A stretch of 52,082 bases of DNA, taken from Acidobacteriota bacterium. GTDB taxonomy: Bacteria > Acidobacteriota > Terriglobia > Acidiferrales > 2-02-FULL-67-57. Where the stretch lies: assembly GCA_016210855.1 (NCBI GenBank), contig JACQTJ010000022.1, positions 1 through 52,082 of the forward strand, given 5' to 3'. Positions 1-52,082 of the stretch are shown one piece after another (position 1 is the stretch's first letter; each line of letters begins with the position of its first letter). Both the position numbers and the translations under genes were made by a program. Under the pieces are notes generated by a model. That model ran no database searches. It was given only the letters and a program-made list of their open reading frames with translations, and was not told where the DNA came from.

Positions 1-375
1 GAAGTGGACAGCTCCGAGATAGCCTTCAAAATTGCCGGCTCCTTGGCCTTCAAAGAGGCTGCCGCTAAGGCCCAGCCGGTCCTGCTCGAGCCCATGATGG
101 CGCTCGAAGTGGTGGTGCCCGAAGAGTACATGGGCGACGTCATCGGCGACATCAGCGCCCGCCGCGGCCACGTGGGCGGGATGGAGCGCGTCGCCGGCTC
201 CCAAGTCATCCGCGCCACCGTGCCGCTGGCCACTATGTTCGGCTACGCCACCGACTTGCGTTCCCGCACCCAGGGCCGGGGCACCTTCACCCTGCACTTC
301 AAGGAGTACGCCCAAGTGCCAGGCGAGATCGCCGAGGAAGTCATCGCCCGCGCCACCGGGCGTCTGGTCAAGTAA
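1..375 (+). CDS. fusA: Elongation factor G, C-terminal part (partial gene)
   Basis: The gene enters from the left edge in frame 1, so only the last 124 codons are present. EF-G is the GTPase that drives ribosomal translocation; the visible part covers the end of domain IV and domain V. Typical EF-G wording is seen: [23 protein letters not shown], a GHVGGM-like turn, and [14 protein letters not shown], ending in the KEYAQVP tail. The GTPase domain lies outside the window. The stop codon TAA abuts the ATG of the next small ORF with no gap. The order fusA-(small ORF)-tuf-rpsJ is the usual str-S10 junction with one extra small gene inserted. The ATG at position 4 in the ORF track is internal, not the start. 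Confidence 0.97.
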
Positions 376-540
376 ATGGACAAGAAAACGATTAAGCGGA
401 TTCTGTTCGGGCTGCTGGCTGTGGGCTTTCTTTTCGTGGGCGGCCGGGAGCTCGTCCTGGCAGGTTTCAGCCTGAAGGCCATGATGGCCGGCGGGGCCGG
501 TTTAATTCTGGCCTTCTCGGCCATCACAGGGGCTGGTTGA
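376..540 (+). CDS. Small predicted membrane protein (54 aa), unknown function
   Basis: This ORF is too short for the supplied track. It starts with ATG immediately after the fusA stop (TAA|ATG) and encodes a 54-residue protein: a basic N-terminus (MDKKTIKR), a first hydrophobic segment ([15 protein letters not shown]), a short linker and a second hydrophobic segment ([19 protein letters not shown]). Two membrane-spanning helices are likely. No strong Shine-Dalgarno site precedes it, so translation is probably coupled to fusA. I do not recognise a family. Its position between fusA and tuf is unusual, because these genes are normally adjacent. Codon use (GGC, GCC, CTG) resembles its neighbours, which supports real coding, but the short length leaves doubt. 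Confidence 0.55.
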
Positions 541-754
541 TAGCAGTTGTCCCCTGCCGTCGGCGGGGCGTCAGGGCACGGCTCTTGCCGTGCCGAAAAG
601 GAGTCGAAAGAATTTGAGGCTTTTCGAAGCGAGGTCGTCCCGACAAAGTCGGGGCGGGCGAGCAGAGATCCCGCCTTCGCGGGAAGCCCCTGAGGGCAGA
701 CCCAGTGGCAGGGGCCACTGGGCTGAGCAAAAAAGAGAGACGGAGAAGCAGACA
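541..754 (+). repeat. tuf leader built of several palindromes
   Basis: This 214-base stretch between the small ORF and tuf has no gene I can support. It holds a chain of near-perfect hairpins: CCCCTGCC/GGCGGGG (551-568), GGCACGGC-TCTT-GCCGTGCC (575-594), CCCGAC-AAA-GTCGGG (639-653), TCCCGC-CTTC-GCGGGA (669-684) and CCCAGTGGC-AGGG-GCCACTGGG (701-722). None is followed by a T-run, so they are not classical intrinsic terminators. They look like clustered REP-type intergenic palindromes that would be transcribed into the 5' leader of tuf. The tuf ribosome-binding region (GGAG near 742) lies just after the last hairpin. Confidence 0.6.
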
Positions 755-1942
<1,188 letters not shown>

Positions 1943-1956
1943 TCGGCGCCGGTTTA

Positions 1957-1990
1957 CCCTGAGCCCTGAGCGAAGTCGAAGGGCGAAGGG
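1957..1990 (+). repeat. REP-like element after tuf
   Basis: The sequence between the tuf stop and the tuf-like remnant contains CCCTGAGC followed by GAGCGAAGTCGAAGGGC, an imperfect palindrome pairing CCCT/GAGC with AGGGCGAAGGG. Sequences of the form CCCTGAGCGAAGTCGAAGGG occur as dispersed intergenic elements in many genomes (recollection, not checked here). It separates tuf from the duplicated tuf 3' end and rpsJ. Confidence 0.5.
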
Positions 1991-2015
1991 CGCCGTCACC
2001 GAGATCACCGAGTAG
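1989..2015 (+). pseudogene. Remnant of an EF-Tu 3' end
   Basis: Twenty-seven bases just before rpsJ read GGC GCC GTC ACC GAG ATC ACC GAG TAG, giving GAVTEITE-stop. This matches the end of the intact tuf upstream ([10 protein letters not shown]-stop) and uses the GC-ending codons typical of the neighbourhood, whereas the intact tuf end does not. I read it as the original tuf terminus left behind after a recombination, gene conversion or insertion event at the 3' end, or as the residue of a tandem tuf copy. It is too short for a chance match to be excluded by eye, but position, frame and stop codon all agree. Confidence 0.55.
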
Positions 2016-2019
2016 CGCG

Positions 2020-2352
2020 ATGCAGACGCAGGAAAAAATTCGGATTCGCTTGAAGGGTTACGACCACCGGCTGCTCGACCAGTCCACTTGGGAGATTGTG
2101 CAGACAGCGAAACGAACGGGAGCACTCGTGGCCGGCCCCATTCCCTTGCCGACCGACATCAACCGCTTCACCGTGCTGCGCTCGCCCCACGTGGACAAGA
2201 AATCGCGGGAGCAGTTCGAGATTCGCACCCACAAGCGCTTGATCGACATCCTGGAGCCGACCACGCAGACAGTGGACGCGCTGATGAAACTCGATCTCCC
2301 GGCCGGCGTGGACGTCGAAATCAAAGCCTTCGGCAAGGAGCACGGGAAATAG
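2020..2352 (+). CDS. rpsJ: 30S ribosomal protein S10
   Basis: S10 (NusE) is a small-subunit head protein and also a partner of NusB in transcription antitermination. The 110-aa product starts [20 protein letters not shown] and contains the family signatures [33 protein letters not shown] and the C-terminal [10 protein letters not shown]. It is a few residues longer than the usual 102-105 aa at both ends. There is no convincing Shine-Dalgarno sequence before the ATG; the upstream bases belong to the tuf remnant, so the native leader may have been altered. It is the first gene of the S10 block, and only two bases separate its stop from the rplC ATG. Confidence 0.97.
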
Positions 2353-2354
2353 CC

Positions 2355-3014
2355 ATGGCGGTGCCGGGCCTGCTAGGAAAAAAGCTGGGGATGACCCAGG
2401 TGTTCGCCGAAGACGGGAGCGTCATCCCGGTTACGGTGCTCAAGGCCGGCCCCTGCGTAGTGGTGCAGCGCAAGACCAAAGACAACGACGGCTACGAGGC
2501 CGTGCAGTTGGGCCTGGTCGAGTTCATCAAGCCCAAGCGGGTGAACAAGCCCGAGACTGGCCACCTCAAGAAGAACAATATCCCGCCGCTGCGCTTCCTG
2601 CGGGAAATCTGCCTGGCGGACGCAAAAGAGGAAGCCAAAGCGGGCGACAAAGTTCTGGTTGAGCAACTTTTCAAGGCCAACGACCGCGTGGACGTCATCG
2701 GCACGAGCAAAGGCCGCGGCTGGGCGGGCTTCGTCCGCCGCCACCATTTCCGCGGCGGCGCCGCCAGCCACGGTTCGATGTTCCACCGCGCTCCGGGCTC
2801 GATCGGGGCGAGCTCGTTCCCCTCGCGCGTCTGGCCGGGCCAGCGCATGGCCGGGCAGATGGGCACGGACCGCGTCACAGCCCGAAACGTGAAAGTCGTG
2901 CAAGTGGATGCCGACGAGCACTTGCTGCTCGTCAAAGGCGCGGTTCCGGGAGCGAACGGTGGCTACGTCATCATCCGCCGTACCAAGAAGGCAGCCAAGC
3001 GCAGCAAGCGCTGA
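2355..3014 (+). CDS. rplC: 50S ribosomal protein L3
   Basis: L3 is an early-assembling large-subunit protein whose internal loop reaches the peptidyl-transferase region. The ATG at 2355 ([17 protein letters not shown]) gives 219 aa, a normal length; the track ORF starting at 2088 is an out-of-context extension overlapping rpsJ. Family motifs are [10 protein letters not shown] near the N-terminus, [14 protein letters not shown] and [23 protein letters not shown] in the extended loop. The gene lies tightly between rpsJ and rplD and has the codon use of its neighbours. Nothing unusual is seen. Confidence 0.97.
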
Positions 3015-3028
3015 AGGATTTGGACGCC

Positions 3029-3670
3029 ATGCCGACAGTGGACGTGAAAAACCTGGCGAACCGCAAGGTGGGGACGCTCGAGTTGCGCGACGACGTCTTC
3101 GCCGCCCGGGTGAACCAGTCCGTGCTCTACGAGGCGGTGCGGCACTATCTGGCCTCCCTGCGCCGGGGCACGCACCAGACCAAGACCCGCGGCGAAGTGA
3201 GCGGCGGCGGCCGCAAACCCTGGCGGCAGAAGGGGACGGGGCGGGCCCGCCACGGCTCCATTCGCTCCCCGCTCTGGCGCCACGGCGGCACCGTGCACGG
3301 CCCGCAGCCGCGCGACTACAGCTACGCCCTGCCCCGCAAGGTGCTGCTCGGAGCGCTGCGCGGCGCCCTGACCGCCAAGCTCCAAGCGGAGAGGTTGCTG
3401 GTGGTGGACAAGCTCGAACTTGAGACCCACAAGACCAAAGCGTTGCGGGAAATCCTCGCCCGCCTGGGCATCGACAAGACCTTGCTCATCGTGGACGGCA
3501 ACAGCAACACCAACCTCGAGCGCGCCAGCCGCAACTTGGCCGGCGTCAAGCTGGTCGCCACCCGCCAGGTGCACCCATACGACGTGCTGGCGCACGACCG
3601 GGTGCTGTTCTCCCAAGGCGCAGTGGAGAAATTGCAGCGGGCGATTGCCCTCCGGACCAAAGCGGCATGA
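3029..3670 (+). CDS. rplD: 50S ribosomal protein L4
   Basis: L4 lines the nascent-chain exit tunnel. I prefer the ATG at 3029 ([15 protein letters not shown]) over the in-frame TTG at 3020 used in the track, because AAGGA at 3014-3018 is about ten bases from the ATG but touches the TTG. The resulting 213 aa is normal. The tunnel loop is clear: [37 protein letters not shown]. The C-terminal Rossmann-like part includes LLIVDGN and [17 protein letters not shown]. The 3' end overlaps rplW by four bases (ATGA), so translation is probably coupled. Confidence 0.96.
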
Positions 3671-3960
3671 AGGCCCTCACCGACATCATCCGGCGCCCCA
3701 TCATCACCGAGAAGGGCGTGCAGATCAAAGACCTGCAGCGCACCCTGGTGTTCGAGGTGGCCCCGCAAGCCACCAAGCCCGAAATCAAGCGGGCGGTGGA
3801 GGCGATGTTCAACGTCAAGGTGGAGCAGGTGCGCACGGTTCTGCTGCCGGGGAAGTTTCGTCGCCGGGGACTGAAGGGCGGCTACCGGGCCGACTGGAAG
3901 AAGGCCTACGTGCGCCTGAAGCCCGGCGAGAAGATGGTCGAATATCTGGAGCCTGCTTGA
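3667..3960 (+). CDS. rplW: 50S ribosomal protein L23
   Basis: L23 sits at the tunnel exit and is the docking site for trigger factor and SRP. The 97-aa product has the usual start [17 protein letters not shown], the central [30 protein letters not shown] and the extended loop [28 protein letters not shown]. Length is typical. It starts inside the rplD stop (ATGA overlap) and ends one base before the rplB ATG. Confidence 0.96.
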
Positions 3961-3961
3961 T

Positions 3962-4786
3962 ATGCCGCTGAAAACTTATCGTCCCACTACGCCGGGCCAG
4001 CGGGGAATGGCCCGCCTCGACCGGGTCGAGGTCACGCGCGAGCAGCCCGAAAAGAGCCTGCTCGAACCGCTGCCGAAGACCGGGGGCCGCAACAGCCTGG
4101 GCCGGGTCAGCGCCTGGCACCGCGGCGGCGGCCACAAGCGCCTGTACCGACAGATCGACTTCCGCCGCGACAAACAGGGCATCCCGGCGCGCGTCGCCGC
4201 CATCGAGTACGACCCCAACCGCTCGGCCAACATCGCCTTGTTGCACTACGCCGATGGCGAGAAGCGCTACATCCTCCACCCACTCGGGCTGAATGTGGGC
4301 GACACCGTCATCGCCGGAGCCACCGCCGACATCCTGCCGGGCAATACCCTGCCCCTGCGGGCCATTCCCCCCGGCACCATGATTCACAACCTGGAGCTGC
4401 GCCCCGGCAAGGGCGGCCAGCTGGTGCGCGCCGCTGGCACCTCCGCGCAACTGCTCTCGAAGGAAGACGACTACTCCCTGGTGAAGCTGCCTTCGGGCGA
4501 AACCCGCAAAGTGCTCACCGACTGCCGGGCCACCATCGGGCAGATCGGCAACCTCGACCACGAGAACGTGACCTCCGGCAAGGCCGGCCGCACCCGCTGG
4601 CTGGGCCGCCGGCCAACAGTGCGCGGCGTGGCCATGAACCCGATCGATCACCCCCACGGGGGCGGCGAAGGCAAGACCGGCACCGGCGGCACGCCCCAGA
4701 CCCCCTGGGGCAAGCCCACCCGCGGCTACCGCACCCGCCGCAACCCGCGCACGGACCGCTACATTGTCGAGCGACGGAGCTCGTAG
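3962..4786 (+). CDS. rplB: 50S ribosomal protein L2
   Basis: L2 is needed for subunit association and peptidyl-transferase activity. The 274-aa product is full length: [16 protein letters not shown] at the N-terminus, [27 protein letters not shown] in the OB-fold region, and the conserved [19 protein letters not shown] segment with the functionally critical His of the HPHGGGE loop near residue 230. One base separates it from rplW, and the rpsS ATG follows its stop directly. No anomalies are seen. Confidence 0.97.
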
Positions 4787-5167
4787 ATGCCGCGTTCACT
4801 GAAAAAAGGGCCGTTCATTGATGCGCACCTGATGGACAAGGTGCAGGGGATGAACCGGCGCAACGAAAAGAAGGTCCTCCGCACCTGGTCGCGCCGCTCG
4901 ACGGTCGTGCCGGAGATGGTCGGCCACACCATCGCCGTGCACAACGGCAAGAAGTTCATCCCGGTCTACATCACCGAGAACATGGTGGGCCACAAGCTGG
5001 GGGAATTCGCCCCCACCCGCATCTTCAGGGCCCACGGCGTCAAGGGAGCCATGGAAAAGGCGGCCGGGCCAGCTCCGATGCCGGGCGCAGCTCCCGCGGC
5101 TCCAGCCGGTGGCGCGGCTCCCGCCCCCGCGGGCGGCGCAGCCCCAGCGGCAAAGAAGGAAGGCTAA
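4787..5167 (+). CDS. rpsS: 30S ribosomal protein S19 with a long C-terminal tail
   Basis: S19 binds the 30S head together with S13. The body is canonical: [62 protein letters not shown]. The protein is 126 aa, against about 92 aa for most S19 proteins. The surplus is a low-complexity Ala/Pro/Gly tail of about 35 residues starting near residue 90 and ending AAPAAKKEG. The next protein, L22, begins with a similar Ala/Lys/Pro-rich extension, so the rpsS-rplV junction encodes nearly 100 disordered residues in total. Three bases separate the two genes. Confidence 0.96.
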
Positions 5168-5170
5168 GCG

Positions 5171-5698
5171 ATGGCAGAAAAGAAAAAGCCCGAGGGCGGC
5201 AAGCCCGCCGCGGCGGGCAAGCGCGCCGCGCGCAAGCCGGCAGCCGAGACGCGGGCCAAACCCGGTGTGGCGGCCCGCTTGCTCCGGCGGCGCAAGCCGG
5301 AACCGGCAGGCGCGGCTCCGGTCGAAGCCCGCGCCGTCGCCCGCTATGTTCGGCTCTCGCCCCAGAAGGCGCGCCTGGTGATGGATTTGATTCGCGGACA
5401 GGGCGTGGGCCCGGCCCTCGACCAGTTGCAGTTCACCAAGCAGCGGGCAGCCCGGCCCATCGCCAAGGTGTTGCGCTCGGCCATCGCCAACGCCGAGCAG
5501 AAGTCGGAGACCGTGGACGTGGATCGGCTCTACGTCAAGTACGCGGTGGTGAACGAAGGGCCGCGCTGGAAGCGAGTCCGCCCGGCACCGTTCGGGCGCG
5601 CCTACCAGGTGCAGCGGCGCACCAGTCACATCGAGATTGCGGTGGCGGAGCGCTCGACCGGCGGCGCCCCGGCCCCGGCGAAGGCAGCCACGGCTTAG
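5171..5698 (+). CDS. rplV: 50S ribosomal protein L22 with N- and C-terminal extensions
   Basis: L22 lines the exit tunnel. The core (about residues 55-160) carries [28 protein letters not shown] and the tunnel-loop region [25 protein letters not shown]. At 175 aa it is well above the usual 110-120. About 50 extra residues precede the core (rich in Lys, Ala, Pro and Arg) and about 15 follow it ([14 protein letters not shown]). The ATG at 5171 lies right after the rpsS stop; AGGAAGG within the last rpsS codons provides a ribosome-binding site, which supports this start and makes the N-terminal extension real. Confidence 0.96.
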
Positions 5699-5711
5699 AG
5701 GAGGAGACGGA

Positions 5712-6386
5712 GTGGGACAGAAAACGCATCCCTACGGTTTCCGGCTGGGCATCAACAAGACCTGGAAGTCGCGCTGGTTCGCCCGGAAGGGCTACGCCGG
5801 TCTGCTCTACGAAGACTTGAAACTGCGCGCGCAGCTGAAAGACAAGCTGCGCGGGGCCGGCATCAGCTCCATCGAGATCGAGCGGGCGGCGAACAAGTTG
5901 ATGATCCGCATTTACGCCGCCCGGCCGGGCATCGTCATCGGGCGCAAGGGGGCGGAGATTGACAAGCTCCGGGCTGACATCCAGCAGCGCACCGGGCGGG
6001 AGGTGCACATTGACATCAGCGAAGTGCACCGCCCGGAGATGGACGCGCAGCTCGTGGCCGAATCCATCGCCTTGCAACTCGAGAAGCGCGTTGCCTTCCG
6101 CCGCGCCATGCGGAAGGCCGTGGACTCGGCGCTGCGCTTCGGCTGCCTGGGCATCAAGGTGCGCTGCGCCGGACGCCTGAACGGGGCTGACATTGCCCGC
6201 AAGGAGTGGTACCTGCAGGGGCGGCTGCCCTTGCAGACGCTCCGGGCCGACATCGATTACGGCTTTGCCCAGGCCTACACCACCTACGGGGTCATCGGGG
6301 TGAAGTGCTGGGTCTACAAGGGCGAGGTAGCGAAGAGCAAGGTGCACCGCGAGGAAGTGGGGGTGCCGGCCTTCGCCGGGGTGTAA
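5712..6386 (+). CDS. rpsC: 30S ribosomal protein S3
   Basis: S3 forms part of the mRNA entry site and has helicase-like roles. I use GTG at 5712 ([23 protein letters not shown]), which has GAGGAG 7-12 bases upstream and gives the family's usual N-terminus; the track ORF from 5637 extends back into rplV. Length 224 aa is normal. The KH domain shows [21 protein letters not shown], and the C-terminal domain shows [31 protein letters not shown]. The gene ends shortly after the shared S3 core without the long acidic tail some phyla have. Confidence 0.96.
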
Positions 6387-6398
6387 GGGACTGCCGCC

Positions 6399-6818
6399 AT
6401 GTTGATGCCCAAAAAGGTCAAGTACCGCAAGCAGCACCGCGGCCGGATGAAAGGCAAGGCCTGGCGCGGCAGCCAGCTGGCGTTCGGCGAGCAGGGCCTG
6501 AAGGCGCTCAGCCCCGGCTGGGTCACGGCCCGGCAGATCGAGGCGGCGCGGGTTGCCATCACCCGCTTCATGAAGCGCGGCGGGAAGATGTGGATTCGCG
6601 TCTTCCCCGACAAGCCCTACACGAAGAAGCCGGCCGAGACCCGCATGGGCAAGGGCAAGGGGCCGGTCGAAGGCTGGGTGGCAGTGGTCCGCCCCGGGCG
6701 GATTCTCTTCGAGGTGGAGGGGATGCCCCCGGCCGAGGCCGAAGAGGCTCTGCGCCTGGCGGCCCACAAGCTGCCGGTGCGCACCACCTTCGTCACCCGC
6801 ACCACCCTGGGAGACTAG
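6399..6818 (+). CDS. rplP: 50S ribosomal protein L16
   Basis: L16 contacts the A-site tRNA and is needed late in 50S assembly. The 139-aa product begins [24 protein letters not shown] and contains [56 protein letters not shown], a near-perfect family match. The length is standard. It sits 12 bases after rpsC and seven before rpmC. Confidence 0.97.
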
Positions 6819-6825
6819 AGGGGTT

Positions 6826-7038
6826 ATGACCGCGGACGAGTTGCGACAACTGAGCCCGGACGAGCTGCAGGTGAAGGAAAAGGAGATGCGGGAGCAGCTC
6901 ACCCGGCTGCGCTTTCAACTGGCCGGCGGGCAGGCCGAGAGCCTCAAGAAGATCCGCATGCTGCGCAAAGACATTGCCCGCCTGCTCGGTGTGCGGCGGG
7001 AACACGAGCTCGGAGGAACGCGTGGCGGAAGCCACTAG
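6826..7038 (+). CDS. rpmC: 50S ribosomal protein L29
   Basis: L29 is a small two-helix protein at the tunnel exit beside L23. The 70-aa product ([20 protein letters not shown]...) has the helical hairpin pattern with [11 protein letters not shown] and [20 protein letters not shown] precedes the ATG. The 3' end overlaps the start of rpsQ by 17 bases, and the rpsQ ribosome-binding site GGAGG lies within the rpmC C-terminal codons, so the two are probably translationally coupled. Confidence 0.94.
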
Positions 7039-7303
7039 CACGGCGGTCCAGCCCCGCAAGCGCCAGCGGCGCGTCGGGGAGGTGGTGAGCGCCAAGATGG
7101 ACAAGACCATTGTGGTCAAGGTCACTCGGCGCATCCAGCACCCGCTCTACAAGCGGGTCGTGCAAATGCGCAAGAAGTTCTACGCCCACGACGAGCACAA
7201 CCAGTGCCGCGAAGGCGACTGGGTGCGGATCGAGGAAACTCGCCCGCTCTCGAAGCTGAAGCGCTGGCGGCTGGTGGAAGTGCTCGAGAAGGCCCGCGCC
7301 TAG
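7022..7303 (+). CDS. rpsQ: 30S ribosomal protein S17
   Basis: S17 is a primary 16S rRNA-binding OB-fold protein. I take GTG at 7022 ([34 protein letters not shown]) because GGAGG lies at 7012-7016; this overlaps rpmC by 17 bases. The track start at 6974 would add 16 residues translated from rpmC. The 93-aa product has the signature [36 protein letters not shown] and [23 protein letters not shown]. The N-terminus is about 10 residues longer than in the shortest S17 proteins. Confidence 0.95.
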
Positions 7304-7315
7304 GAGCGGACGACC

Positions 7316-7684
7316 ATGATCATGATGCGAACCCGCTTGACCGTGGCCGATAACTCCGGCGCCAAGCGTCTGGCCACCATCCTGCCTCTGGGGGGGCACG
7401 TGGGCCTGAAAGCTGGCCTGGGCGATGTGGTCACGGCCGCGGTCAAGGAGGCCGCCCCCGACAGTCCCATCAAGAAGGGCAAGGTGGTGAAGGCCGTGAT
7501 CGTGCGGATGCGCAAGGAGCACCGCCGCCGGGACGGCAGCTACATCCGCTTCGACGACAACGCCGCCGTGCTCATCAACGAAGCCGGCGAGCCCGTCGGC
7601 ACCCGCGTCTTCGGGCCGGTGGCCCGCGAGCTGCGCGAGCGCAAGTTCTTGAAGATTGTCTCTCTGGCTCCTGAGGTGTGGTGA
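7316..7684 (+). CDS. rplN: 50S ribosomal protein L14
   Basis: L14 binds 23S rRNA at the subunit interface and contacts 16S h14. The 122-aa product starts [27 protein letters not shown] and includes [74 protein letters not shown], all typical. Several ATG codons are clustered (7316, 7322 and 7325); I keep the first, which fits the usual MIQM-type start. Its TGA stop shares one base with the rplX ATG. Confidence 0.96.
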
Positions 7685-8013
7685 TGGCCTGGACGGTGAG
7701 CCTCCGCAAGGGCGATCAGGTGAAGGTGATCGCCGGGCGCGACAAGGGCAAGACCGGGCGCGTGCTCTCGGTGGACCAGGACAAGCGCATCTGCACGGTG
7801 GAGCACGTCAACCTGGTGAAGCGGCACACCCGCCCCAACCCGGCCAAGCAGATCAAGGGCGGGATCGTGGAGCGGGAAGGCCGCATCCACATCTCGAACC
7901 TCATGGTGGTTTGCCCGAGCTGCAGCAAGGCCACCCGGGTCCGGCACCAGTTCCTGGACGACGGCAGCAAGATGCGCGCCTGCGCCCGCTGCGGGGCCAC
8001 GCTCGGGCATTAG
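7684..8013 (+). CDS. rplX: 50S ribosomal protein L24 with zinc-ribbon C-terminus
   Basis: L24 starts 50S assembly. The ATG at 7684 overlaps the rplN stop by one base (TGATG); the two upstream in-frame GTG codons are inside rplN. The 109-aa product has the KOW segment [19 protein letters not shown] and [36 protein letters not shown]. Its C-terminal third carries two Cys pairs (CPSC near residue 77 and CARC near residue 101), a zinc-ribbon seen in many L24 proteins that retain metal binding. Confidence 0.95.
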
Positions 8014-8029
8014 AGGAGGAAGCGACGCG

Positions 8030-8575
8030 ATGCCGATGAGCCGCTTGCACGAGCGCTACCAACGGGAAGTCTTGCCCTGGTTGAGGCAAGAGATGGGCTA
8101 CCCGAACCCGCTGGCGGCGCCGCGTCTGAAAAAGATTGTGCTGAACATGGGCATCGGAGAGGCCCGGGAGAACATCAAGGCCCTGGACGCCGCCGTGGCG
8201 GAACTCGCCCAGATCACCGGGCAGAAGCCGGTGGTCACCCGGGCCCGCAAGTCCATCGCCAATTTCAAGCTGCGCAAAAACATGGCCATCGGGGCGGCGG
8301 TCACTCTGCGCGGCGAGCGCATGTACGAGTTTCTGGATCGGCTGGTGAACATCGTGCTCCCCCGGGTGCGCGACTTCAAGGGCTTGCCCAGCAAGGCCTT
8401 TGACGGCCGGGGCAACTACACCCTGGGGCTGCGCGACCAGCTGGTCTTCCCCGAAGTGGATTACGCCCGGGTGGATAAGGTGCGGGGAATGAATATCACC
8501 CTGGTCACTACCGCCAAGACCGACGAAGAGGGCCGCACCCTGCTCAAGCAGCTGGGCGTGCCCCTGCGCGACTAG
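8030..8575 (+). CDS. rplE: 50S ribosomal protein L5
   Basis: L5 binds 5S rRNA and contacts the P-site tRNA. The ATG at 8030 has AGGAGGA about ten bases upstream, which favours it over the ATG at 8036. The 181-aa product shows [30 protein letters not shown], the [40 protein letters not shown] core, and [50 protein letters not shown]. Standard length and content. Confidence 0.97.
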
Positions 8576-8591
8576 GAGAGAAGGAGGACCG

Positions 8592-8777
8592 GTGGCCACC
8601 ACAGCCCAGGAAGTCAAAACCCGGCGGAAGCGCAAGTACTCGATCCGCCACCGCCACCGCTGCCGGCTGTGCGGGCGGCCGCGGGGCTACCTGCGCAAGT
8701 TCCAGCTCTGCCGCATCTGCTTTCGGCAACGGGCCCTGCGCGGGGAGATTCCCGGGGTGGTGAAAGCCAGCTGGTAA
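8592..8777 (+). CDS. rpsN: 30S ribosomal protein S14, zinc-binding (type Z)
   Basis: This is the short, zinc-containing form of S14: 61 aa with Cys24-X2-Cys27 and Cys40-X2-Cys43 (CRLC, CRIC) around [12 protein letters not shown]. It helps assemble the 30S head. GTG at 8592 is preceded by AAGGAGG. The C-terminus [18 protein letters not shown] is the usual ending. Being the zinc form, it implies zinc-replete translation unless a zinc-independent paralogue exists elsewhere. Confidence 0.96.
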
Positions 8778-8787
8778 AGGGAGAGTC

Positions 8788-9189
8788 ATGGGAGCGCCGA
8801 CCGATCCGATTGCCGACATGCTGACCTCGATGCGCAACGCCCTGCGGGCGCGCCATCAGAAGGCGGACGTGCCGGCGTCCAAAATCAAGGGCGAGATTGC
8901 CCGGGTGATGAAGGAAGAAGGGTTTTTGGCCGCCTACAAGATGATCGAGGAGAACAAGAAGAAGACCCTGCGCCTCTATCTGAAGTACGGGCCGAACAAG
9001 CAGAGCGTCATCAGCGGCCTGCGCCGGGTCTCGAAACCCGGCCGGCGGGTCTACCGCGCCCGAGTCGGGATTAAGCCGGTTTTTGGCGGCCTGGGCTTGA
9101 ACATCCTCACCACCCCGCAGGGCATCATGAGCGGCCGCCAGGCCCGGCGGCAGGGCGTGGGCGGCGAAGTTCTCTGCGAGGTGTGGTAG
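8788..9189 (+). CDS. rpsH: 30S ribosomal protein S8
   Basis: S8 is a primary binder of 16S rRNA and, in E. coli, the translational repressor of the spc operon. The 133-aa product begins MGAPTDPIADMLTSMRNALRARH and has VPASKIKGEIARVMKEEGFL, SKPGRRVYRA and the C-terminal NILTTPQGIMSGRQARRQGVGGEVLCEVW with the conserved STSKG-type turn replaced by TTPQGIMS, as in many bacteria. It is followed by a 168-base gap filled with palindromes, unlike the tight spacing around it. Confidence 0.96.
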   Translation: MGAPTDPIADMLTSMRNALRARHQKADVPASKIKGEIARVMKEEGFLAAYKMIEENKKKTLRLYLKYGPNKQSVISGLRRVSKPGRRVYRARVGIKPVFGGLGLNILTTPQGIMSGRQARRQGVGGEVLCEVW

Positions 9190-9357
9190 CCAAGTTTTCG
9201 GCGGGGCGGGGTTTCAACCCCGCCAAAGGAGTGCAAAAGAGTTTGGGCTTTGGCCCCGGGGGGATTGACCTCAGCGGCTGAAGCCGGTGGACAAGCTAGG
9301 CGTGAATGTCAGGGCTGAGGCCCTGACCCGCCACTACGGGTGAGGTTGAAGGCAACG
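9190..9357 (+). repeat. Palindrome-rich intergenic insert, rpsH-rplF
   Basis: No gene is visible in this gap. It contains hairpins GGCGGGG-TTTCAA-CCCCGCC (9205-9224), CGGC-TGAA-GCCG (9275-9286) and a perfect GTCAGGGC-TGAG-GCCCTGAC (9308-9327), with GGGCTTTGGCCCC near 9245. Such 'xxGGGCTGAAGCCCxx' palindromes are typical dispersed intergenic repeats of GC-rich environmental bacteria (from memory). There is no T-run after any stem, so transcription probably continues to rplF. The rplF ribosome-binding site is weak (GAAGG). Confidence 0.6.
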
Positions 9358-9945
9358 ATGTCGCGCATTGGTCGAAAGCCGATCGAGGTTCCCGCGGGGG
9401 TGACGGTGAAGATCACCGAGCAGGCCGTGGAAGTGCAGGGCCCCAAGGGGAAGCTCTCCACCCCGGTGCCCTTCGGTATGCGCTTCCAGCAGCAGGCCAG
9501 CACGTTGATGGTGCGGCCGGTGGCCATGCCGGAGATCGAGGTCCGCAGGGAAGCCCTCGACCACCTCCCCCGCCAGCAGAAAGCCGCCTGGGGCCTGGCC
9601 CGGGCCCTGGCCGCCAACGCCATCCTGGGCGTCACCAAAGGCTTCGCGAAGGAGCTCGAAATCGTGGGCGTCGGCTACAAGGCCGAGGTGCAGGGCAAGA
9701 AAGCGGTCTTTTCGCTGGGTTACTCTCAGCCGGTCCAGTTCCCCATCCCCGACGGCATCCAGATCAGCGTGGACAAGCAAACCCGCATCACCGTCAGCGG
9801 GATTGACAAACAGCTGGTCGGGCAGGTGGCCAAGGAGATTCGCTCGCTTCGGCCGCCCGACCCGTACAAGCAGAAAGGCATCCGGTTCGTGGGCGAGCTG
9901 CTGCGCAAGAAGGCCGGCAAGGCGGCGGCCACCACCACCAAGTAG
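9358..9945 (+). CDS. rplF: 50S ribosomal protein L6
   Basis: L6 lies near the GTPase-associated centre. I start at ATG 9358 ([19 protein letters not shown]), the family start; the track's 9340 start adds six residues from the repeat region. The product is 195 aa, slightly longer than the usual 178-185 because of an insertion around residues 60-80 ([20 protein letters not shown]). Hallmarks are GPKGKLS, the central [36 protein letters not shown] and the C-terminal [26 protein letters not shown]. Confidence 0.96.
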
Positions 9946-9947
9946 CC

Positions 9948-10340
9948 ATGCGATTCGGAACCGCCCGCAAACCCGTAGCCAAGATCACCCGGGTGGAGCA
10001 CCGGCAGCGGGTTCACCGCCGGGTGCGGCTCCAGGTGGTGGGGACGCCGGAGCGGCCGCGCCTCTCCGTCTTCCGCTCCCACAAGCACATCTACGCCCAG
10101 GTGGTGGACGACTCCCAGGGGCGGACCTTGGTCTCGGCCTCTTCGCGCGACAAGCAGGTGCGCTCCGAGCTGCGCACCGGCGGCAACGTGGCCGCCGCCA
10201 AACTGATTGGGAAGATTCTGGGCGAGCGCGCCCGCCAGGCCGGCGTCAACCAGGTGGTTTTCGACCGTGGCGGCTACAAATACCACGGGCGGGTCAAGGC
10301 GCTGGCCGATTCCGCCCGGGAGGCCGGACTGCGGTTCTAA
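9948..10340 (+). CDS. rplR: 50S ribosomal protein L18
   Basis: L18 binds 5S rRNA with L5. The 130-aa product has the conserved VQVV-type core as [31 protein letters not shown] and the C-terminal [30 protein letters not shown]. It begins two bases after rplF and its stop is two bases before the rpsE ATG. The N-terminal [13 protein letters not shown] is somewhat longer than average. Confidence 0.96.
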
Positions 10341-10342
10341 CC

Positions 10343-10873
10343 ATGAGCAAAGCCAGCTTCGAGGAGAAAGTGCTCCAACAAAAACCGATTGACGCCAGCG
10401 CGCTGCAGCTGAAAGAGCACGTGGTGTCGGTAAACCGGGTCACCAAAGTGGTGAAGGGCGGCAAGAACCTGAGCTTTTCGGCGCTGGTGGTGGTGGGCGA
10501 CGGCCAGGGCATCGTGGGCTACGGCCTGGGCAAGGCCCGCGAAGTGCCGATGGCCATCCGCAAGGGGATCGAGCTCGCCAAGAAGAACCTGCTCAAGGTG
10601 AACGTCACCCCGCCCAGCATCCCCCACACGGTGCTCGGCAAGTACGCCGCCAGCCAGGTGCTCTTGAAGCCTGCCCCAGAAGGCACCGGGGTCATCGCGG
10701 GCGGGCCGGTGCGCCCGGTGATGGAGGCGGCCGGCATCCAGAATGTCTTCACGAAGGCCATCGGCAACACCAACCCGCACAACGTGGTCAAGGCCACGCT
10801 CGACGCCCTGCTGCAGCTGAAGGACAGGGCAGCCGTGGCCGCCCTGCGCGGCAAGGAACCCCAGGAGCTTTAA
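10343..10873 (+). CDS. rpsE: 30S ribosomal protein S5
   Basis: S5 shapes the mRNA channel and influences decoding accuracy. ATG 10343 ([14 protein letters not shown]) follows rplR directly; the longer ORF from 9803 overlaps rplR and rplF. The 176-aa protein has the S5 N-terminal dsRBD-like region [27 protein letters not shown] and [25 protein letters not shown], then the C-terminal [53 protein letters not shown]. Normal length. Confidence 0.96.
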
Positions 10874-10897
10874 GCGATGGTGCGGTTCTCTCTTGGT

Positions 10898-10978
10898 GTC
10901 ATTCTGAGCGAAGCGAAGAATCTCAAACGCAGAATACCGGGAAGATTGAGATTCTTCGGCCTTCGGCCTCAGAATGAC
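10898..10978 (+). repeat. Long inverted repeat (REP-type) between rpsE and rpmD
   Basis: An 81-base element with two arms. The left arm begins GTCATTCTGAGCGAAGCG at 10898 and ends TCTCAA at 10926. The right arm (10946-10978) begins TTGAGATTCTTCGGCC and ends CAGAATGAC; its reverse complement matches the left arm almost throughout, with a small internal insertion. The 19-base loop is unpaired. There is no T-run. A related half-copy with about five mismatches is at 36221-36248, which shows that it is a dispersed family. The right arm contains an ATG in frame with rpmD. Confidence 0.75.
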
Positions 10979-11006
10979 AAACCCGGTTCCGGCGGGCGCG
11001 ACTAAG

Positions 11007-11201
11007 ATGGCGAAGAAGAAGAGCGGCCGGTTGCGAATCAAGTGGGTGAAGAGCTGGATCGGGTGCACCGAAGACCAGCGGGCCACGGTGCGGGGCCTCG
11101 GGCTGCGCCGGCTCCACCAAGTGGTGGAGCGGGCGGACACGGCCGCCATCCGCGGCATGGTCAAAAAGATTTCCCACCTGGTTACGGTGGTGGAGGATTA
11201 G
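11007..11201 (+). CDS. rpmD: 50S ribosomal protein L30
   Basis: L30 is a small ferredoxin-fold 50S protein. ATG 11007 ([20 protein letters not shown]) gives 64 aa, close to the usual 60; [23 protein letters not shown] and the [14 protein letters not shown] ending fit the family. No Shine-Dalgarno sequence precedes this ATG. The alternative in-frame ATG at 10974 lies inside the palindromic repeat and also lacks one. The repeat seems to have separated rpmD from its original leader, so translation may depend on coupling or an unusual initiation context. Confidence 0.93.
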
Positions 11202-11202
11202 C

Positions 11203-11691
11203 ATGGCGGAACTGAACCAGTTGCGACCGCCCCGCGGAGCCCGCAAGAAGCCCATGCGCGTGGGGCGCGGCATCGGGGCCCGGAAGTCGAAGACCGCCGG
11301 GCGCGGCAACAAGGGACAGCTCTCCCGCACCGGCCGGCGCCGCCGGCCCGGCTTTGAAGGCGGTCAGATGCCCTTGCACCGCCGCCTGCCCAAGCGCGGC
11401 TTTACCAACATCTTCCGCAGCGAGCACGCCATCGTGAACGTGGCGGCCCTGAACGCCTTCGCCGCCGGTGAGCGGGTGACCCCGGAGAACCTGCGGGCCC
11501 GCGGCCTGGTGCGCCGTCCCCGGCCGGTGAAGATCCTGGGCGAGGGGGAGCTGAAGGTGAAGCTCACCGTGGCCGCGCACGCCTTCAGTGCCAGTGCCCG
11601 CCAGAAGATCGAACAGGCGGGGGGTCAAGTGGAGGTTCTCCCGGTCGCGCCCGTGAAGGAGTCTTCGGCCGGCGCCCCCGCCAGCGCGTAG
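11203..11691 (+). CDS. rplO: 50S ribosomal protein L15
   Basis: L15 is a late 50S assembly protein. The 162-aa product begins [42 protein letters not shown], with the typical glycine/arginine-rich N-terminal extension [18 protein letters not shown], then the globular part with [19 protein letters not shown] and [38 protein letters not shown]. The C-terminus carries a short Ala/Pro-rich tail (SSAGAPASA). It starts one base after rpmD. Confidence 0.96.
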
Positions 11692-11721
11692 TCCCCGATC
11701 TATGGTGAGCCTCGCCGAACC

Positions 11722-13119
11722 ATGAAGATTCTCGAAGCCATCCGCAACATCTTCCGCATCCCGGACCTGCGCAAGCGGGTGCTGTTCACCCTGTTCCTGC
11801 TGGCCGTGTACCGCCTGGGGGCGCACGTGCCCACCCCGGGTATCAACGCCGAGGCGCTCGCCCAGCTCTTCGAGCAGTACCGCGGCACCTGGCTGGGGCT
11901 GATTGACATCTTCTCCGGCGGGAACTTCCGCAACCTGACCGTTTTCGCCCTGGGCATCATGCCCTACATCACCGCCTCCATCATCCTGCAGCTGCTGACA
12001 GTGGTGTGGCCGTTTCTGGAGCGCCTGCAAAAAGAGGGGGAGCTCGGCCGGCGCAAGATCACTCAGTACACCCGCTACCTGACCGTGCTGCTCGCCGCCA
12101 TCCAGGCGATGATGATTTCCTTGACCCTGATGCGCTCTTCTGCTCAGGGTGGCGTGCAACTGGTTTTGAACCCGGGCTTCGGCTTTGTGCTGATGACGGT
12201 GCTCACCCTCACCACCGGCACCATCTTCATCATGTGGCTGGGCGAGCAGATTTCCGACCGCGGCATCGGCAACGGCATGTCGCTCATCATCTTCGCCGGC
12301 ATCGTGGTGGGCCTGCCGCGGGCCATCCGCGAGGTCTATGCCAAGGGCTTCGAGACCGGCGAATGGCAGCTGCACCACCTGCTGGCCCTGGTGGCGCTGA
12401 TGCTGGTAGTGGTCGGCCTCATCGTCTGGGTGGAGGGCGCCCAGCGGCGCATCCCCGTGCAGTACGCCAAGCGGGTGGTGGGGCGGCGGATGATGGGCGG
12501 GGCCATGACCTACCTACCCATCCGGGTCAATACCGGCGGCGTCATCCCCGTCATCTTCGCCAGCTCCGTGCTCACCGTTCCGCAGACCATCGCCGCCGTT
12601 GTCCCCCAGAACCGCTACCTGCGCGACTTCATCCAGGCCCTGGCCTGGGGCGAGCCCCTCTACACCCTGCTCTACATCGTGGGCATCGTCTTCTTCTGCT
12701 ATTTCTACGTCTCCATCATCTTCAACCCCGACGAGCTGGCCGACAACATGCGCAGGTGGGGCGGCTTCATCCCTGGGATTCGCCCGGGCCGGCACACCTC
12801 CGAGTACGTGAACCAGATTCTGACCCGGCTCACCTTCGTCGGCGGCGCTTATCTGGCGTTGATTTCCATCATCCCCGAATGGATGATTTCGGGCATCCAC
12901 CTCCATCACCTCCCGGGCGCCGCGGGCCAGTTCGTGGACTCGACCTTCCCCCGCTGGCTGCTCGAAGGCCTGGGGGTGCAGTTCTACTTTGGCGGCACCT
13001 CCCTGCTCATCGTGGTGGGGGTGGCCATGGACACGGTGAACCAGATCGAAGCCCAGCTGACCATGCGCCACTACGAAGGTTTTACCACCCGCGGCCGCAT
13101 CCGCGGACGGAGAACCTAG
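11722..13119 (+). CDS. secY: Protein translocase subunit SecY
   Basis: SecY is the ten-helix channel of the Sec translocon in the inner membrane. The 465-aa product starts MKILEAIRNIFRIPDLRKRVLFTLFLLAVYRLGAHVPTPGI; the plug region follows with IDIFSGGNFRNLTVFALGIMPYITASIILQLL. GEQISDRGIGNGMSLIIFAGIV and YLPIRVNTGGVIPVIFASS are diagnostic. The cytosolic C5 region shows DELADNMRRWGGFIPGIRPGRHTSEY. It is slightly longer than E. coli SecY owing to the loop before the last helices (IHLHHLPGAAGQFVDSTFP). It is the usual last gene of the spc block, followed by adk. Confidence 0.98.
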   Translation: MKILEAIRNIFRIPDLRKRVLFTLFLLAVYRLGAHVPTPGINAEALAQLFEQYRGTWLGLIDIFSGGNFRNLTVFALGIMPYITASIILQLLTVVWPFLERLQKEGELGRRKITQYTRYLTVLLAAIQAMMISLTLMRSSAQGGVQLVLNPGFGFVLMTVLTLTTGTIFIMWLGEQISDRGIGNGMSLIIFAGIVVGLPRAIREVYAKGFETGEWQLHHLLALVALMLVVVGLIVWVEGAQRRIPVQYAKRVVGRRMMGGAMTYLPIRVNTGGVIPVIFASSVLTVPQTIAAVVPQNRYLRDFIQALAWGEPLYTLLYIVGIVFFCYFYVSIIFNPDELADNMRRWGGFIPGIRPGRHTSEYVNQILTRLTFVGGAYLALISIIPEWMISGIHLHHLPGAAGQFVDSTFPRWLLEGLGVQFYFGGTSLLIVVGVAMDTVNQIEAQLTMRHYEGFTTRGRIRGRRT

Positions 13120-13123
13120 CCGC

Positions 13124-13828
13124 ATGGCCGCCACCAGACTGGCCCGCCCCCTCATCTTCCTGGGACCGCCGGGAGCCGGCAAAGGCACCCAAGCCCGCCA
13201 GATTGCCCAGCACTTCGGCGTCCCGCAGATCTCGACCGGGGACATGTTCCGCGACCACGTGACCCGCGGCACCGAGCTCGGCCGCCAGGCCAAGGCGGTG
13301 ATGGAGCGCGGCGAGTTGGTGAGCGACGACATCGTTTCCGCGATGGTGGCGGAGCGCATCCACCCGGCCGATTGCGCCCGGGGATTCATCCTGGATGGCT
13401 TCCCGCGCACCCGCGCCCAGGCGGAGCGGTTGGAGACGCTGCTGGCGGAAGCGGGCTGGCCGGGGGCGCTTGCGGTGAACCTCGAAGTCAGCTATACTAG
13501 TTTGATTCGGCGGCTGACGGGACGCCGCACGTGTGCCGTCTGCGGCGAGATTTACAACGTCTACGACCGCCCGCCGAAGCAGGAAGGCCGCTGCGACCGG
13601 GACGGCGGCCAGCTCAAGCAGCGCGCCGATGACCGCGAAGAGGTGATTCGGGAGCGCCTGAACGCCTACGAGCGCGAGACCAAGCCGCTGGTTGACTTCT
13701 ATCGCCAGCGGGCGGCCTTGCTGGACGTCAAGGGCGATGAGTCGCCGGAGAGATTGACCCTGCGACTCATTCAGCTTTTAGAGACCGCCGTGCCCGCCGG
13801 TGCCCCGGCGGCGGGACGGAAGCCATGA
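13124..13828 (+). CDS. adk: Adenylate kinase (zinc-lid type)
   Basis: Converts AMP + ATP to two ADP. The 234-aa product has the P-loop GPPGAGKGT at residues 14-22, the AMP-binding segment QISTGDMFRDHV, the GFILDGFPRTRAQAE motif and a lid domain with a metal site CAVC...C..D (RTCAVCGEIYN, GRCDRDGG). It is about 15 residues longer than E. coli Adk at both ends. The stop overlaps the map start by four bases (ATGA). The secY-adk-map-infA order is classic for the spc-alpha boundary. Confidence 0.97.
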   Translation: MAATRLARPLIFLGPPGAGKGTQARQIAQHFGVPQISTGDMFRDHVTRGTELGRQAKAVMERGELVSDDIVSAMVAERIHPADCARGFILDGFPRTRAQAERLETLLAEAGWPGALAVNLEVSYTSLIRRLTGRRTCAVCGEIYNVYDRPPKQEGRCDRDGGQLKQRADDREEVIRERLNAYERETKPLVDFYRQRAALLDVKGDESPERLTLRLIQLLETAVPAGAPAAGRKP

Positions 13829-14577
13829 TCGTGTGCAAGTCCGCGGTGGAGCTGGAGAAGATGCGCGCCGCCGGCCGCGTGGTGGCGAAGGTTTTGGAGA
13901 CGGTGGTGGCCCGGGTGGCCCCGGGCGTGACCACCCTGGAGCTAGAGGAAGTGGCCGAGCGGCAGATCGCCGCCGCCGGCGCCGAGGCGGCCTTCAAGGG
14001 CTACCACGGTTACCCCTGCGTGCTCTGCACCTCGGTGAACGACGAGGTCGTGCACGGCATCCCTTCGGAGCGCAAGCTCGAGCGGGGCGACATTGTTTCG
14101 ATTGACGTGGGCGTGAAGCTGGACGGCTTTTTCGCGGACGCGGCCACCACGGTGGCCCTGGAGCCGGTAAGCCCGGAGGTGGCGCGGCTGTTGCGGGTGA
14201 CGCGCCAGGCGCTCGATCGCGCCATGGGGCAAGCGCGCCCGGACCGCTACCTCGGCGATATCTCTGCCGCCGTCCAGGAATACGTCGAAGCCGCCGGGTT
14301 CAGCGTGGTGCGGGAGTTCGTGGGCCACGGCATCGGGGCCGCCCTGCACGAGGAGCCCCCAGTGCCGAACTACGCCACCCCGACCAAGGGGCGGGGCCCG
14401 AAGCTCGAGGTGGGGATGGTGCTGGCGATCGAGCCTATGGTCACGAATGGCTCCCCGGCCGTGAAGATCCGGCCGGACCGCTGGACGGCGGTGACGGCCG
14501 ACGGCAGCTACGCCGCCCACTTCGAGCACTGCGTGGCGGTGACACCGAACGGCCCCTGGATTTTGACCGAGCCCTGA
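13825..14577 (+). CDS. map: Methionine aminopeptidase, type I
   Basis: Removes the initiator Met from nascent proteins using a dinuclear metal centre. The 250-aa product is standard type I size. Metal ligands are all visible: two Asp in SIDVGVKLDGFFADAATT, His in VREFVGHGIGAALHEEP, Glu in LAIEPMV and Glu in AAHFEHCVAVT. The segment GYPCVLCTSVNDEVVHGIPS includes the substrate-site His. Translation is coupled to adk by the ATGA overlap. Confidence 0.97.
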   Translation: MIVCKSAVELEKMRAAGRVVAKVLETVVARVAPGVTTLELEEVAERQIAAAGAEAAFKGYHGYPCVLCTSVNDEVVHGIPSERKLERGDIVSIDVGVKLDGFFADAATTVALEPVSPEVARLLRVTRQALDRAMGQARPDRYLGDISAAVQEYVEAAGFSVVREFVGHGIGAALHEEPPVPNYATPTKGRGPKLEVGMVLAIEPMVTNGSPAVKIRPDRWTAVTADGSYAAHFEHCVAVTPNGPWILTEP

Positions 14578-14595
14578 GCGAGGACCCCGGAGACG

Positions 14596-14814
14596 ATGGC
14601 CAAGGAAGACGCGATTGAAGTGGTGGGCACGGTGCTCGAGACCCTGCCCAACGCTATGTTTCGCGTCGAGCTGGAGAACAAGCACAAGATCCTGGCCCAC
14701 ATCTCCGGGCGGATGCGGAAGCACTTCATTCGCATCCTGCCGGGCGACCGCGTGCAGGTGGAGTTGTCGCCCTATGACCTCAGCCGAGGCCGCATCACCT
14801 ATCGGTTCAAGTAG
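14596..14814 (+). CDS. infA: Translation initiation factor IF-1
   Basis: IF-1 is an OB-fold factor that blocks the A site during initiation. The 72-aa protein [20 protein letters not shown]...[51 protein letters not shown] is a close family match of exact usual length. It lies between map and rpmJ, as in many spc/alpha junctions. Confidence 0.98.
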
Positions 14815-14823
14815 GGGAAGACG

Positions 14824-14937
14824 ATGAAAGTGCGAGCTTCGGTGAAGAAAATTTGTGACAAGTGCAAGATCATCCGCCGCCGGGGCGTGGTGCGGGTCAT
14901 CTGTGTGAACCCCAAGCACCGCCAGCGGCAGGGATAG
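14824..14937 (+). CDS. rpmJ: 50S ribosomal protein L36 (zinc form)
   Basis: The gene is too short for the track. ATG 14824 to TAG 14937 gives 37 aa with the four zinc ligands of the C+ form: Cys11, Cys14, Cys27 and His32 ([21 protein letters not shown], then PKHRQRQG). Standard length and sequence. It is nine bases after infA, and an AGGAGGG site for rpsM directly follows its stop. Confidence 0.97.
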
Positions 14938-14946
14938 GAGGAGGGA

Positions 14947-15336
14947 ATGGCGCGCATTGCCGGCGTGGATTTGCCTCCGCAAAAGAATGTCTGGATCGGG
15001 CTGACCCGCATCTATGGCATCGGCCAGTCGCGCTCCCGGGACATCCTGGAGCGGGCGGCGGTGGAGCCCTTCAAGAAGGTGAAGGACCTGACCGAAGACG
15101 AAGTGACCCGCATCCGCCAGACCATCGAAGAGCAGGGCGGAGTGGAAGGCGACCTCCGCAAAGAAATCGCCATGAACATCAAGCGGCTGCTCGAGATCGG
15201 CTGCTACCGGGGCTTGCGCCACCGCCGCGGCTTGCCCGTGCGCGGCCAGCGCACCCACACCAACGCCCGCACCCGCAAGGGTCCGCGGCGCCAGACCGTG
15301 GCCTTGAGGAAGAAAGCCCCCGGGAAGAAGGGGTAA
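14947..15336 (+). CDS. rpsM: 30S ribosomal protein S13
   Basis: S13 bridges the subunits at the head and contacts P-site tRNA. The 129-aa product has [34 protein letters not shown] and the basic C-terminal tail [35 protein letters not shown], which touches tRNA. AGGAGGG precedes the ATG. A few more residues than usual are present at the lysine-rich C-terminus. Confidence 0.97.
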
Positions 15337-15348
15337 AGGAGACCACCC

Positions 15349-15798
15349 GTGGCGAAAGCCCCCAAGGAAGAAAAAGCCCCGACGGCTGCTGCCGCCCCCG
15401 CGGCCAAGCCCACCCGCAAAAAAGAGTTCCGCAAGAAGCGGGAAAAGAAGCACGTGCCCATCGGCATCGTTTACATCCAGGCGACTTTCAACAACACCCT
15501 GGTGACAGTGACCGACCCAAACGGAAACGTGGTGGCGTGGTCAAGCGCCGGCTCGATTGGCTTCAAGGGGTCGCGCAAGGGCACACCCTTTGCGGCCGGC
15601 CAGGCGGCCGGGGTGGCCGCGGCCCGCGCCCGGGAGATGGGGATGCGCACGGTGGAGGTGCGGGTGAAAGGTCCGGGGTCTGGACGGGAGTCAGCCATCC
15701 GAGCCCTGGCCTCGGCCGGTTTGCAGGTGACGACCCTGAAGGACGTCACCCCCATCCCCCACAACGGTTGCCGGCCGCCCAAGCGCCGCCGGGTGTAG
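15349..15798 (+). CDS. rpsK: 30S ribosomal protein S11 with N-terminal extension
   Basis: S11 lines the 30S platform near the E-site mRNA. GTG 15349 is preceded by AAAGGAG. The 149-aa protein has a 25-residue low-complexity N-terminus ([21 protein letters not shown]) before the canonical core [49 protein letters not shown] and the ending [17 protein letters not shown]. Typical S11 is about 129 aa, so the extension is another of the Ala/Pro/Lys tails seen in this operon. Confidence 0.97.
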
Positions 15799-15828
15799 CC
15801 ACGAGTTTGCTGCGGAGGTAAGGACAAC

Positions 15829-16461
15829 TTGGCCCGATACCGAGAAGCGGTTTGCCGGCTGTGCCGGCGGGAAGGCATGAAGCTCTACCTGAAGGGAGAG
15901 CGCTGCTTCACCGAAAAGTGCGCCATCGAAAAGCGCAACACCCCCCCGGGCACGCACGGCCGGGAGCGGCGGCGGAAGCTCGGCGCCTACGGCGAGCAGC
16001 TCCGCGGCAAGCAGCGCATGCGCCGCGTGTACGGCGTGCTGGAGCGGCAGTTCCGCAACACCTTCGAGAAGGCGGAGCGGCAACCGGGGAAGACCGGCGA
16101 AAACCTGCTGGTGCTGCTCGAGCGGCGCTTGGACACTGTGCTGCACCGCGCTGGACTGGCCAGTTCCCGCCCCCAGGCCCGCCAGCTGGTGCTCCACGGC
16201 CACGTGCGGGTGAACGGCCGCAAGGTCAACATCCCCTCCTATCTCGTGAACGTGAACGAAGAAATCACCCTGAAGGACAAGATGAAGGAAAACGCCATGG
16301 TCCTGCAGGCGCGGGAACTGGCCAGCCGCCAGTCCATCCCCAGCTGGCTCGAAGTGGACCGCGAGGCCGTCCGCGCCCGGCTGACTGCCCTGCCCAAGCG
16401 CGAGGAATTGACAACGCCCCCGATGAGCGAGCAACTCGTCGTCGAATTATATTCGAAATAG
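15829..16461 (+). CDS. rpsD: 30S ribosomal protein S4 (zinc-binding N-terminus)
   Basis: S4 nucleates 30S assembly. The start is TTG at 15829, set by a good GGAGGTAAGGA site; it yields [37 protein letters not shown], which places the four zinc cysteines at residues 9, 12, 26 and 31. The 210-aa length is normal. The S4 RNA-binding domain [41 protein letters not shown] follows. The TTG start may lower expression slightly relative to neighbours. Confidence 0.97.
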
Positions 16462-16477
16462 AAGGAGACAAGCCCTT

Positions 16478-17509
16478 ATGTGGAAAGGTTTTCAGAAGCC
16501 CAAACGGTTGGCCTCGGAGGTCGAGACCCTCACCGACCGCTACGGAAAGTTCCACGCCCAGCCCTTCGAGCGTGGGTTCGGCACCACCATCGGCAACGCC
16601 CTGCGGCGGGTGCTGCTGAGCTCGATTGAGGGCGCCGCCATCACCGCGGTCAAGATCGAAGGGGTGCTGCACGAGTTCCAGTCCATCCCCGGGGTGGTGG
16701 AAGACGCCACCGACATCATCCTCAACCTGAAGCATGTGCCCCTGCGCCTGCACAACCCCGACGCGGTGAAGACGCTCACCTTGTTCGCCGACAAGCCGGG
16801 CGAGGTCACTTCGGCGATGATCGAAGAGGACGCCGACGTCGAGGTCCTGGATAAGACCGTCTACCTGGCCACGGTCGGCGAAGGCGGGAAGCTCTCCATC
16901 GAGATGCGGGTCAAGAACAGCCGCGGCTACGTCGGCGCCGACCGCAACTTCGATGAAGACCTGCCCATTGGCTACATCCCCATCGACTCGGTCCATTCGC
17001 CCGTTCGCAAGGTCGACTACACCGTGGAAGCCGCCCGTCTGGGCCAGATGACCGACTACGAAAAGCTGACCGTGGAGGTCTGGACGAACGGGGCGGTCAA
17101 GCCCCACGACGCCGTCGGGCTGGCCGCCAAGCTGCTCAAAGACCATATGACCATCTTCATTGCCTTCGAGGAGGAAGCGCCCGCGGAGGCGGAGACCATC
17201 GAGCGCGCCTTCGACCCCCGCCAAGAGTACCTCAGCCGGTCCGTGGACGAGCTGGAGCTCTCCGTGCGCGCCTATAACTGCCTGAAGAACGCCAACATCC
17301 ACACCATCGGTGAGCTCGTGCAGCGCACCGAGCAGGACATGTTGCGCACCAAGAACTTCGGCCGCAAGTCGCTGGCCGAGATCAAGGCCATCCTGGCCAG
17401 CATGAACCTGACCCTGGGGATGCGACTCGACGAGCACGGCCGCATCGTCTGGCCGCCGGCGGAGACGGCCAAGCCCGCGGGCGAGGAAACCCCGGCTCCG
17501 TCACTCTAG
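16478..17509 (+). CDS. rpoA: RNA polymerase subunit alpha
   Basis: Alpha dimerises to nucleate RNA polymerase and contacts UP elements and activators through its C-terminal domain. The 343-aa product shows the N-terminal domain ([43 protein letters not shown]) and, after an acidic linker, the C-terminal helix-hairpin-helix domain with [46 protein letters not shown] proline-rich tail of about 25 residues ends the protein. AAGGAG precedes the ATG. Confidence 0.98.
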
Positions 17510-17524
17510 CCCTGAGACCACTCG

Positions 17525-17968
17525 ATGCGCCACCGTTGGGGATACAAGAAGCTGGGCCGCTCGCCGGCACACCGGCGGGCCACGCTGCGCAACCTGGTGA
17601 CAAACCTGCTGGAGCGGGAGCGCATCACCACCACCCTGCCCAAGGCCAAGGCCCTGCGCCCGCTGGCCGAAAAGATGATCACCCTGGGCAAGCGCGACAC
17701 CCTGCACGCTCGCCGCCAGGCGGCTGCCTTCCTGCTGCACCCGCCGGTGGTGAAGAAGCTGTTTTCGACACTGGCCCCGCGCTTCGCGGAGCGCCCCGGC
17801 GGCTACGTCCGCATCGTACGGGGTGGCTGGCGCCGCGGGGATGGCGGCGAGGTAGCCATTGTCGAGCTCATCGGCTCCGAGCTCAAGCCGAAGCCCAAGA
17901 AAGAAAAGAAGCCCCGCGCGGCGGAGCCTCAGCCGGAAGCCGCTCCTGGAGCCGAGGCCACCGGTTAA
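17525..17968 (+). CDS. rplQ: 50S ribosomal protein L17 with C-terminal tail
   Basis: Last gene of the superoperon. The core (residues 1-120) is typical: MRHRWGYKKLGRSPAHRRATLRNLVTNLLERERITTTLPKAKALRPLAEKMITLGK and a C-terminal strand region YVRIVRGGWRRGDGGEVAIVELIGSE. The 147-aa length exceeds the usual 116-125 because of a Lys/Pro/Ala/Glu-rich tail (KPKPKKEKKPRAAEPQPEA...). A small stem GGGCAA/TTGCCC lies downstream at 17994-18010, without a clear U-tract. Confidence 0.96.
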   Translation: MRHRWGYKKLGRSPAHRRATLRNLVTNLLERERITTTLPKAKALRPLAEKMITLGKRDTLHARRQAAAFLLHPPVVKKLFSTLAPRFAERPGGYVRIVRGGWRRGDGGEVAIVELIGSELKPKPKKEKKPRAAEPQPEAAPGAEATG

Positions 17969-17974
17969 TCTCTC

Positions 17975-18128
17975 GGCGCGGCCAAGACTCGATGGGCAAT
18001 GCTCTTGCCCGTCGCCTCCAGGCATAGACCCACAGCAAAGCCAAGCACACACCGAGGGTATCGTAGGCAACGTCCAGGGGCGAGCTGTGGCGGCCGCGAG
18101 GGTGCGGCGAGTGGGGCCGCTCAGGCAA
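17975..18128 (-). pseudogene. Probable remnant of a VanZ-like membrane protein gene
   Basis: The minus strand after the guaB stop has an open frame reading GRHSSPLDVAYDTLGVCLALLWVYAWRRR. This resembles the end of VanZ-family proteins, in which a (F)VPGR-x-A/S-x2-D-V-x2-D-x2-G motif leads into the last transmembrane helix, followed by a basic tail. The three earlier helices expected upstream would lie inside guaB in another frame and are absent, so this looks like a truncated leftover. The frame runs on to 17883 antisense to rplQ, but only the stretch to about 17975 is intergenic. Identification rests on one motif recognised by eye. Confidence 0.4.
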
Positions 18129-18139
18129 GGATAGCGGAT

Positions 18140-19708
<1,569 letters not shown>

Positions 19709-19740
19709 TGCGGTCTCCGGTTGTGCTATCCTGAGGCGGA

Positions 19741-20295
19741 ATGCGTTTTCAGCCTCGCCATCTGCTTCCTCTTGGGCTGCTGCTTGTGGCCGTAGCGGCG
19801 CCTGCCCAAACGGGCAGGGTGGAGCTGGCGCTTACCGTGTCGAAGCGCGAATTCACCCCCGACGAGCCCGTCCGGCTGCAACTGCGGAACGGCTCCTCCC
19901 GGCCCTTGTTTCTCATCGTCGAGCGCTTACCCAACGTCCGCACCGAGAAGAAGGAGCGCTTCCCCGGGGTACCCGTACACGAGCGGCGGAAGCGGAAGTT
20001 CTTCTTCCGCTCCGACCGCTGGGTCTACCTCACGGGCGGCCAGGCACGCTTTGTGGGAGCCCTGCTCAAATCGGGCGATGCCATCAGCTTTGACACCCGC
20101 ATTGCCCAGCCCGCCAAGTACCGCATCTATGTGCGCTATTGGTGGGTGGGGACGCCCGAACAGGAAAAAGAGCTGATGAGGCTGGATATGAAGGCTCTGG
20201 AGGAAAAGCACGCCGACCTGGCCCGCTGGCTCAACACCCCGACCTTTCGGGTCAAGCCCGCGTCGCCCCCGCAGCCCGCCAGCAAAGCCAAGTAG
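19741..20295 (+). CDS. Secreted protein of unknown function (184 aa)
   Basis: A signal peptide is evident: MRFQPRHLLPLGLLLVAVAAPAQ, with likely cleavage after APA. The mature part opens with beta-rich sequence (VELALTVSKREFTPDEPVRLQLRNGSSRPLFLIVE) that resembles Ig-like or BsuPI-type sandwich domains in which a gain-of-strength or polarity pattern precedes 'PDEPV'; I do not claim a family. A later strand-rich region (KYRIYVRYWWVG) and a charged helix follow, and the tail is Pro/Ala/Lys rich. The ATG has GAGGCGGA upstream. A TATCCT at 19726 is a possible -10, but no matching -35 is clear. Confidence 0.75.
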   Translation: MRFQPRHLLPLGLLLVAVAAPAQTGRVELALTVSKREFTPDEPVRLQLRNGSSRPLFLIVERLPNVRTEKKERFPGVPVHERRKRKFFFRSDRWVYLTGGQARFVGALLKSGDAISFDTRIAQPAKYRIYVRYWWVGTPEQEKELMRLDMKALEEKHADLARWLNTPTFRVKPASPPQPASKAK

Positions 20296-20304
20296 GGCGC
20301 CCGG

Positions 20305-20439
20305 CTAGCCCTTCCCTTTCTGCTCCTTGCTCTTCTTGCCCAGTTGCTCGCCCTGGACCCGCTGCGCGCAGGCGTCGCAGATGCTCTTTCCCGAAGGCTT
20401 CCCGCACAGCATGCAGACCGCCTTGCTCTTCTTGCTCAT
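20305..20439 (-). CDS. Small zinc-ribbon-like protein (44 aa)
   Basis: The gene is too short for the ORF track. ATG at 20439 to TAG at 20305, with GGGGAGG six bases upstream. The 44-aa product MSKKSKAVCMLCGKPSGKSI... has two Cys pairs, CMLC and CDAC, separated by 11 residues, and is otherwise very Lys/Gln/Gly rich. The pairs make a single small zinc knuckle likely. It lies between two plus-strand genes for secreted proteins, on the opposite strand, so it has its own transcription. Function is unknown; an RNA- or ribosome-associated role is only a guess from the charge. Confidence 0.7.
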   Translation of the reverse strand: MSKKSKAVCMLCGKPSGKSICDACAQRVQGEQLGKKSKEQKGKG

Positions 20440-20499
20440 CGCGCCTCCCCTAGCCCCGGCATCCTAGCCGCCGCAGCCCCCGGCGTCAACCGAACCAGC

Positions 20500-20528
20500 T
20501 TGCCGGGACTGGCGCAGGTGTCTAGAAT
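20500..20528 (+). promoter_or_regulatory. Predicted promoter of the secretin gene
   Basis: TTGCCG and TAGAAT are spaced by 17 bases. TAGAAT ends only ten bases before the ATG at 20539, so the transcript would begin about four bases upstream of the start codon. No Shine-Dalgarno sequence fits in that space, which suggests a leaderless or near-leaderless mRNA. Confidence 0.6.
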
Positions 20529-20538
20529 AGGGACCCCC

Positions 20539-22035
20539 ATGCGCACGCTGACCCGCCTGTGCCTGGCTGTCCTGCTGGCGACGGCGCTGGCCGTGCCGCT
20601 CACCGCCACGGCGCCCGCCCCGGCCCAGAGAGAGGTGCGGCTGGCCGGTCCGGCGCCCGTGGTGCTCGAGCAGCTGGGCAGGCTCTACGGAGTGCTGGTG
20701 CGCGTGGATGCCGAACTCTCCCCACGCCCGCTTCGACTGCGGCTTGGCCCGGCCGACTTGGCCTCAGCCTTGCGGGTAGCCACCCTGGCGACGGGGGCCT
20801 TCTGGGTCGAGCAGGCGGACGGCGCCGTGCTGGTGGCCGTCGATACCCCAGAAAACCGAGCCCGCTACCTGCCTCAGGAATTGAAGACCATGGTGCTGCC
20901 GGGGCGCACCCCGGAAGAGCTGGCCGAGGCCGTTCGGCTGCTCCGGGAAGTGCTCGATATGCCCCGGCTTTACCCGGAGCCCCGCAGCAACACCGTCACC
21001 GTGCGCGATACCCGGCCGCGGCTGGCAGTGGCCGAGCAGCTCCTTGAGCAGCTCAAAGCCGCACCCGGCGAAGTCTGGCTGGACGTGCGGCTCGTCGAGG
21101 TTGACCGCGAGCGCGCCCGCGAACTAGGATTCGTGCCTCCCGACTCGGTCGTGCTCCAACACCTGGGGGCGGGAGCGCTCGAGCCGACCGACGCCGCCTC
21201 CCTGCGCGAGAGCCTGGAGTTCCTCAGTGAGCGCGGGCTGCTGGCCCCTACGGGCGAGTCCCCGCCCTTCATCCTACTCGGGGGCGCCGCGACCACGTAC
21301 GCTGCGGTTCTTCCCGGGACGGAACTGAAACTGGACGCGCTGGCGCGGGTTACCCGCTCGACCCGAACCCTCAACCTGCGGGCCCGCCAGGGCGAAGAGG
21401 CCTCCCTCTTTGTGGGCGAGGAGTTTCCCCTTATCCTGGCCACGTTTTCTTCGAGCTTCATCTCCCCGGTCGAGCAGGAACTGCGCGACCAGGGCGAGTT
21501 TGTTCCCCCGGTGCCGGCGGTCCGCTATGAGAAGCTGGGGCTTCAGCTGAAGGTGCGCCCGCGGGTGCATTCGGCCGGTGAGATCAGCTTGGAGCTCAAG
21601 CTCGACCAGAAAACCCTTACCGGCCAGCAAATCAACGGCATCCCCATCCTCTCCAACCGCCAACTGGAACAACAGGTGCGCCTGCGGAACGGCGAGACGT
21701 TGCTGCTCGGCGGTCTCCGCAGCCAGAGTCGGGAAGCCGCCACCACCACCTCGCCTCTGCTGGGCGCGCTCCCCCTCATCGGCCGGCTCTTCCGGCGTGA
21801 ATCAACAGCGCGGACGACCGAGCTGCTCGTGCTGGTGACCCCGCGCCTCCTGCGGCTGCCGGCCGCGGAGCGCTTCGCCCCGCGCACGTTTTACGTGGGC
21901 ACAGAAAGCGAGTTCGCTCCCGCAAGTTTGGGGCCGAAGGAGCCGGCACAACCCGTCCAGCCGGCTCAACCACCCATCGAGAAGCAGCCACCCTCTCCGC
22001 AACCGCCGCCCCCGCAGCCGGAACCGAAGAACTAG
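20539..22035 (+). CDS. Secretin-family outer-membrane protein (GspD/PilQ-like), orphan
   Basis: The 498-aa protein starts at ATG 20539, where a signal peptide begins (MRTLTRLCLAVLLATALAVP); the track start at 20344 is an upstream extension. Order of parts: signal peptide 1-30, an STN-like domain (about 32-105, VRLAGPAPVVLEQLGRLYGVLVRV), a NolW-type ring domain (about 115-180, TMVLPGRTPEELAEAVRLL and SNTVTVRDTRPRLAVAEQLL), the secretin domain (about 185-450) with GEEFPLI, VRPRVHSAGEISLELKL and the hallmark NGETLLLGGL...PLLGALPLIGRLFR, and a proline-rich tail. Secretins form multimeric outer-membrane channels for type II secretion or pili, but no other machinery is encoded nearby. The end overlaps truB tail to tail by three bases. 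Confidence 0.9.
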   Translation: MRTLTRLCLAVLLATALAVPLTATAPAPAQREVRLAGPAPVVLEQLGRLYGVLVRVDAELSPRPLRLRLGPADLASALRVATLATGAFWVEQADGAVLVAVDTPENRARYLPQELKTMVLPGRTPEELAEAVRLLREVLDMPRLYPEPRSNTVTVRDTRPRLAVAEQLLEQLKAAPGEVWLDVRLVEVDRERARELGFVPPDSVVLQHLGAGALEPTDAASLRESLEFLSERGLLAPTGESPPFILLGGAATTYAAVLPGTELKLDALARVTRSTRTLNLRARQGEEASLFVGEEFPLILATFSSSFISPVEQELRDQGEFVPPVPAVRYEKLGLQLKVRPRVHSAGEISLELKLDQKTLTGQQINGIPILSNRQLEQQVRLRNGETLLLGGLRSQSREAATTTSPLLGALPLIGRLFRRESTARTTELLVLVTPRLLRLPAAERFAPRTFYVGTESEFAPASLGPKEPAQPVQPAQPPIEKQPPSPQPPPPQPEPKN

Positions 22036-22991
22036 CCTGACTCGGAGGCGGACAAGACCACAATCGGGTGGAAGACGCGGGGGACGACGGCCTGGGCGAT
22101 GGCCACAAGCTGCCGCTGCTGGTTGAACACCCGCAGGCGGAACGGCTTCCAGGCGTCGCTGTCAATGGGAGTGTCCATCTGGCCGGGGCGGATCTGCGAA
22201 TCAGTTAGCTCGATCTTTCCCCCGTGCCGGATGCGGCGCTCCTGGGCAGGGTTGACCTCAGCCTGGGGAAGGTCGGGGAGAAGCTGGGCGAGCGGGATGA
22301 GCACCTGGGGGAGGCGCTCTTCGCGCACCGCGGCCTCGAGCTCCTCCAGCGTCAAGGCCTCTTCCAACCGGAACTCGCCCGAAGTCTGGCGGCAGATCTC
22401 GACCAGGTGGGCCCCGCCGCCGACCTGCTGCCCGAGGTCGTGCACCAAGCTGCGGATGTAGGTGCCGGCCGCGCACTCGATGACGCAATCGGCGTAGACG
22501 CCCTCCACGCGGCTGACCTCGAAACGGTACACCTCGACGCTCACCGGCTTCAGGGTGAACTTCTCGCGCCGCCGGGCGCGCTCGTAGGCGGCCACGCCTT
22601 CCACCTTCTTGGCCGAGTACGGAGGCGGAATCTGCTCGAGCTTCCCGGTCAAGGCGCGCAGGTGCGGCACGAGTTCGGCTTGGGTGAGCGCGGGCGCGGT
22701 ATCCTCGCCCAGGGGGTGGCCCTCGGCGTCGTAGGTGTCGGTGGCGAAGCCAAAGCGGATGCGGCCCTGGTAGCCCTTGCGGCGGGCGCCATAGAACTGC
22801 TGCAGGCGGGTGGCGGCGCCGACGAGCAGGGGCAGCACCCCGGTGGCGATGGGGTCGAGCGTCCCCAGATGGCCCACGGAGCGCACCCGCAACAGACGGC
22901 GCACGCGCAGCACCACGCCGTGCGAAGTGAGGCCGCGGGCCTTGTTGATGACCAGAGCGCCGCTGACGGCCAGCCGCTCTTCAGTCTTCAT
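22032..22991 (-). CDS. truB: tRNA pseudouridine(55) synthase
   Basis: Makes pseudouridine 55 in the T-loop of tRNAs. I take the ATG at 22991 (MKTEERLAVSGALVINKARGLTSHGVVLRVRR), giving 319 aa; an ATG at 23003 is possible, and the track start at 23048 lies far inside rbfA. The catalytic Asp is in HLGTLDPIATGVLPLLVGAATR (Asp46). YSAKKVEGVAAYERARRRE and CAAGTYIRSLVHDLG are further TruB motifs, and the C-terminal region is a PUA-like TruB_C domain ending RVFHPIVVLSASESG. It overlaps rbfA by 11 bases, and its stop codon overlaps the secretin stop on the other strand. Confidence 0.96.
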   Translation of the reverse strand: MKTEERLAVSGALVINKARGLTSHGVVLRVRRLLRVRSVGHLGTLDPIATGVLPLLVGAATRLQQFYGARRKGYQGRIRFGFATDTYDAEGHPLGEDTAPALTQAELVPHLRALTGKLEQIPPPYSAKKVEGVAAYERARRREKFTLKPVSVEVYRFEVSRVEGVYADCVIECAAGTYIRSLVHDLGQQVGGGAHLVEICRQTSGEFRLEEALTLEELEAAVREERLPQVLIPLAQLLPDLPQAEVNPAQERRIRHGGKIELTDSQIRPGQMDTPIDSDAWKPFRLRVFNQQRQLVAIAQAVVPRVFHPIVVLSASESG

Positions 22992-23352
22992 CCGGGGATT
23001 CATTCTTTCTTTTGGCCTCGCGCAGCAGCTCTTCGATGTGGGCGCCATACTCGGCGGAAGTGTCGAGCTCGAAGGCCAACTCCGGGATGCGACGAATGTG
23101 CAGCCGGTGGGCGAGCTCGCGACGGATATAGGAGGTCGCCGCCCGGAAGCCTTGGAGCGACTGCCGCTGCTCCTCGGCGCTGCCCATCACGCTCACGTAC
23201 ACCCAGGCCTGGCGCAGGTCCGCCGTCAGCCGCACTCCGGTAATGGTGGCGAAGCCGATGCGCGGGTCCTTCAGCCCGCTCACCAGCAGGGCGCTAATCT
23301 CCTCGCGGATCTGCTCCCCCAGGCGCTGGGGACGGCGTCCGGGAACGGTCAT
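22981..23352 (-). CDS. rbfA: Ribosome-binding factor A
   Basis: RbfA is a KH-fold factor for late 30S maturation. The 123-aa product has RPQRLGEQIREEISALLVSGLKDPRIGFATITGVRLTADLRQAWVYVSV, with the typical 'DPRIGF.TIT.V..T.DL..A.VYVSV' pattern, and RRELAHRLHIRRIPELAFELDTSAEYGAHIEELL. The C-terminal tail is short and acidic. It sits between ylxP and truB in the standard nusA-infB cluster order. Confidence 0.96.
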   Translation of the reverse strand: MTVPGRRPQRLGEQIREEISALLVSGLKDPRIGFATITGVRLTADLRQAWVYVSVMGSAEEQRQSLQGFRAATSYIRRELAHRLHIRRIPELAFELDTSAEYGAHIEELLREAKRKNESPDED

Positions 23353-23373
23353 CGCGCACCTCCCGGAAAGCAG

Positions 23374-23655
23374 CTAGAGGTATTCGAGGTGGCTCTCCAC
23401 CAGGTCGTCGCCGAGGATCTTCTGAGATTCGGCCGAAACCGCCTCGAACAACTGGGCCAGATAGACGCTGTCGTTGCTGAGCGAGACCACGCCCACCGTG
23501 GCCCGCTGCCAGAGGTCCTGGTGGTCGAGCTCGGCCACGGCCACGTTGAAGCGGGCCCGCAGGCGCTCCTTGAGCTTGCGCAGGGCCTGGCGCTTGTCCT
23601 TGAGCGAATGCGCATAGGGGAGGTGAAGCTCCAGGGTGAGGAGGCCAACGACCAT
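23374..23655 (-). CDS. ylxP: DUF503 family protein (YlxP-like)
   Basis: A 93-aa protein starting MVVGLLTLELHLPYAHSLKDKRQALRKLKERLRARFNVAVAELDHQDLWQRATVGVVSLSND, an almost textbook DUF503 sequence. Members are small ferredoxin-like proteins encoded between infB and rbfA in many bacteria; a ribosome-associated role is assumed from context, as the function is not well established. It is 18 bases after infB and 21 bases before rbfA. Confidence 0.9.
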   Translation of the reverse strand: MVVGLLTLELHLPYAHSLKDKRQALRKLKERLRARFNVAVAELDHQDLWQRATVGVVSLSNDSVYLAQLFEAVSAESQKILGDDLVESHLEYL

Positions 23656-23673
23656 GAGCGCTCGGCTACCGGG

Positions 23674-26094
23674 CTAGGCAGAGACTTCGCTGGGCACTTT
23701 CTCGACCGCAAAGATCTCCAGCACGTCGCCCACCTTGATGTCGGAAAAATTGCTGATGCTGACCCCGCACTCGTAGCCCGACTGCACTTCCTTGACGTCA
23801 TCCTTGAAGCGCCGCAGCGAGGCCACCTTGCTCTGGTAGATGACGACGTTGTCGCGCAGCACCCGCACGTCGGCGTCGCGCAGAATCTTGCCGTCCAGGA
23901 CATAGCAGCCGGCCACCATCCCCACCCGGGGGATGCGGAAGGTCTCGCGCACTTCGGCGCGCCCCACGAGGGTTTCCTTCAGGGTGGGCTCGAGCAGGCC
24001 GGCGGCCGCCTTGCGGATTTCCTCGAGCACTTCGTAGATGACGCCGTGGAGGCGGACGTCCACGCCCTCCTGCTCGGCCAGGTCGCCGGCCTTGGGGTCG
24101 GGGCGGACGTTGAAGGCAATGATGACGGCGTTCGAGGCCGAGGCCAGCAGCACGTCGGTCTCGCTGATCCCACCCACCCCGGCGTGCACGATCTTGACCT
24201 TCACCTTCTCGGTGCTCAGCTTCTCCAGCTGCTCGCTCAGGGCCTCCACCGAACCCTGCACGTCCGCCTTGAGGATGAGCGGCAGCTCCTTGACCGCGCC
24301 CGCCTGCAGCTGCTCGTGCAGCTGGTCGAGCGTCAGCCGGGAGCTGGCCACCAGGGCCGCCTCCCGCAGCTTCTGCTCGCGGTAGGAGGCGACTTGCTTG
24401 GCCTTCACCTCATCGCTCACCACCTGAAAGCGGTCGCCGGCTTCCGGCAGCGCGGTCAGGCCCAGGACTGCCACCGGCGTGGACGGAGCAGCCTCCTCCA
24501 CCGACCGGCCCCGGTCGTCGAACATGGCTCGCACCTTGCCGAACACCGTGCCGACGATGAAGGGGTCGCCCACCCGCAAGGTGCCGTCCTGCACCAGGAC
24601 GGTGGCCACCGGCCCGCGGCCCCGATCCAGTTGGGCTTCCAACACCGTCCCCCTAGAGGGCAGGGCCGGGTTGGCCTTGAGCTCCTGCAGGTCCGAGACC
24701 AGCAAAATCATCTCCAGGAGCAGGTTCAGATTGGTCTTCTGCTTGGCGGAGACATCCACCATCACCGTGTCGCCGCCCCAGTCTTCGGGGACCAGGCCGC
24801 GGTCGGCCAGCTGCTTCTTCACCCGGTCGGGCAGAGCCCCGGGCTTGTCGATCTTGTTGACGGCCACCACCAGGGGGACCTTGGCGGCGCGGGCGTGGTC
24901 AATGGCCTCCAGGGTCTGCGGCATCACCCCGTCGTCGGCGGCCACGACCAAAACCACCACGTCCGTCACCTTGGCGCCGCGGGCGCGCATGCGGGTGAAG
25001 GCTTCGTGGCCGGGGGTGTCGATGAAGACGATCTTGCGCCCGTGGACCTCGACCTGATAGGCCCCGATGTGCTGGGTGATGCCTCCGGCCTCGCCGGCCG
25101 CGGTGTTGGTCTCGCGGATGGCATCCAGCAGCGAGGTCTTGCCGTGGTCCACGTGGCCCATCACCGTGACCACCGGGGCCCGCAGGGCCCGCTCGCCCTT
25201 CCCCTCGGCCGGGGCCACCTCCAGGGTATGCTCCTCGAAGGAAATTACCGAGACCGTGGCGTTGAAGGCCTTCGCCGCTTCGCCGGCCAGCTCCGTATCG
25301 AGCGACTGGTTGATGGTGGCCAGCATGCCACGATCAAGCAGAACTTTGATGACGTCCTTGGCGCGCACCTCCAGCTTCTCGGCCAGCTCTTTGACGGTGA
25401 TGCCCTCGGTGATGGTGATCTCGATGGGCTCCCGCCGGACGGGCGGGGCTTCCTTGACCGGAGCGATCTTCCGCTCCCCCGGCTCGGGCCGCACCCGCGC
25501 CCGCACCGGGTGCATCAGCTTGCGTTCGCCCTCCTCGAACCGCTTCTCCAAATGGGTCTTGGCAGCCGGGCGGGGCCGCACGGCCGGCTTGGGTTCATAG
25601 ATGGGTTTGCCCGGAGCGGGCATGGCCGGAGCCCCGGCCGCCGCCCGCGGTCGTAGCCGGGCAGCTCCTTCACCCGCAGCCGCCGGGCGCAGGGGTTGAG
25701 GCCGCGCTTCGCCCGGAGCGGCCGGGCGGGCCGCGGGGCGCGTCACTGCAGCCGTCGGCGGGGCTGCCGCAGCCAAACGCGCGGCCGGGGCCGCTGTGGC
25801 TTCGGCTTCCCGAGCCGCTGCCGCCGCCTGTTCGGCGGCAGCCCGCTCAACGGCGGCCCGCTCGGCCGCCGCACGTTCGGCAGCGGCTTTGGCTTCAGCT
25901 TCCCGCCGCTCGGCCTCCTGCTCGGCCTGCTCCAAAGCCCGGAAGTAAGCGCGGACCTTGTCGGCCACCTCATCCTCGATGGAGCTGGAGTGGCTCTTCT
26001 TCTCGGGGAGGCCAATCTCCGCCAGGTAGTCGAGGATGCGCTTGCTCTTCACCTCGAGTTCGCGCGCCAGCTCGTTGATGCGGATCTGTCCCAT
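23674..26094 (-). CDS. infB: Translation initiation factor IF-2
   Basis: IF-2 is the GTPase that brings initiator tRNA to the 30S subunit. The 806-aa product starts [29 protein letters not shown] (N-terminal IF2N domain), followed by about 170 residues of Ala/Glu/Pro-rich low complexity, a second IF2N-like region ([38 protein letters not shown]), then the G domain with [32 protein letters not shown] and NKIDKPGA, and domains II-IV (ending with the fMet-tRNA-binding region and [21 protein letters not shown]). It lies 14 bases after nusA. Confidence 0.98.
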
Positions 26095-26108
26095 CGTTCG
26101 CCCGCTTG

Positions 26109-27548
26109 CTAGTCCGCCTTTCCGGAGTCGGGTTCGGCCGTCTCAGCCGCCACTTCAGTCTCTTCCGGGGCTTCCTCCGCCGCTGCCTTGTCGGGGGCTG
26201 TTTCCCGAGCAGGACCAGGCGGCTCGGCCCCGACTTCGATCCCGGCCGCTTCCGGCTTACCCGCCGGGGCGGCTGCCACCGCAGGCTCGAAGTGTTCCTT
26301 CACGGCGGCGGCGATCTTCTGCACCATCTTCTCTCCGATGCCGGGGATTTCCATTAACTGCTCCGGCGTCATCCCGGCCAGCTCCTCGACGCTGGAAACC
26401 CCGTGGGCCCCCAGTTTCTCCTTGGTCTTGGCGCCCAAGCCAGCCAACTCCTCGAGCGGGGTGCGCGGCGTGGCGGGGAGCAGGCCGGCCATCTGGGCCT
26501 CGACCTCGCGGCGTTTCTCCTCCTCGCTCTTGATGTCGATGCGCCAGTCCAAGAGCTTCGAGGCCAGCCGCACGTTCTGTCCTTTCTTGCCGATGGCGAG
26601 CGAGAGCTGGCTGTCTTCGACCACCACCTCTAAGTGGCGTTCCTGGAGGTCAACGATGCTGACCCGGGAGACCTTGGCGGGGCTGAGGGCATTGGTGGCG
26701 AACCCGACCGGGTCTTCGTTCCACTCGATGATGTCGATCTTCTCCCCGCGCAGCTCGCGGATGATGGATTGCACCCGCATGCCCTTCATGCCCACGCAAG
26801 CCCCCACGGCGTCAACGTCGCGGTCCTTCGACTGCACGGCGATCTTGGTGCGCTCCCCGGCTTCGCGGGCGATGGCCTTGGTCTGCACCGTGCCGTCGTA
26901 AATTTCCGGAACTTCCATTTCGAACAGGCGCTGCACAAGCAGCGGGTCAGCCCGGGAGACCACCACCTGGGGCCCTTTGGCGGCGCGGTCCACTTCCTTG
27001 ATGACGCCGCGCACCCGGTCGCCGATGTGGTAAGTCTCCAAGCGCGACTGCTCGCGCCTGGGCATGCGGGCTTCGTGGCGGCCCAGCTCCACGATCACTT
27101 CCGGGCCCTCCAGGCGCTTGACCACGCAGTGCACCAGCTCGCCCACCCGCCCGTTGTACTCGGCATAGACGATGTCGCGCTCCGCCTCGCGCACCTTCTG
27201 GAAGATCACCTGCTTGGCCGTCTGCGCAGCGATGCGCCCCAGCACCTCGGTGGGCTTGGGGATGTGGACTTCGCCGCCAATCTCAGCCTTGGGATCGAGG
27301 CGGCGGGCATCCCCCAGGCTGATCTCGAGCAGTGAGTCGGTGACTGGCTCGGCCACCTTTCTCACCGCATACACGTTCAAATTGCCGCTCTCCCGGTCGA
27401 ACTGAGAGCGCAGCTCTTCGGCGGTCTTGTAGTACTTCCGGGCCGCCACCACCATGGCGTCTTCCAGGGCGGCGATGACGATTTCCGGGTCGATGCCCTT
27501 CTCCCGGCTCAATTGGTCAATGGTTTGTGCCAACAAACTTATCGCCAT
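26109..27548 (-). CDS. nusA: Transcription termination/antitermination protein NusA
   Basis: NusA binds RNA polymerase and nascent RNA to modulate pausing and termination. ATG 27548 ([40 protein letters not shown]) has TAAGG 11 bases upstream; the track start adds eight residues overlapping the rimP stop. The 479-aa protein has the N-terminal domain, an S1 domain (VLHCVV-type [22 protein letters not shown]... around residues 135-200), two KH domains ([38 protein letters not shown]), one or two HhH motifs ([41 protein letters not shown]) and a long acidic, Ala-rich tail. Confidence 0.97.
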
Positions 27549-27561
27549 AATCGTTGTCGCC

Positions 27562-28020
27562 TTAGAACTCAATCACCAAATTGACCGCGGCAATGTCGTC
27601 GTAGGGAATTCGCACCGTCTGGCCGTCCACCACGAAGCTGACCACGCCCTCCGCCAGGCCGGCAAGTTCGGCCTGGAAGCGCCGGCCGGGCAGCTCCGGC
27701 CGCCTATGCTTCAGGCGGACCTTCACCCGGCGTCCCCGGAAGCGCTCGTAGTCAGCCGGCCGGTAGAGCTTGCGGTCGAGGCCGGGAGACGCCACTTCCA
27801 GGACGTAGCGGCCGGGAATCAGGTCCTCGACGTCCAGGATGGCCCCCACCTGCTCGCTGACCACTCCGCAGTCCCGGTGGCTGATGGCCCCCTCCGGGCG
27901 GTCCAAGATGATGCGCAGAATTCCCTGGGCGGGAGAGCCGGCCCATTCCACCGCCACCAGCTCCAAGCCCTCCGATACCGCTACCCGCTCGGCTATGCCG
28001 CGAATCCGCTCCAGATCCAT
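27562..28020 (-). CDS. rimP: Ribosome maturation factor RimP
   Basis: RimP assists early 30S assembly. ATG 28020 (MDLERIRGIAERVAVSEGLELVAVEWAGS) has GGGGAG just upstream and gives 152 aa, the normal size; the track start at 28077 would translate the leader hairpin. Motifs are GILRIILDRPEGAISHRDCGVVSEQVGAILDVEDLIPGRYVLEVASPGLDRKL, then the C-terminal SH3-like domain. It is the first gene of the rimP-nusA-infB-ylxP-rbfA-truB transcription unit; 13 bases separate its stop from nusA. Confidence 0.96.
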   Translation of the reverse strand: MDLERIRGIAERVAVSEGLELVAVEWAGSPAQGILRIILDRPEGAISHRDCGVVSEQVGAILDVEDLIPGRYVLEVASPGLDRKLYRPADYERFRGRRVKVRLKHRRPELPGRRFQAELAGLAEGVVSFVVDGQTVRIPYDDIAAVNLVIEF

Positions 28021-28031
28021 AGCTCCCCAAC

Positions 28032-28054
28032 AAAAAAGTGGGCTCGCGCCCACT
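28032..28054 (-). terminator. Terminator-like hairpin in the rimP leader
   Basis: On the minus strand, AGTGGG-CGCGAG-CCCACT followed by six T residues. A perfect six-base-pair stem plus U-tract is a classic intrinsic-terminator shape, but it lies between the predicted rimP promoter and the rimP ribosome-binding site, so it would act as an attenuator of the operon rather than end a gene upstream. Leader hairpins before rimP-nusA are known in other bacteria, and NusA autoregulates its operon in E. coli; applying that here is inference. Confidence 0.65.
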
Positions 28055-28079
28055 GGAGTCGGTCGCCAATTGGACATTA

Positions 28080-28109
28080 AGTATAGCAGCCCGGCCGGGC
28101 TGGGGGCAA
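28080..28109 (-). promoter_or_regulatory. Predicted promoter of the rimP-nusA-infB operon
   Basis: Minus-strand TTGCCC and TATACT are spaced by 18 bases. Transcription would start near 28073, about 20 bases before the attenuator-like hairpin and about 50 before the rimP ATG. It lies in the 126-base gap between skp and rimP. Confidence 0.65.
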
Positions 28110-28146
28110 GGAAAAACTTGCCCTGCGGCCCGCCGCCGGAATCGGG

Positions 28147-28794
28147 CTACTGGGGCCGGTTGGAGCGGGGCGGCGGAGCGGGACGTGCGGGCTGTTGGGT
28201 GGCCCCGGTGGCCGCCTGCACGGGGAAGTTCTTGTCGTAGAGCTGGATGATCTCGGGCGTGATGTCGACCGACCGGGTGGCGAAAACGATCGGGCTGCCC
28301 TGAGAGATGCTTAGCACCAGGTTGAGGCCTTTTTCCTGGGCGTACTGGTCAATCACCCGCTGCACCTTCTCGCCAAGGCGGCTGATGATCTCGTTTTGGG
28401 CCGCCTCGAAGTCGTCGCGTAGGTCTTGCTCCATGCGGGTCGCCATCTTCCGCTTTTGCTCCATCTGCCGGACCAGTTGCATCCGGGCCTCGTCGCTCAG
28501 GGTGCGCTCCTGGGCGCGAGCCTGGTTCTCCAGGTCGCGGATTTCGTTGCGGATTTTCTCGAGCTCGGCGTTGCGGGGATTGAACTGTGCCCGGAGGTCT
28601 TCGGCTGCTTTCCGCCCTTCCTGCGTGTTGACCATCACGCCCTGGAAGTCCACCACGGCGATGTTGGCCCCGGCCGGGGGGGCCGCGGCCTGGGCGGGCT
28701 TCGCCTCCGGGACGTTCTCAAACTGCTGGGCGGCTACCGGGCCGGCCAGCAGCAACCCCGCCACAACCAGAATCGCCATCCGATGAGTACGCAT
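28147..28794 (-). CDS. skp: OmpH/Skp-family periplasmic chaperone
   Basis: Skp/OmpH proteins hold unfolded outer-membrane proteins in the periplasm. ATG 28794 (MRTHRMAILVVAGLLLAGPVAAQ) has AAGGAG seven bases upstream and gives 215 aa with a clear signal peptide; the track start adds 13 residues. After a Pro/Ala linker come IAVVDFQGVMVNTQEGRKAAEDLRAQF, a long coiled-coil (about residues 75-150) and GLNLVLSISQGSPIVFATRSVDITPEIIQLYD, the characteristic OmpH C-terminal strand. The tail is Pro/Arg rich. It lies directly downstream of bamA but also has its own strong promoter. Confidence 0.93.
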   Translation of the reverse strand: MRTHRMAILVVAGLLLAGPVAAQQFENVPEAKPAQAAAPPAGANIAVVDFQGVMVNTQEGRKAAEDLRAQFNPRNAELEKIRNEIRDLENQARAQERTLSDEARMQLVRQMEQKRKMATRMEQDLRDDFEAAQNEIISRLGEKVQRVIDQYAQEKGLNLVLSISQGSPIVFATRSVDITPEIIQLYDKNFPVQAATGATQQPARPAPPPRSNRPQ

Positions 28795-28832
28795 CCCTTT
28801 GCTCCTTCTTTCTCGTAAGCTCAAAGCCATCA

Positions 28833-28862
28833 ATTATAGGTTGGACGCCGAAAAGGGGTCAA
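28833..28862 (-). promoter_or_regulatory. Predicted skp promoter
   Basis: Minus-strand TTGACC and a perfect TATAAT are spaced by 18 bases in the short bamA-skp gap. TATAAT ends 38 bases before the skp ATG. This would allow the chaperone to be made in excess over BamA. Confidence 0.7.
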
Positions 28863-28879
28863 CGGTTTTCCCGCCTGGC

Positions 28880-31690
28880 CTAGAAAGTACGGCTGATGGT
28901 AAAGCGGACGGTTTTGACGGGCTCGGCGAGACGGAAGGTGCGCGGCGCGAAGCTCCTTTCCAGTTGGGGCACGATCTGTTCCTCAAACACCCCCGGGGGC
29001 ACCCGGGACCCCGGGGCCAGCCGGAAAGCCGCCGGGGGCGAGGTGATGTCTTGGGTGAGCCGGTTGAGGTTGTACGCCCAGTAGATCCGGAAGGGAGCGT
29101 TCACGATGGGGAGGTTGACCACCCATTCGATCCCGGCCGAAGTCCGAATCCGAGAGTTCGTGCCGGGGACTAGCTCCAGGTTGTCGGGCACGGAGGCCCC
29201 GGGGAAGTCGGTGCGCAGCGAATCCAGGTTCTCCTGGGTGAGACGCAACTGCGACCGGCGCAGGATGGTGTTCAGCCCGACGTCAAAGAAGGGCACGATG
29301 CTGACCGGCCCGACCAGCGGGATGCGGTACTCGAAGTTCCCCACCAGTTGGGTATCGCCCCCGGGAACGCTGACCCGCTGACTCAGCACCTCCACCGTCG
29401 CCGCCCGAAGCGCGGGGTTGCCTAACGGATCGAGACGGGTCGGATCCAAGAAGAAAACGCTGGAGAAAGATCGGGTGGGCACGAAGGCCAGCGGACTGAC
29501 CCCGCGGATGTCGAACCCGCGCACTGTGTCCTCACCGCCAATGTAGAAGCGGTTGAAGGGAGATGCGACCCGGCCGCCATAACCGGTCACAAACGCCCCC
29601 AGCAGGCGGAAGGCCAGGGTGTTCCGGCGGCGGTTGATGGGGTGGAAGTGTTTGAACTCGAAGGTGGGGCGGATGGTCTTCTGATTTCCGCCCAATGGCC
29701 CGCCCTCGATCGTACCGCCCACAAAGAAGCTGGTGCCCCCGGTGGGGAAAAGCGGGTGGTTGACGCTGTTGTAGAGGAAAGTGGGGGTGAGGCGGCTGGA
29801 ACGGATGCCCTCCAGGGCGTTGGGGCCGGCAACCGTGCGGAATTGCAGGCCCTCGAAGAGGCTGCTGCAGCCTTCGGTCAGGCAGCTGATGTCGCTGACG
29901 TCGTAGCCGTAGCTCAAGCCGACGCGGGCAAAGCGCCAGCGCCGCATCGGGTAGCTGGCGAAGACACTGAACCCGGCAGAGTTTTGGATGTAGTTCAGCA
30001 AGCGCTGCTCGGTCAAGGGATCGACGTCGACCTGCGTGCCGGTGATGGCCGCTGTTTCGCGGACCTGGTTGAACTCGAAGCGACGCACGAAGACGGTAAA
30101 GCCGGACTGGATGGGGCGGTCAAAGAGATAGGGTTCAGTGAAGCCGAACAGGAAGGAGCGCTGGCGGTCGCCCCACTCGGTGTTGAAATCGAGGTTCTCG
30201 CCCAGGCCCAAGAAGTTGTTGGTGGAATAGTTCAAGCCGATGAAACTGCCCAGGACGCCGCTGGCCCCGCCGCTCAAGCCGATGGAATTCTTGCCGCGCT
30301 CGCGGACCTTGAGGGTGAGGTCCACGGTCCCCTGCTCGGCGTTCTGCTGCACGTCGGCGTTCTCGGGCTTCAATTCTTCGAAGTAGCCGAGCTGGTTGAG
30401 GCGGAGGATGCTGGTTTCCCAGAGGCGGGAGTTGAAGACGGAGCCTTCGTCGAGGAGCAGCTCGCGACGGATTACCTTGTCCCGGGTGGTGGTGTTCCCC
30501 AGGAATTCGATGCGGTGCACGAAAAACTGCTTGCCGGGCTCGATGTCCAGGGTGAAGTCGATGACCCGGGCGAGGTCGTCAATCTCCGTCTCCGGGAGCG
30601 GGGTCATGTTAATGAAGCCGAACTCGCTGTAGAGTTTGGTGTAGTCCTGGAGGGCCTTGCGGATCTTGGTGACGTTGAAGATGTCCCCCTCTATCAAGGG
30701 GAAGGCCTGCTTCAGGAACTCCGCCTTGAAAAAGAGCTCATCGTCCTTCCCGGTGGCGCTGCGGACGGTGAGCTTGCCCATCCGGTAGCGGCCGCCCTCC
30801 TCCACGCTGACCCGCATGTCCACAGCCTTGCCGGGCTTGAACCACCAGGGAATCAGCCGCATGGGCAGCATGGGGTCGGTGTCGTGGATGCGGGTCTCCG
30901 GCGAGTGGACCACAGCGCGGAAGTAGCCGAACTCCTGGTAAAGCTCGCGCACCCGCTCCAGGTCCTCCTGCACCTTGTTGGCGTTGTAGGTCTTGGCAAA
31001 CAGGGGAAGCACGTACGGGATCCCGTAGGGGCGCGAGCCCTTCATGGCCCGCAGCAGGCGGCGATCAGAGAAATGCCGGTTTCCTTCGAACACCACCTCG
31101 CCCACCTTCACCTTGGCACCCTCCTCCACCACGAAGGTGAGGGTGACGGCGTTCGGCGGGATGCGGCGGGTCTCGTGCCAGACGTTGGCGAAGTGGCGCC
31201 CGCGTTCGGCGAGCAGCTCGCGCAGGGCCACTTCTGCTTGGCGCACCCGGGTGGGGTCATATTGCATTTCCACCGACAGCCCCACCCGGCGCTCGCGGAA
31301 CCGCTCCAGGATCTCCGACTGGGTCACCGACTTGATCCCCACGTAGGTGATGCGGCGGACCAGCGGCCGTTCCACCACAATGAAATAGACGATCTTGCCG
31401 CTCTCGCCGTCTTCGACCTCCAAGCGGACGTCCTCGAAGAAGTTGGTGTTCCAGACCGCCTGGAAGTCGCGCTGCAGGATGTGCGGATCGTAGGGGTCGC
31501 CGCGCTTCGAGAGGATGCGGGCGTTCATGGTATCGCGGGGGATGCGGCGCAGGCCTTCCCAGCGCACGTCTTCAATGACGGGGGCCTGGGCCGAAGCGGC
31601 CAAGGCCGTGAGGAGCACAGCCAAGAGCAGTCCCGCGGGCAGCCGAAGCCCGCGCCGGGAGGCTGGATGGAAGAATGAGTGCCCTCGCAT
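28880..31690 (-). CDS. bamA: Outer-membrane protein assembly factor BamA
   Basis: BamA inserts beta-barrels into the outer membrane. ATG 31690 gives 936 aa with a signal peptide (RLPAGLLLAVLLTALAASAQA, cleavage near residue 34); the track start at 31981 lies within clpC. POTRA domains follow (for example IEDVRWEGLRRIPRDTMNARI, RRITYVGIKSVTQSEIL, VGEVVFEGNRHFSDRRLLRAM, VHRIEFLGNTTTRDKVIRREL), then the barrel with the conserved VRGF loop motif (GGEDTVRGFDIRG). The protein ends in a phenylalanine (VRFTISRTF), the outer-membrane beta-signal. It is larger than E. coli BamA, mainly in the barrel loops. Its 89-base upstream gap from clpC shows no clear promoter. Confidence 0.95.
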   Translation of the reverse strand: MRGHSFFHPASRRGLRLPAGLLLAVLLTALAASAQAPVIEDVRWEGLRRIPRDTMNARILSKRGDPYDPHILQRDFQAVWNTNFFEDVRLEVEDGESGKIVYFIVVERPLVRRITYVGIKSVTQSEILERFRERRVGLSVEMQYDPTRVRQAEVALRELLAERGRHFANVWHETRRIPPNAVTLTFVVEEGAKVKVGEVVFEGNRHFSDRRLLRAMKGSRPYGIPYVLPLFAKTYNANKVQEDLERVRELYQEFGYFRAVVHSPETRIHDTDPMLPMRLIPWWFKPGKAVDMRVSVEEGGRYRMGKLTVRSATGKDDELFFKAEFLKQAFPLIEGDIFNVTKIRKALQDYTKLYSEFGFINMTPLPETEIDDLARVIDFTLDIEPGKQFFVHRIEFLGNTTTRDKVIRRELLLDEGSVFNSRLWETSILRLNQLGYFEELKPENADVQQNAEQGTVDLTLKVRERGKNSIGLSGGASGVLGSFIGLNYSTNNFLGLGENLDFNTEWGDRQRSFLFGFTEPYLFDRPIQSGFTVFVRRFEFNQVRETAAITGTQVDVDPLTEQRLLNYIQNSAGFSVFASYPMRRWRFARVGLSYGYDVSDISCLTEGCSSLFEGLQFRTVAGPNALEGIRSSRLTPTFLYNSVNHPLFPTGGTSFFVGGTIEGGPLGGNQKTIRPTFEFKHFHPINRRRNTLAFRLLGAFVTGYGGRVASPFNRFYIGGEDTVRGFDIRGVSPLAFVPTRSFSSVFFLDPTRLDPLGNPALRAATVEVLSQRVSVPGGDTQLVGNFEYRIPLVGPVSIVPFFDVGLNTILRRSQLRLTQENLDSLRTDFPGASVPDNLELVPGTNSRIRTSAGIEWVVNLPIVNAPFRIYWAYNLNRLTQDITSPPAAFRLAPGSRVPPGVFEEQIVPQLERSFAPRTFRLAEPVKTVRFTISRTF

Positions 31691-31779
31691 TACCCCAAAG
31701 CCCAGTATGAAGAAGCGCAAAACAGGGAGCGCACGGCGACGTCCCACACCGTCCCAGCCTCCCCTCGGCCCCGCCACCC

Positions 31780-34206
<2,427 letters not shown>

Positions 34207-34221
34207 CCCCCCACCTTTCTC

Positions 34222-34920
34222 TTACTTCCGGAAACGACTCTCGGGCGCCAGGCGACCGCCTTCCAACCGCCACACCCGATCACAACGCCCAGCCAATTCC
34301 AGATTATGCGTAGCCCAGAGAGAAGTCAAGCCGTGAGCGCGGTGCAAGCGCACCAGCAATTCCAGAATTTTCGCGCTGGTGGCAGCGTCCAGATTCCCCG
34401 TGGGCTCGTCGGCGAAGAGAACCTGTGGTCCACTGACAAGAGCCCGGGCCAGCGCCGTGCGCTGCTGCTCGCCCCCGGAGAGCTCCCCGGCCAAGTGGTG
34501 GGCGCGCTCCCCCAGCCCGACTTCACTCAGCCAGCGGTCGGCCTCCCGCTCCGCCGCCTCGCGGCTCTGGCCGCGCACCAGCAGCGGCAGGGCCACATTC
34601 TCGCGGGCGGTGAACTCCGGGAGCAGGTTCGACAGCTGCCAGACGAAGCCGATGCGGCGGTTGCGGTGGGCGGCCAGCTCGTCGCCGGGAAGCTCGTTCA
34701 ATCGCCGACTGTCGAATTCGACCTCGCCGCTGGTGGCGCGGTCGAGGCCAGCGAGTAGGTAGAGCAGGGTGGTCTTGCCCGACCCGGACGGCCCTACCAC
34801 CGCGGCCATCTCGCCGCGTTTCAATTCGAGATCGAGCCCCTCCAGCACGATCAGCTCCCCCGCGGCGCTGGGGAAAACTTTGCGCAGCTTTCGGGCCGCC
34901 AGCACCGTGTCTTCTTTCAT
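34222..34920 (-). CDS. lolD: ABC transporter ATP-binding protein, LolD-like
   Basis: A 232-aa ATPase with Walker A GPSGSGKTT (residues 43-51), Q-loop VWQLSNLLPEFTARENVALPLL, signature LSGGEQQRTALARAL, Walker B VLFADEPTGNLD and switch His in WATHNLEL. The DEPTGNLD and LLPEFTA-type Q-loop place it in the LolD/MacB/FtsE group. With the FtsX-type permease just upstream (39-base gap) it probably forms a complex that frees lipoproteins from the inner membrane, or another MacB-like exporter. Lol is preferred because of the bamA/skp neighbourhood. Confidence 0.85.
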   Translation of the reverse strand: MKEDTVLAARKLRKVFPSAAGELIVLEGLDLELKRGEMAAVVGPSGSGKTTLLYLLAGLDRATSGEVEFDSRRLNELPGDELAAHRNRRIGFVWQLSNLLPEFTARENVALPLLVRGQSREAAEREADRWLSEVGLGERAHHLAGELSGGEQQRTALARALVSGPQVLFADEPTGNLDAATSAKILELLVRLHRAHGLTSLWATHNLELAGRCDRVWRLEGGRLAPESRFRK

Positions 34921-34959
34921 AGATGCCTCTTGCGGCCGAAAGGCTGCGGTACTTTGGTA

Positions 34960-36204
34960 CTACTCATAGCGGAGCACCTCGACGGGGATGACGCGGGCGG
35001 CGCGGCGCGCTGGATAGAGCGTGGCGGCGAGACTGATGAGCAACGCCGCCGCGACAATGGCAAGACCATCTGCGGCATGGGCGCGGAAGGGCACGTAGCC
35101 GATGCCGTACACCTGCGGGTCGAGCGGAAAGAGTCCTTCCTTGTAGGTGGCGCCCAGCCAGGCCACCCCAAAGCCCAGCCCCAGGCCGACGAGCGTCCCC
35201 AGGGCGCCGATGGCCACGCCGTGCAGGATGAAGATGCGCTGAATCTGCCGGGTCCGGGCCCCGAGGGAGAGCAGAACGGCGATGTCGCGGCGCTTCTCGA
35301 GCACGAGCATCACCAGCAGGATGAGGATGTTCAACCCAGCCACGAAGACAATCAATCCGATGAAGAGCGCCGTAACCAGTTTCTCGAGGCGCAGGGCGCG
35401 GAAGAGGCTCCGGTGAGTCTCCATCCAGGGCGTGGCCACGAAGCCGGCGCCGGCGGCTTCGGCAGCGGCGTGGCTGGCCTCTTCGGCGGCATAGACGTCG
35501 GCCAGGCGCAGCTCCACCACCGACACCGTGCCCGCCAAGTTGAACAACTCCTGCGCGGCGTCGAGGCGCGTAAAGGCCCAACCAGCGTCGAAGTCCCAGA
35601 AGCCGGACTCGAAAACACCCACCACACGGAAGCTGCGGTAGCGCGGCACCAGCCCGAAGGGGGTGAGGCGCCCCTGGGGGCTGGTGATGAGCACCGTGTC
35701 GCCCGCAAAAACACCGAGCTCCCGGGCCAACTCATGACCGATCAAGAGCGGCGGCGGGCCGCCCTCGGGCGCGGCCAGTTCGGACTTTCCTTCCCGCATC
35801 CGGGAAAAAAGTTTTTCCCGCTCAGGAGCCTCCTCCGGCTCGATGCCTTTGAGCACGATGCCGCGGGCGCGCGAACCGCTGGAGATGAGCACGGTTTCAT
35901 AAAGCGCCGGGCTGACCGAAGTGACGCCCGCCAGGCCGCGCAGGCGGGCGGCGAGCTCGCCGTAATCGCGGATGCCGCTGGCGTCCTTCTTGGTCAGATT
36001 GACGTGGGCGGTGGCGCCGAGCAGCCGCTCCTCGAAGGTCTCCCGGAAGCCGGCGTTAATGGCCAGGGCCAGGACCAGGGCGGTGACCCCGGCAGCCACG
36101 GCTCCGACGGCGATGACAGTAATGACCGAAAGGAAGCGGTCGCGGCGCGGCCCGCCCCCACCTTGCAAGTACCGCCGGGCCACAAACCATTCGAAGGTCA
36201 TCAT
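34960..36204 (-). CDS. lolC: ABC transporter permease, LolC/LolE-like (FtsX fold)
   Basis: A 414-aa inner-membrane protein with the LolC/E layout: N-terminal FEWFVARRYLQ and a first membrane helix (FLSVITVIAVGAVAAGVTALVLALAINAGF, about residues 26-50), a large periplasmic domain (about 55-265), and three C-terminal helices (LVTALFIGLIVFVAGLNILILLVMLVL, IFILHGVAIGALGTLVGLGLGFGVAWL, LAIVAAALLISLAATLYPARRAARVIPVEVLRYE). The PARRAARVIPVEVLRYE ending is typical. Two ATGs (36204, 36201) follow a TTG; no strong Shine-Dalgarno sequence is seen. A REP-like half-element lies just upstream. Confidence 0.88.
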   Translation of the reverse strand: MMTFEWFVARRYLQGGGGPRRDRFLSVITVIAVGAVAAGVTALVLALAINAGFRETFEERLLGATAHVNLTKKDASGIRDYGELAARLRGLAGVTSVSPALYETVLISSGSRARGIVLKGIEPEEAPEREKLFSRMREGKSELAAPEGGPPPLLIGHELARELGVFAGDTVLITSPQGRLTPFGLVPRYRSFRVVGVFESGFWDFDAGWAFTRLDAAQELFNLAGTVSVVELRLADVYAAEEASHAAAEAAGAGFVATPWMETHRSLFRALRLEKLVTALFIGLIVFVAGLNILILLVMLVLEKRRDIAVLLSLGARTRQIQRIFILHGVAIGALGTLVGLGLGFGVAWLGATYKEGLFPLDPQVYGIGYVPFRAHAADGLAIVAAALLISLAATLYPARRAARVIPVEVLRYE

Positions 36205-36220
36205 CAAGGGCGACCAAAAA

Positions 36221-36248
36221 GCAGATTCCTCGCTCCGCTCGGACTGAC
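36221..36248. repeat. Half-copy of the REP-type element
   Basis: The sequence AGATTCCTCGCTCCGCTCGG followed by ACTGAC matches one arm of the 10898-10978 inverted repeat (reverse complement) with about five differences over 27 bases. It lies in the 67-base gap between lysS and the LolC-like gene, so it is present in the transcript joining them. Confidence 0.6.
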
Positions 36249-36271
36249 CAAGAGGAGGAGAGACTCGAAGA

Positions 36272-37843
36272 TCATGGGGAATCGGATTCGGGCGGAGCTT
36301 CGGGGCGCAGGGGACGCAGGAGCGGGAAGAGGATGACTTCGCGGATGGAGCGGGTATTGGTGAGCAGCATGGTCAGGCGGTCGACGCCGATGCCTTCCCC
36401 GGCCGTGGGCGGCATGCCGTAGGCCAGGGCCCGGACGTAGTCTTCATCCATTTGATGGGCTTCGAGGTCCCCGCGCTCGCGCCGGCGGAGCTGCTCCAGG
36501 AAGCGGGCGTGCTGTTCGAGCGGGTCGCTGAGCTCCGAGAAGGCGTTGCCGAGTTCGAGCCCGCCGGCAAAGATTTCGAAGCGCTCAGCGAGGGTGGGGT
36601 CGTCGTCGCGCTGCTTGGCGAGCGGAGAAAGTTCCGTGGGGAAGTCGTAGACGATGGTGGGACGGATGAGCTGCCGCTCGGCGACGGCCTCGAAGAGGTG
36701 GCCGGTGGCGACGGCCGCGCTCGAGTCCGCCGGCACCTCGGCCGTACGGGCCCGGTCCGGATGGCGCTCCGCCCAGCGGTCGTGCTGCTCGGCGTAGCGG
36801 CGGACCGCGGTGGCCTCGGCCAGCTCCGCGGGCTTCGGCGGCGAGCCAGCCAGCCAGTACTCGCAGATGGCCTCCCGCAGGGAAAGCCGCTGCCAGCGGC
36901 TGAAATCCACGCTGTGGTCGAGGTAGGTGATCTTCTTCGAGCCCGCGATATTTTCGGCGAGCCCGGTGAGCATTTCCTCGCTCAGGTCCATGAACACCCG
37001 ATAGTCGGCGTAGGCCTGGTAAAACTCGAGCATGGTGAACTCGGGGTTGTTGCGGACGGAGAGGCCCTCGTTGCGGAAATTGCGGTTGATTTCGAAGACG
37101 CGGTCGAAGCCGCCGACGACCAGGCGCTTGAGATAGAGCTCGGGGGCGATGCGCAGGTAGAGGTCGAGGTCGAGGGCCTGGTGGTGGGTGAGGAAGGGCC
37201 GGGCGGTGGCGCCGCCGGCGACGAGTTGCATCATGGGGGTCTCGACTTCCAGAAAGCCGCGGGCCTCCAGAAAGCGGCGGAGGAAGGCAATGATGCGGGC
37301 CCGGGTCTCGAAGATCTGCCGCACGCCGGGATTGACGATGAGGTCGAGATAGCGCTGCCGGTAGCGCTGCTCGACGTCGGCCAGCCCGTGCCACTTCTCC
37401 GGCAGCGGCAGCAGGGCCTTGGCGAGCAGCGTCACCTGCGCGACGAAAACCGTCAGCTCGCCGGTCTTGGTGCGGCCCAGGTGACCCTCGACCCCAATGA
37501 CGTCGCCGAGGTCGAGCAGCTCGAACAGCCGGTAGCCTTTTTCGCCCAGTTGGTCGCGGCGAAAATAAGCTTGCAGGCGGGCCCCGCCGCCGTAGAGGTC
37601 GGCGAAGCCGGTCTTGCCGTGGAAGCGGATGGAGAGGATGCGGCCGGCGAGTCGCGTCCGGGGCCGTTCGGCCTGGAGGCTCTCGGCCGAAGCCTGCCCG
37701 TGCCGCTCGACCACTTCGGCCACGCTATGGGTGGCCTCGAAGCGGTGCGGGTAGGGGTCGTGGCCGAGCTGCTGGATTTCCTGGAGCTTCTTCTGGCGCT
37801 GGAGTAACTGGTCGTGCGGCTCGAACAGGAGCGGCGTCGGCAG
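36272..37843 (-). CDS. lysS: Lysyl-tRNA synthetase, class II; probable CTG start
   Basis: Charges tRNA-Lys. The track begins at a GTG at 37723, but the conserved N-terminal helix of LysRS lies upstream in the same frame (LLQRQKKLQEIQQLGHDPYPHRF), with no ATG, GTG or TTG available before it. A CTG at 37843, with GAGGG about four bases upstream, would give 523 aa (starting LPTPLLFEPHDQ). The OB-fold anticodon domain (TRLAGRILSIRFHGKTGFADLYG) and class II motifs follow: motif 2 FRNEGLSVRNNPEFTMLEFYQAYADY and motif 3 GEGIGVDRLTMLLTNTRSIREVILFP. The CTG assignment is inference; without these 40 residues the protein would lack a universally conserved helix. Confidence 0.88.
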   Translation of the reverse strand: MPTPLLFEPHDQLLQRQKKLQEIQQLGHDPYPHRFEATHSVAEVVERHGQASAESLQAERPRTRLAGRILSIRFHGKTGFADLYGGGARLQAYFRRDQLGEKGYRLFELLDLGDVIGVEGHLGRTKTGELTVFVAQVTLLAKALLPLPEKWHGLADVEQRYRQRYLDLIVNPGVRQIFETRARIIAFLRRFLEARGFLEVETPMMQLVAGGATARPFLTHHQALDLDLYLRIAPELYLKRLVVGGFDRVFEINRNFRNEGLSVRNNPEFTMLEFYQAYADYRVFMDLSEEMLTGLAENIAGSKKITYLDHSVDFSRWQRLSLREAICEYWLAGSPPKPAELAEATAVRRYAEQHDRWAERHPDRARTAEVPADSSAAVATGHLFEAVAERQLIRPTIVYDFPTELSPLAKQRDDDPTLAERFEIFAGGLELGNAFSELSDPLEQHARFLEQLRRRERGDLEAHQMDEDYVRALAYGMPPTAGEGIGVDRLTMLLTNTRSIREVILFPLLRPLRPEAPPESDSP

Positions 37844-37919
37844 TGGACCCTCGCTTCGTAAGCGTCGGCTCTGCGCTAGACAGGCGGCCTGCCCGCCGGA
37901 GCCGAAGGCGTAGGCGGGG
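37844..37919 (-). repeat. Palindrome-rich lysS leader
   Basis: The stretch between the lysS promoter and the proposed CTG start contains GGCGGCCTGCCCGCC, GGAGCCGAAGGCGTAGGCGG and CGCTTCGTAAGCG, all short palindromic blocks of the kind found in dispersed GC-rich repeats. No gene is visible. It forms the whole 5' leader of lysS and reaches to within a base of the CTG codon. Confidence 0.5.
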
Positions 37920-37949
37920 ATTATAGCGGCGCGCTTTCCGATGGGTCAA
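37920..37949 (-). promoter_or_regulatory. Predicted lysS operon promoter
   Basis: Minus-strand TTGACC and a perfect TATAAT spaced by 18 bases, the best sigma-70-type promoter in the window. It would drive lysS and probably the downstream lolC-lolD-clpC-bamA genes. The start would be near 37913, giving a 70-base leader. Confidence 0.75.
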
Positions 37950-38037
37950 GGAAGCCCGCGAGCGCTTGGCGGCCGCCGGAGGGTGTGACGATTCGGCCCC
38001 GAAGGTTCGGGGCTCCGGGTGGCTGGGCTCCTCTCCC

Positions 38038-38066
38038 TTGACCCGAGGGGAGGCAGCCACTACACT
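38038..38066 (+). promoter_or_regulatory. Predicted promoter of the first ECF sigma gene
   Basis: TTGACC and TACACT spaced by exactly 17 bases. TSS would be near 38073, leaving a leader of about 150 bases before the GTG start at 38225. The bases 37950-38037 and 38067-38224 hold no gene that I can see. The promoter is housekeeping-like rather than ECF-like, which suggests constitutive supply of this sigma factor. Confidence 0.6.
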
Positions 38067-38224
38067 GAGCGGCGGTCCGTCCTGTCGTCGGCGGGGCCCA
38101 CCCGCAGCGCCGCGCTTACAATCTCCGCTTTGGTCGATTCGGGCTTGTCCGGGCGCTCCCGGGGCGCGTCCAATGGAGTAGAACCGCCGGTGACCCACAA
38201 GCAGCCGCAACGCCAGGAAGAGCC

Positions 38225-38887
38225 GTGAGCCCGCGCAAACACAACGGGAGCGAGCCCCGAGGCGAAGGTTCGGGGGATCGGGGTGAACTGCCCGAGGCCA
38301 CCGCCATCCGGCGCGCCCAGCAGGGCGACGCCGCGGCCTTCGAGCGCCTCTACCAGCTCCACAAGGGGCGCGTCTATTCGCTCTGCCTGCGCATGCTCGG
38401 CAACCCCGCCGAGGCCGAAGACATGACGCAGGAGGCGTTCCTGCAACTGTTCCGGAAAATTGCGACATTCCGCGGGGAATCGGCATTTTCCACTTGGTTG
38501 CACCGATTGTCGGTGAACGTGGTGCTGATGCACCTGCGGCGGAAGTCGCTGCCACAGGTGCCGCTGGAAGAGCCGGTCGAAACCGACGAGGCCGGGGAAG
38601 GGCCGCGGCGGGAACTGGGGGCGGAGGACCTGCGGCTTGCCGGCTCCATTGATCGGCTCACCCTGGAGCAGGCCATCGCCGAGCTCCCGCAGGGCTACCG
38701 GCTGGTCTTCGTGCTGCACGATGTCGAAGGCTACGAGCACAACGAGATTGCTCAAATGCTCGGCTGCTCGGTGGGCAACTCCAAGTCCCAGCTGCACAAA
38801 GCCCGGCTGCGCCTGCGGGATCTCCTCCGGCAGGGCAAAATAAAATCAGGGGGTGGGCAAACACCAGGGGGAATTTTGTCATCATAG
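38225..38887 (+). CDS. ECF RNA polymerase sigma factor (module 1)
   Basis: A 220-aa sigma-70 family member of the ECF group. GTG 38225 has AGGAAG five bases upstream. Region 2 runs from about residue 30 to 105 ([75 protein letters not shown]), and region 4 from about 140 to 205 ([52 protein letters not shown]). The N-terminal 28 residues are charged and low complexity. The adjacent zinc anti-sigma gene makes it a classic membrane-signal pair. RpoE-like by sequence style, but no specific group is assigned. Confidence 0.94.
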
Positions 38888-38903
38888 TGTATGGGGCCGG
38901 GGC

Positions 38904-38933
38904 TTGCCCTGGCCGGGAGTTTGTGGCTAGAAT
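38904..38933 (+). promoter_or_regulatory. Predicted promoter of the anti-sigma gene
   Basis: TTGCCC and TAGAAT spaced by 18 bases in the 60-base gap after the sigma gene. TAGAAT ends 14 bases before the ATG at 38948, leaving a leader of about eight bases. It would allow the anti-sigma factor to be expressed independently of, and in excess over, its sigma factor. Confidence 0.5.
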
Positions 38934-38947
38934 CGCCGCACTGAAAG

Positions 38948-39622
38948 ATGCTTGATTGTGAGCAGTTTCGGAGGGTAACGGGGGCGGTCCTGGAAGGGGA
39001 AAGCCATCCGGAGGCCTACGCCCATCTGGCCACCTGTCCCCGATGTCAACTGAGGGTCGAGGAGTTGGGGGCGGTGGCCCGCGCGGCCCGCACCCTTCCC
39101 TTGCGCGAGCCCAGTGACGGGCTCTGGGAGCGGCTGGAAGCCGCCGCTCAGCGGGAAGGCCTGTGGCCGCAGCCCTGGTGGCAGGGGTCCCGGGGGTCGA
39201 TTGTCCTTCCCGCCCGTCCCGCTTTTGCCGCCGTGCTGGCGATGACCCTCCTGCTGGCAGGCGGACTGGTCAGTTACTCGTCCCTGGAATTGCCGGTGCC
39301 GCAGAGCTTCCAGGCCAGCGCGTTCGAAGTGGCTCGGGGGGAGCTGGTGCAGGAGCCGAGCTACGGAGCGCGCTACAAGCTGCACCTTGAGCAGGTTCAG
39401 GACAGCGTGCTGGCCGAGCCGGCGCCGGAGGAATCCCACTTGCGGGAATTGGCCGACCGTCCCCTGAAGACCGTGGATCGCTGCATCGAGCAGACCGAAC
39501 TCCGGCTGGCCGAGTACCCCGAGGACGAGCTGGCCCGGGAGGAGCTGCACCGGCTCTACCGGCAGAAGGCCGTCGTCCTGCAGGCGATGAGCGATCCGGT
39601 CTGGCTGGACGTTTCCCACTGA
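38948..39622 (+). CDS. Zinc-binding anti-sigma factor, membrane-anchored (module 1)
   Basis: A 224-aa protein with an N-terminal ZAS/zf-HC2 domain: Cys4 followed by His26-X3-Cys30-X2-Cys33 (HLATCPRC). A hydrophobic segment at about residues 92-113 (FAAVLAMTLLLAGGLVSYS) is a single membrane span, placing the zinc domain in the cytoplasm and about 110 residues outside. The outer domain is helical (HLEQVQDSVLAEPAPEESHLRELADRPLKTVDRCIEQTELRLAEY) with no known fold recognised. It would sequester the ECF factor encoded just upstream. No strong Shine-Dalgarno sequence. Confidence 0.87.
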   Translation: MLDCEQFRRVTGAVLEGESHPEAYAHLATCPRCQLRVEELGAVARAARTLPLREPSDGLWERLEAAAQREGLWPQPWWQGSRGSIVLPARPAFAAVLAMTLLLAGGLVSYSSLELPVPQSFQASAFEVARGELVQEPSYGARYKLHLEQVQDSVLAEPAPEESHLRELADRPLKTVDRCIEQTELRLAEYPEDELAREELHRLYRQKAVVLQAMSDPVWLDVSH

Positions 39623-39629
39623 GCGCCCT

Positions 39630-40475
39630 ATGAAGCGCCCTTTCCGCAGCCTAGCTCTCTTGGTCACCGCGCTGGCGCTGCCGCTCGGGGCCCGCGCCGA
39701 GCGCCTGGAACGCACTTTCCCCGCCACCGCCGATACGGTGGTGGAAGTCCGCAACCTGAACGGCCAGGTGATCGTGCATGCCTGGGAGCGGCCTCAGGTC
39801 CAGGTAGTGGCGCTGCGGCGCTCCCTGGTGGTGGAGACCCATATCGAACAGGGCTCGAACCGCATCCATGTCCACACCCACCTGTTGCAGAGTTCGGCTC
39901 CGGCCAGCGAGCGCGTGGTGGACTACGAGATCTGGGCCCCGGCCAGCGCTGGCCTGCAGCTCCAGCTCGAAACCGGCGCGGTCGACGTCGAGAACTTCAC
40001 CGACGATGTGAATGTGGAAACCGTGGCAGCGGCCGTGCGGCTCCGGAACTTGAGCGGCCACACCTCGGTGAAAACCCTGAATGGCAGCATCCTGGTGGAG
40101 CGCTGCTCCGGGCGGCTGGAAGCCACCTCCATCAGCGGGTCCATGCACTTTCTCGACAGCACCTACAACCGCCTGGTGGCCAACACCACCTCCGGCGACA
40201 TCCTCTACGAGGGCGACCTGCGCCGGGGCGGCTCCTACGATTTCCTCAACCACGAGGGTGCGATCGAGCTGCGCCTCCCCCCCTCGGCCTCCTTCGAGCT
40301 CGACGCCCGCACCGTGCAGGGCGAGGTCGTCAACGAGCACCCACTCACTCCCCGCAGCCACGGCCGCGTCCCTCAGCGCAGTGGCCTGCACAGCCTGCTC
40401 GGCACCGCCCACACGGGCGAGGCCATGATCCGGGCCACTTCCTTCAGTGGTAAAATCTGGATGCGCAAGCGCTAG
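39630..40475 (+). CDS. DUF4097-family exported protein (module 1)
   Basis: A 281-aa protein with a signal peptide (MKRPFRSLALLVTALALPLGARA). The mature part shows the repeating pattern of DUF4097 beta-solenoids, in which strands end in '(T/S)-x-(N/S)-G-(D/S/H)': VEVRNLNGQVIVHAW, VRLRNLSGHTSVKTLNGSILV, LEATSISGSMHFL, LVANTTSGDILYEG. The last part (FELDARTVQGEVVNEHPL ... ATSFSGKIWMRKR) closes the fold. Families of this kind are linked to envelope stress (LiaX-like) and ECF regulons. It lies seven bases after the anti-sigma stop, so it is probably co-transcribed and exported as part of the same response. Confidence 0.85.
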   Translation: MKRPFRSLALLVTALALPLGARAERLERTFPATADTVVEVRNLNGQVIVHAWERPQVQVVALRRSLVVETHIEQGSNRIHVHTHLLQSSAPASERVVDYEIWAPASAGLQLQLETGAVDVENFTDDVNVETVAAAVRLRNLSGHTSVKTLNGSILVERCSGRLEATSISGSMHFLDSTYNRLVANTTSGDILYEGDLRRGGSYDFLNHEGAIELRLPPSASFELDARTVQGEVVNEHPLTPRSHGRVPQRSGLHSLLGTAHTGEAMIRATSFSGKIWMRKR

Positions 40476-40505
40476 GCGCCGCGCGGCCAGACTGCACCAG
40501 GCACG

Positions 40506-41036
40506 ATGAGCAAGGGCCCGATTCCCATCCATCGGTCGGTGTTCCTGCTGGGCTTCATGGGCTGCGGGAAGACCACTGTGGGCCGGCGGCTGGCCGAGCG
40601 CCTGGGGTGGGATTTCGTGGACCTAGACGAAGAACTGGAGAAGCGCCAGGGCCGCACCATCGCCCAGATCTTCGCCGTAGAGGGCGAACCCTATTTTCGG
40701 CAGGAGGAGCGCAGACTCCTGGAGGGAGTGCTGACGCGGGCCGAGCAGACCCCGCTGGTCGTGGCCCTGGGAGGCGGCACCTTTGCCCAGCCGGCCAACT
40801 TCGAACTGATCCGCTCGAACGGTGCCATCACCGTCTGGCTCGACTGCCCGCTCGAAGAGCTGCGCCGGCGCTGCCGGGGGATGACGAACCGGCCACTGTT
40901 CCGCGACCCCGCCGGCTTCCAGCAGCTCTTCGAGCAGCGCCTGCCCTTCTACCAGCAGGCCGACTTCCGGGTGGACGCCGACCGCTCCGATCCGGCCGAG
41001 GTGGTGGAGGAGATTCTCCGATGCGGCGTATTCTAA
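40506..41036 (+). CDS. aroK: Shikimate kinase
   Basis: Phosphorylates shikimate in aromatic amino-acid synthesis. The 176-aa product has Walker A GFMGCGKTT (residues 16-24), shikimate-binding Asp41 in DFVDLDEELEKRQGRTIAQIF, Arg in EPYFRQEERRLLE, GGGTFAQP and the lid MTNRPLF. Normal size. It follows the DUF4097 gene by 30 bases, overlaps the next gene by 16 bases and has no visible link to the stress module beyond location. Confidence 0.96.
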   Translation: MSKGPIPIHRSVFLLGFMGCGKTTVGRRLAERLGWDFVDLDEELEKRQGRTIAQIFAVEGEPYFRQEERRLLEGVLTRAEQTPLVVALGGGTFAQPANFELIRSNGAITVWLDCPLEELRRRCRGMTNRPLFRDPAGFQQLFEQRLPFYQQADFRVDADRSDPAEVVEEILRCGVF

Positions 41037-41734
41037 CCCTGGTGCTGGCCGGGGCCTGCCTAGCGCTCCCGCCGACCGGGGTCGGCGGGCCGGCTCCGGA
41101 GTCCCACCAGGGCCAGCTGCGCATCCTGCTCAACAACCAGCCCATTGGCACCGAGCGCTACCAGATTGTCTCAAGCGGCACGGAAATCCGCGCCCGCGGC
41201 GAAACCGAACTCCGGGTTGGCGAACAAAAGCTTCGCCAGACCGCCGCCCTGGAGCTCTCCCCCGGCCTCGCCCCCCGCCGCTACGAATGGAAGATGCTGG
41301 AGCCGAAGGCGACCTGGGCCCGGATGGAGTTTGAGGGCTCCGTGGGGACCATCCATTTTCCCGGACCCAAGGGGAAGGACGCCGTGCAGGTGTTTGACTT
41401 CGGTGCCGCCCCGGTGGCCCTGCTCGACAACAACGTCTTCCACCACTTCCTGCTGCTTGCCCCGCTCTATGACGTCGCCGCCGGGGGCCGGCAAACCATA
41501 AAGGTCTTCATTCCCCAGGCCCTCCAGCCCGGGGATGCTACCGTGGAGCTCCTGGGGGTGGAAACCCTGACCGTGGACGCCCGCCCGCAAGCAGTCCGGC
41601 AGCTTTCGATCAGCACCGAGGACAATCAGGTGCTGCTCTGGATCACCGAGTCCGGGCGGTTCGTGCGGCTGCGCGTCCCCCGGGCCAATGTGGAGGTAGT
41701 GGCTGAGGGAGCGAGCCCCGAGCCGCCTAAATGA
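41021..41734 (+). CDS. Secreted protein of unknown function (237 aa)
   Basis: ATG 41021 overlaps the aroK end by 16 bases and starts a signal peptide (MRRILTLVLAGACLALPPTGVGG). The mature part is beta-rich: GQLRILLNNQPIGTERYQI, IRARGETELRVGEQKLRQTAALELSPGLAPRRYEWK, followed by VFHHFLLLAPLYD and a Pro-Gly region, ending RVPRANVEVVAEG. The layout recalls DUF3108-like single-domain periplasmic proteins, but I do not claim the family. The track ORF from 40607 is mostly a shadow of aroK. The last eight bases overlap the PDZ gene on the other strand. Confidence 0.8.
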   Translation: MRRILTLVLAGACLALPPTGVGGPAPESHQGQLRILLNNQPIGTERYQIVSSGTEIRARGETELRVGEQKLRQTAALELSPGLAPRRYEWKMLEPKATWARMEFEGSVGTIHFPGPKGKDAVQVFDFGAAPVALLDNNVFHHFLLLAPLYDVAAGGRQTIKVFIPQALQPGDATVELLGVETLTVDARPQAVRQLSISTEDNQVLLWITESGRFVRLRVPRANVEVVAEGASPEPPK

Positions 41735-42821
41735 ACGCGAAGGAGCGCTCGAGCTCCCGGGCCTTCCGCTCAATCTCCCGCAACTTTTTCTGGAACTCTT
41801 CCGACTCGAGCCGCTTTTCGATTTCCTCCACCGACTCCACCGCCCGCCGCTCCACCGCCCGCAGGCGGTTCTGGAACTCCTGGCTTTCCAGCTGCTTTTC
41901 GATCCACTTTTCGCTTTCGCGCAGCCGGTCTTCGAGCTGGGGCAGCACTTCCAGGTCAAAGTCGTAATCGTAGTCATAGTCGAGGTCCGGATCCGGGACG
42001 TAGAGCTCAGCGGTGCGCCGGGGCGCAAAGTGCCTGGCCTCTTCCAGCTCCACCTTCACGCTCTGCTCCTTGCGGTCGCGCACGATGGTCAGGGCCACTT
42101 CCTTGCGCTCGCTCACCAGCGCCCGGCGCAGCTCACCCACGTCGCCGATCTCCTCTCCGTCCACGCGCACGATGACGTCGCCGGCCTTCAGCCCGGCCTT
42201 CTCAGCAGCGCTGCCCGCCAGGACTTCCCGCACCAGAACACCCTTCCCCTGCTTCACACCGAAGTACTCGGCGAGCTGCGGGGTCAGCTCATCGCCGGAA
42301 ATCCCCAGCCGGGGGCCCCGGCCGAATATCTGGATCTCCGGAATCTCGATGTGCGGGACCACCACCTCGGGCACGCGGATGGTGCGGCCCAGGATGCGGG
42401 CCCGCCGCTCCTCCAGCGTCACCTCCACCGAGCGGGTCTGGCCGTTCCGGCTCACTTGTAAGCTCACCTTGCGTCCGACCGGGGTCTCGCCCACCAGCCG
42501 GCGCAACTGGGCGGCGCTCCGCACGCGCTCGTCGGCAAACCCCAGGATGACGTCGTTCGCCTGCAAGCCGCCCTTGGCCGCCGGGCTGTCTTCCTCCACC
42601 TCTTCCACTACCACTCCGGTGGCGGACGGCAGCTTGAGCTCCGCGGCCCGCTCGGTGCTGACGTCGCTGATCTTCACCCCGAGCCAGACCTGGCCACCGA
42701 AGACCACCACCCGCTCCTCCTCGGGCGCCTTGCCGCCGCTGGCGCGGACCACCGCCGTCCCCGCCACCAGCAGAGCCCCGCCGAGCAGGAGCATCCACCA
42801 ACCAATCGACTTTCTCATCAT
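41727..42821 (-). CDS. Double-PDZ exported protein with acidic repeat and helical C-terminus
   Basis: A 364-aa protein, ATG 42821 (or 42818) behind AAGGAGG. A signal or anchor segment (SIGWWMLLLGGALLVAGTAVV) precedes PDZ1 (about residues 44-130: GVKISDVSTERAAELKLPSATGVVVEEVEEDSPAAKGGLQANDVILG) and PDZ2 (about 165-250: GVKQGKGVLVREVLAGSAAEKAGLKAGDVIVRVDGEEIGDV). No protease domain is present. PDZ2 is followed by an acidic stretch PDPDLDYDYDYDFDLEVLP and two tandem, similar charged helices (ESQEFQNRLRAVERRAVE and ESEEFQKKLREIERKARE). A scaffold that binds C-termini of outer-membrane or periplasmic proteins is plausible. Last gene of module 2. Confidence 0.85.
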   Translation of the reverse strand: MMRKSIGWWMLLLGGALLVAGTAVVRASGGKAPEEERVVVFGGQVWLGVKISDVSTERAAELKLPSATGVVVEEVEEDSPAAKGGLQANDVILGFADERVRSAAQLRRLVGETPVGRKVSLQVSRNGQTRSVEVTLEERRARILGRTIRVPEVVVPHIEIPEIQIFGRGPRLGISGDELTPQLAEYFGVKQGKGVLVREVLAGSAAEKAGLKAGDVIVRVDGEEIGDVGELRRALVSERKEVALTIVRDRKEQSVKVELEEARHFAPRRTAELYVPDPDLDYDYDYDFDLEVLPQLEDRLRESEKWIEKQLESQEFQNRLRAVERRAVESVEEIEKRLESEEFQKKLREIERKARELERSFAFI

Positions 42822-42874
42822 GGCCTCCTTCTTCTCCCTTACCTCGCGATTGTCTCCCGTATCTCCTCAAACCC

Positions 42875-43636
42875 TCACAGCAGGCCCTCGCTGGCCGCCA
42901 GCCGAATGCTGCCGCGGATAGTCCGCATCAGGATGGGAATGCCCCCTCGCCCCAAGCGAGTGCGCAGTCTGGTGTCGCTTCCCGGGCTCCGCGTCTCCAC
43001 CAGGAGCGGGCTCTCGATCCGTCCGGCCACTGTGCTCAATTCCAGGTCGGCCGCGGCGTCGGCCGGCAGGCGCAAGGTGAGGTCGCCGTTGACGCTTTCC
43101 AGCTGCACCCGCCCCCCGGGCTCCGGCAAGCGACGCAGGGAAACCCGCACGTCCCCGTTCAAGGTCCGGGCCACCAGGCTCCCAGCGACTCCGGTCTCCT
43201 CGATGTCCCCATTCAAGGTGTGCGCCTCCACGGCACCCTCGACATCCCGGACCACGATGTCTCCGTTGACGGTGTGCAGCGCCTCCAGAACCACCTGGCG
43301 GGGCACGCGCAGGCGGTAGTCCACCTGAATCGAGCTCTCGGCTCCCGGCAGATAGACCGTGCGCACCCGGAGCGCATTCGGCCGCGGCTCAACGGCAATG
43401 CTGACATCGGACTGGCCCAGCTCCTGGACACCGGTCTTGAGCACCGTGAGCTCCACCTCAGCGCGGTCCCAGCCTTCGACGGAGATCGAGCCCTGGATGT
43501 TGATCACCTCCACCTGACCCCCGCTGGCCAGCGGGTAATTGGCCGTCCACATCTGCTGGGGCGCACCGGCCGCAGGCACGGCCGCTACCCCCAAAGCCAG
43601 CAGCCCGCCGAACAGAGACCCGAGGGCACGCTTCAT
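42875..43636 (-). CDS. DUF4097-family exported protein (module 2, short)
   Basis: ATG 43636 (MKRALGSLFGGLLALGVAAVPAAGA) is preferred: AAGGAG lies seven bases upstream, while the ATG at 43642 would overlap the site. The 253-aa product has a signal peptide and DUF4097 rungs of the form TVNGDIVV, TLNGDIEE, TLNGDVRV, SVNGDLTL, with IQGSISVEGWDRAEVELTVLKTG at the start and a C-terminal strand set ending RTIRGSIRLAASEGLL. It is closely similar in style to the module 1 protein at 39630. It lies 28 bases after the long DUF4097 gene and 53 bases before the PDZ gene. Confidence 0.85.
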   Translation of the reverse strand: MKRALGSLFGGLLALGVAAVPAAGAPQQMWTANYPLASGGQVEVINIQGSISVEGWDRAEVELTVLKTGVQELGQSDVSIAVEPRPNALRVRTVYLPGAESSIQVDYRLRVPRQVVLEALHTVNGDIVVRDVEGAVEAHTLNGDIEETGVAGSLVARTLNGDVRVSLRRLPEPGGRVQLESVNGDLTLRLPADAAADLELSTVAGRIESPLLVETRSPGSDTRLRTRLGRGGIPILMRTIRGSIRLAASEGLL

Positions 43637-43664
43637 CGCCATTCTCCTTGAGCGGAGATTCCTG

Positions 43665-45011
43665 CTAGTCGGGTTCCTTGCGCTTCTTGCGCTCTTTCTC
43701 GTGCTCCTTTTCGCGCTCTTCCCGGCGCTGCTGCTGCTGCTGCCAGCGCTTCCAGTGCATTTGCTGACGCTGCTGCAGGCGCTCCAGGGTGGCCGTGTCG
43801 ATCTTGCGGATTTCGATGTCGCCGTCCACGGTGCGAATCCGCAAGGTGGCCCCACCGCCGTTCAGGGCTCCGAAGGCGCGCAGGGCGCCGGAGCGATACC
43901 CGGTCTCGTCGCCTTCGACCTGCAAGGGAAAGTCGGTCTGGACCCTGTGGCCGGCGGACATCTCGATGGTGGCTTCGATGGTGAGCGGCAAATCGGCGGG
44001 GAGGTAGACTTCGACGTCCCCGAAGGCGGTCTCAAGCTCCGAGGCCGCGAAGTTGGCGGAGGTGGCGGCGATCTGCGCCAGGATCTTCCCCCCGGCGGTG
44101 GCGGCCCGCACCGCGCTCTGGATGCCATACAGGTCGATGCTGCCTCCGGCGGTCTCGGCTCGGATCGGCCCCCGGGCTGCATCCAAATGGATGCTGCCCC
44201 CGGCGGTCTCAGCCCGCACGCTGCCGCCGCTCTCCCCAATCCTGATCTGCCCGCCGGCAGTCTGGGCGATGACATCAGCCCCGGCGCTGCGCAGCACAAT
44301 GTCGCCTCCGGCGGTCTCGGCCCGCACCCTGCCGTCAATCCGCCCGGCCAGAATTTGCCCGCCGCTCGTCTCCAGGATGGCGTCGCCTTTGACGTCGCCC
44401 ACTTCCACACAGCCTCCGGCAGTCCGAGCTTCCAGACGTTGGCCAATCTGGCCCATTTTGATGTTGCCGCCCGCGGTCTCGGCCCGCACCGGACCGTTTA
44501 CATCGCCGGTGGTGATGTCGCCCCCGGCGGTGGCCACCCGGAGTTCCCCCTCCAGCTGCTCCACCGCCATATTGCCGCCCTGGGTTTCCAGGTCGAGATT
44601 GAACCGCAGCGGCACCTCGATGTTGTAGGCCACGCTTACGCGGCCCGAGTGCCCGCGGTCGGAAACAAACCGGCCAGCCACGTAGGCGCCGCCGCCCGTG
44701 ACCCGGCGCGCGGTCAGCTCGTAGCGGCTGAGCAGCCGCCGGGCGTCTTCCTCGCTGGACGTGAACACGTTCAGTTGCACCCGGCACTCCACCCGGTCCG
44801 CCGCCCCCGGCCTCACTCTCACCGTGCCCAGGTCCGCCCGCACCACCAGGCGCGCTCCTTCCTGCACCGGGACTCCGCAGCTGGCCTCCTCCACCCAGGC
44901 CTTCGCCTGGCGCTGGAGCACGCCGCGCTTGACGTACGCCTCCCTCTGGGCAGCCACGGGAAGGACAACTGCTACCCCCAGGGCGCCCAGCAGCAACCAG
45001 CGCAGTCGCAT
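43665..45011 (-). CDS. DUF4097-family exported protein with 18-residue repeats
   Basis: A 448-aa protein with a signal peptide (MRLRWLLLGALGVAVVLPVAAQ). Residues about 22-141 form a beta-rich region containing Cys45 and Cys76. Residues 142-321 are ten tandem 18-residue units, each like ETAGGSIHLDAARGPIRA; the TAGG (or TQGG/TSGG) step recurs without a gap, which implies a regular beta-solenoid with one turn per unit. A fall of identity marks the last unit. A DUF4097-type closing part follows (LRIRTVDGDIEIRKID), and a very polar Gln/Arg/Lys/Glu tail of about 45 residues (QQRREEREKEHEKERKKRK) ends it. Longest of the three DUF4097 proteins here. Confidence 0.85.
   Translation of the reverse strand: MRLRWLLLGALGVAVVLPVAAQREAYVKRGVLQRQAKAWVEEASCGVPVQEGARLVVRADLGTVRVRPGAADRVECRVQLNVFTSSEEDARRLLSRYELTARRVTGGGAYVAGRFVSDRGHSGRVSVAYNIEVPLRFNLDLETQGGNMAVEQLEGELRVATAGGDITTGDVNGPVRAETAGGNIKMGQIGQRLEARTAGGCVEVGDVKGDAILETSGGQILAGRIDGRVRAETAGGDIVLRSAGADVIAQTAGGQIRIGESGGSVRAETAGGSIHLDAARGPIRAETAGGSIDLYGIQSAVRAATAGGKILAQIAATSANFAASELETAFGDVEVYLPADLPLTIEATIEMSAGHRVQTDFPLQVEGDETGYRSGALRAFGALNGGGATLRIRTVDGDIEIRKIDTATLERLQQRQQMHWKRWQQQQQRREEREKEHEKERKKRKEPD
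44049..44588 (-). repeat. Ten in-frame 54-bp repeats inside the long DUF4097 gene
   Basis: The coding repeat array has a 54-base period. On the plus strand the recurring blocks read GCGGTCTCGGCCCGC or close variants, each encoding the RAETAGG step. Units have diverged between the conserved steps, so this is an old amplification kept in frame. It spans residues 142-321 of the protein. Confidence 0.8.
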
Positions 45012-45029
45012 TCGGCTCTCCTCGGGAAT

Positions 45030-45962
45030 CTAGTTTTGCGCCCGCTCCCGGGCGGCCCGGGCGCACTTCATGCGCACATAGGGGCTGCGGTCGGTGCTGG
45101 CCAGCTCCTCCAGCACGGGCAGCATCTCGTCATCGGCATGCTCGATCAGGACATTCACGACCGCCGCCCGCACCCCCGGGTTGTCATCGGTGCGCAGGGC
45201 CCCCAGCAAGGCCTCGCGCACGTCCGGATCCCAGGCGATTCCCTGCACCGCCTCCACCGCTTCCAGGCGCACTCCGGCGTTGGCGTCGTACCGCAGCGCA
45301 TAAAGCAGGGCTTCGCGCACCGTAGGGTTGTCTCCCTGGTCCCGCAATACCTCCAGGGTGTCCCGCCGGATGCCGGGGTTGTTGTACCGATTTGCGGCGT
45401 AGAGCATCACTTCCCGGATTCGGGGGTCGTCGAGCGACCCTTCCAACGTCACCTGCCGTTCCGCATCCATGGTGATGCGCACCGCGCCGGTCTGCGGGTC
45501 CGGAGCCACCTGGCTGATGCCGCTGATGCGGAGGTTTGCCAGGTCAGCCCCCACCCAGGGAGCGGACTCGGCGCGGCCTGCCGGTGTCGCTGGGGAACCG
45601 GCCCGCGGACGCAGCGTCCAGCCGAGCGAGAACCCGAGCAGCAGGATGGTCAGCGCCGTCGTCACCCGCAGGGCAGAAACACCCGGGGGCACGACGAACC
45701 AGCTCCGCACCAGGGCCCGCCAGCTCGCGGCTTCGCGGTCGAGGGCCTCCTCAAGGGCCTGGCGGCAGCGGACCAGGAGCTCGGGGGAGGGCTCAGGCAG
45801 GGCCCGCTGGTCGAGCAGGGCTCGCAGGCGGCGCAGCTCGGCCGCGGCCCGGGCGCACGTCGTACAGGCTCCCAGGTGAGCCTCCACGGCGGCCCGCTCC
45901 TCCGCCCCCAACTCATCGTAGAGGTAGAAGGTCAGGTTCTCTTGAACCACTTGGCAGTTCAT
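45030..45962 (-). CDS. Anti-sigma factor with zf-HC2, membrane span and HEAT-like repeats
   Basis: ATG 45962 behind GAGGGGAG gives 310 aa; the track start at 45986 lies inside the sigma gene. Cys3, His29, Cys33 and Cys36 (HLGACTTC) form the zinc anti-sigma domain. A hydrophobic helix at about residues 103-122 (ALRVTTALTILLLGFSLGW) is the membrane span. After a linker, residues about 168-310 hold four to five HEAT-like repeats: DDPRIREVMLYAANRYNNPGIR, NPTVREALLYALRYDANAGVR, DPDVREALLGALRTDDNPGVR and a last one ending VRMKCARAARERAQN. The repeats would lie outside the inner membrane and are an unusual sensor for an anti-sigma factor. Confidence 0.88.
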   Translation of the reverse strand: MNCQVVQENLTFYLYDELGAEERAAVEAHLGACTTCARAAAELRRLRALLDQRALPEPSPELLVRCRQALEEALDREAASWRALVRSWFVVPPGVSALRVTTALTILLLGFSLGWTLRPRAGSPATPAGRAESAPWVGADLANLRISGISQVAPDPQTGAVRITMDAERQVTLEGSLDDPRIREVMLYAANRYNNPGIRRDTLEVLRDQGDNPTVREALLYALRYDANAGVRLEAVEAVQGIAWDPDVREALLGALRTDDNPGVRAAVVNVLIEHADDEMLPVLEELASTDRSPYVRMKCARAARERAQN

Positions 45963-45978
45963 GGCGCTCCCCTCGTTC

Positions 45979-46620
45979 TTAGACAATCTCTTTCAATTCC
46001 GCCCTCAGTTTCTGGGTGGCTCGGAACAAGCAGTTCTTCACGGTCTGCTCGCTCGTGCCACAGTACTCGCCGATGGCGCGCAGCTTCATCCCCTGGTAGT
46101 GCTTGAGCTCGAAGACCAATCGCTCCCGGGGGCTGAGCCGGGCCAGCGCCGCCCGGATCCGCCGCCCCACTTCCTTGCCCTGCAGGGCGCGTTCCGGGTC
46201 GAGTTCTGGCCGCTCCTCGGCCACCGTCTGGAAGAATTCGACCGGCTCCGGATCGCTTCCCGCAGCCGGCGCCGGGGCCTGCACCTCCCGGCGAGTGCCG
46301 GCCCGCCGCAGATGGTCGAGGCAGACATTCATCACCACCCGGTAGACCCAAGTGGAGAAGCGGGACTCAAACCGGAAACGGCCGAGGGCTCGGTAAATCT
46401 TCAAAAACGACTCCTGGTAGAGGTCCTTGGCCTCTTCTTCCGACCGCACCACCTGCAGAGCCAGCCGGAGCACACTCCCCTCATACTTGCGCACGAGCTG
46501 CTCGAAGGCGCCCCGGTCGCCACGCTGAGCCTGGCGGATCAGGGCGCGCTCCTCGAGGGCGTCGAGCTGCGGGTTCGCTCCGGGCACTCGGTGGATTAGC
46601 TCCAAGCAGGCGCCATCCAT
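45979..46620 (-). CDS. ECF RNA polymerase sigma factor (module 2)
   Basis: A 213-aa ECF sigma factor. Region 2: LIRQAQRGDRGAFEQLVRKYEGSVLRLALQVV, EEEAKDLYQESFLKIYRALGRFRFESRFSTWVYRVVMNVCLDHLRR; region 4: AALARLSPRERLVFELKHYQGMKLRAIGEYCGTSEQTVKNCLFRATQKLRAELKEI. ATG 46620 is the first available start; AGGGGAGAG lies a little far upstream. It is the first gene of the minus-strand module 2 (sigma, anti-sigma, two DUF4097 genes, PDZ gene), with only 16 bases to the anti-sigma ATG. Its sequence differs clearly from the module 1 sigma factor, so the two are paralogues, not a recent duplication. Confidence 0.94.
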   Translation of the reverse strand: MDGACLELIHRVPGANPQLDALEERALIRQAQRGDRGAFEQLVRKYEGSVLRLALQVVRSEEEAKDLYQESFLKIYRALGRFRFESRFSTWVYRVVMNVCLDHLRRAGTRREVQAPAPAAGSDPEPVEFFQTVAEERPELDPERALQGKEVGRRIRAALARLSPRERLVFELKHYQGMKLRAIGEYCGTSEQTVKNCLFRATQKLRAELKEIV

Positions 46621-46647
46621 CGTCGCGTCGTTTGCGCTCTCCCCTGG

Positions 46648-46675
46648 TTAGACGCAACGGGTAAAAAAAGGTAAG
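46648..46675 (-). promoter_or_regulatory. Possible ECF-type (autoregulated) promoter of module 2
   Basis: On the minus strand, CTTACCTTTTTTTAC precedes CGTCTAA with about 15 bases between TTACC and CGTCTAA. A -10 of GTCTAA with a T-rich -35 tail resembles sigma-E-type ECF promoters (consensus GGAACTT...GTCTAA), although the AAC core of the -35 is not exact. It lies in the 84-base gap before the ECF sigma gene, so autoregulation is a fair inference. No similar pair was seen upstream of the module 1 genes. Confidence 0.45.
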
Positions 46676-46704
46676 CCCAGGGACCGCTGCCGGCCAAGCC
46701 CGGC

Positions 46705-47568
46705 TCAGGACTTCTTCTTGAGCACCTCGCGGCACAGGCGCTGGAGTTCAGCGCTCTCTTGCTGCTGGCGGGCATCGCCCCCGGCGGCCGCCACCTGAGC
46801 GGCCCGCTCGGCCAGGGTCAGGGCGCGCTCGTGATAGAGGCGGAACATCCGCGGGTCTTTCAAGGCCTCAGCCCGGTAGATGCTGCTCATGGAGAGCAGT
46901 TCCCGGGCGGCGCCCAGATAAAAGTCGGCCGGGTCAAGCTCCTGGAGGCGCGCCCGGAGCTGGCCGGCGTCGTCGCCCGCGCCACCCAGCCGAGCCAGCA
47001 GCCCGGCCATCCCCTCGACGATTTTCTCTTTTTCGGCCCGGGTGCGGTCAGGGTCCTCGACCCAACTTCCCTGGCGCACCTTAGTGAGTGTGGGGTTTCC
47101 CGTGCCCGGGCTCGCCGCCACGGGGAAGTCCACGGGCAGCGGCTGGAGCGGCTGTTGCCGCAGGCGGTCCAAGGCCTCCACCATCTCGATCGAAAGCCCG
47201 CGGGCCCGGCCGAAGTAGTCCATGGCGATGGAGCGCATCTGGGAGGCGTAGGCGGCGGCGCCGGCCTCTTGCGAGCCGACCAAGTAGCTTTCCGCGACCT
47301 CCTTGAGGCCACGCGCCATCCCTCCCAGGACCACCACATGCAGTACCTGCGCCCGCCGGCCGAGCGCGCTGCCCTTTCCTTCGCGCGCCACCCGGGCCAG
47401 GGTGTCGAGCGCTGGCGCGTAGTTGGCGTTGGCCATCTGCTCTTTGGCCAGCGCATAAAGAGCCTCGGGGCTGCGGGGCACGATGGGCTCACCGCAGCCG
47501 GCCGCCAGCAGGGCGGCTGCGACCAACGCACCCGCTCGTCTTGTGCGCACGTAGCTCACGATTCGCAT
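46705..47568 (-). CDS. Predicted lipoprotein, tetratricopeptide-like, unknown function
   Basis: A 287-aa protein with a lipoprotein signal peptide: AGALVAAALLAAGCGEP, with the lipidated Cys at residue 25. The mature part is helical, starting EALYALAKEQMANANYAPALDTLARVARE, a TPR-like helix pair, followed by longer helices (VVVLGGMARGLKEVAESYLVGSQEAGAAAYASQMRSIAMDYFGRARG) and a C-terminal helical region ending in KKKS. I cannot name a family. It could be part of an outer-membrane lipoprotein pathway served by the LolCD-like system, which is only a guess from localisation. Confidence 0.75.
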   Translation of the reverse strand: MRIVSYVRTRRAGALVAAALLAAGCGEPIVPRSPEALYALAKEQMANANYAPALDTLARVAREGKGSALGRRAQVLHVVVLGGMARGLKEVAESYLVGSQEAGAAAYASQMRSIAMDYFGRARGLSIEMVEALDRLRQQPLQPLPVDFPVAASPGTGNPTLTKVRQGSWVEDPDRTRAEKEKIVEGMAGLLARLGGAGDDAGQLRARLQELDPADFYLGAARELLSMSSIYRAEALKDPRMFRLYHERALTLAERAAQVAAAGGDARQQQESAELQRLCREVLKKKS

Positions 47569-47592
47569 CCTACCGCCCCCTTCGGTGGGGAG

Positions 47593-47772
47593 TCAAACCC
47601 GGGCCCGCACCGTGCGGACCAAGCCATAGAGGCTGAGGCAGATAAGGAAGTCGAGTCCCAGGCCGCGGTCCAGGGCGAAGCTCTGGTGCTGCCACGGCTC
47701 GGGCAGACGGGGGAGGAGAAGAAGGAAATAGAGGGCGTTGCCCGCGAGCACCGCCCCCAGGGCATCCAGCAG
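47593..47772 (-). CDS. Possible small membrane protein (about 52-59 aa), start uncertain
   Basis: A reading frame just upstream of the lipoprotein gene encodes LLDALGAVLAGNALYFLLLLP, a membrane helix, then PRLPEPWQHQSFALDRGLGLDFLICLSLYGLVRTVRARV, a second helix with a basic end. The composition is typical of real small membrane proteins, and the stop lies 24 bases before the lipoprotein ATG. However, no ATG is available in frame; GTG 47751 (52 aa) or CTG 47772 (59 aa, behind GGGGAAG) are candidates. The track ORF from 47955 overlaps the divergent gene and is not credible as a start. Confidence 0.35.
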   Translation of the reverse strand: MLDALGAVLAGNALYFLLLLPRLPEPWQHQSFALDRGLGLDFLICLSLYGLVRTVRARV

Positions 47773-47809
47773 GCCGCTTCCCCGCCCCGGTGACAGGCGC
47801 CGAAAGACA

Positions 47810-47838
47810 TTGTCATCGCCGGGCAGCAAGGCTAGAAT
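47810..47838 (+). promoter_or_regulatory. Predicted promoter of the 473-aa gene
   Basis: TTGTCA and TAGAAT spaced by 17 bases. TAGAAT ends 51 bases before the GTG at 47890, leaving a leader of about 45 bases with the GGGAGA ribosome-binding site. It overlaps the divergent upstream region of the small membrane ORF. Confidence 0.6.
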
Positions 47839-47889
47839 CCTCTTTCCGCGCCCGCGACAGCCGCTCGCTTCACCAGGGAGAGTGTGGTC

Positions 47890-49311
47890 GTGTCGCTTGA
47901 ACTCCACATTGGCCGGCTCCAGAAAGAAGTTGCGCAATTCGAGCGCGTCACCCACCTAACCGAGGGGATCCTGAACGAGCTGATGAAGTCCACCCCGCCC
48001 CCGGCCGATCTGGAGAAGGTGCGCGGTTTCCTGCGGTCGGCCTCCGACCTCTTCAAGCATGCCGAGCACGACGCGGCCCAGCAGCTCACCGGCCAGGCCG
48101 AAGAGGCCCTGGAGCAGGTGCGCCAATGGCTGGCGGTTGCCGACCTCGGCATCAGCCCCTTCATCCTCCGCAACTACCTGGAAAAGAACCGGCTCAACGG
48201 CGACCTGCAGGCCGCCCTCATCCGCTATTTTCTCACCAAGCAGCCCCACACCGAAAACGATCGCGACAAGCTGGACTACCTGCTGACCGCCTACTTCAGC
48301 GCCCCGGGGGGTGACCCGGCGACGCTGGCCCGCGAGAAACTGCGCGCGGCAGTGGGGGGGTTCTTCGCGGGGATGCCGCGGCAGGAGCTGGGCGCGGCGG
48401 CGGAGGTGATGGTGCACGAGCTCGAGTCCCTGATCGTCCGCATCGATGACTTCACGGACTTCGACCAGCTCGTGCACGCCCGCATGGTGGAGCGGGCCCG
48501 GGCCCTCAAGATCAACCTGGGTGAAGCCTTCTACCACCCCGGGGTGCTGCCCACGGTGGTGCGCTTCAACGTCGCCTTCCGCCGCCACTTCGAGAAGCTC
48601 TTCCACGCGCAGTTGAGCGCGGTCCGGCAGGCGATCCGTCAGCAAATCGAAGAGGCCTGGGCCCTGGCCCGAGCCATCGAGACCGCCTGCGAGCAGTTGG
48701 TGCTGCCCAAGGGCGCGCGCACCGGCGTTGCCGTGGCTGACGAGGAAGAACGCAGCGACCAGGTAGCTCCCCCTGTCGGCCGCCCCCTGGAAGGGCTCGA
48801 CGAGCGCCCCCCCATTGACCGCCTCGTCCGCCGCGGCGAAGACCCACAGAAAGAGCACGAGCTCCACGGCATCATCGCCCGCATCAGTCGCTTTCTGGAG
48901 AAGCTGCCGGGCGACCAGATGAAGGCCGAAAAGGTTGTCTTTCCTCTGCGCGACGCCGGCTTGCAGCTGGCCGCTTGGGAGCGCGAAGCCTTCGTGCCCG
49001 CCGCCAGCGGCACGGCCCCGCAGAGCGCCCACGCCATCCAGTACTCGCTGGGGGTGGTGGCCTGGCTCGAAGAGGAGCTCGCTCGCTACAAGCAGACCCG
49101 CGACGACCGCTACCTCTGGAAGACCCACTTCGACCTGCTGAGTTATGCCGTGGTCCGGGCCGTGGGCCTGCTCAAGGACATCCGTGGGCTTATCCGCGAA
49201 CGTGCTCCCAAGTCCGAGGCGGCTTGGTTCGGGCCGTTGTTGCAGACGGCGTTGCGCCTGGTGACGACTCTCAATCACGTGGCCCCGGTGTTCGCCGATC
49301 CCTCCGCTTAG
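47890..49311 (+). CDS. Unrecognised helical protein (473 aa)
   Basis: GTG 47890 (MSLELHIGRLQKEVAQFERVTHLTEGILNELM) has GGGAGA seven bases upstream; GTG 47884 is too close to it. The product is almost wholly helical, has no signal peptide or membrane helix and is soluble-looking. Sections with recognisable order: residues 1-75 coiled helices, a conserved-looking LEKNRLNGDLQAALIRYFLTKQPHTENDRDKLDYLLTAYF, an internal linker near 290-320 (VGRPLEGLDERPPIDRLVRRGED) and a C-terminal helical domain (SAHAIQYSLGVVAWLEEELARYKQTRDDRYLWKTHFDLLSYAVVRAVGLLKDIRGLI). I do not recognise the family. It has its own promoter and precedes recG by 35 bases. Confidence 0.8.
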   Translation: MSLELHIGRLQKEVAQFERVTHLTEGILNELMKSTPPPADLEKVRGFLRSASDLFKHAEHDAAQQLTGQAEEALEQVRQWLAVADLGISPFILRNYLEKNRLNGDLQAALIRYFLTKQPHTENDRDKLDYLLTAYFSAPGGDPATLAREKLRAAVGGFFAGMPRQELGAAAEVMVHELESLIVRIDDFTDFDQLVHARMVERARALKINLGEAFYHPGVLPTVVRFNVAFRRHFEKLFHAQLSAVRQAIRQQIEEAWALARAIETACEQLVLPKGARTGVAVADEEERSDQVAPPVGRPLEGLDERPPIDRLVRRGEDPQKEHELHGIIARISRFLEKLPGDQMKAEKVVFPLRDAGLQLAAWEREAFVPAASGTAPQSAHAIQYSLGVVAWLEEELARYKQTRDDRYLWKTHFDLLSYAVVRAVGLLKDIRGLIRERAPKSEAAWFGPLLQTALRLVTTLNHVAPVFADPSA

Positions 49312-49335
49312 CCCGACTCAACCTGGTGCTATAGT
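49308..49335 (+). promoter_or_regulatory. Weak candidate promoter for recG
   Basis: TATAGT at 49330-49335 with a poor -35 (TTAGCC) 16 bases upstream, partly inside the previous stop codon. TATAGT ends 11 bases before the recG ATG, so any transcript from it would be nearly leaderless. Confidence 0.35.
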
Positions 49336-49346
49336 GCTCCCTGCGG

Positions 49347-51473
49347 ATGACTCTCTCGCCTGACTCGCCCCTCTCAGCCCTGGCCGGGGTCGGGCCCCGC
49401 CGCGCCCAGGAGCTGAAGCAGAGAGGCATCGAAAGCGTCGAAGACCTCCTCTACACCCTGCCCTTTCGCTACGAGGACCGCATCCACTTCACCCCCATCG
49501 GGGAGCTGCGCCCCGGCCGGGTGGCCTGCGTCGAGGCCGAAGTGCTGACCGCCGGGCCGGTGCGGCTGCGTCGCCAGCAGTCGTTTCACTTGGCGGCCGC
49601 TGACCCGAGCGGCATCCTCTATGCCAAGTGGTTCTACGGCTATGGAAAGAAATACTACGGTGACTACCTGGCCCGGACCTTCCGGCCCGGGCAGCGCGTG
49701 GTCCTCTACGGCAAGGTGGAAGAAGACCCCTACCGGCCCGGCCAGCTGCAGATTCTCCAGCCGCAGCACGAAATCCTTTCGAGCGGGCGGGAGCCGGCCG
49801 ACTCCACCGAGTCGGGGCGGATTGTCCCCATCTACGAAGCCGCCGGGCCCATCACCTCGCGCCTCTTCCGCCGCCTGATCTATGACGCCTTGGGGCGGTT
49901 GGGCCCGACCCTGCCCGACCCGCTGCCCCCTGGCCTCCTCCCGCGGTACGGCTTCCCTGACCGGCGCACAGCCCTGGCGCAGGCCCACTTCCCCGAGAAA
50001 GACACTGACCTCGGGCAGCTGGAGGCCTTCCGCACCCCGGCCCAGCAGCGGCTCATCTACGAGGAGTTTTTCTTCCTGCAGCTCGGGCTGGCCCTGCGCC
50101 GCCAGCGGGCCCGCCAGGCCCCCGGCATCTCTTTCACGCTGAGCGATTCGATCCGCGAAGCCATCAAGAACATCCTGCCCTTTCATCCCACCGCTGCCCA
50201 GAAGCGGGTGCTCAAGGAGATCGCCGACGACATGCAGAAGCCGACGCCCATGAACCGACTGCTGCAGGGGGACGTGGGCTCGGGCAAGACTATCGTGGCC
50301 TTCGAGGCCGCCATCATCGCCATGGAAAACGGCACTCAGGTAGCCCTGCTGGCCCCCACGGAAATCCTGGCCGTGCAGCACTACCTCTACGCCTGCCAGC
50401 GCTTCGCGCGGACCCGCTACCGGCTGGGGCTGCTCGTGAGCGCCATGCCGGAGAAAGAAAAAAAACAGACCCGCGAAGAACTGGCGGCGGGCGACCTGGA
50501 TCTGGTGGTGGGTACGCACGCCTTGCTCGAAAAACAGATCCTCTTCCACCACCTGGGCCTGGCCATCGTGGACGAGCAGCACCGCTTCGGAGTGATGCAG
50601 CGGCTGGAACTCATCCGCAAAGGGCGCACCGCCGCGGCCCACCCGCACGTGCTGGTCATGACGGCGACGCCCATCCCCCGCACCCTGGCCCTCACCCTCT
50701 ACAGCGATCTCGAGATGTCGGGGCTCGACGAACTGCCCCCCGGCCGCTCTCCCATCGAGACCCGCTGGGTGAAGGAAGAGGCGGCTGCCGGCGTCTGGGA
50801 CTTCATCTGCAAGCAGGTGGCCGCCGGCCGACAGGCCTATATCGTCTATCCGGTGATCGAAGAGTCGAAGCAGGAACTCAAGGCTGCCACCAAGGAGTAC
50901 GAACGGCTTTCGCGCGAAGTCTTCCACGGCCTGCGGGTCGGGCTGCTGCACGGACGTTTGAGCGGCGAAGAGAAGGAAGCGGTGATGCGGGCGTTCAACC
51001 GCAGCGAGATTCAAGTCCTGGTCTCGACCAGCGTCGTCGAAGTGGGCGTCGACGTCCCCAACGCCACCGTGATGGTCATCGAGCACGCCGAGCGCTTCGG
51101 GCTCGCCCAGCTCCACCAGCTGCGCGGACGCATCGGACGCGGCCGCCACGCCTCGACCTGCATCCTGATGACGCCGGCCGAAGTCGGCGAGGTGGCCCGC
51201 GAGCGCCTGGAAACCCTCACCCAAACCCAGGACGGATTCAAGATTGCCGAACTCGACTTGAAGCTCCGCGGCCCGGGCGAGTTCCTGGGCACCCGCCAGC
51301 ACGGCTTCCTGAATTTCCGCATTGCCAACCTGCTGCGCGACCATGAGCTGCTGGTGCGGGCGAAAGAAGACGCGTTCAACTACGTCGCCCAGCAGCCGGG
51401 CGACTTCGCTGCCACCGTGGAGTACGTCCGCCAACTCTGGCAGCGGCGCTACCGCCTGGCCCAGGTGGCCTGA
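49347..51473 (+). CDS. recG: ATP-dependent DNA helicase RecG
   Basis: RecG reverses stalled replication forks. The 708-aa product has the N-terminal wedge/OB domain (LAGVGPRRAQELKQRGIESVEDLLYTLPFRYEDR), helicase motifs I GDVGSGKT, II VDEQH (DEQH box), III MTATPIPRT, and later IVYPVIEESK, LHGRLSGEEKE, STSVVEVGVDVPNATVMVIEHAERFGLAQLHQLRGRIGRG and the TRG-type end region LKLRGPGEFLGTRQHG. Normal length. It is followed seven bases later by rsmD. Confidence 0.96.
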   Translation: MTLSPDSPLSALAGVGPRRAQELKQRGIESVEDLLYTLPFRYEDRIHFTPIGELRPGRVACVEAEVLTAGPVRLRRQQSFHLAAADPSGILYAKWFYGYGKKYYGDYLARTFRPGQRVVLYGKVEEDPYRPGQLQILQPQHEILSSGREPADSTESGRIVPIYEAAGPITSRLFRRLIYDALGRLGPTLPDPLPPGLLPRYGFPDRRTALAQAHFPEKDTDLGQLEAFRTPAQQRLIYEEFFFLQLGLALRRQRARQAPGISFTLSDSIREAIKNILPFHPTAAQKRVLKEIADDMQKPTPMNRLLQGDVGSGKTIVAFEAAIIAMENGTQVALLAPTEILAVQHYLYACQRFARTRYRLGLLVSAMPEKEKKQTREELAAGDLDLVVGTHALLEKQILFHHLGLAIVDEQHRFGVMQRLELIRKGRTAAAHPHVLVMTATPIPRTLALTLYSDLEMSGLDELPPGRSPIETRWVKEEAAAGVWDFICKQVAAGRQAYIVYPVIEESKQELKAATKEYERLSREVFHGLRVGLLHGRLSGEEKEAVMRAFNRSEIQVLVSTSVVEVGVDVPNATVMVIEHAERFGLAQLHQLRGRIGRGRHASTCILMTPAEVGEVARERLETLTQTQDGFKIAELDLKLRGPGEFLGTRQHGFLNFRIANLLRDHELLVRAKEDAFNYVAQQPGDFAATVEYVRQLWQRRYRLAQVA

Positions 51474-51480
51474 GGCTGCT

Positions 51481-52038
51481 ATGCGGGTGATTGCAGGCCG
51501 CTTCAAGAGCCGGCAGCTCAAAACCCTGCGGGGCGCCCAGACGCGCCCGACCAGCGACCGCCTGCGCGAGACCCTCTTCAACGTGCTGGGGCCGGCGGTG
51601 GCCGGAGCCGTGTTCGCCGACTGCTACGCCGGCTCGGGCGCGGTCGGGATTGAGGCCCTGAGCCGCGGCGCCGAGTGGGTCTACTTCCTCGAAAGCCACC
51701 ACCCCGCCGTCAAGGTCATCCGGGAAAACCTGGCGCGCCTGGAAATCGAAACCGGAGCGGAAGTGTTGCCCTTCGACGTGCTCGCCGGCTTGCGCGAGCT
51801 TGAGCGGCGCGGGGTGCGGCTTGACATCGTCTTTCTCGATCCACCCTACCAGGCCGCCGAACAGTACGAGCGCGCGCTCGGCTGGCTCGGCGAGAGCGCC
51901 CTGCTTGCGCCCGGCGCCTGGGTCATTGCTGAGCACTCCCGCCGCCAGGCGCTCGCCAAGCAGTACGGCGCGCTTTCCCGCGTTCGCGCCCTGCGCCAGG
52001 GCGACGCCATGCTCAGCATTTACCGGCTCCGGCTATAA
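51481..52038 (+). CDS. rsmD: 16S rRNA (guanine(966)-N2)-methyltransferase
   Basis: Methylates G966 of 16S rRNA. ATG 51481 (MRVIAGRFKSRQLKTLRGAQTRPTSDRLRETLFNVLG) gives 185 aa, the usual size; the track start at 51322 lies inside recG. The SAM-binding motif is FADCYAGSGAVGIEALSRGAEWVYFLE and the catalytic motif is IVFLDPPY. Commonly followed by coaD in bacteria. The stop codon lies within a TATAAT sequence. Confidence 0.96.
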   Translation: MRVIAGRFKSRQLKTLRGAQTRPTSDRLRETLFNVLGPAVAGAVFADCYAGSGAVGIEALSRGAEWVYFLESHHPAVKVIRENLARLEIETGAEVLPFDVLAGLRELERRGVRLDIVFLDPPYQAAEQYERALGWLGESALLAPGAWVIAEHSRRQALAKQYGALSRVRALRQGDAMLSIYRLRL

Positions 52039-52039
52039 T
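52034..52039 (+). promoter_or_regulatory. Possible -10 element at the end of rsmD
   Basis: A perfect TATAAT overlaps the last codons of rsmD (CTA TAA TGG). No convincing -35 is seen 17 bases upstream. It could serve a gene beyond the right edge. The last 43 bases hold no other recognisable feature. Confidence 0.3.
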
Positions 52040-52082
52040 GGCGGGCCGCCATCCGGCGGCCAGAGGCATCCAACTCATACAC

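Follow-up and report, generated by a model that had tools for sequence, protein, structure and literature searches.

The window, by which we mean the whole 52,082-nucleotide stretch of Acidobacteriota DNA analyzed here, carries on its reverse strand a block of genes in the order ECF sigma factor, zf-HC2/HEAT anti-sigma factor, exact-period Toastrack (DUF4097) protein, second Toastrack protein and double-PDZ protein. The start of the block has the form by which an ECF operon is recognized, in that a short sigma factor with Sigma70 regions 2 and 4 adjoins a zf-HC2 protein in which inspection finds a transmembrane segment. The features are as follows, with the parts of the exact-period protein listed under it.

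45979..46620, reverse strand: ECF sigma factor (profile matches to Sigma70_r2 and r4_2), first gene of the conserved block
45030..45986, reverse strand: anti-sigma factor with zf-HC2 (Pfam), one apparent transmembrane segment (LRVTTALTILLLGFSLGWTL, by inspection) and HEAT repeats beyond it
43665..45011, reverse strand: coding sequence of the exact-period Toastrack (DUF4097) protein, 448 aa (PF13349, 30.4 bits against a cut-off of 22.9; AlphaFold2 pLDDT 92.5)
44946..45011, reverse strand: probable Sec signal peptide, aa 1-22 (MRLRWLLLGALGVAVVLPVAAQ), from sequence inspection; pLDDT about 50 over aa 1-20
44595..44945, reverse strand: N-terminal cap, aa 23-139, beta strands and one short helix in the AlphaFold2 model
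44055..44594, reverse strand: ten 18-residue solenoid units, aa 140-319 (lag analysis, alignment and AlphaFold2 model)
43797..44054, reverse strand: C-terminal beta cap, aa 320-405, with a conserved NGGG motif (AlphaFold2 model and sequence comparison)
43677..43796, reverse strand: charged C-terminal helix, aa 406-445 (AlphaFold2 model)
42875..43642, reverse strand: second, less regular Toastrack (DUF4097) protein (PF13349, 30.8 bits), a conserved neighbor
41727..42821, reverse strand: double-PDZ protein with a charged C-terminal tail and without a Pfam protease domain, a conserved neighbor

The solenoid, its fold and its period

The ten-unit repeat of 18 residues that drew attention to this gene in the original prediction is real. 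It runs ungapped through aa 140-319 (44055-44594 in the window, six bases from the 44049-44588 first given), with a lag-18 identity of 0.37, while the highest value among 2000 shuffles, scanned over lags 3 to 59, was 0.20. A second, weaker signal at lag 9 is consistent with two strands per rung. The unit consensus is xAxTAGGxIxVxxVxGxV, with a core of T-x-G-G-x-I. Amino acid identity among the ten units ranges from 17 to 56% (mean 38%) and mean DNA identity is 49%; Tandem Repeats Finder reported no DNA tandem array at the repeat region, so the repeat exists at the protein level and is old.

Structure prediction had been proposed as a check on the original reading, and AlphaFold2, run with 29 sequences, returned a confident repeating beta-solenoid (pLDDT 92.5, pTM 0.86) that is capped at both ends, has two short strands in each of its ten rungs, and is followed by a helix of 40 residues. 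The highly charged tail described originally is also real and is predicted as a single helix (aa 406-445). In the model, aa 26-133, ahead of the rungs, form several strands and a single helix, a stretch that we compared with the seven-stranded, intertwined N-terminal region of Toastrack proteins, topology aside. Membership in DUF4097 holds up as well, the PF13349 score of 30.4 bits being above the curated cut-off of 22.9. Sequence search alone found no relatives with a solved structure. Foldseek gave the Toastrack protein 4QRK as its top solved match (E 6.2e-07), but with low TM-scores (0.15/0.27), and ranked other putative adhesins after it; given those scores, the model supports fold similarity to 4QRK overall, without detail. 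The protein represents the known Toastrack (DUF4097) fold in a regular form and, to judge by its N-terminus, is apparently exported.

Ordinary DUF4097 proteins are indeed less regular, as originally claimed. Among the 30 Acidobacteriota DUF4097 loci scoring best against Pfam, the longest run of exact 18-residue spacings is 0-5, against 8-10 in full-length order-level homologues of the window protein; the motif test is a simple one and these run lengths are lower bounds. Several of the 19 ordinary loci measured for lag have a best lag of 19 or 21. Some homologues found in the phylum without the operon around them do reach runs of 6 or 7, so exactness is graded. The Toastrack of a Krumholzibacteriota locus (L036, 642-1784, forward strand) is more regular than the window protein, with a best-window lag-18 identity of 0.55.

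Rung number and the residue after the turn

The original prediction held that the solenoid might vary in length between strains and serve as a ruler, a tether or an adhesin-like rod, and the exact period, the exposed charged helix and the apparent secretion signal are what such a reading would have in its favor. Comparison of relatives goes the other way. Every homologue in the window's family has ten units of 18 residues, as do most relatives in the order, where length shifts are confined to unit 2 (-1 to +15 aa); beyond the window's family, two members of the order lack one residue of that unit and some others have an insertion in it. In full-length homologues across the phylum, exact runs are mostly nine or ten, with some of five or seven. 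The units are also positionally orthologous. In each of four named family relatives, all ten units find their best match in the same-numbered unit of the window protein, and a fifth close homologue (L035) does so for 9 of 10, with same-position identities among close homologues of 0.60-0.77 against 0.35-0.38 for other positions. These same-numbered matches give no sign of recent gain or loss of units, and neither they nor the missing DNA array lend support to recent unit duplication.

Nor does the solenoid make much of a rod. Beta-solenoids rise by about 4.8 Å per rung, so that ten rungs come to about 5 nm, a block rather than a long rod. A Pfam search of the protein found no surface-anchor or autotransporter domain, and its neighbors are a sigma factor, an anti-sigma factor, a PDZ protein and another Toastrack. 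We therefore consider a variable-length ruler, tether or adhesin-like rod highly improbable; the ten-rung Toastrack looks like a fixed signalling scaffold instead. Toastrack rung number can evidently stay nearly fixed over large evolutionary distances, and this near-constancy suggests that surface and length matter for docking.

The residue that follows the GG turn (unit position 8) would stack along an edge of the solenoid, and a ladder of this kind could bind a metal or a polymer. Some lineages have suggestive ladders. In many relatives within the order (L030 and L027, for example), position 8 reads D-N-H-H-H-N-Q-G-S-T, which puts three histidines in a stack on the adjacent rungs of units 3-5. 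In other lineages the ladder is nearly all Asp or all Ser, and the L036 Toastrack has Asp after GG in all ten units. The stack of histidines in the relatives may possibly be a metal or ligand site, one that is absent from the window protein, where the residues of units 1-10 are N-D-N-C-Q-D-Q-S-S-K and a uniform ladder is thus ruled out. Asp after G is, moreover, common in Toastracks generally. Ligand or metal binding as the role of the solenoid accordingly strikes us as very unlikely.

A conserved block and a possible envelope-stress role

A zf-HC2/HEAT anti-sigma gene is the neighbor in all 29 order-level loci examined, and a downstream partner is present in 28 of them (short flanks); the sigma gene is seen in 24 of 29, with flanks of at most 1.5 kb that may leave some sigma genes out of view. 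In the rest of the Acidobacteriota, the block is present around most full-length homologues. Parts of it also occur in two contigs from outside the phylum or unassigned, with the anti-sigma gene in L036 (Krumholzibacteriota) and both sigma and anti-sigma genes in L037, from an unassigned marine bacterium. A HEAT anti-sigma neighbor is absent from all 30 ordinary DUF4097 loci of the phylum. The full-length homologues are one gene family, so these neighborhood counts partly reflect orthology and the loci are not independent evidence. A simple scan for [GT]GAAC-type motifs recognized no ECF-like promoter upstream of the window's sigma gene. In open-licence papers we found no description of a block of sigma factor, HEAT anti-sigma factor, Toastrack and PDZ protein, and no paper linking DUF4097 with HEAT anti-sigma factors. 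This is a conserved and, it appears, undescribed signalling block in a little-studied phylum, and an odd-looking repeat thereby becomes a testable pathway.

The C-terminus varies among relatives. In the window protein and the relatives nearest to it, the charged helix is the last element, while many relatives in the order have a longer helical linker followed by a TonB_C domain. This domain follows the linker in 11 of the 28 tree proteins, five by Pfam and the rest by motif, and the tree needs about three changes of TonB_C state, one of which depends on L032, where the frame runs off the contig end and the seeming lack of TonB_C is no evidence. Toastrack-TonB_C fusions were seen by Pfam in L012, L014, L018, L026 and L030, and by motif only in L022, L024, L025, L027, L028, L029, L031 and L033.

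On balance we favor, with some reserve, an envelope-stress pathway of the ECF type in which the protein acts in the periplasm as a scaffold or sensor. The anti-sigma factor would hold the sigma factor with its cytoplasmic zinc-finger part and turn its HEAT repeats toward the periplasm. There the flat sheets and the helix of the Toastrack block would dock partners in the envelope. The probable ones are the HEAT domain, the PDZ protein and the second Toastrack, joined in relatives by whatever partner TonB_C has, and docking might relay or buffer an envelope-stress signal. Of this picture, the analysis shows the repeat, the predicted fold, family membership, gene order and the conserved number of rungs; export, docking to HEAT, the stress signal and control of the gene by the sigma factor are inferred. 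Published work makes a role of this kind plausible: one paper proposes that Toastrack serves as a scaffold in the signalling of membrane stress, also together with a sigma factor from the same operon (PMC11237479), and the surface protein LiaX, which has a PF13349 domain, is thought to inhibit LiaFSR through its beta-rich C-terminal domain (PMC10269926).

The conserved gene order would also fit a gene that the sigma factor merely targets and that has no part in sensing. The main rival reading is that the Toastracks are sigma output genes that reinforce the envelope, by binding peptidoglycan, the outer membrane or lipid, and sense nothing. The gene does lie downstream in the operon, together with the second Toastrack and the PDZ protein, it has an apparent signal peptide, and the fact that many relatives in the order carry a fused TonB_C suggests a partner in the outer membrane or the cell wall. 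The anti-sigma gene, however, is the most constant neighbor, which suits a regulatory partner, although this is not decisive. We give this purely effector role a real but minority chance. A more specific form of the scaffold or sensor role, which we hold to be rather doubtful, would have the exact-period solenoid pair directly with the HEAT anti-sigma factor in the periplasm, the 18-residue beta rungs and the HEAT helices being two regular repeat surfaces that dock and register the state of the envelope; the pair would be shared by the Acidobacteriota and at least one other phylum, and extended toward the outer membrane by the fused TonB_C in some lineages.

Likeness to known systems and adjacent genes

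The nearest likeness is to Toastrack proteins themselves (PF13349; 4QRK, 4OPW), through the profile match and the beta-solenoid with an N-terminal cap. In the ordinary members measured the period drifts and the best lag may be 18, 19 or 21, whereas the window protein keeps an exact, ungapped 18-residue period over ten rungs. It is also apparently exported without a fused transmembrane domain, although the 2024 Toastrack paper (PMC11237479) predicts an intracellular domain, and it has a long charged helix, with helix and TonB_C in relatives. LiaX of enterococci is likewise an extracytoplasmic Toastrack tied to envelope-stress signalling, but it belongs with the three-component LiaFSR of Gram-positives and has an N-terminal helical sensor, whereas the window protein carries its helix at the C-terminus and has an ECF sigma factor and a HEAT anti-sigma factor as neighbors. 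The LiaG family (NF049997) shares the Toastrack domain and a weak profile similarity, at 26.7 bits, far short of the equivalog cut-off of 285; the window block also lacks a LiaI-LiaF-TM or PspC partner. As a set of sigma factor, membrane anti-sigma factor and PDZ protein, the block resembles RpoE-RseA with DegS and RseP, but its anti-sigma factor is built from zf-HC2 and HEAT repeats and its PDZ protein lacks a protease domain that Pfam would recognize.

A second, convergent ECF module lies at 38225-40475 on the forward strand and is kept beside the first in several relatives.

38225-38887, forward strand: second-module sigma factor
38948-39622, forward strand: second-module probable anti-sigma factor (weak NCBIfam match)
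39630-40475, forward strand: further DUF4097 protein of the second module, followed by a shikimate kinase gene and a DUF3108-like gene

In the window's family, the gene directly upstream of the first module's sigma gene encodes a probable lipoprotein (46705-47568, reverse strand), with a lipobox by inspection and weak similarity to BamD/YfiO.
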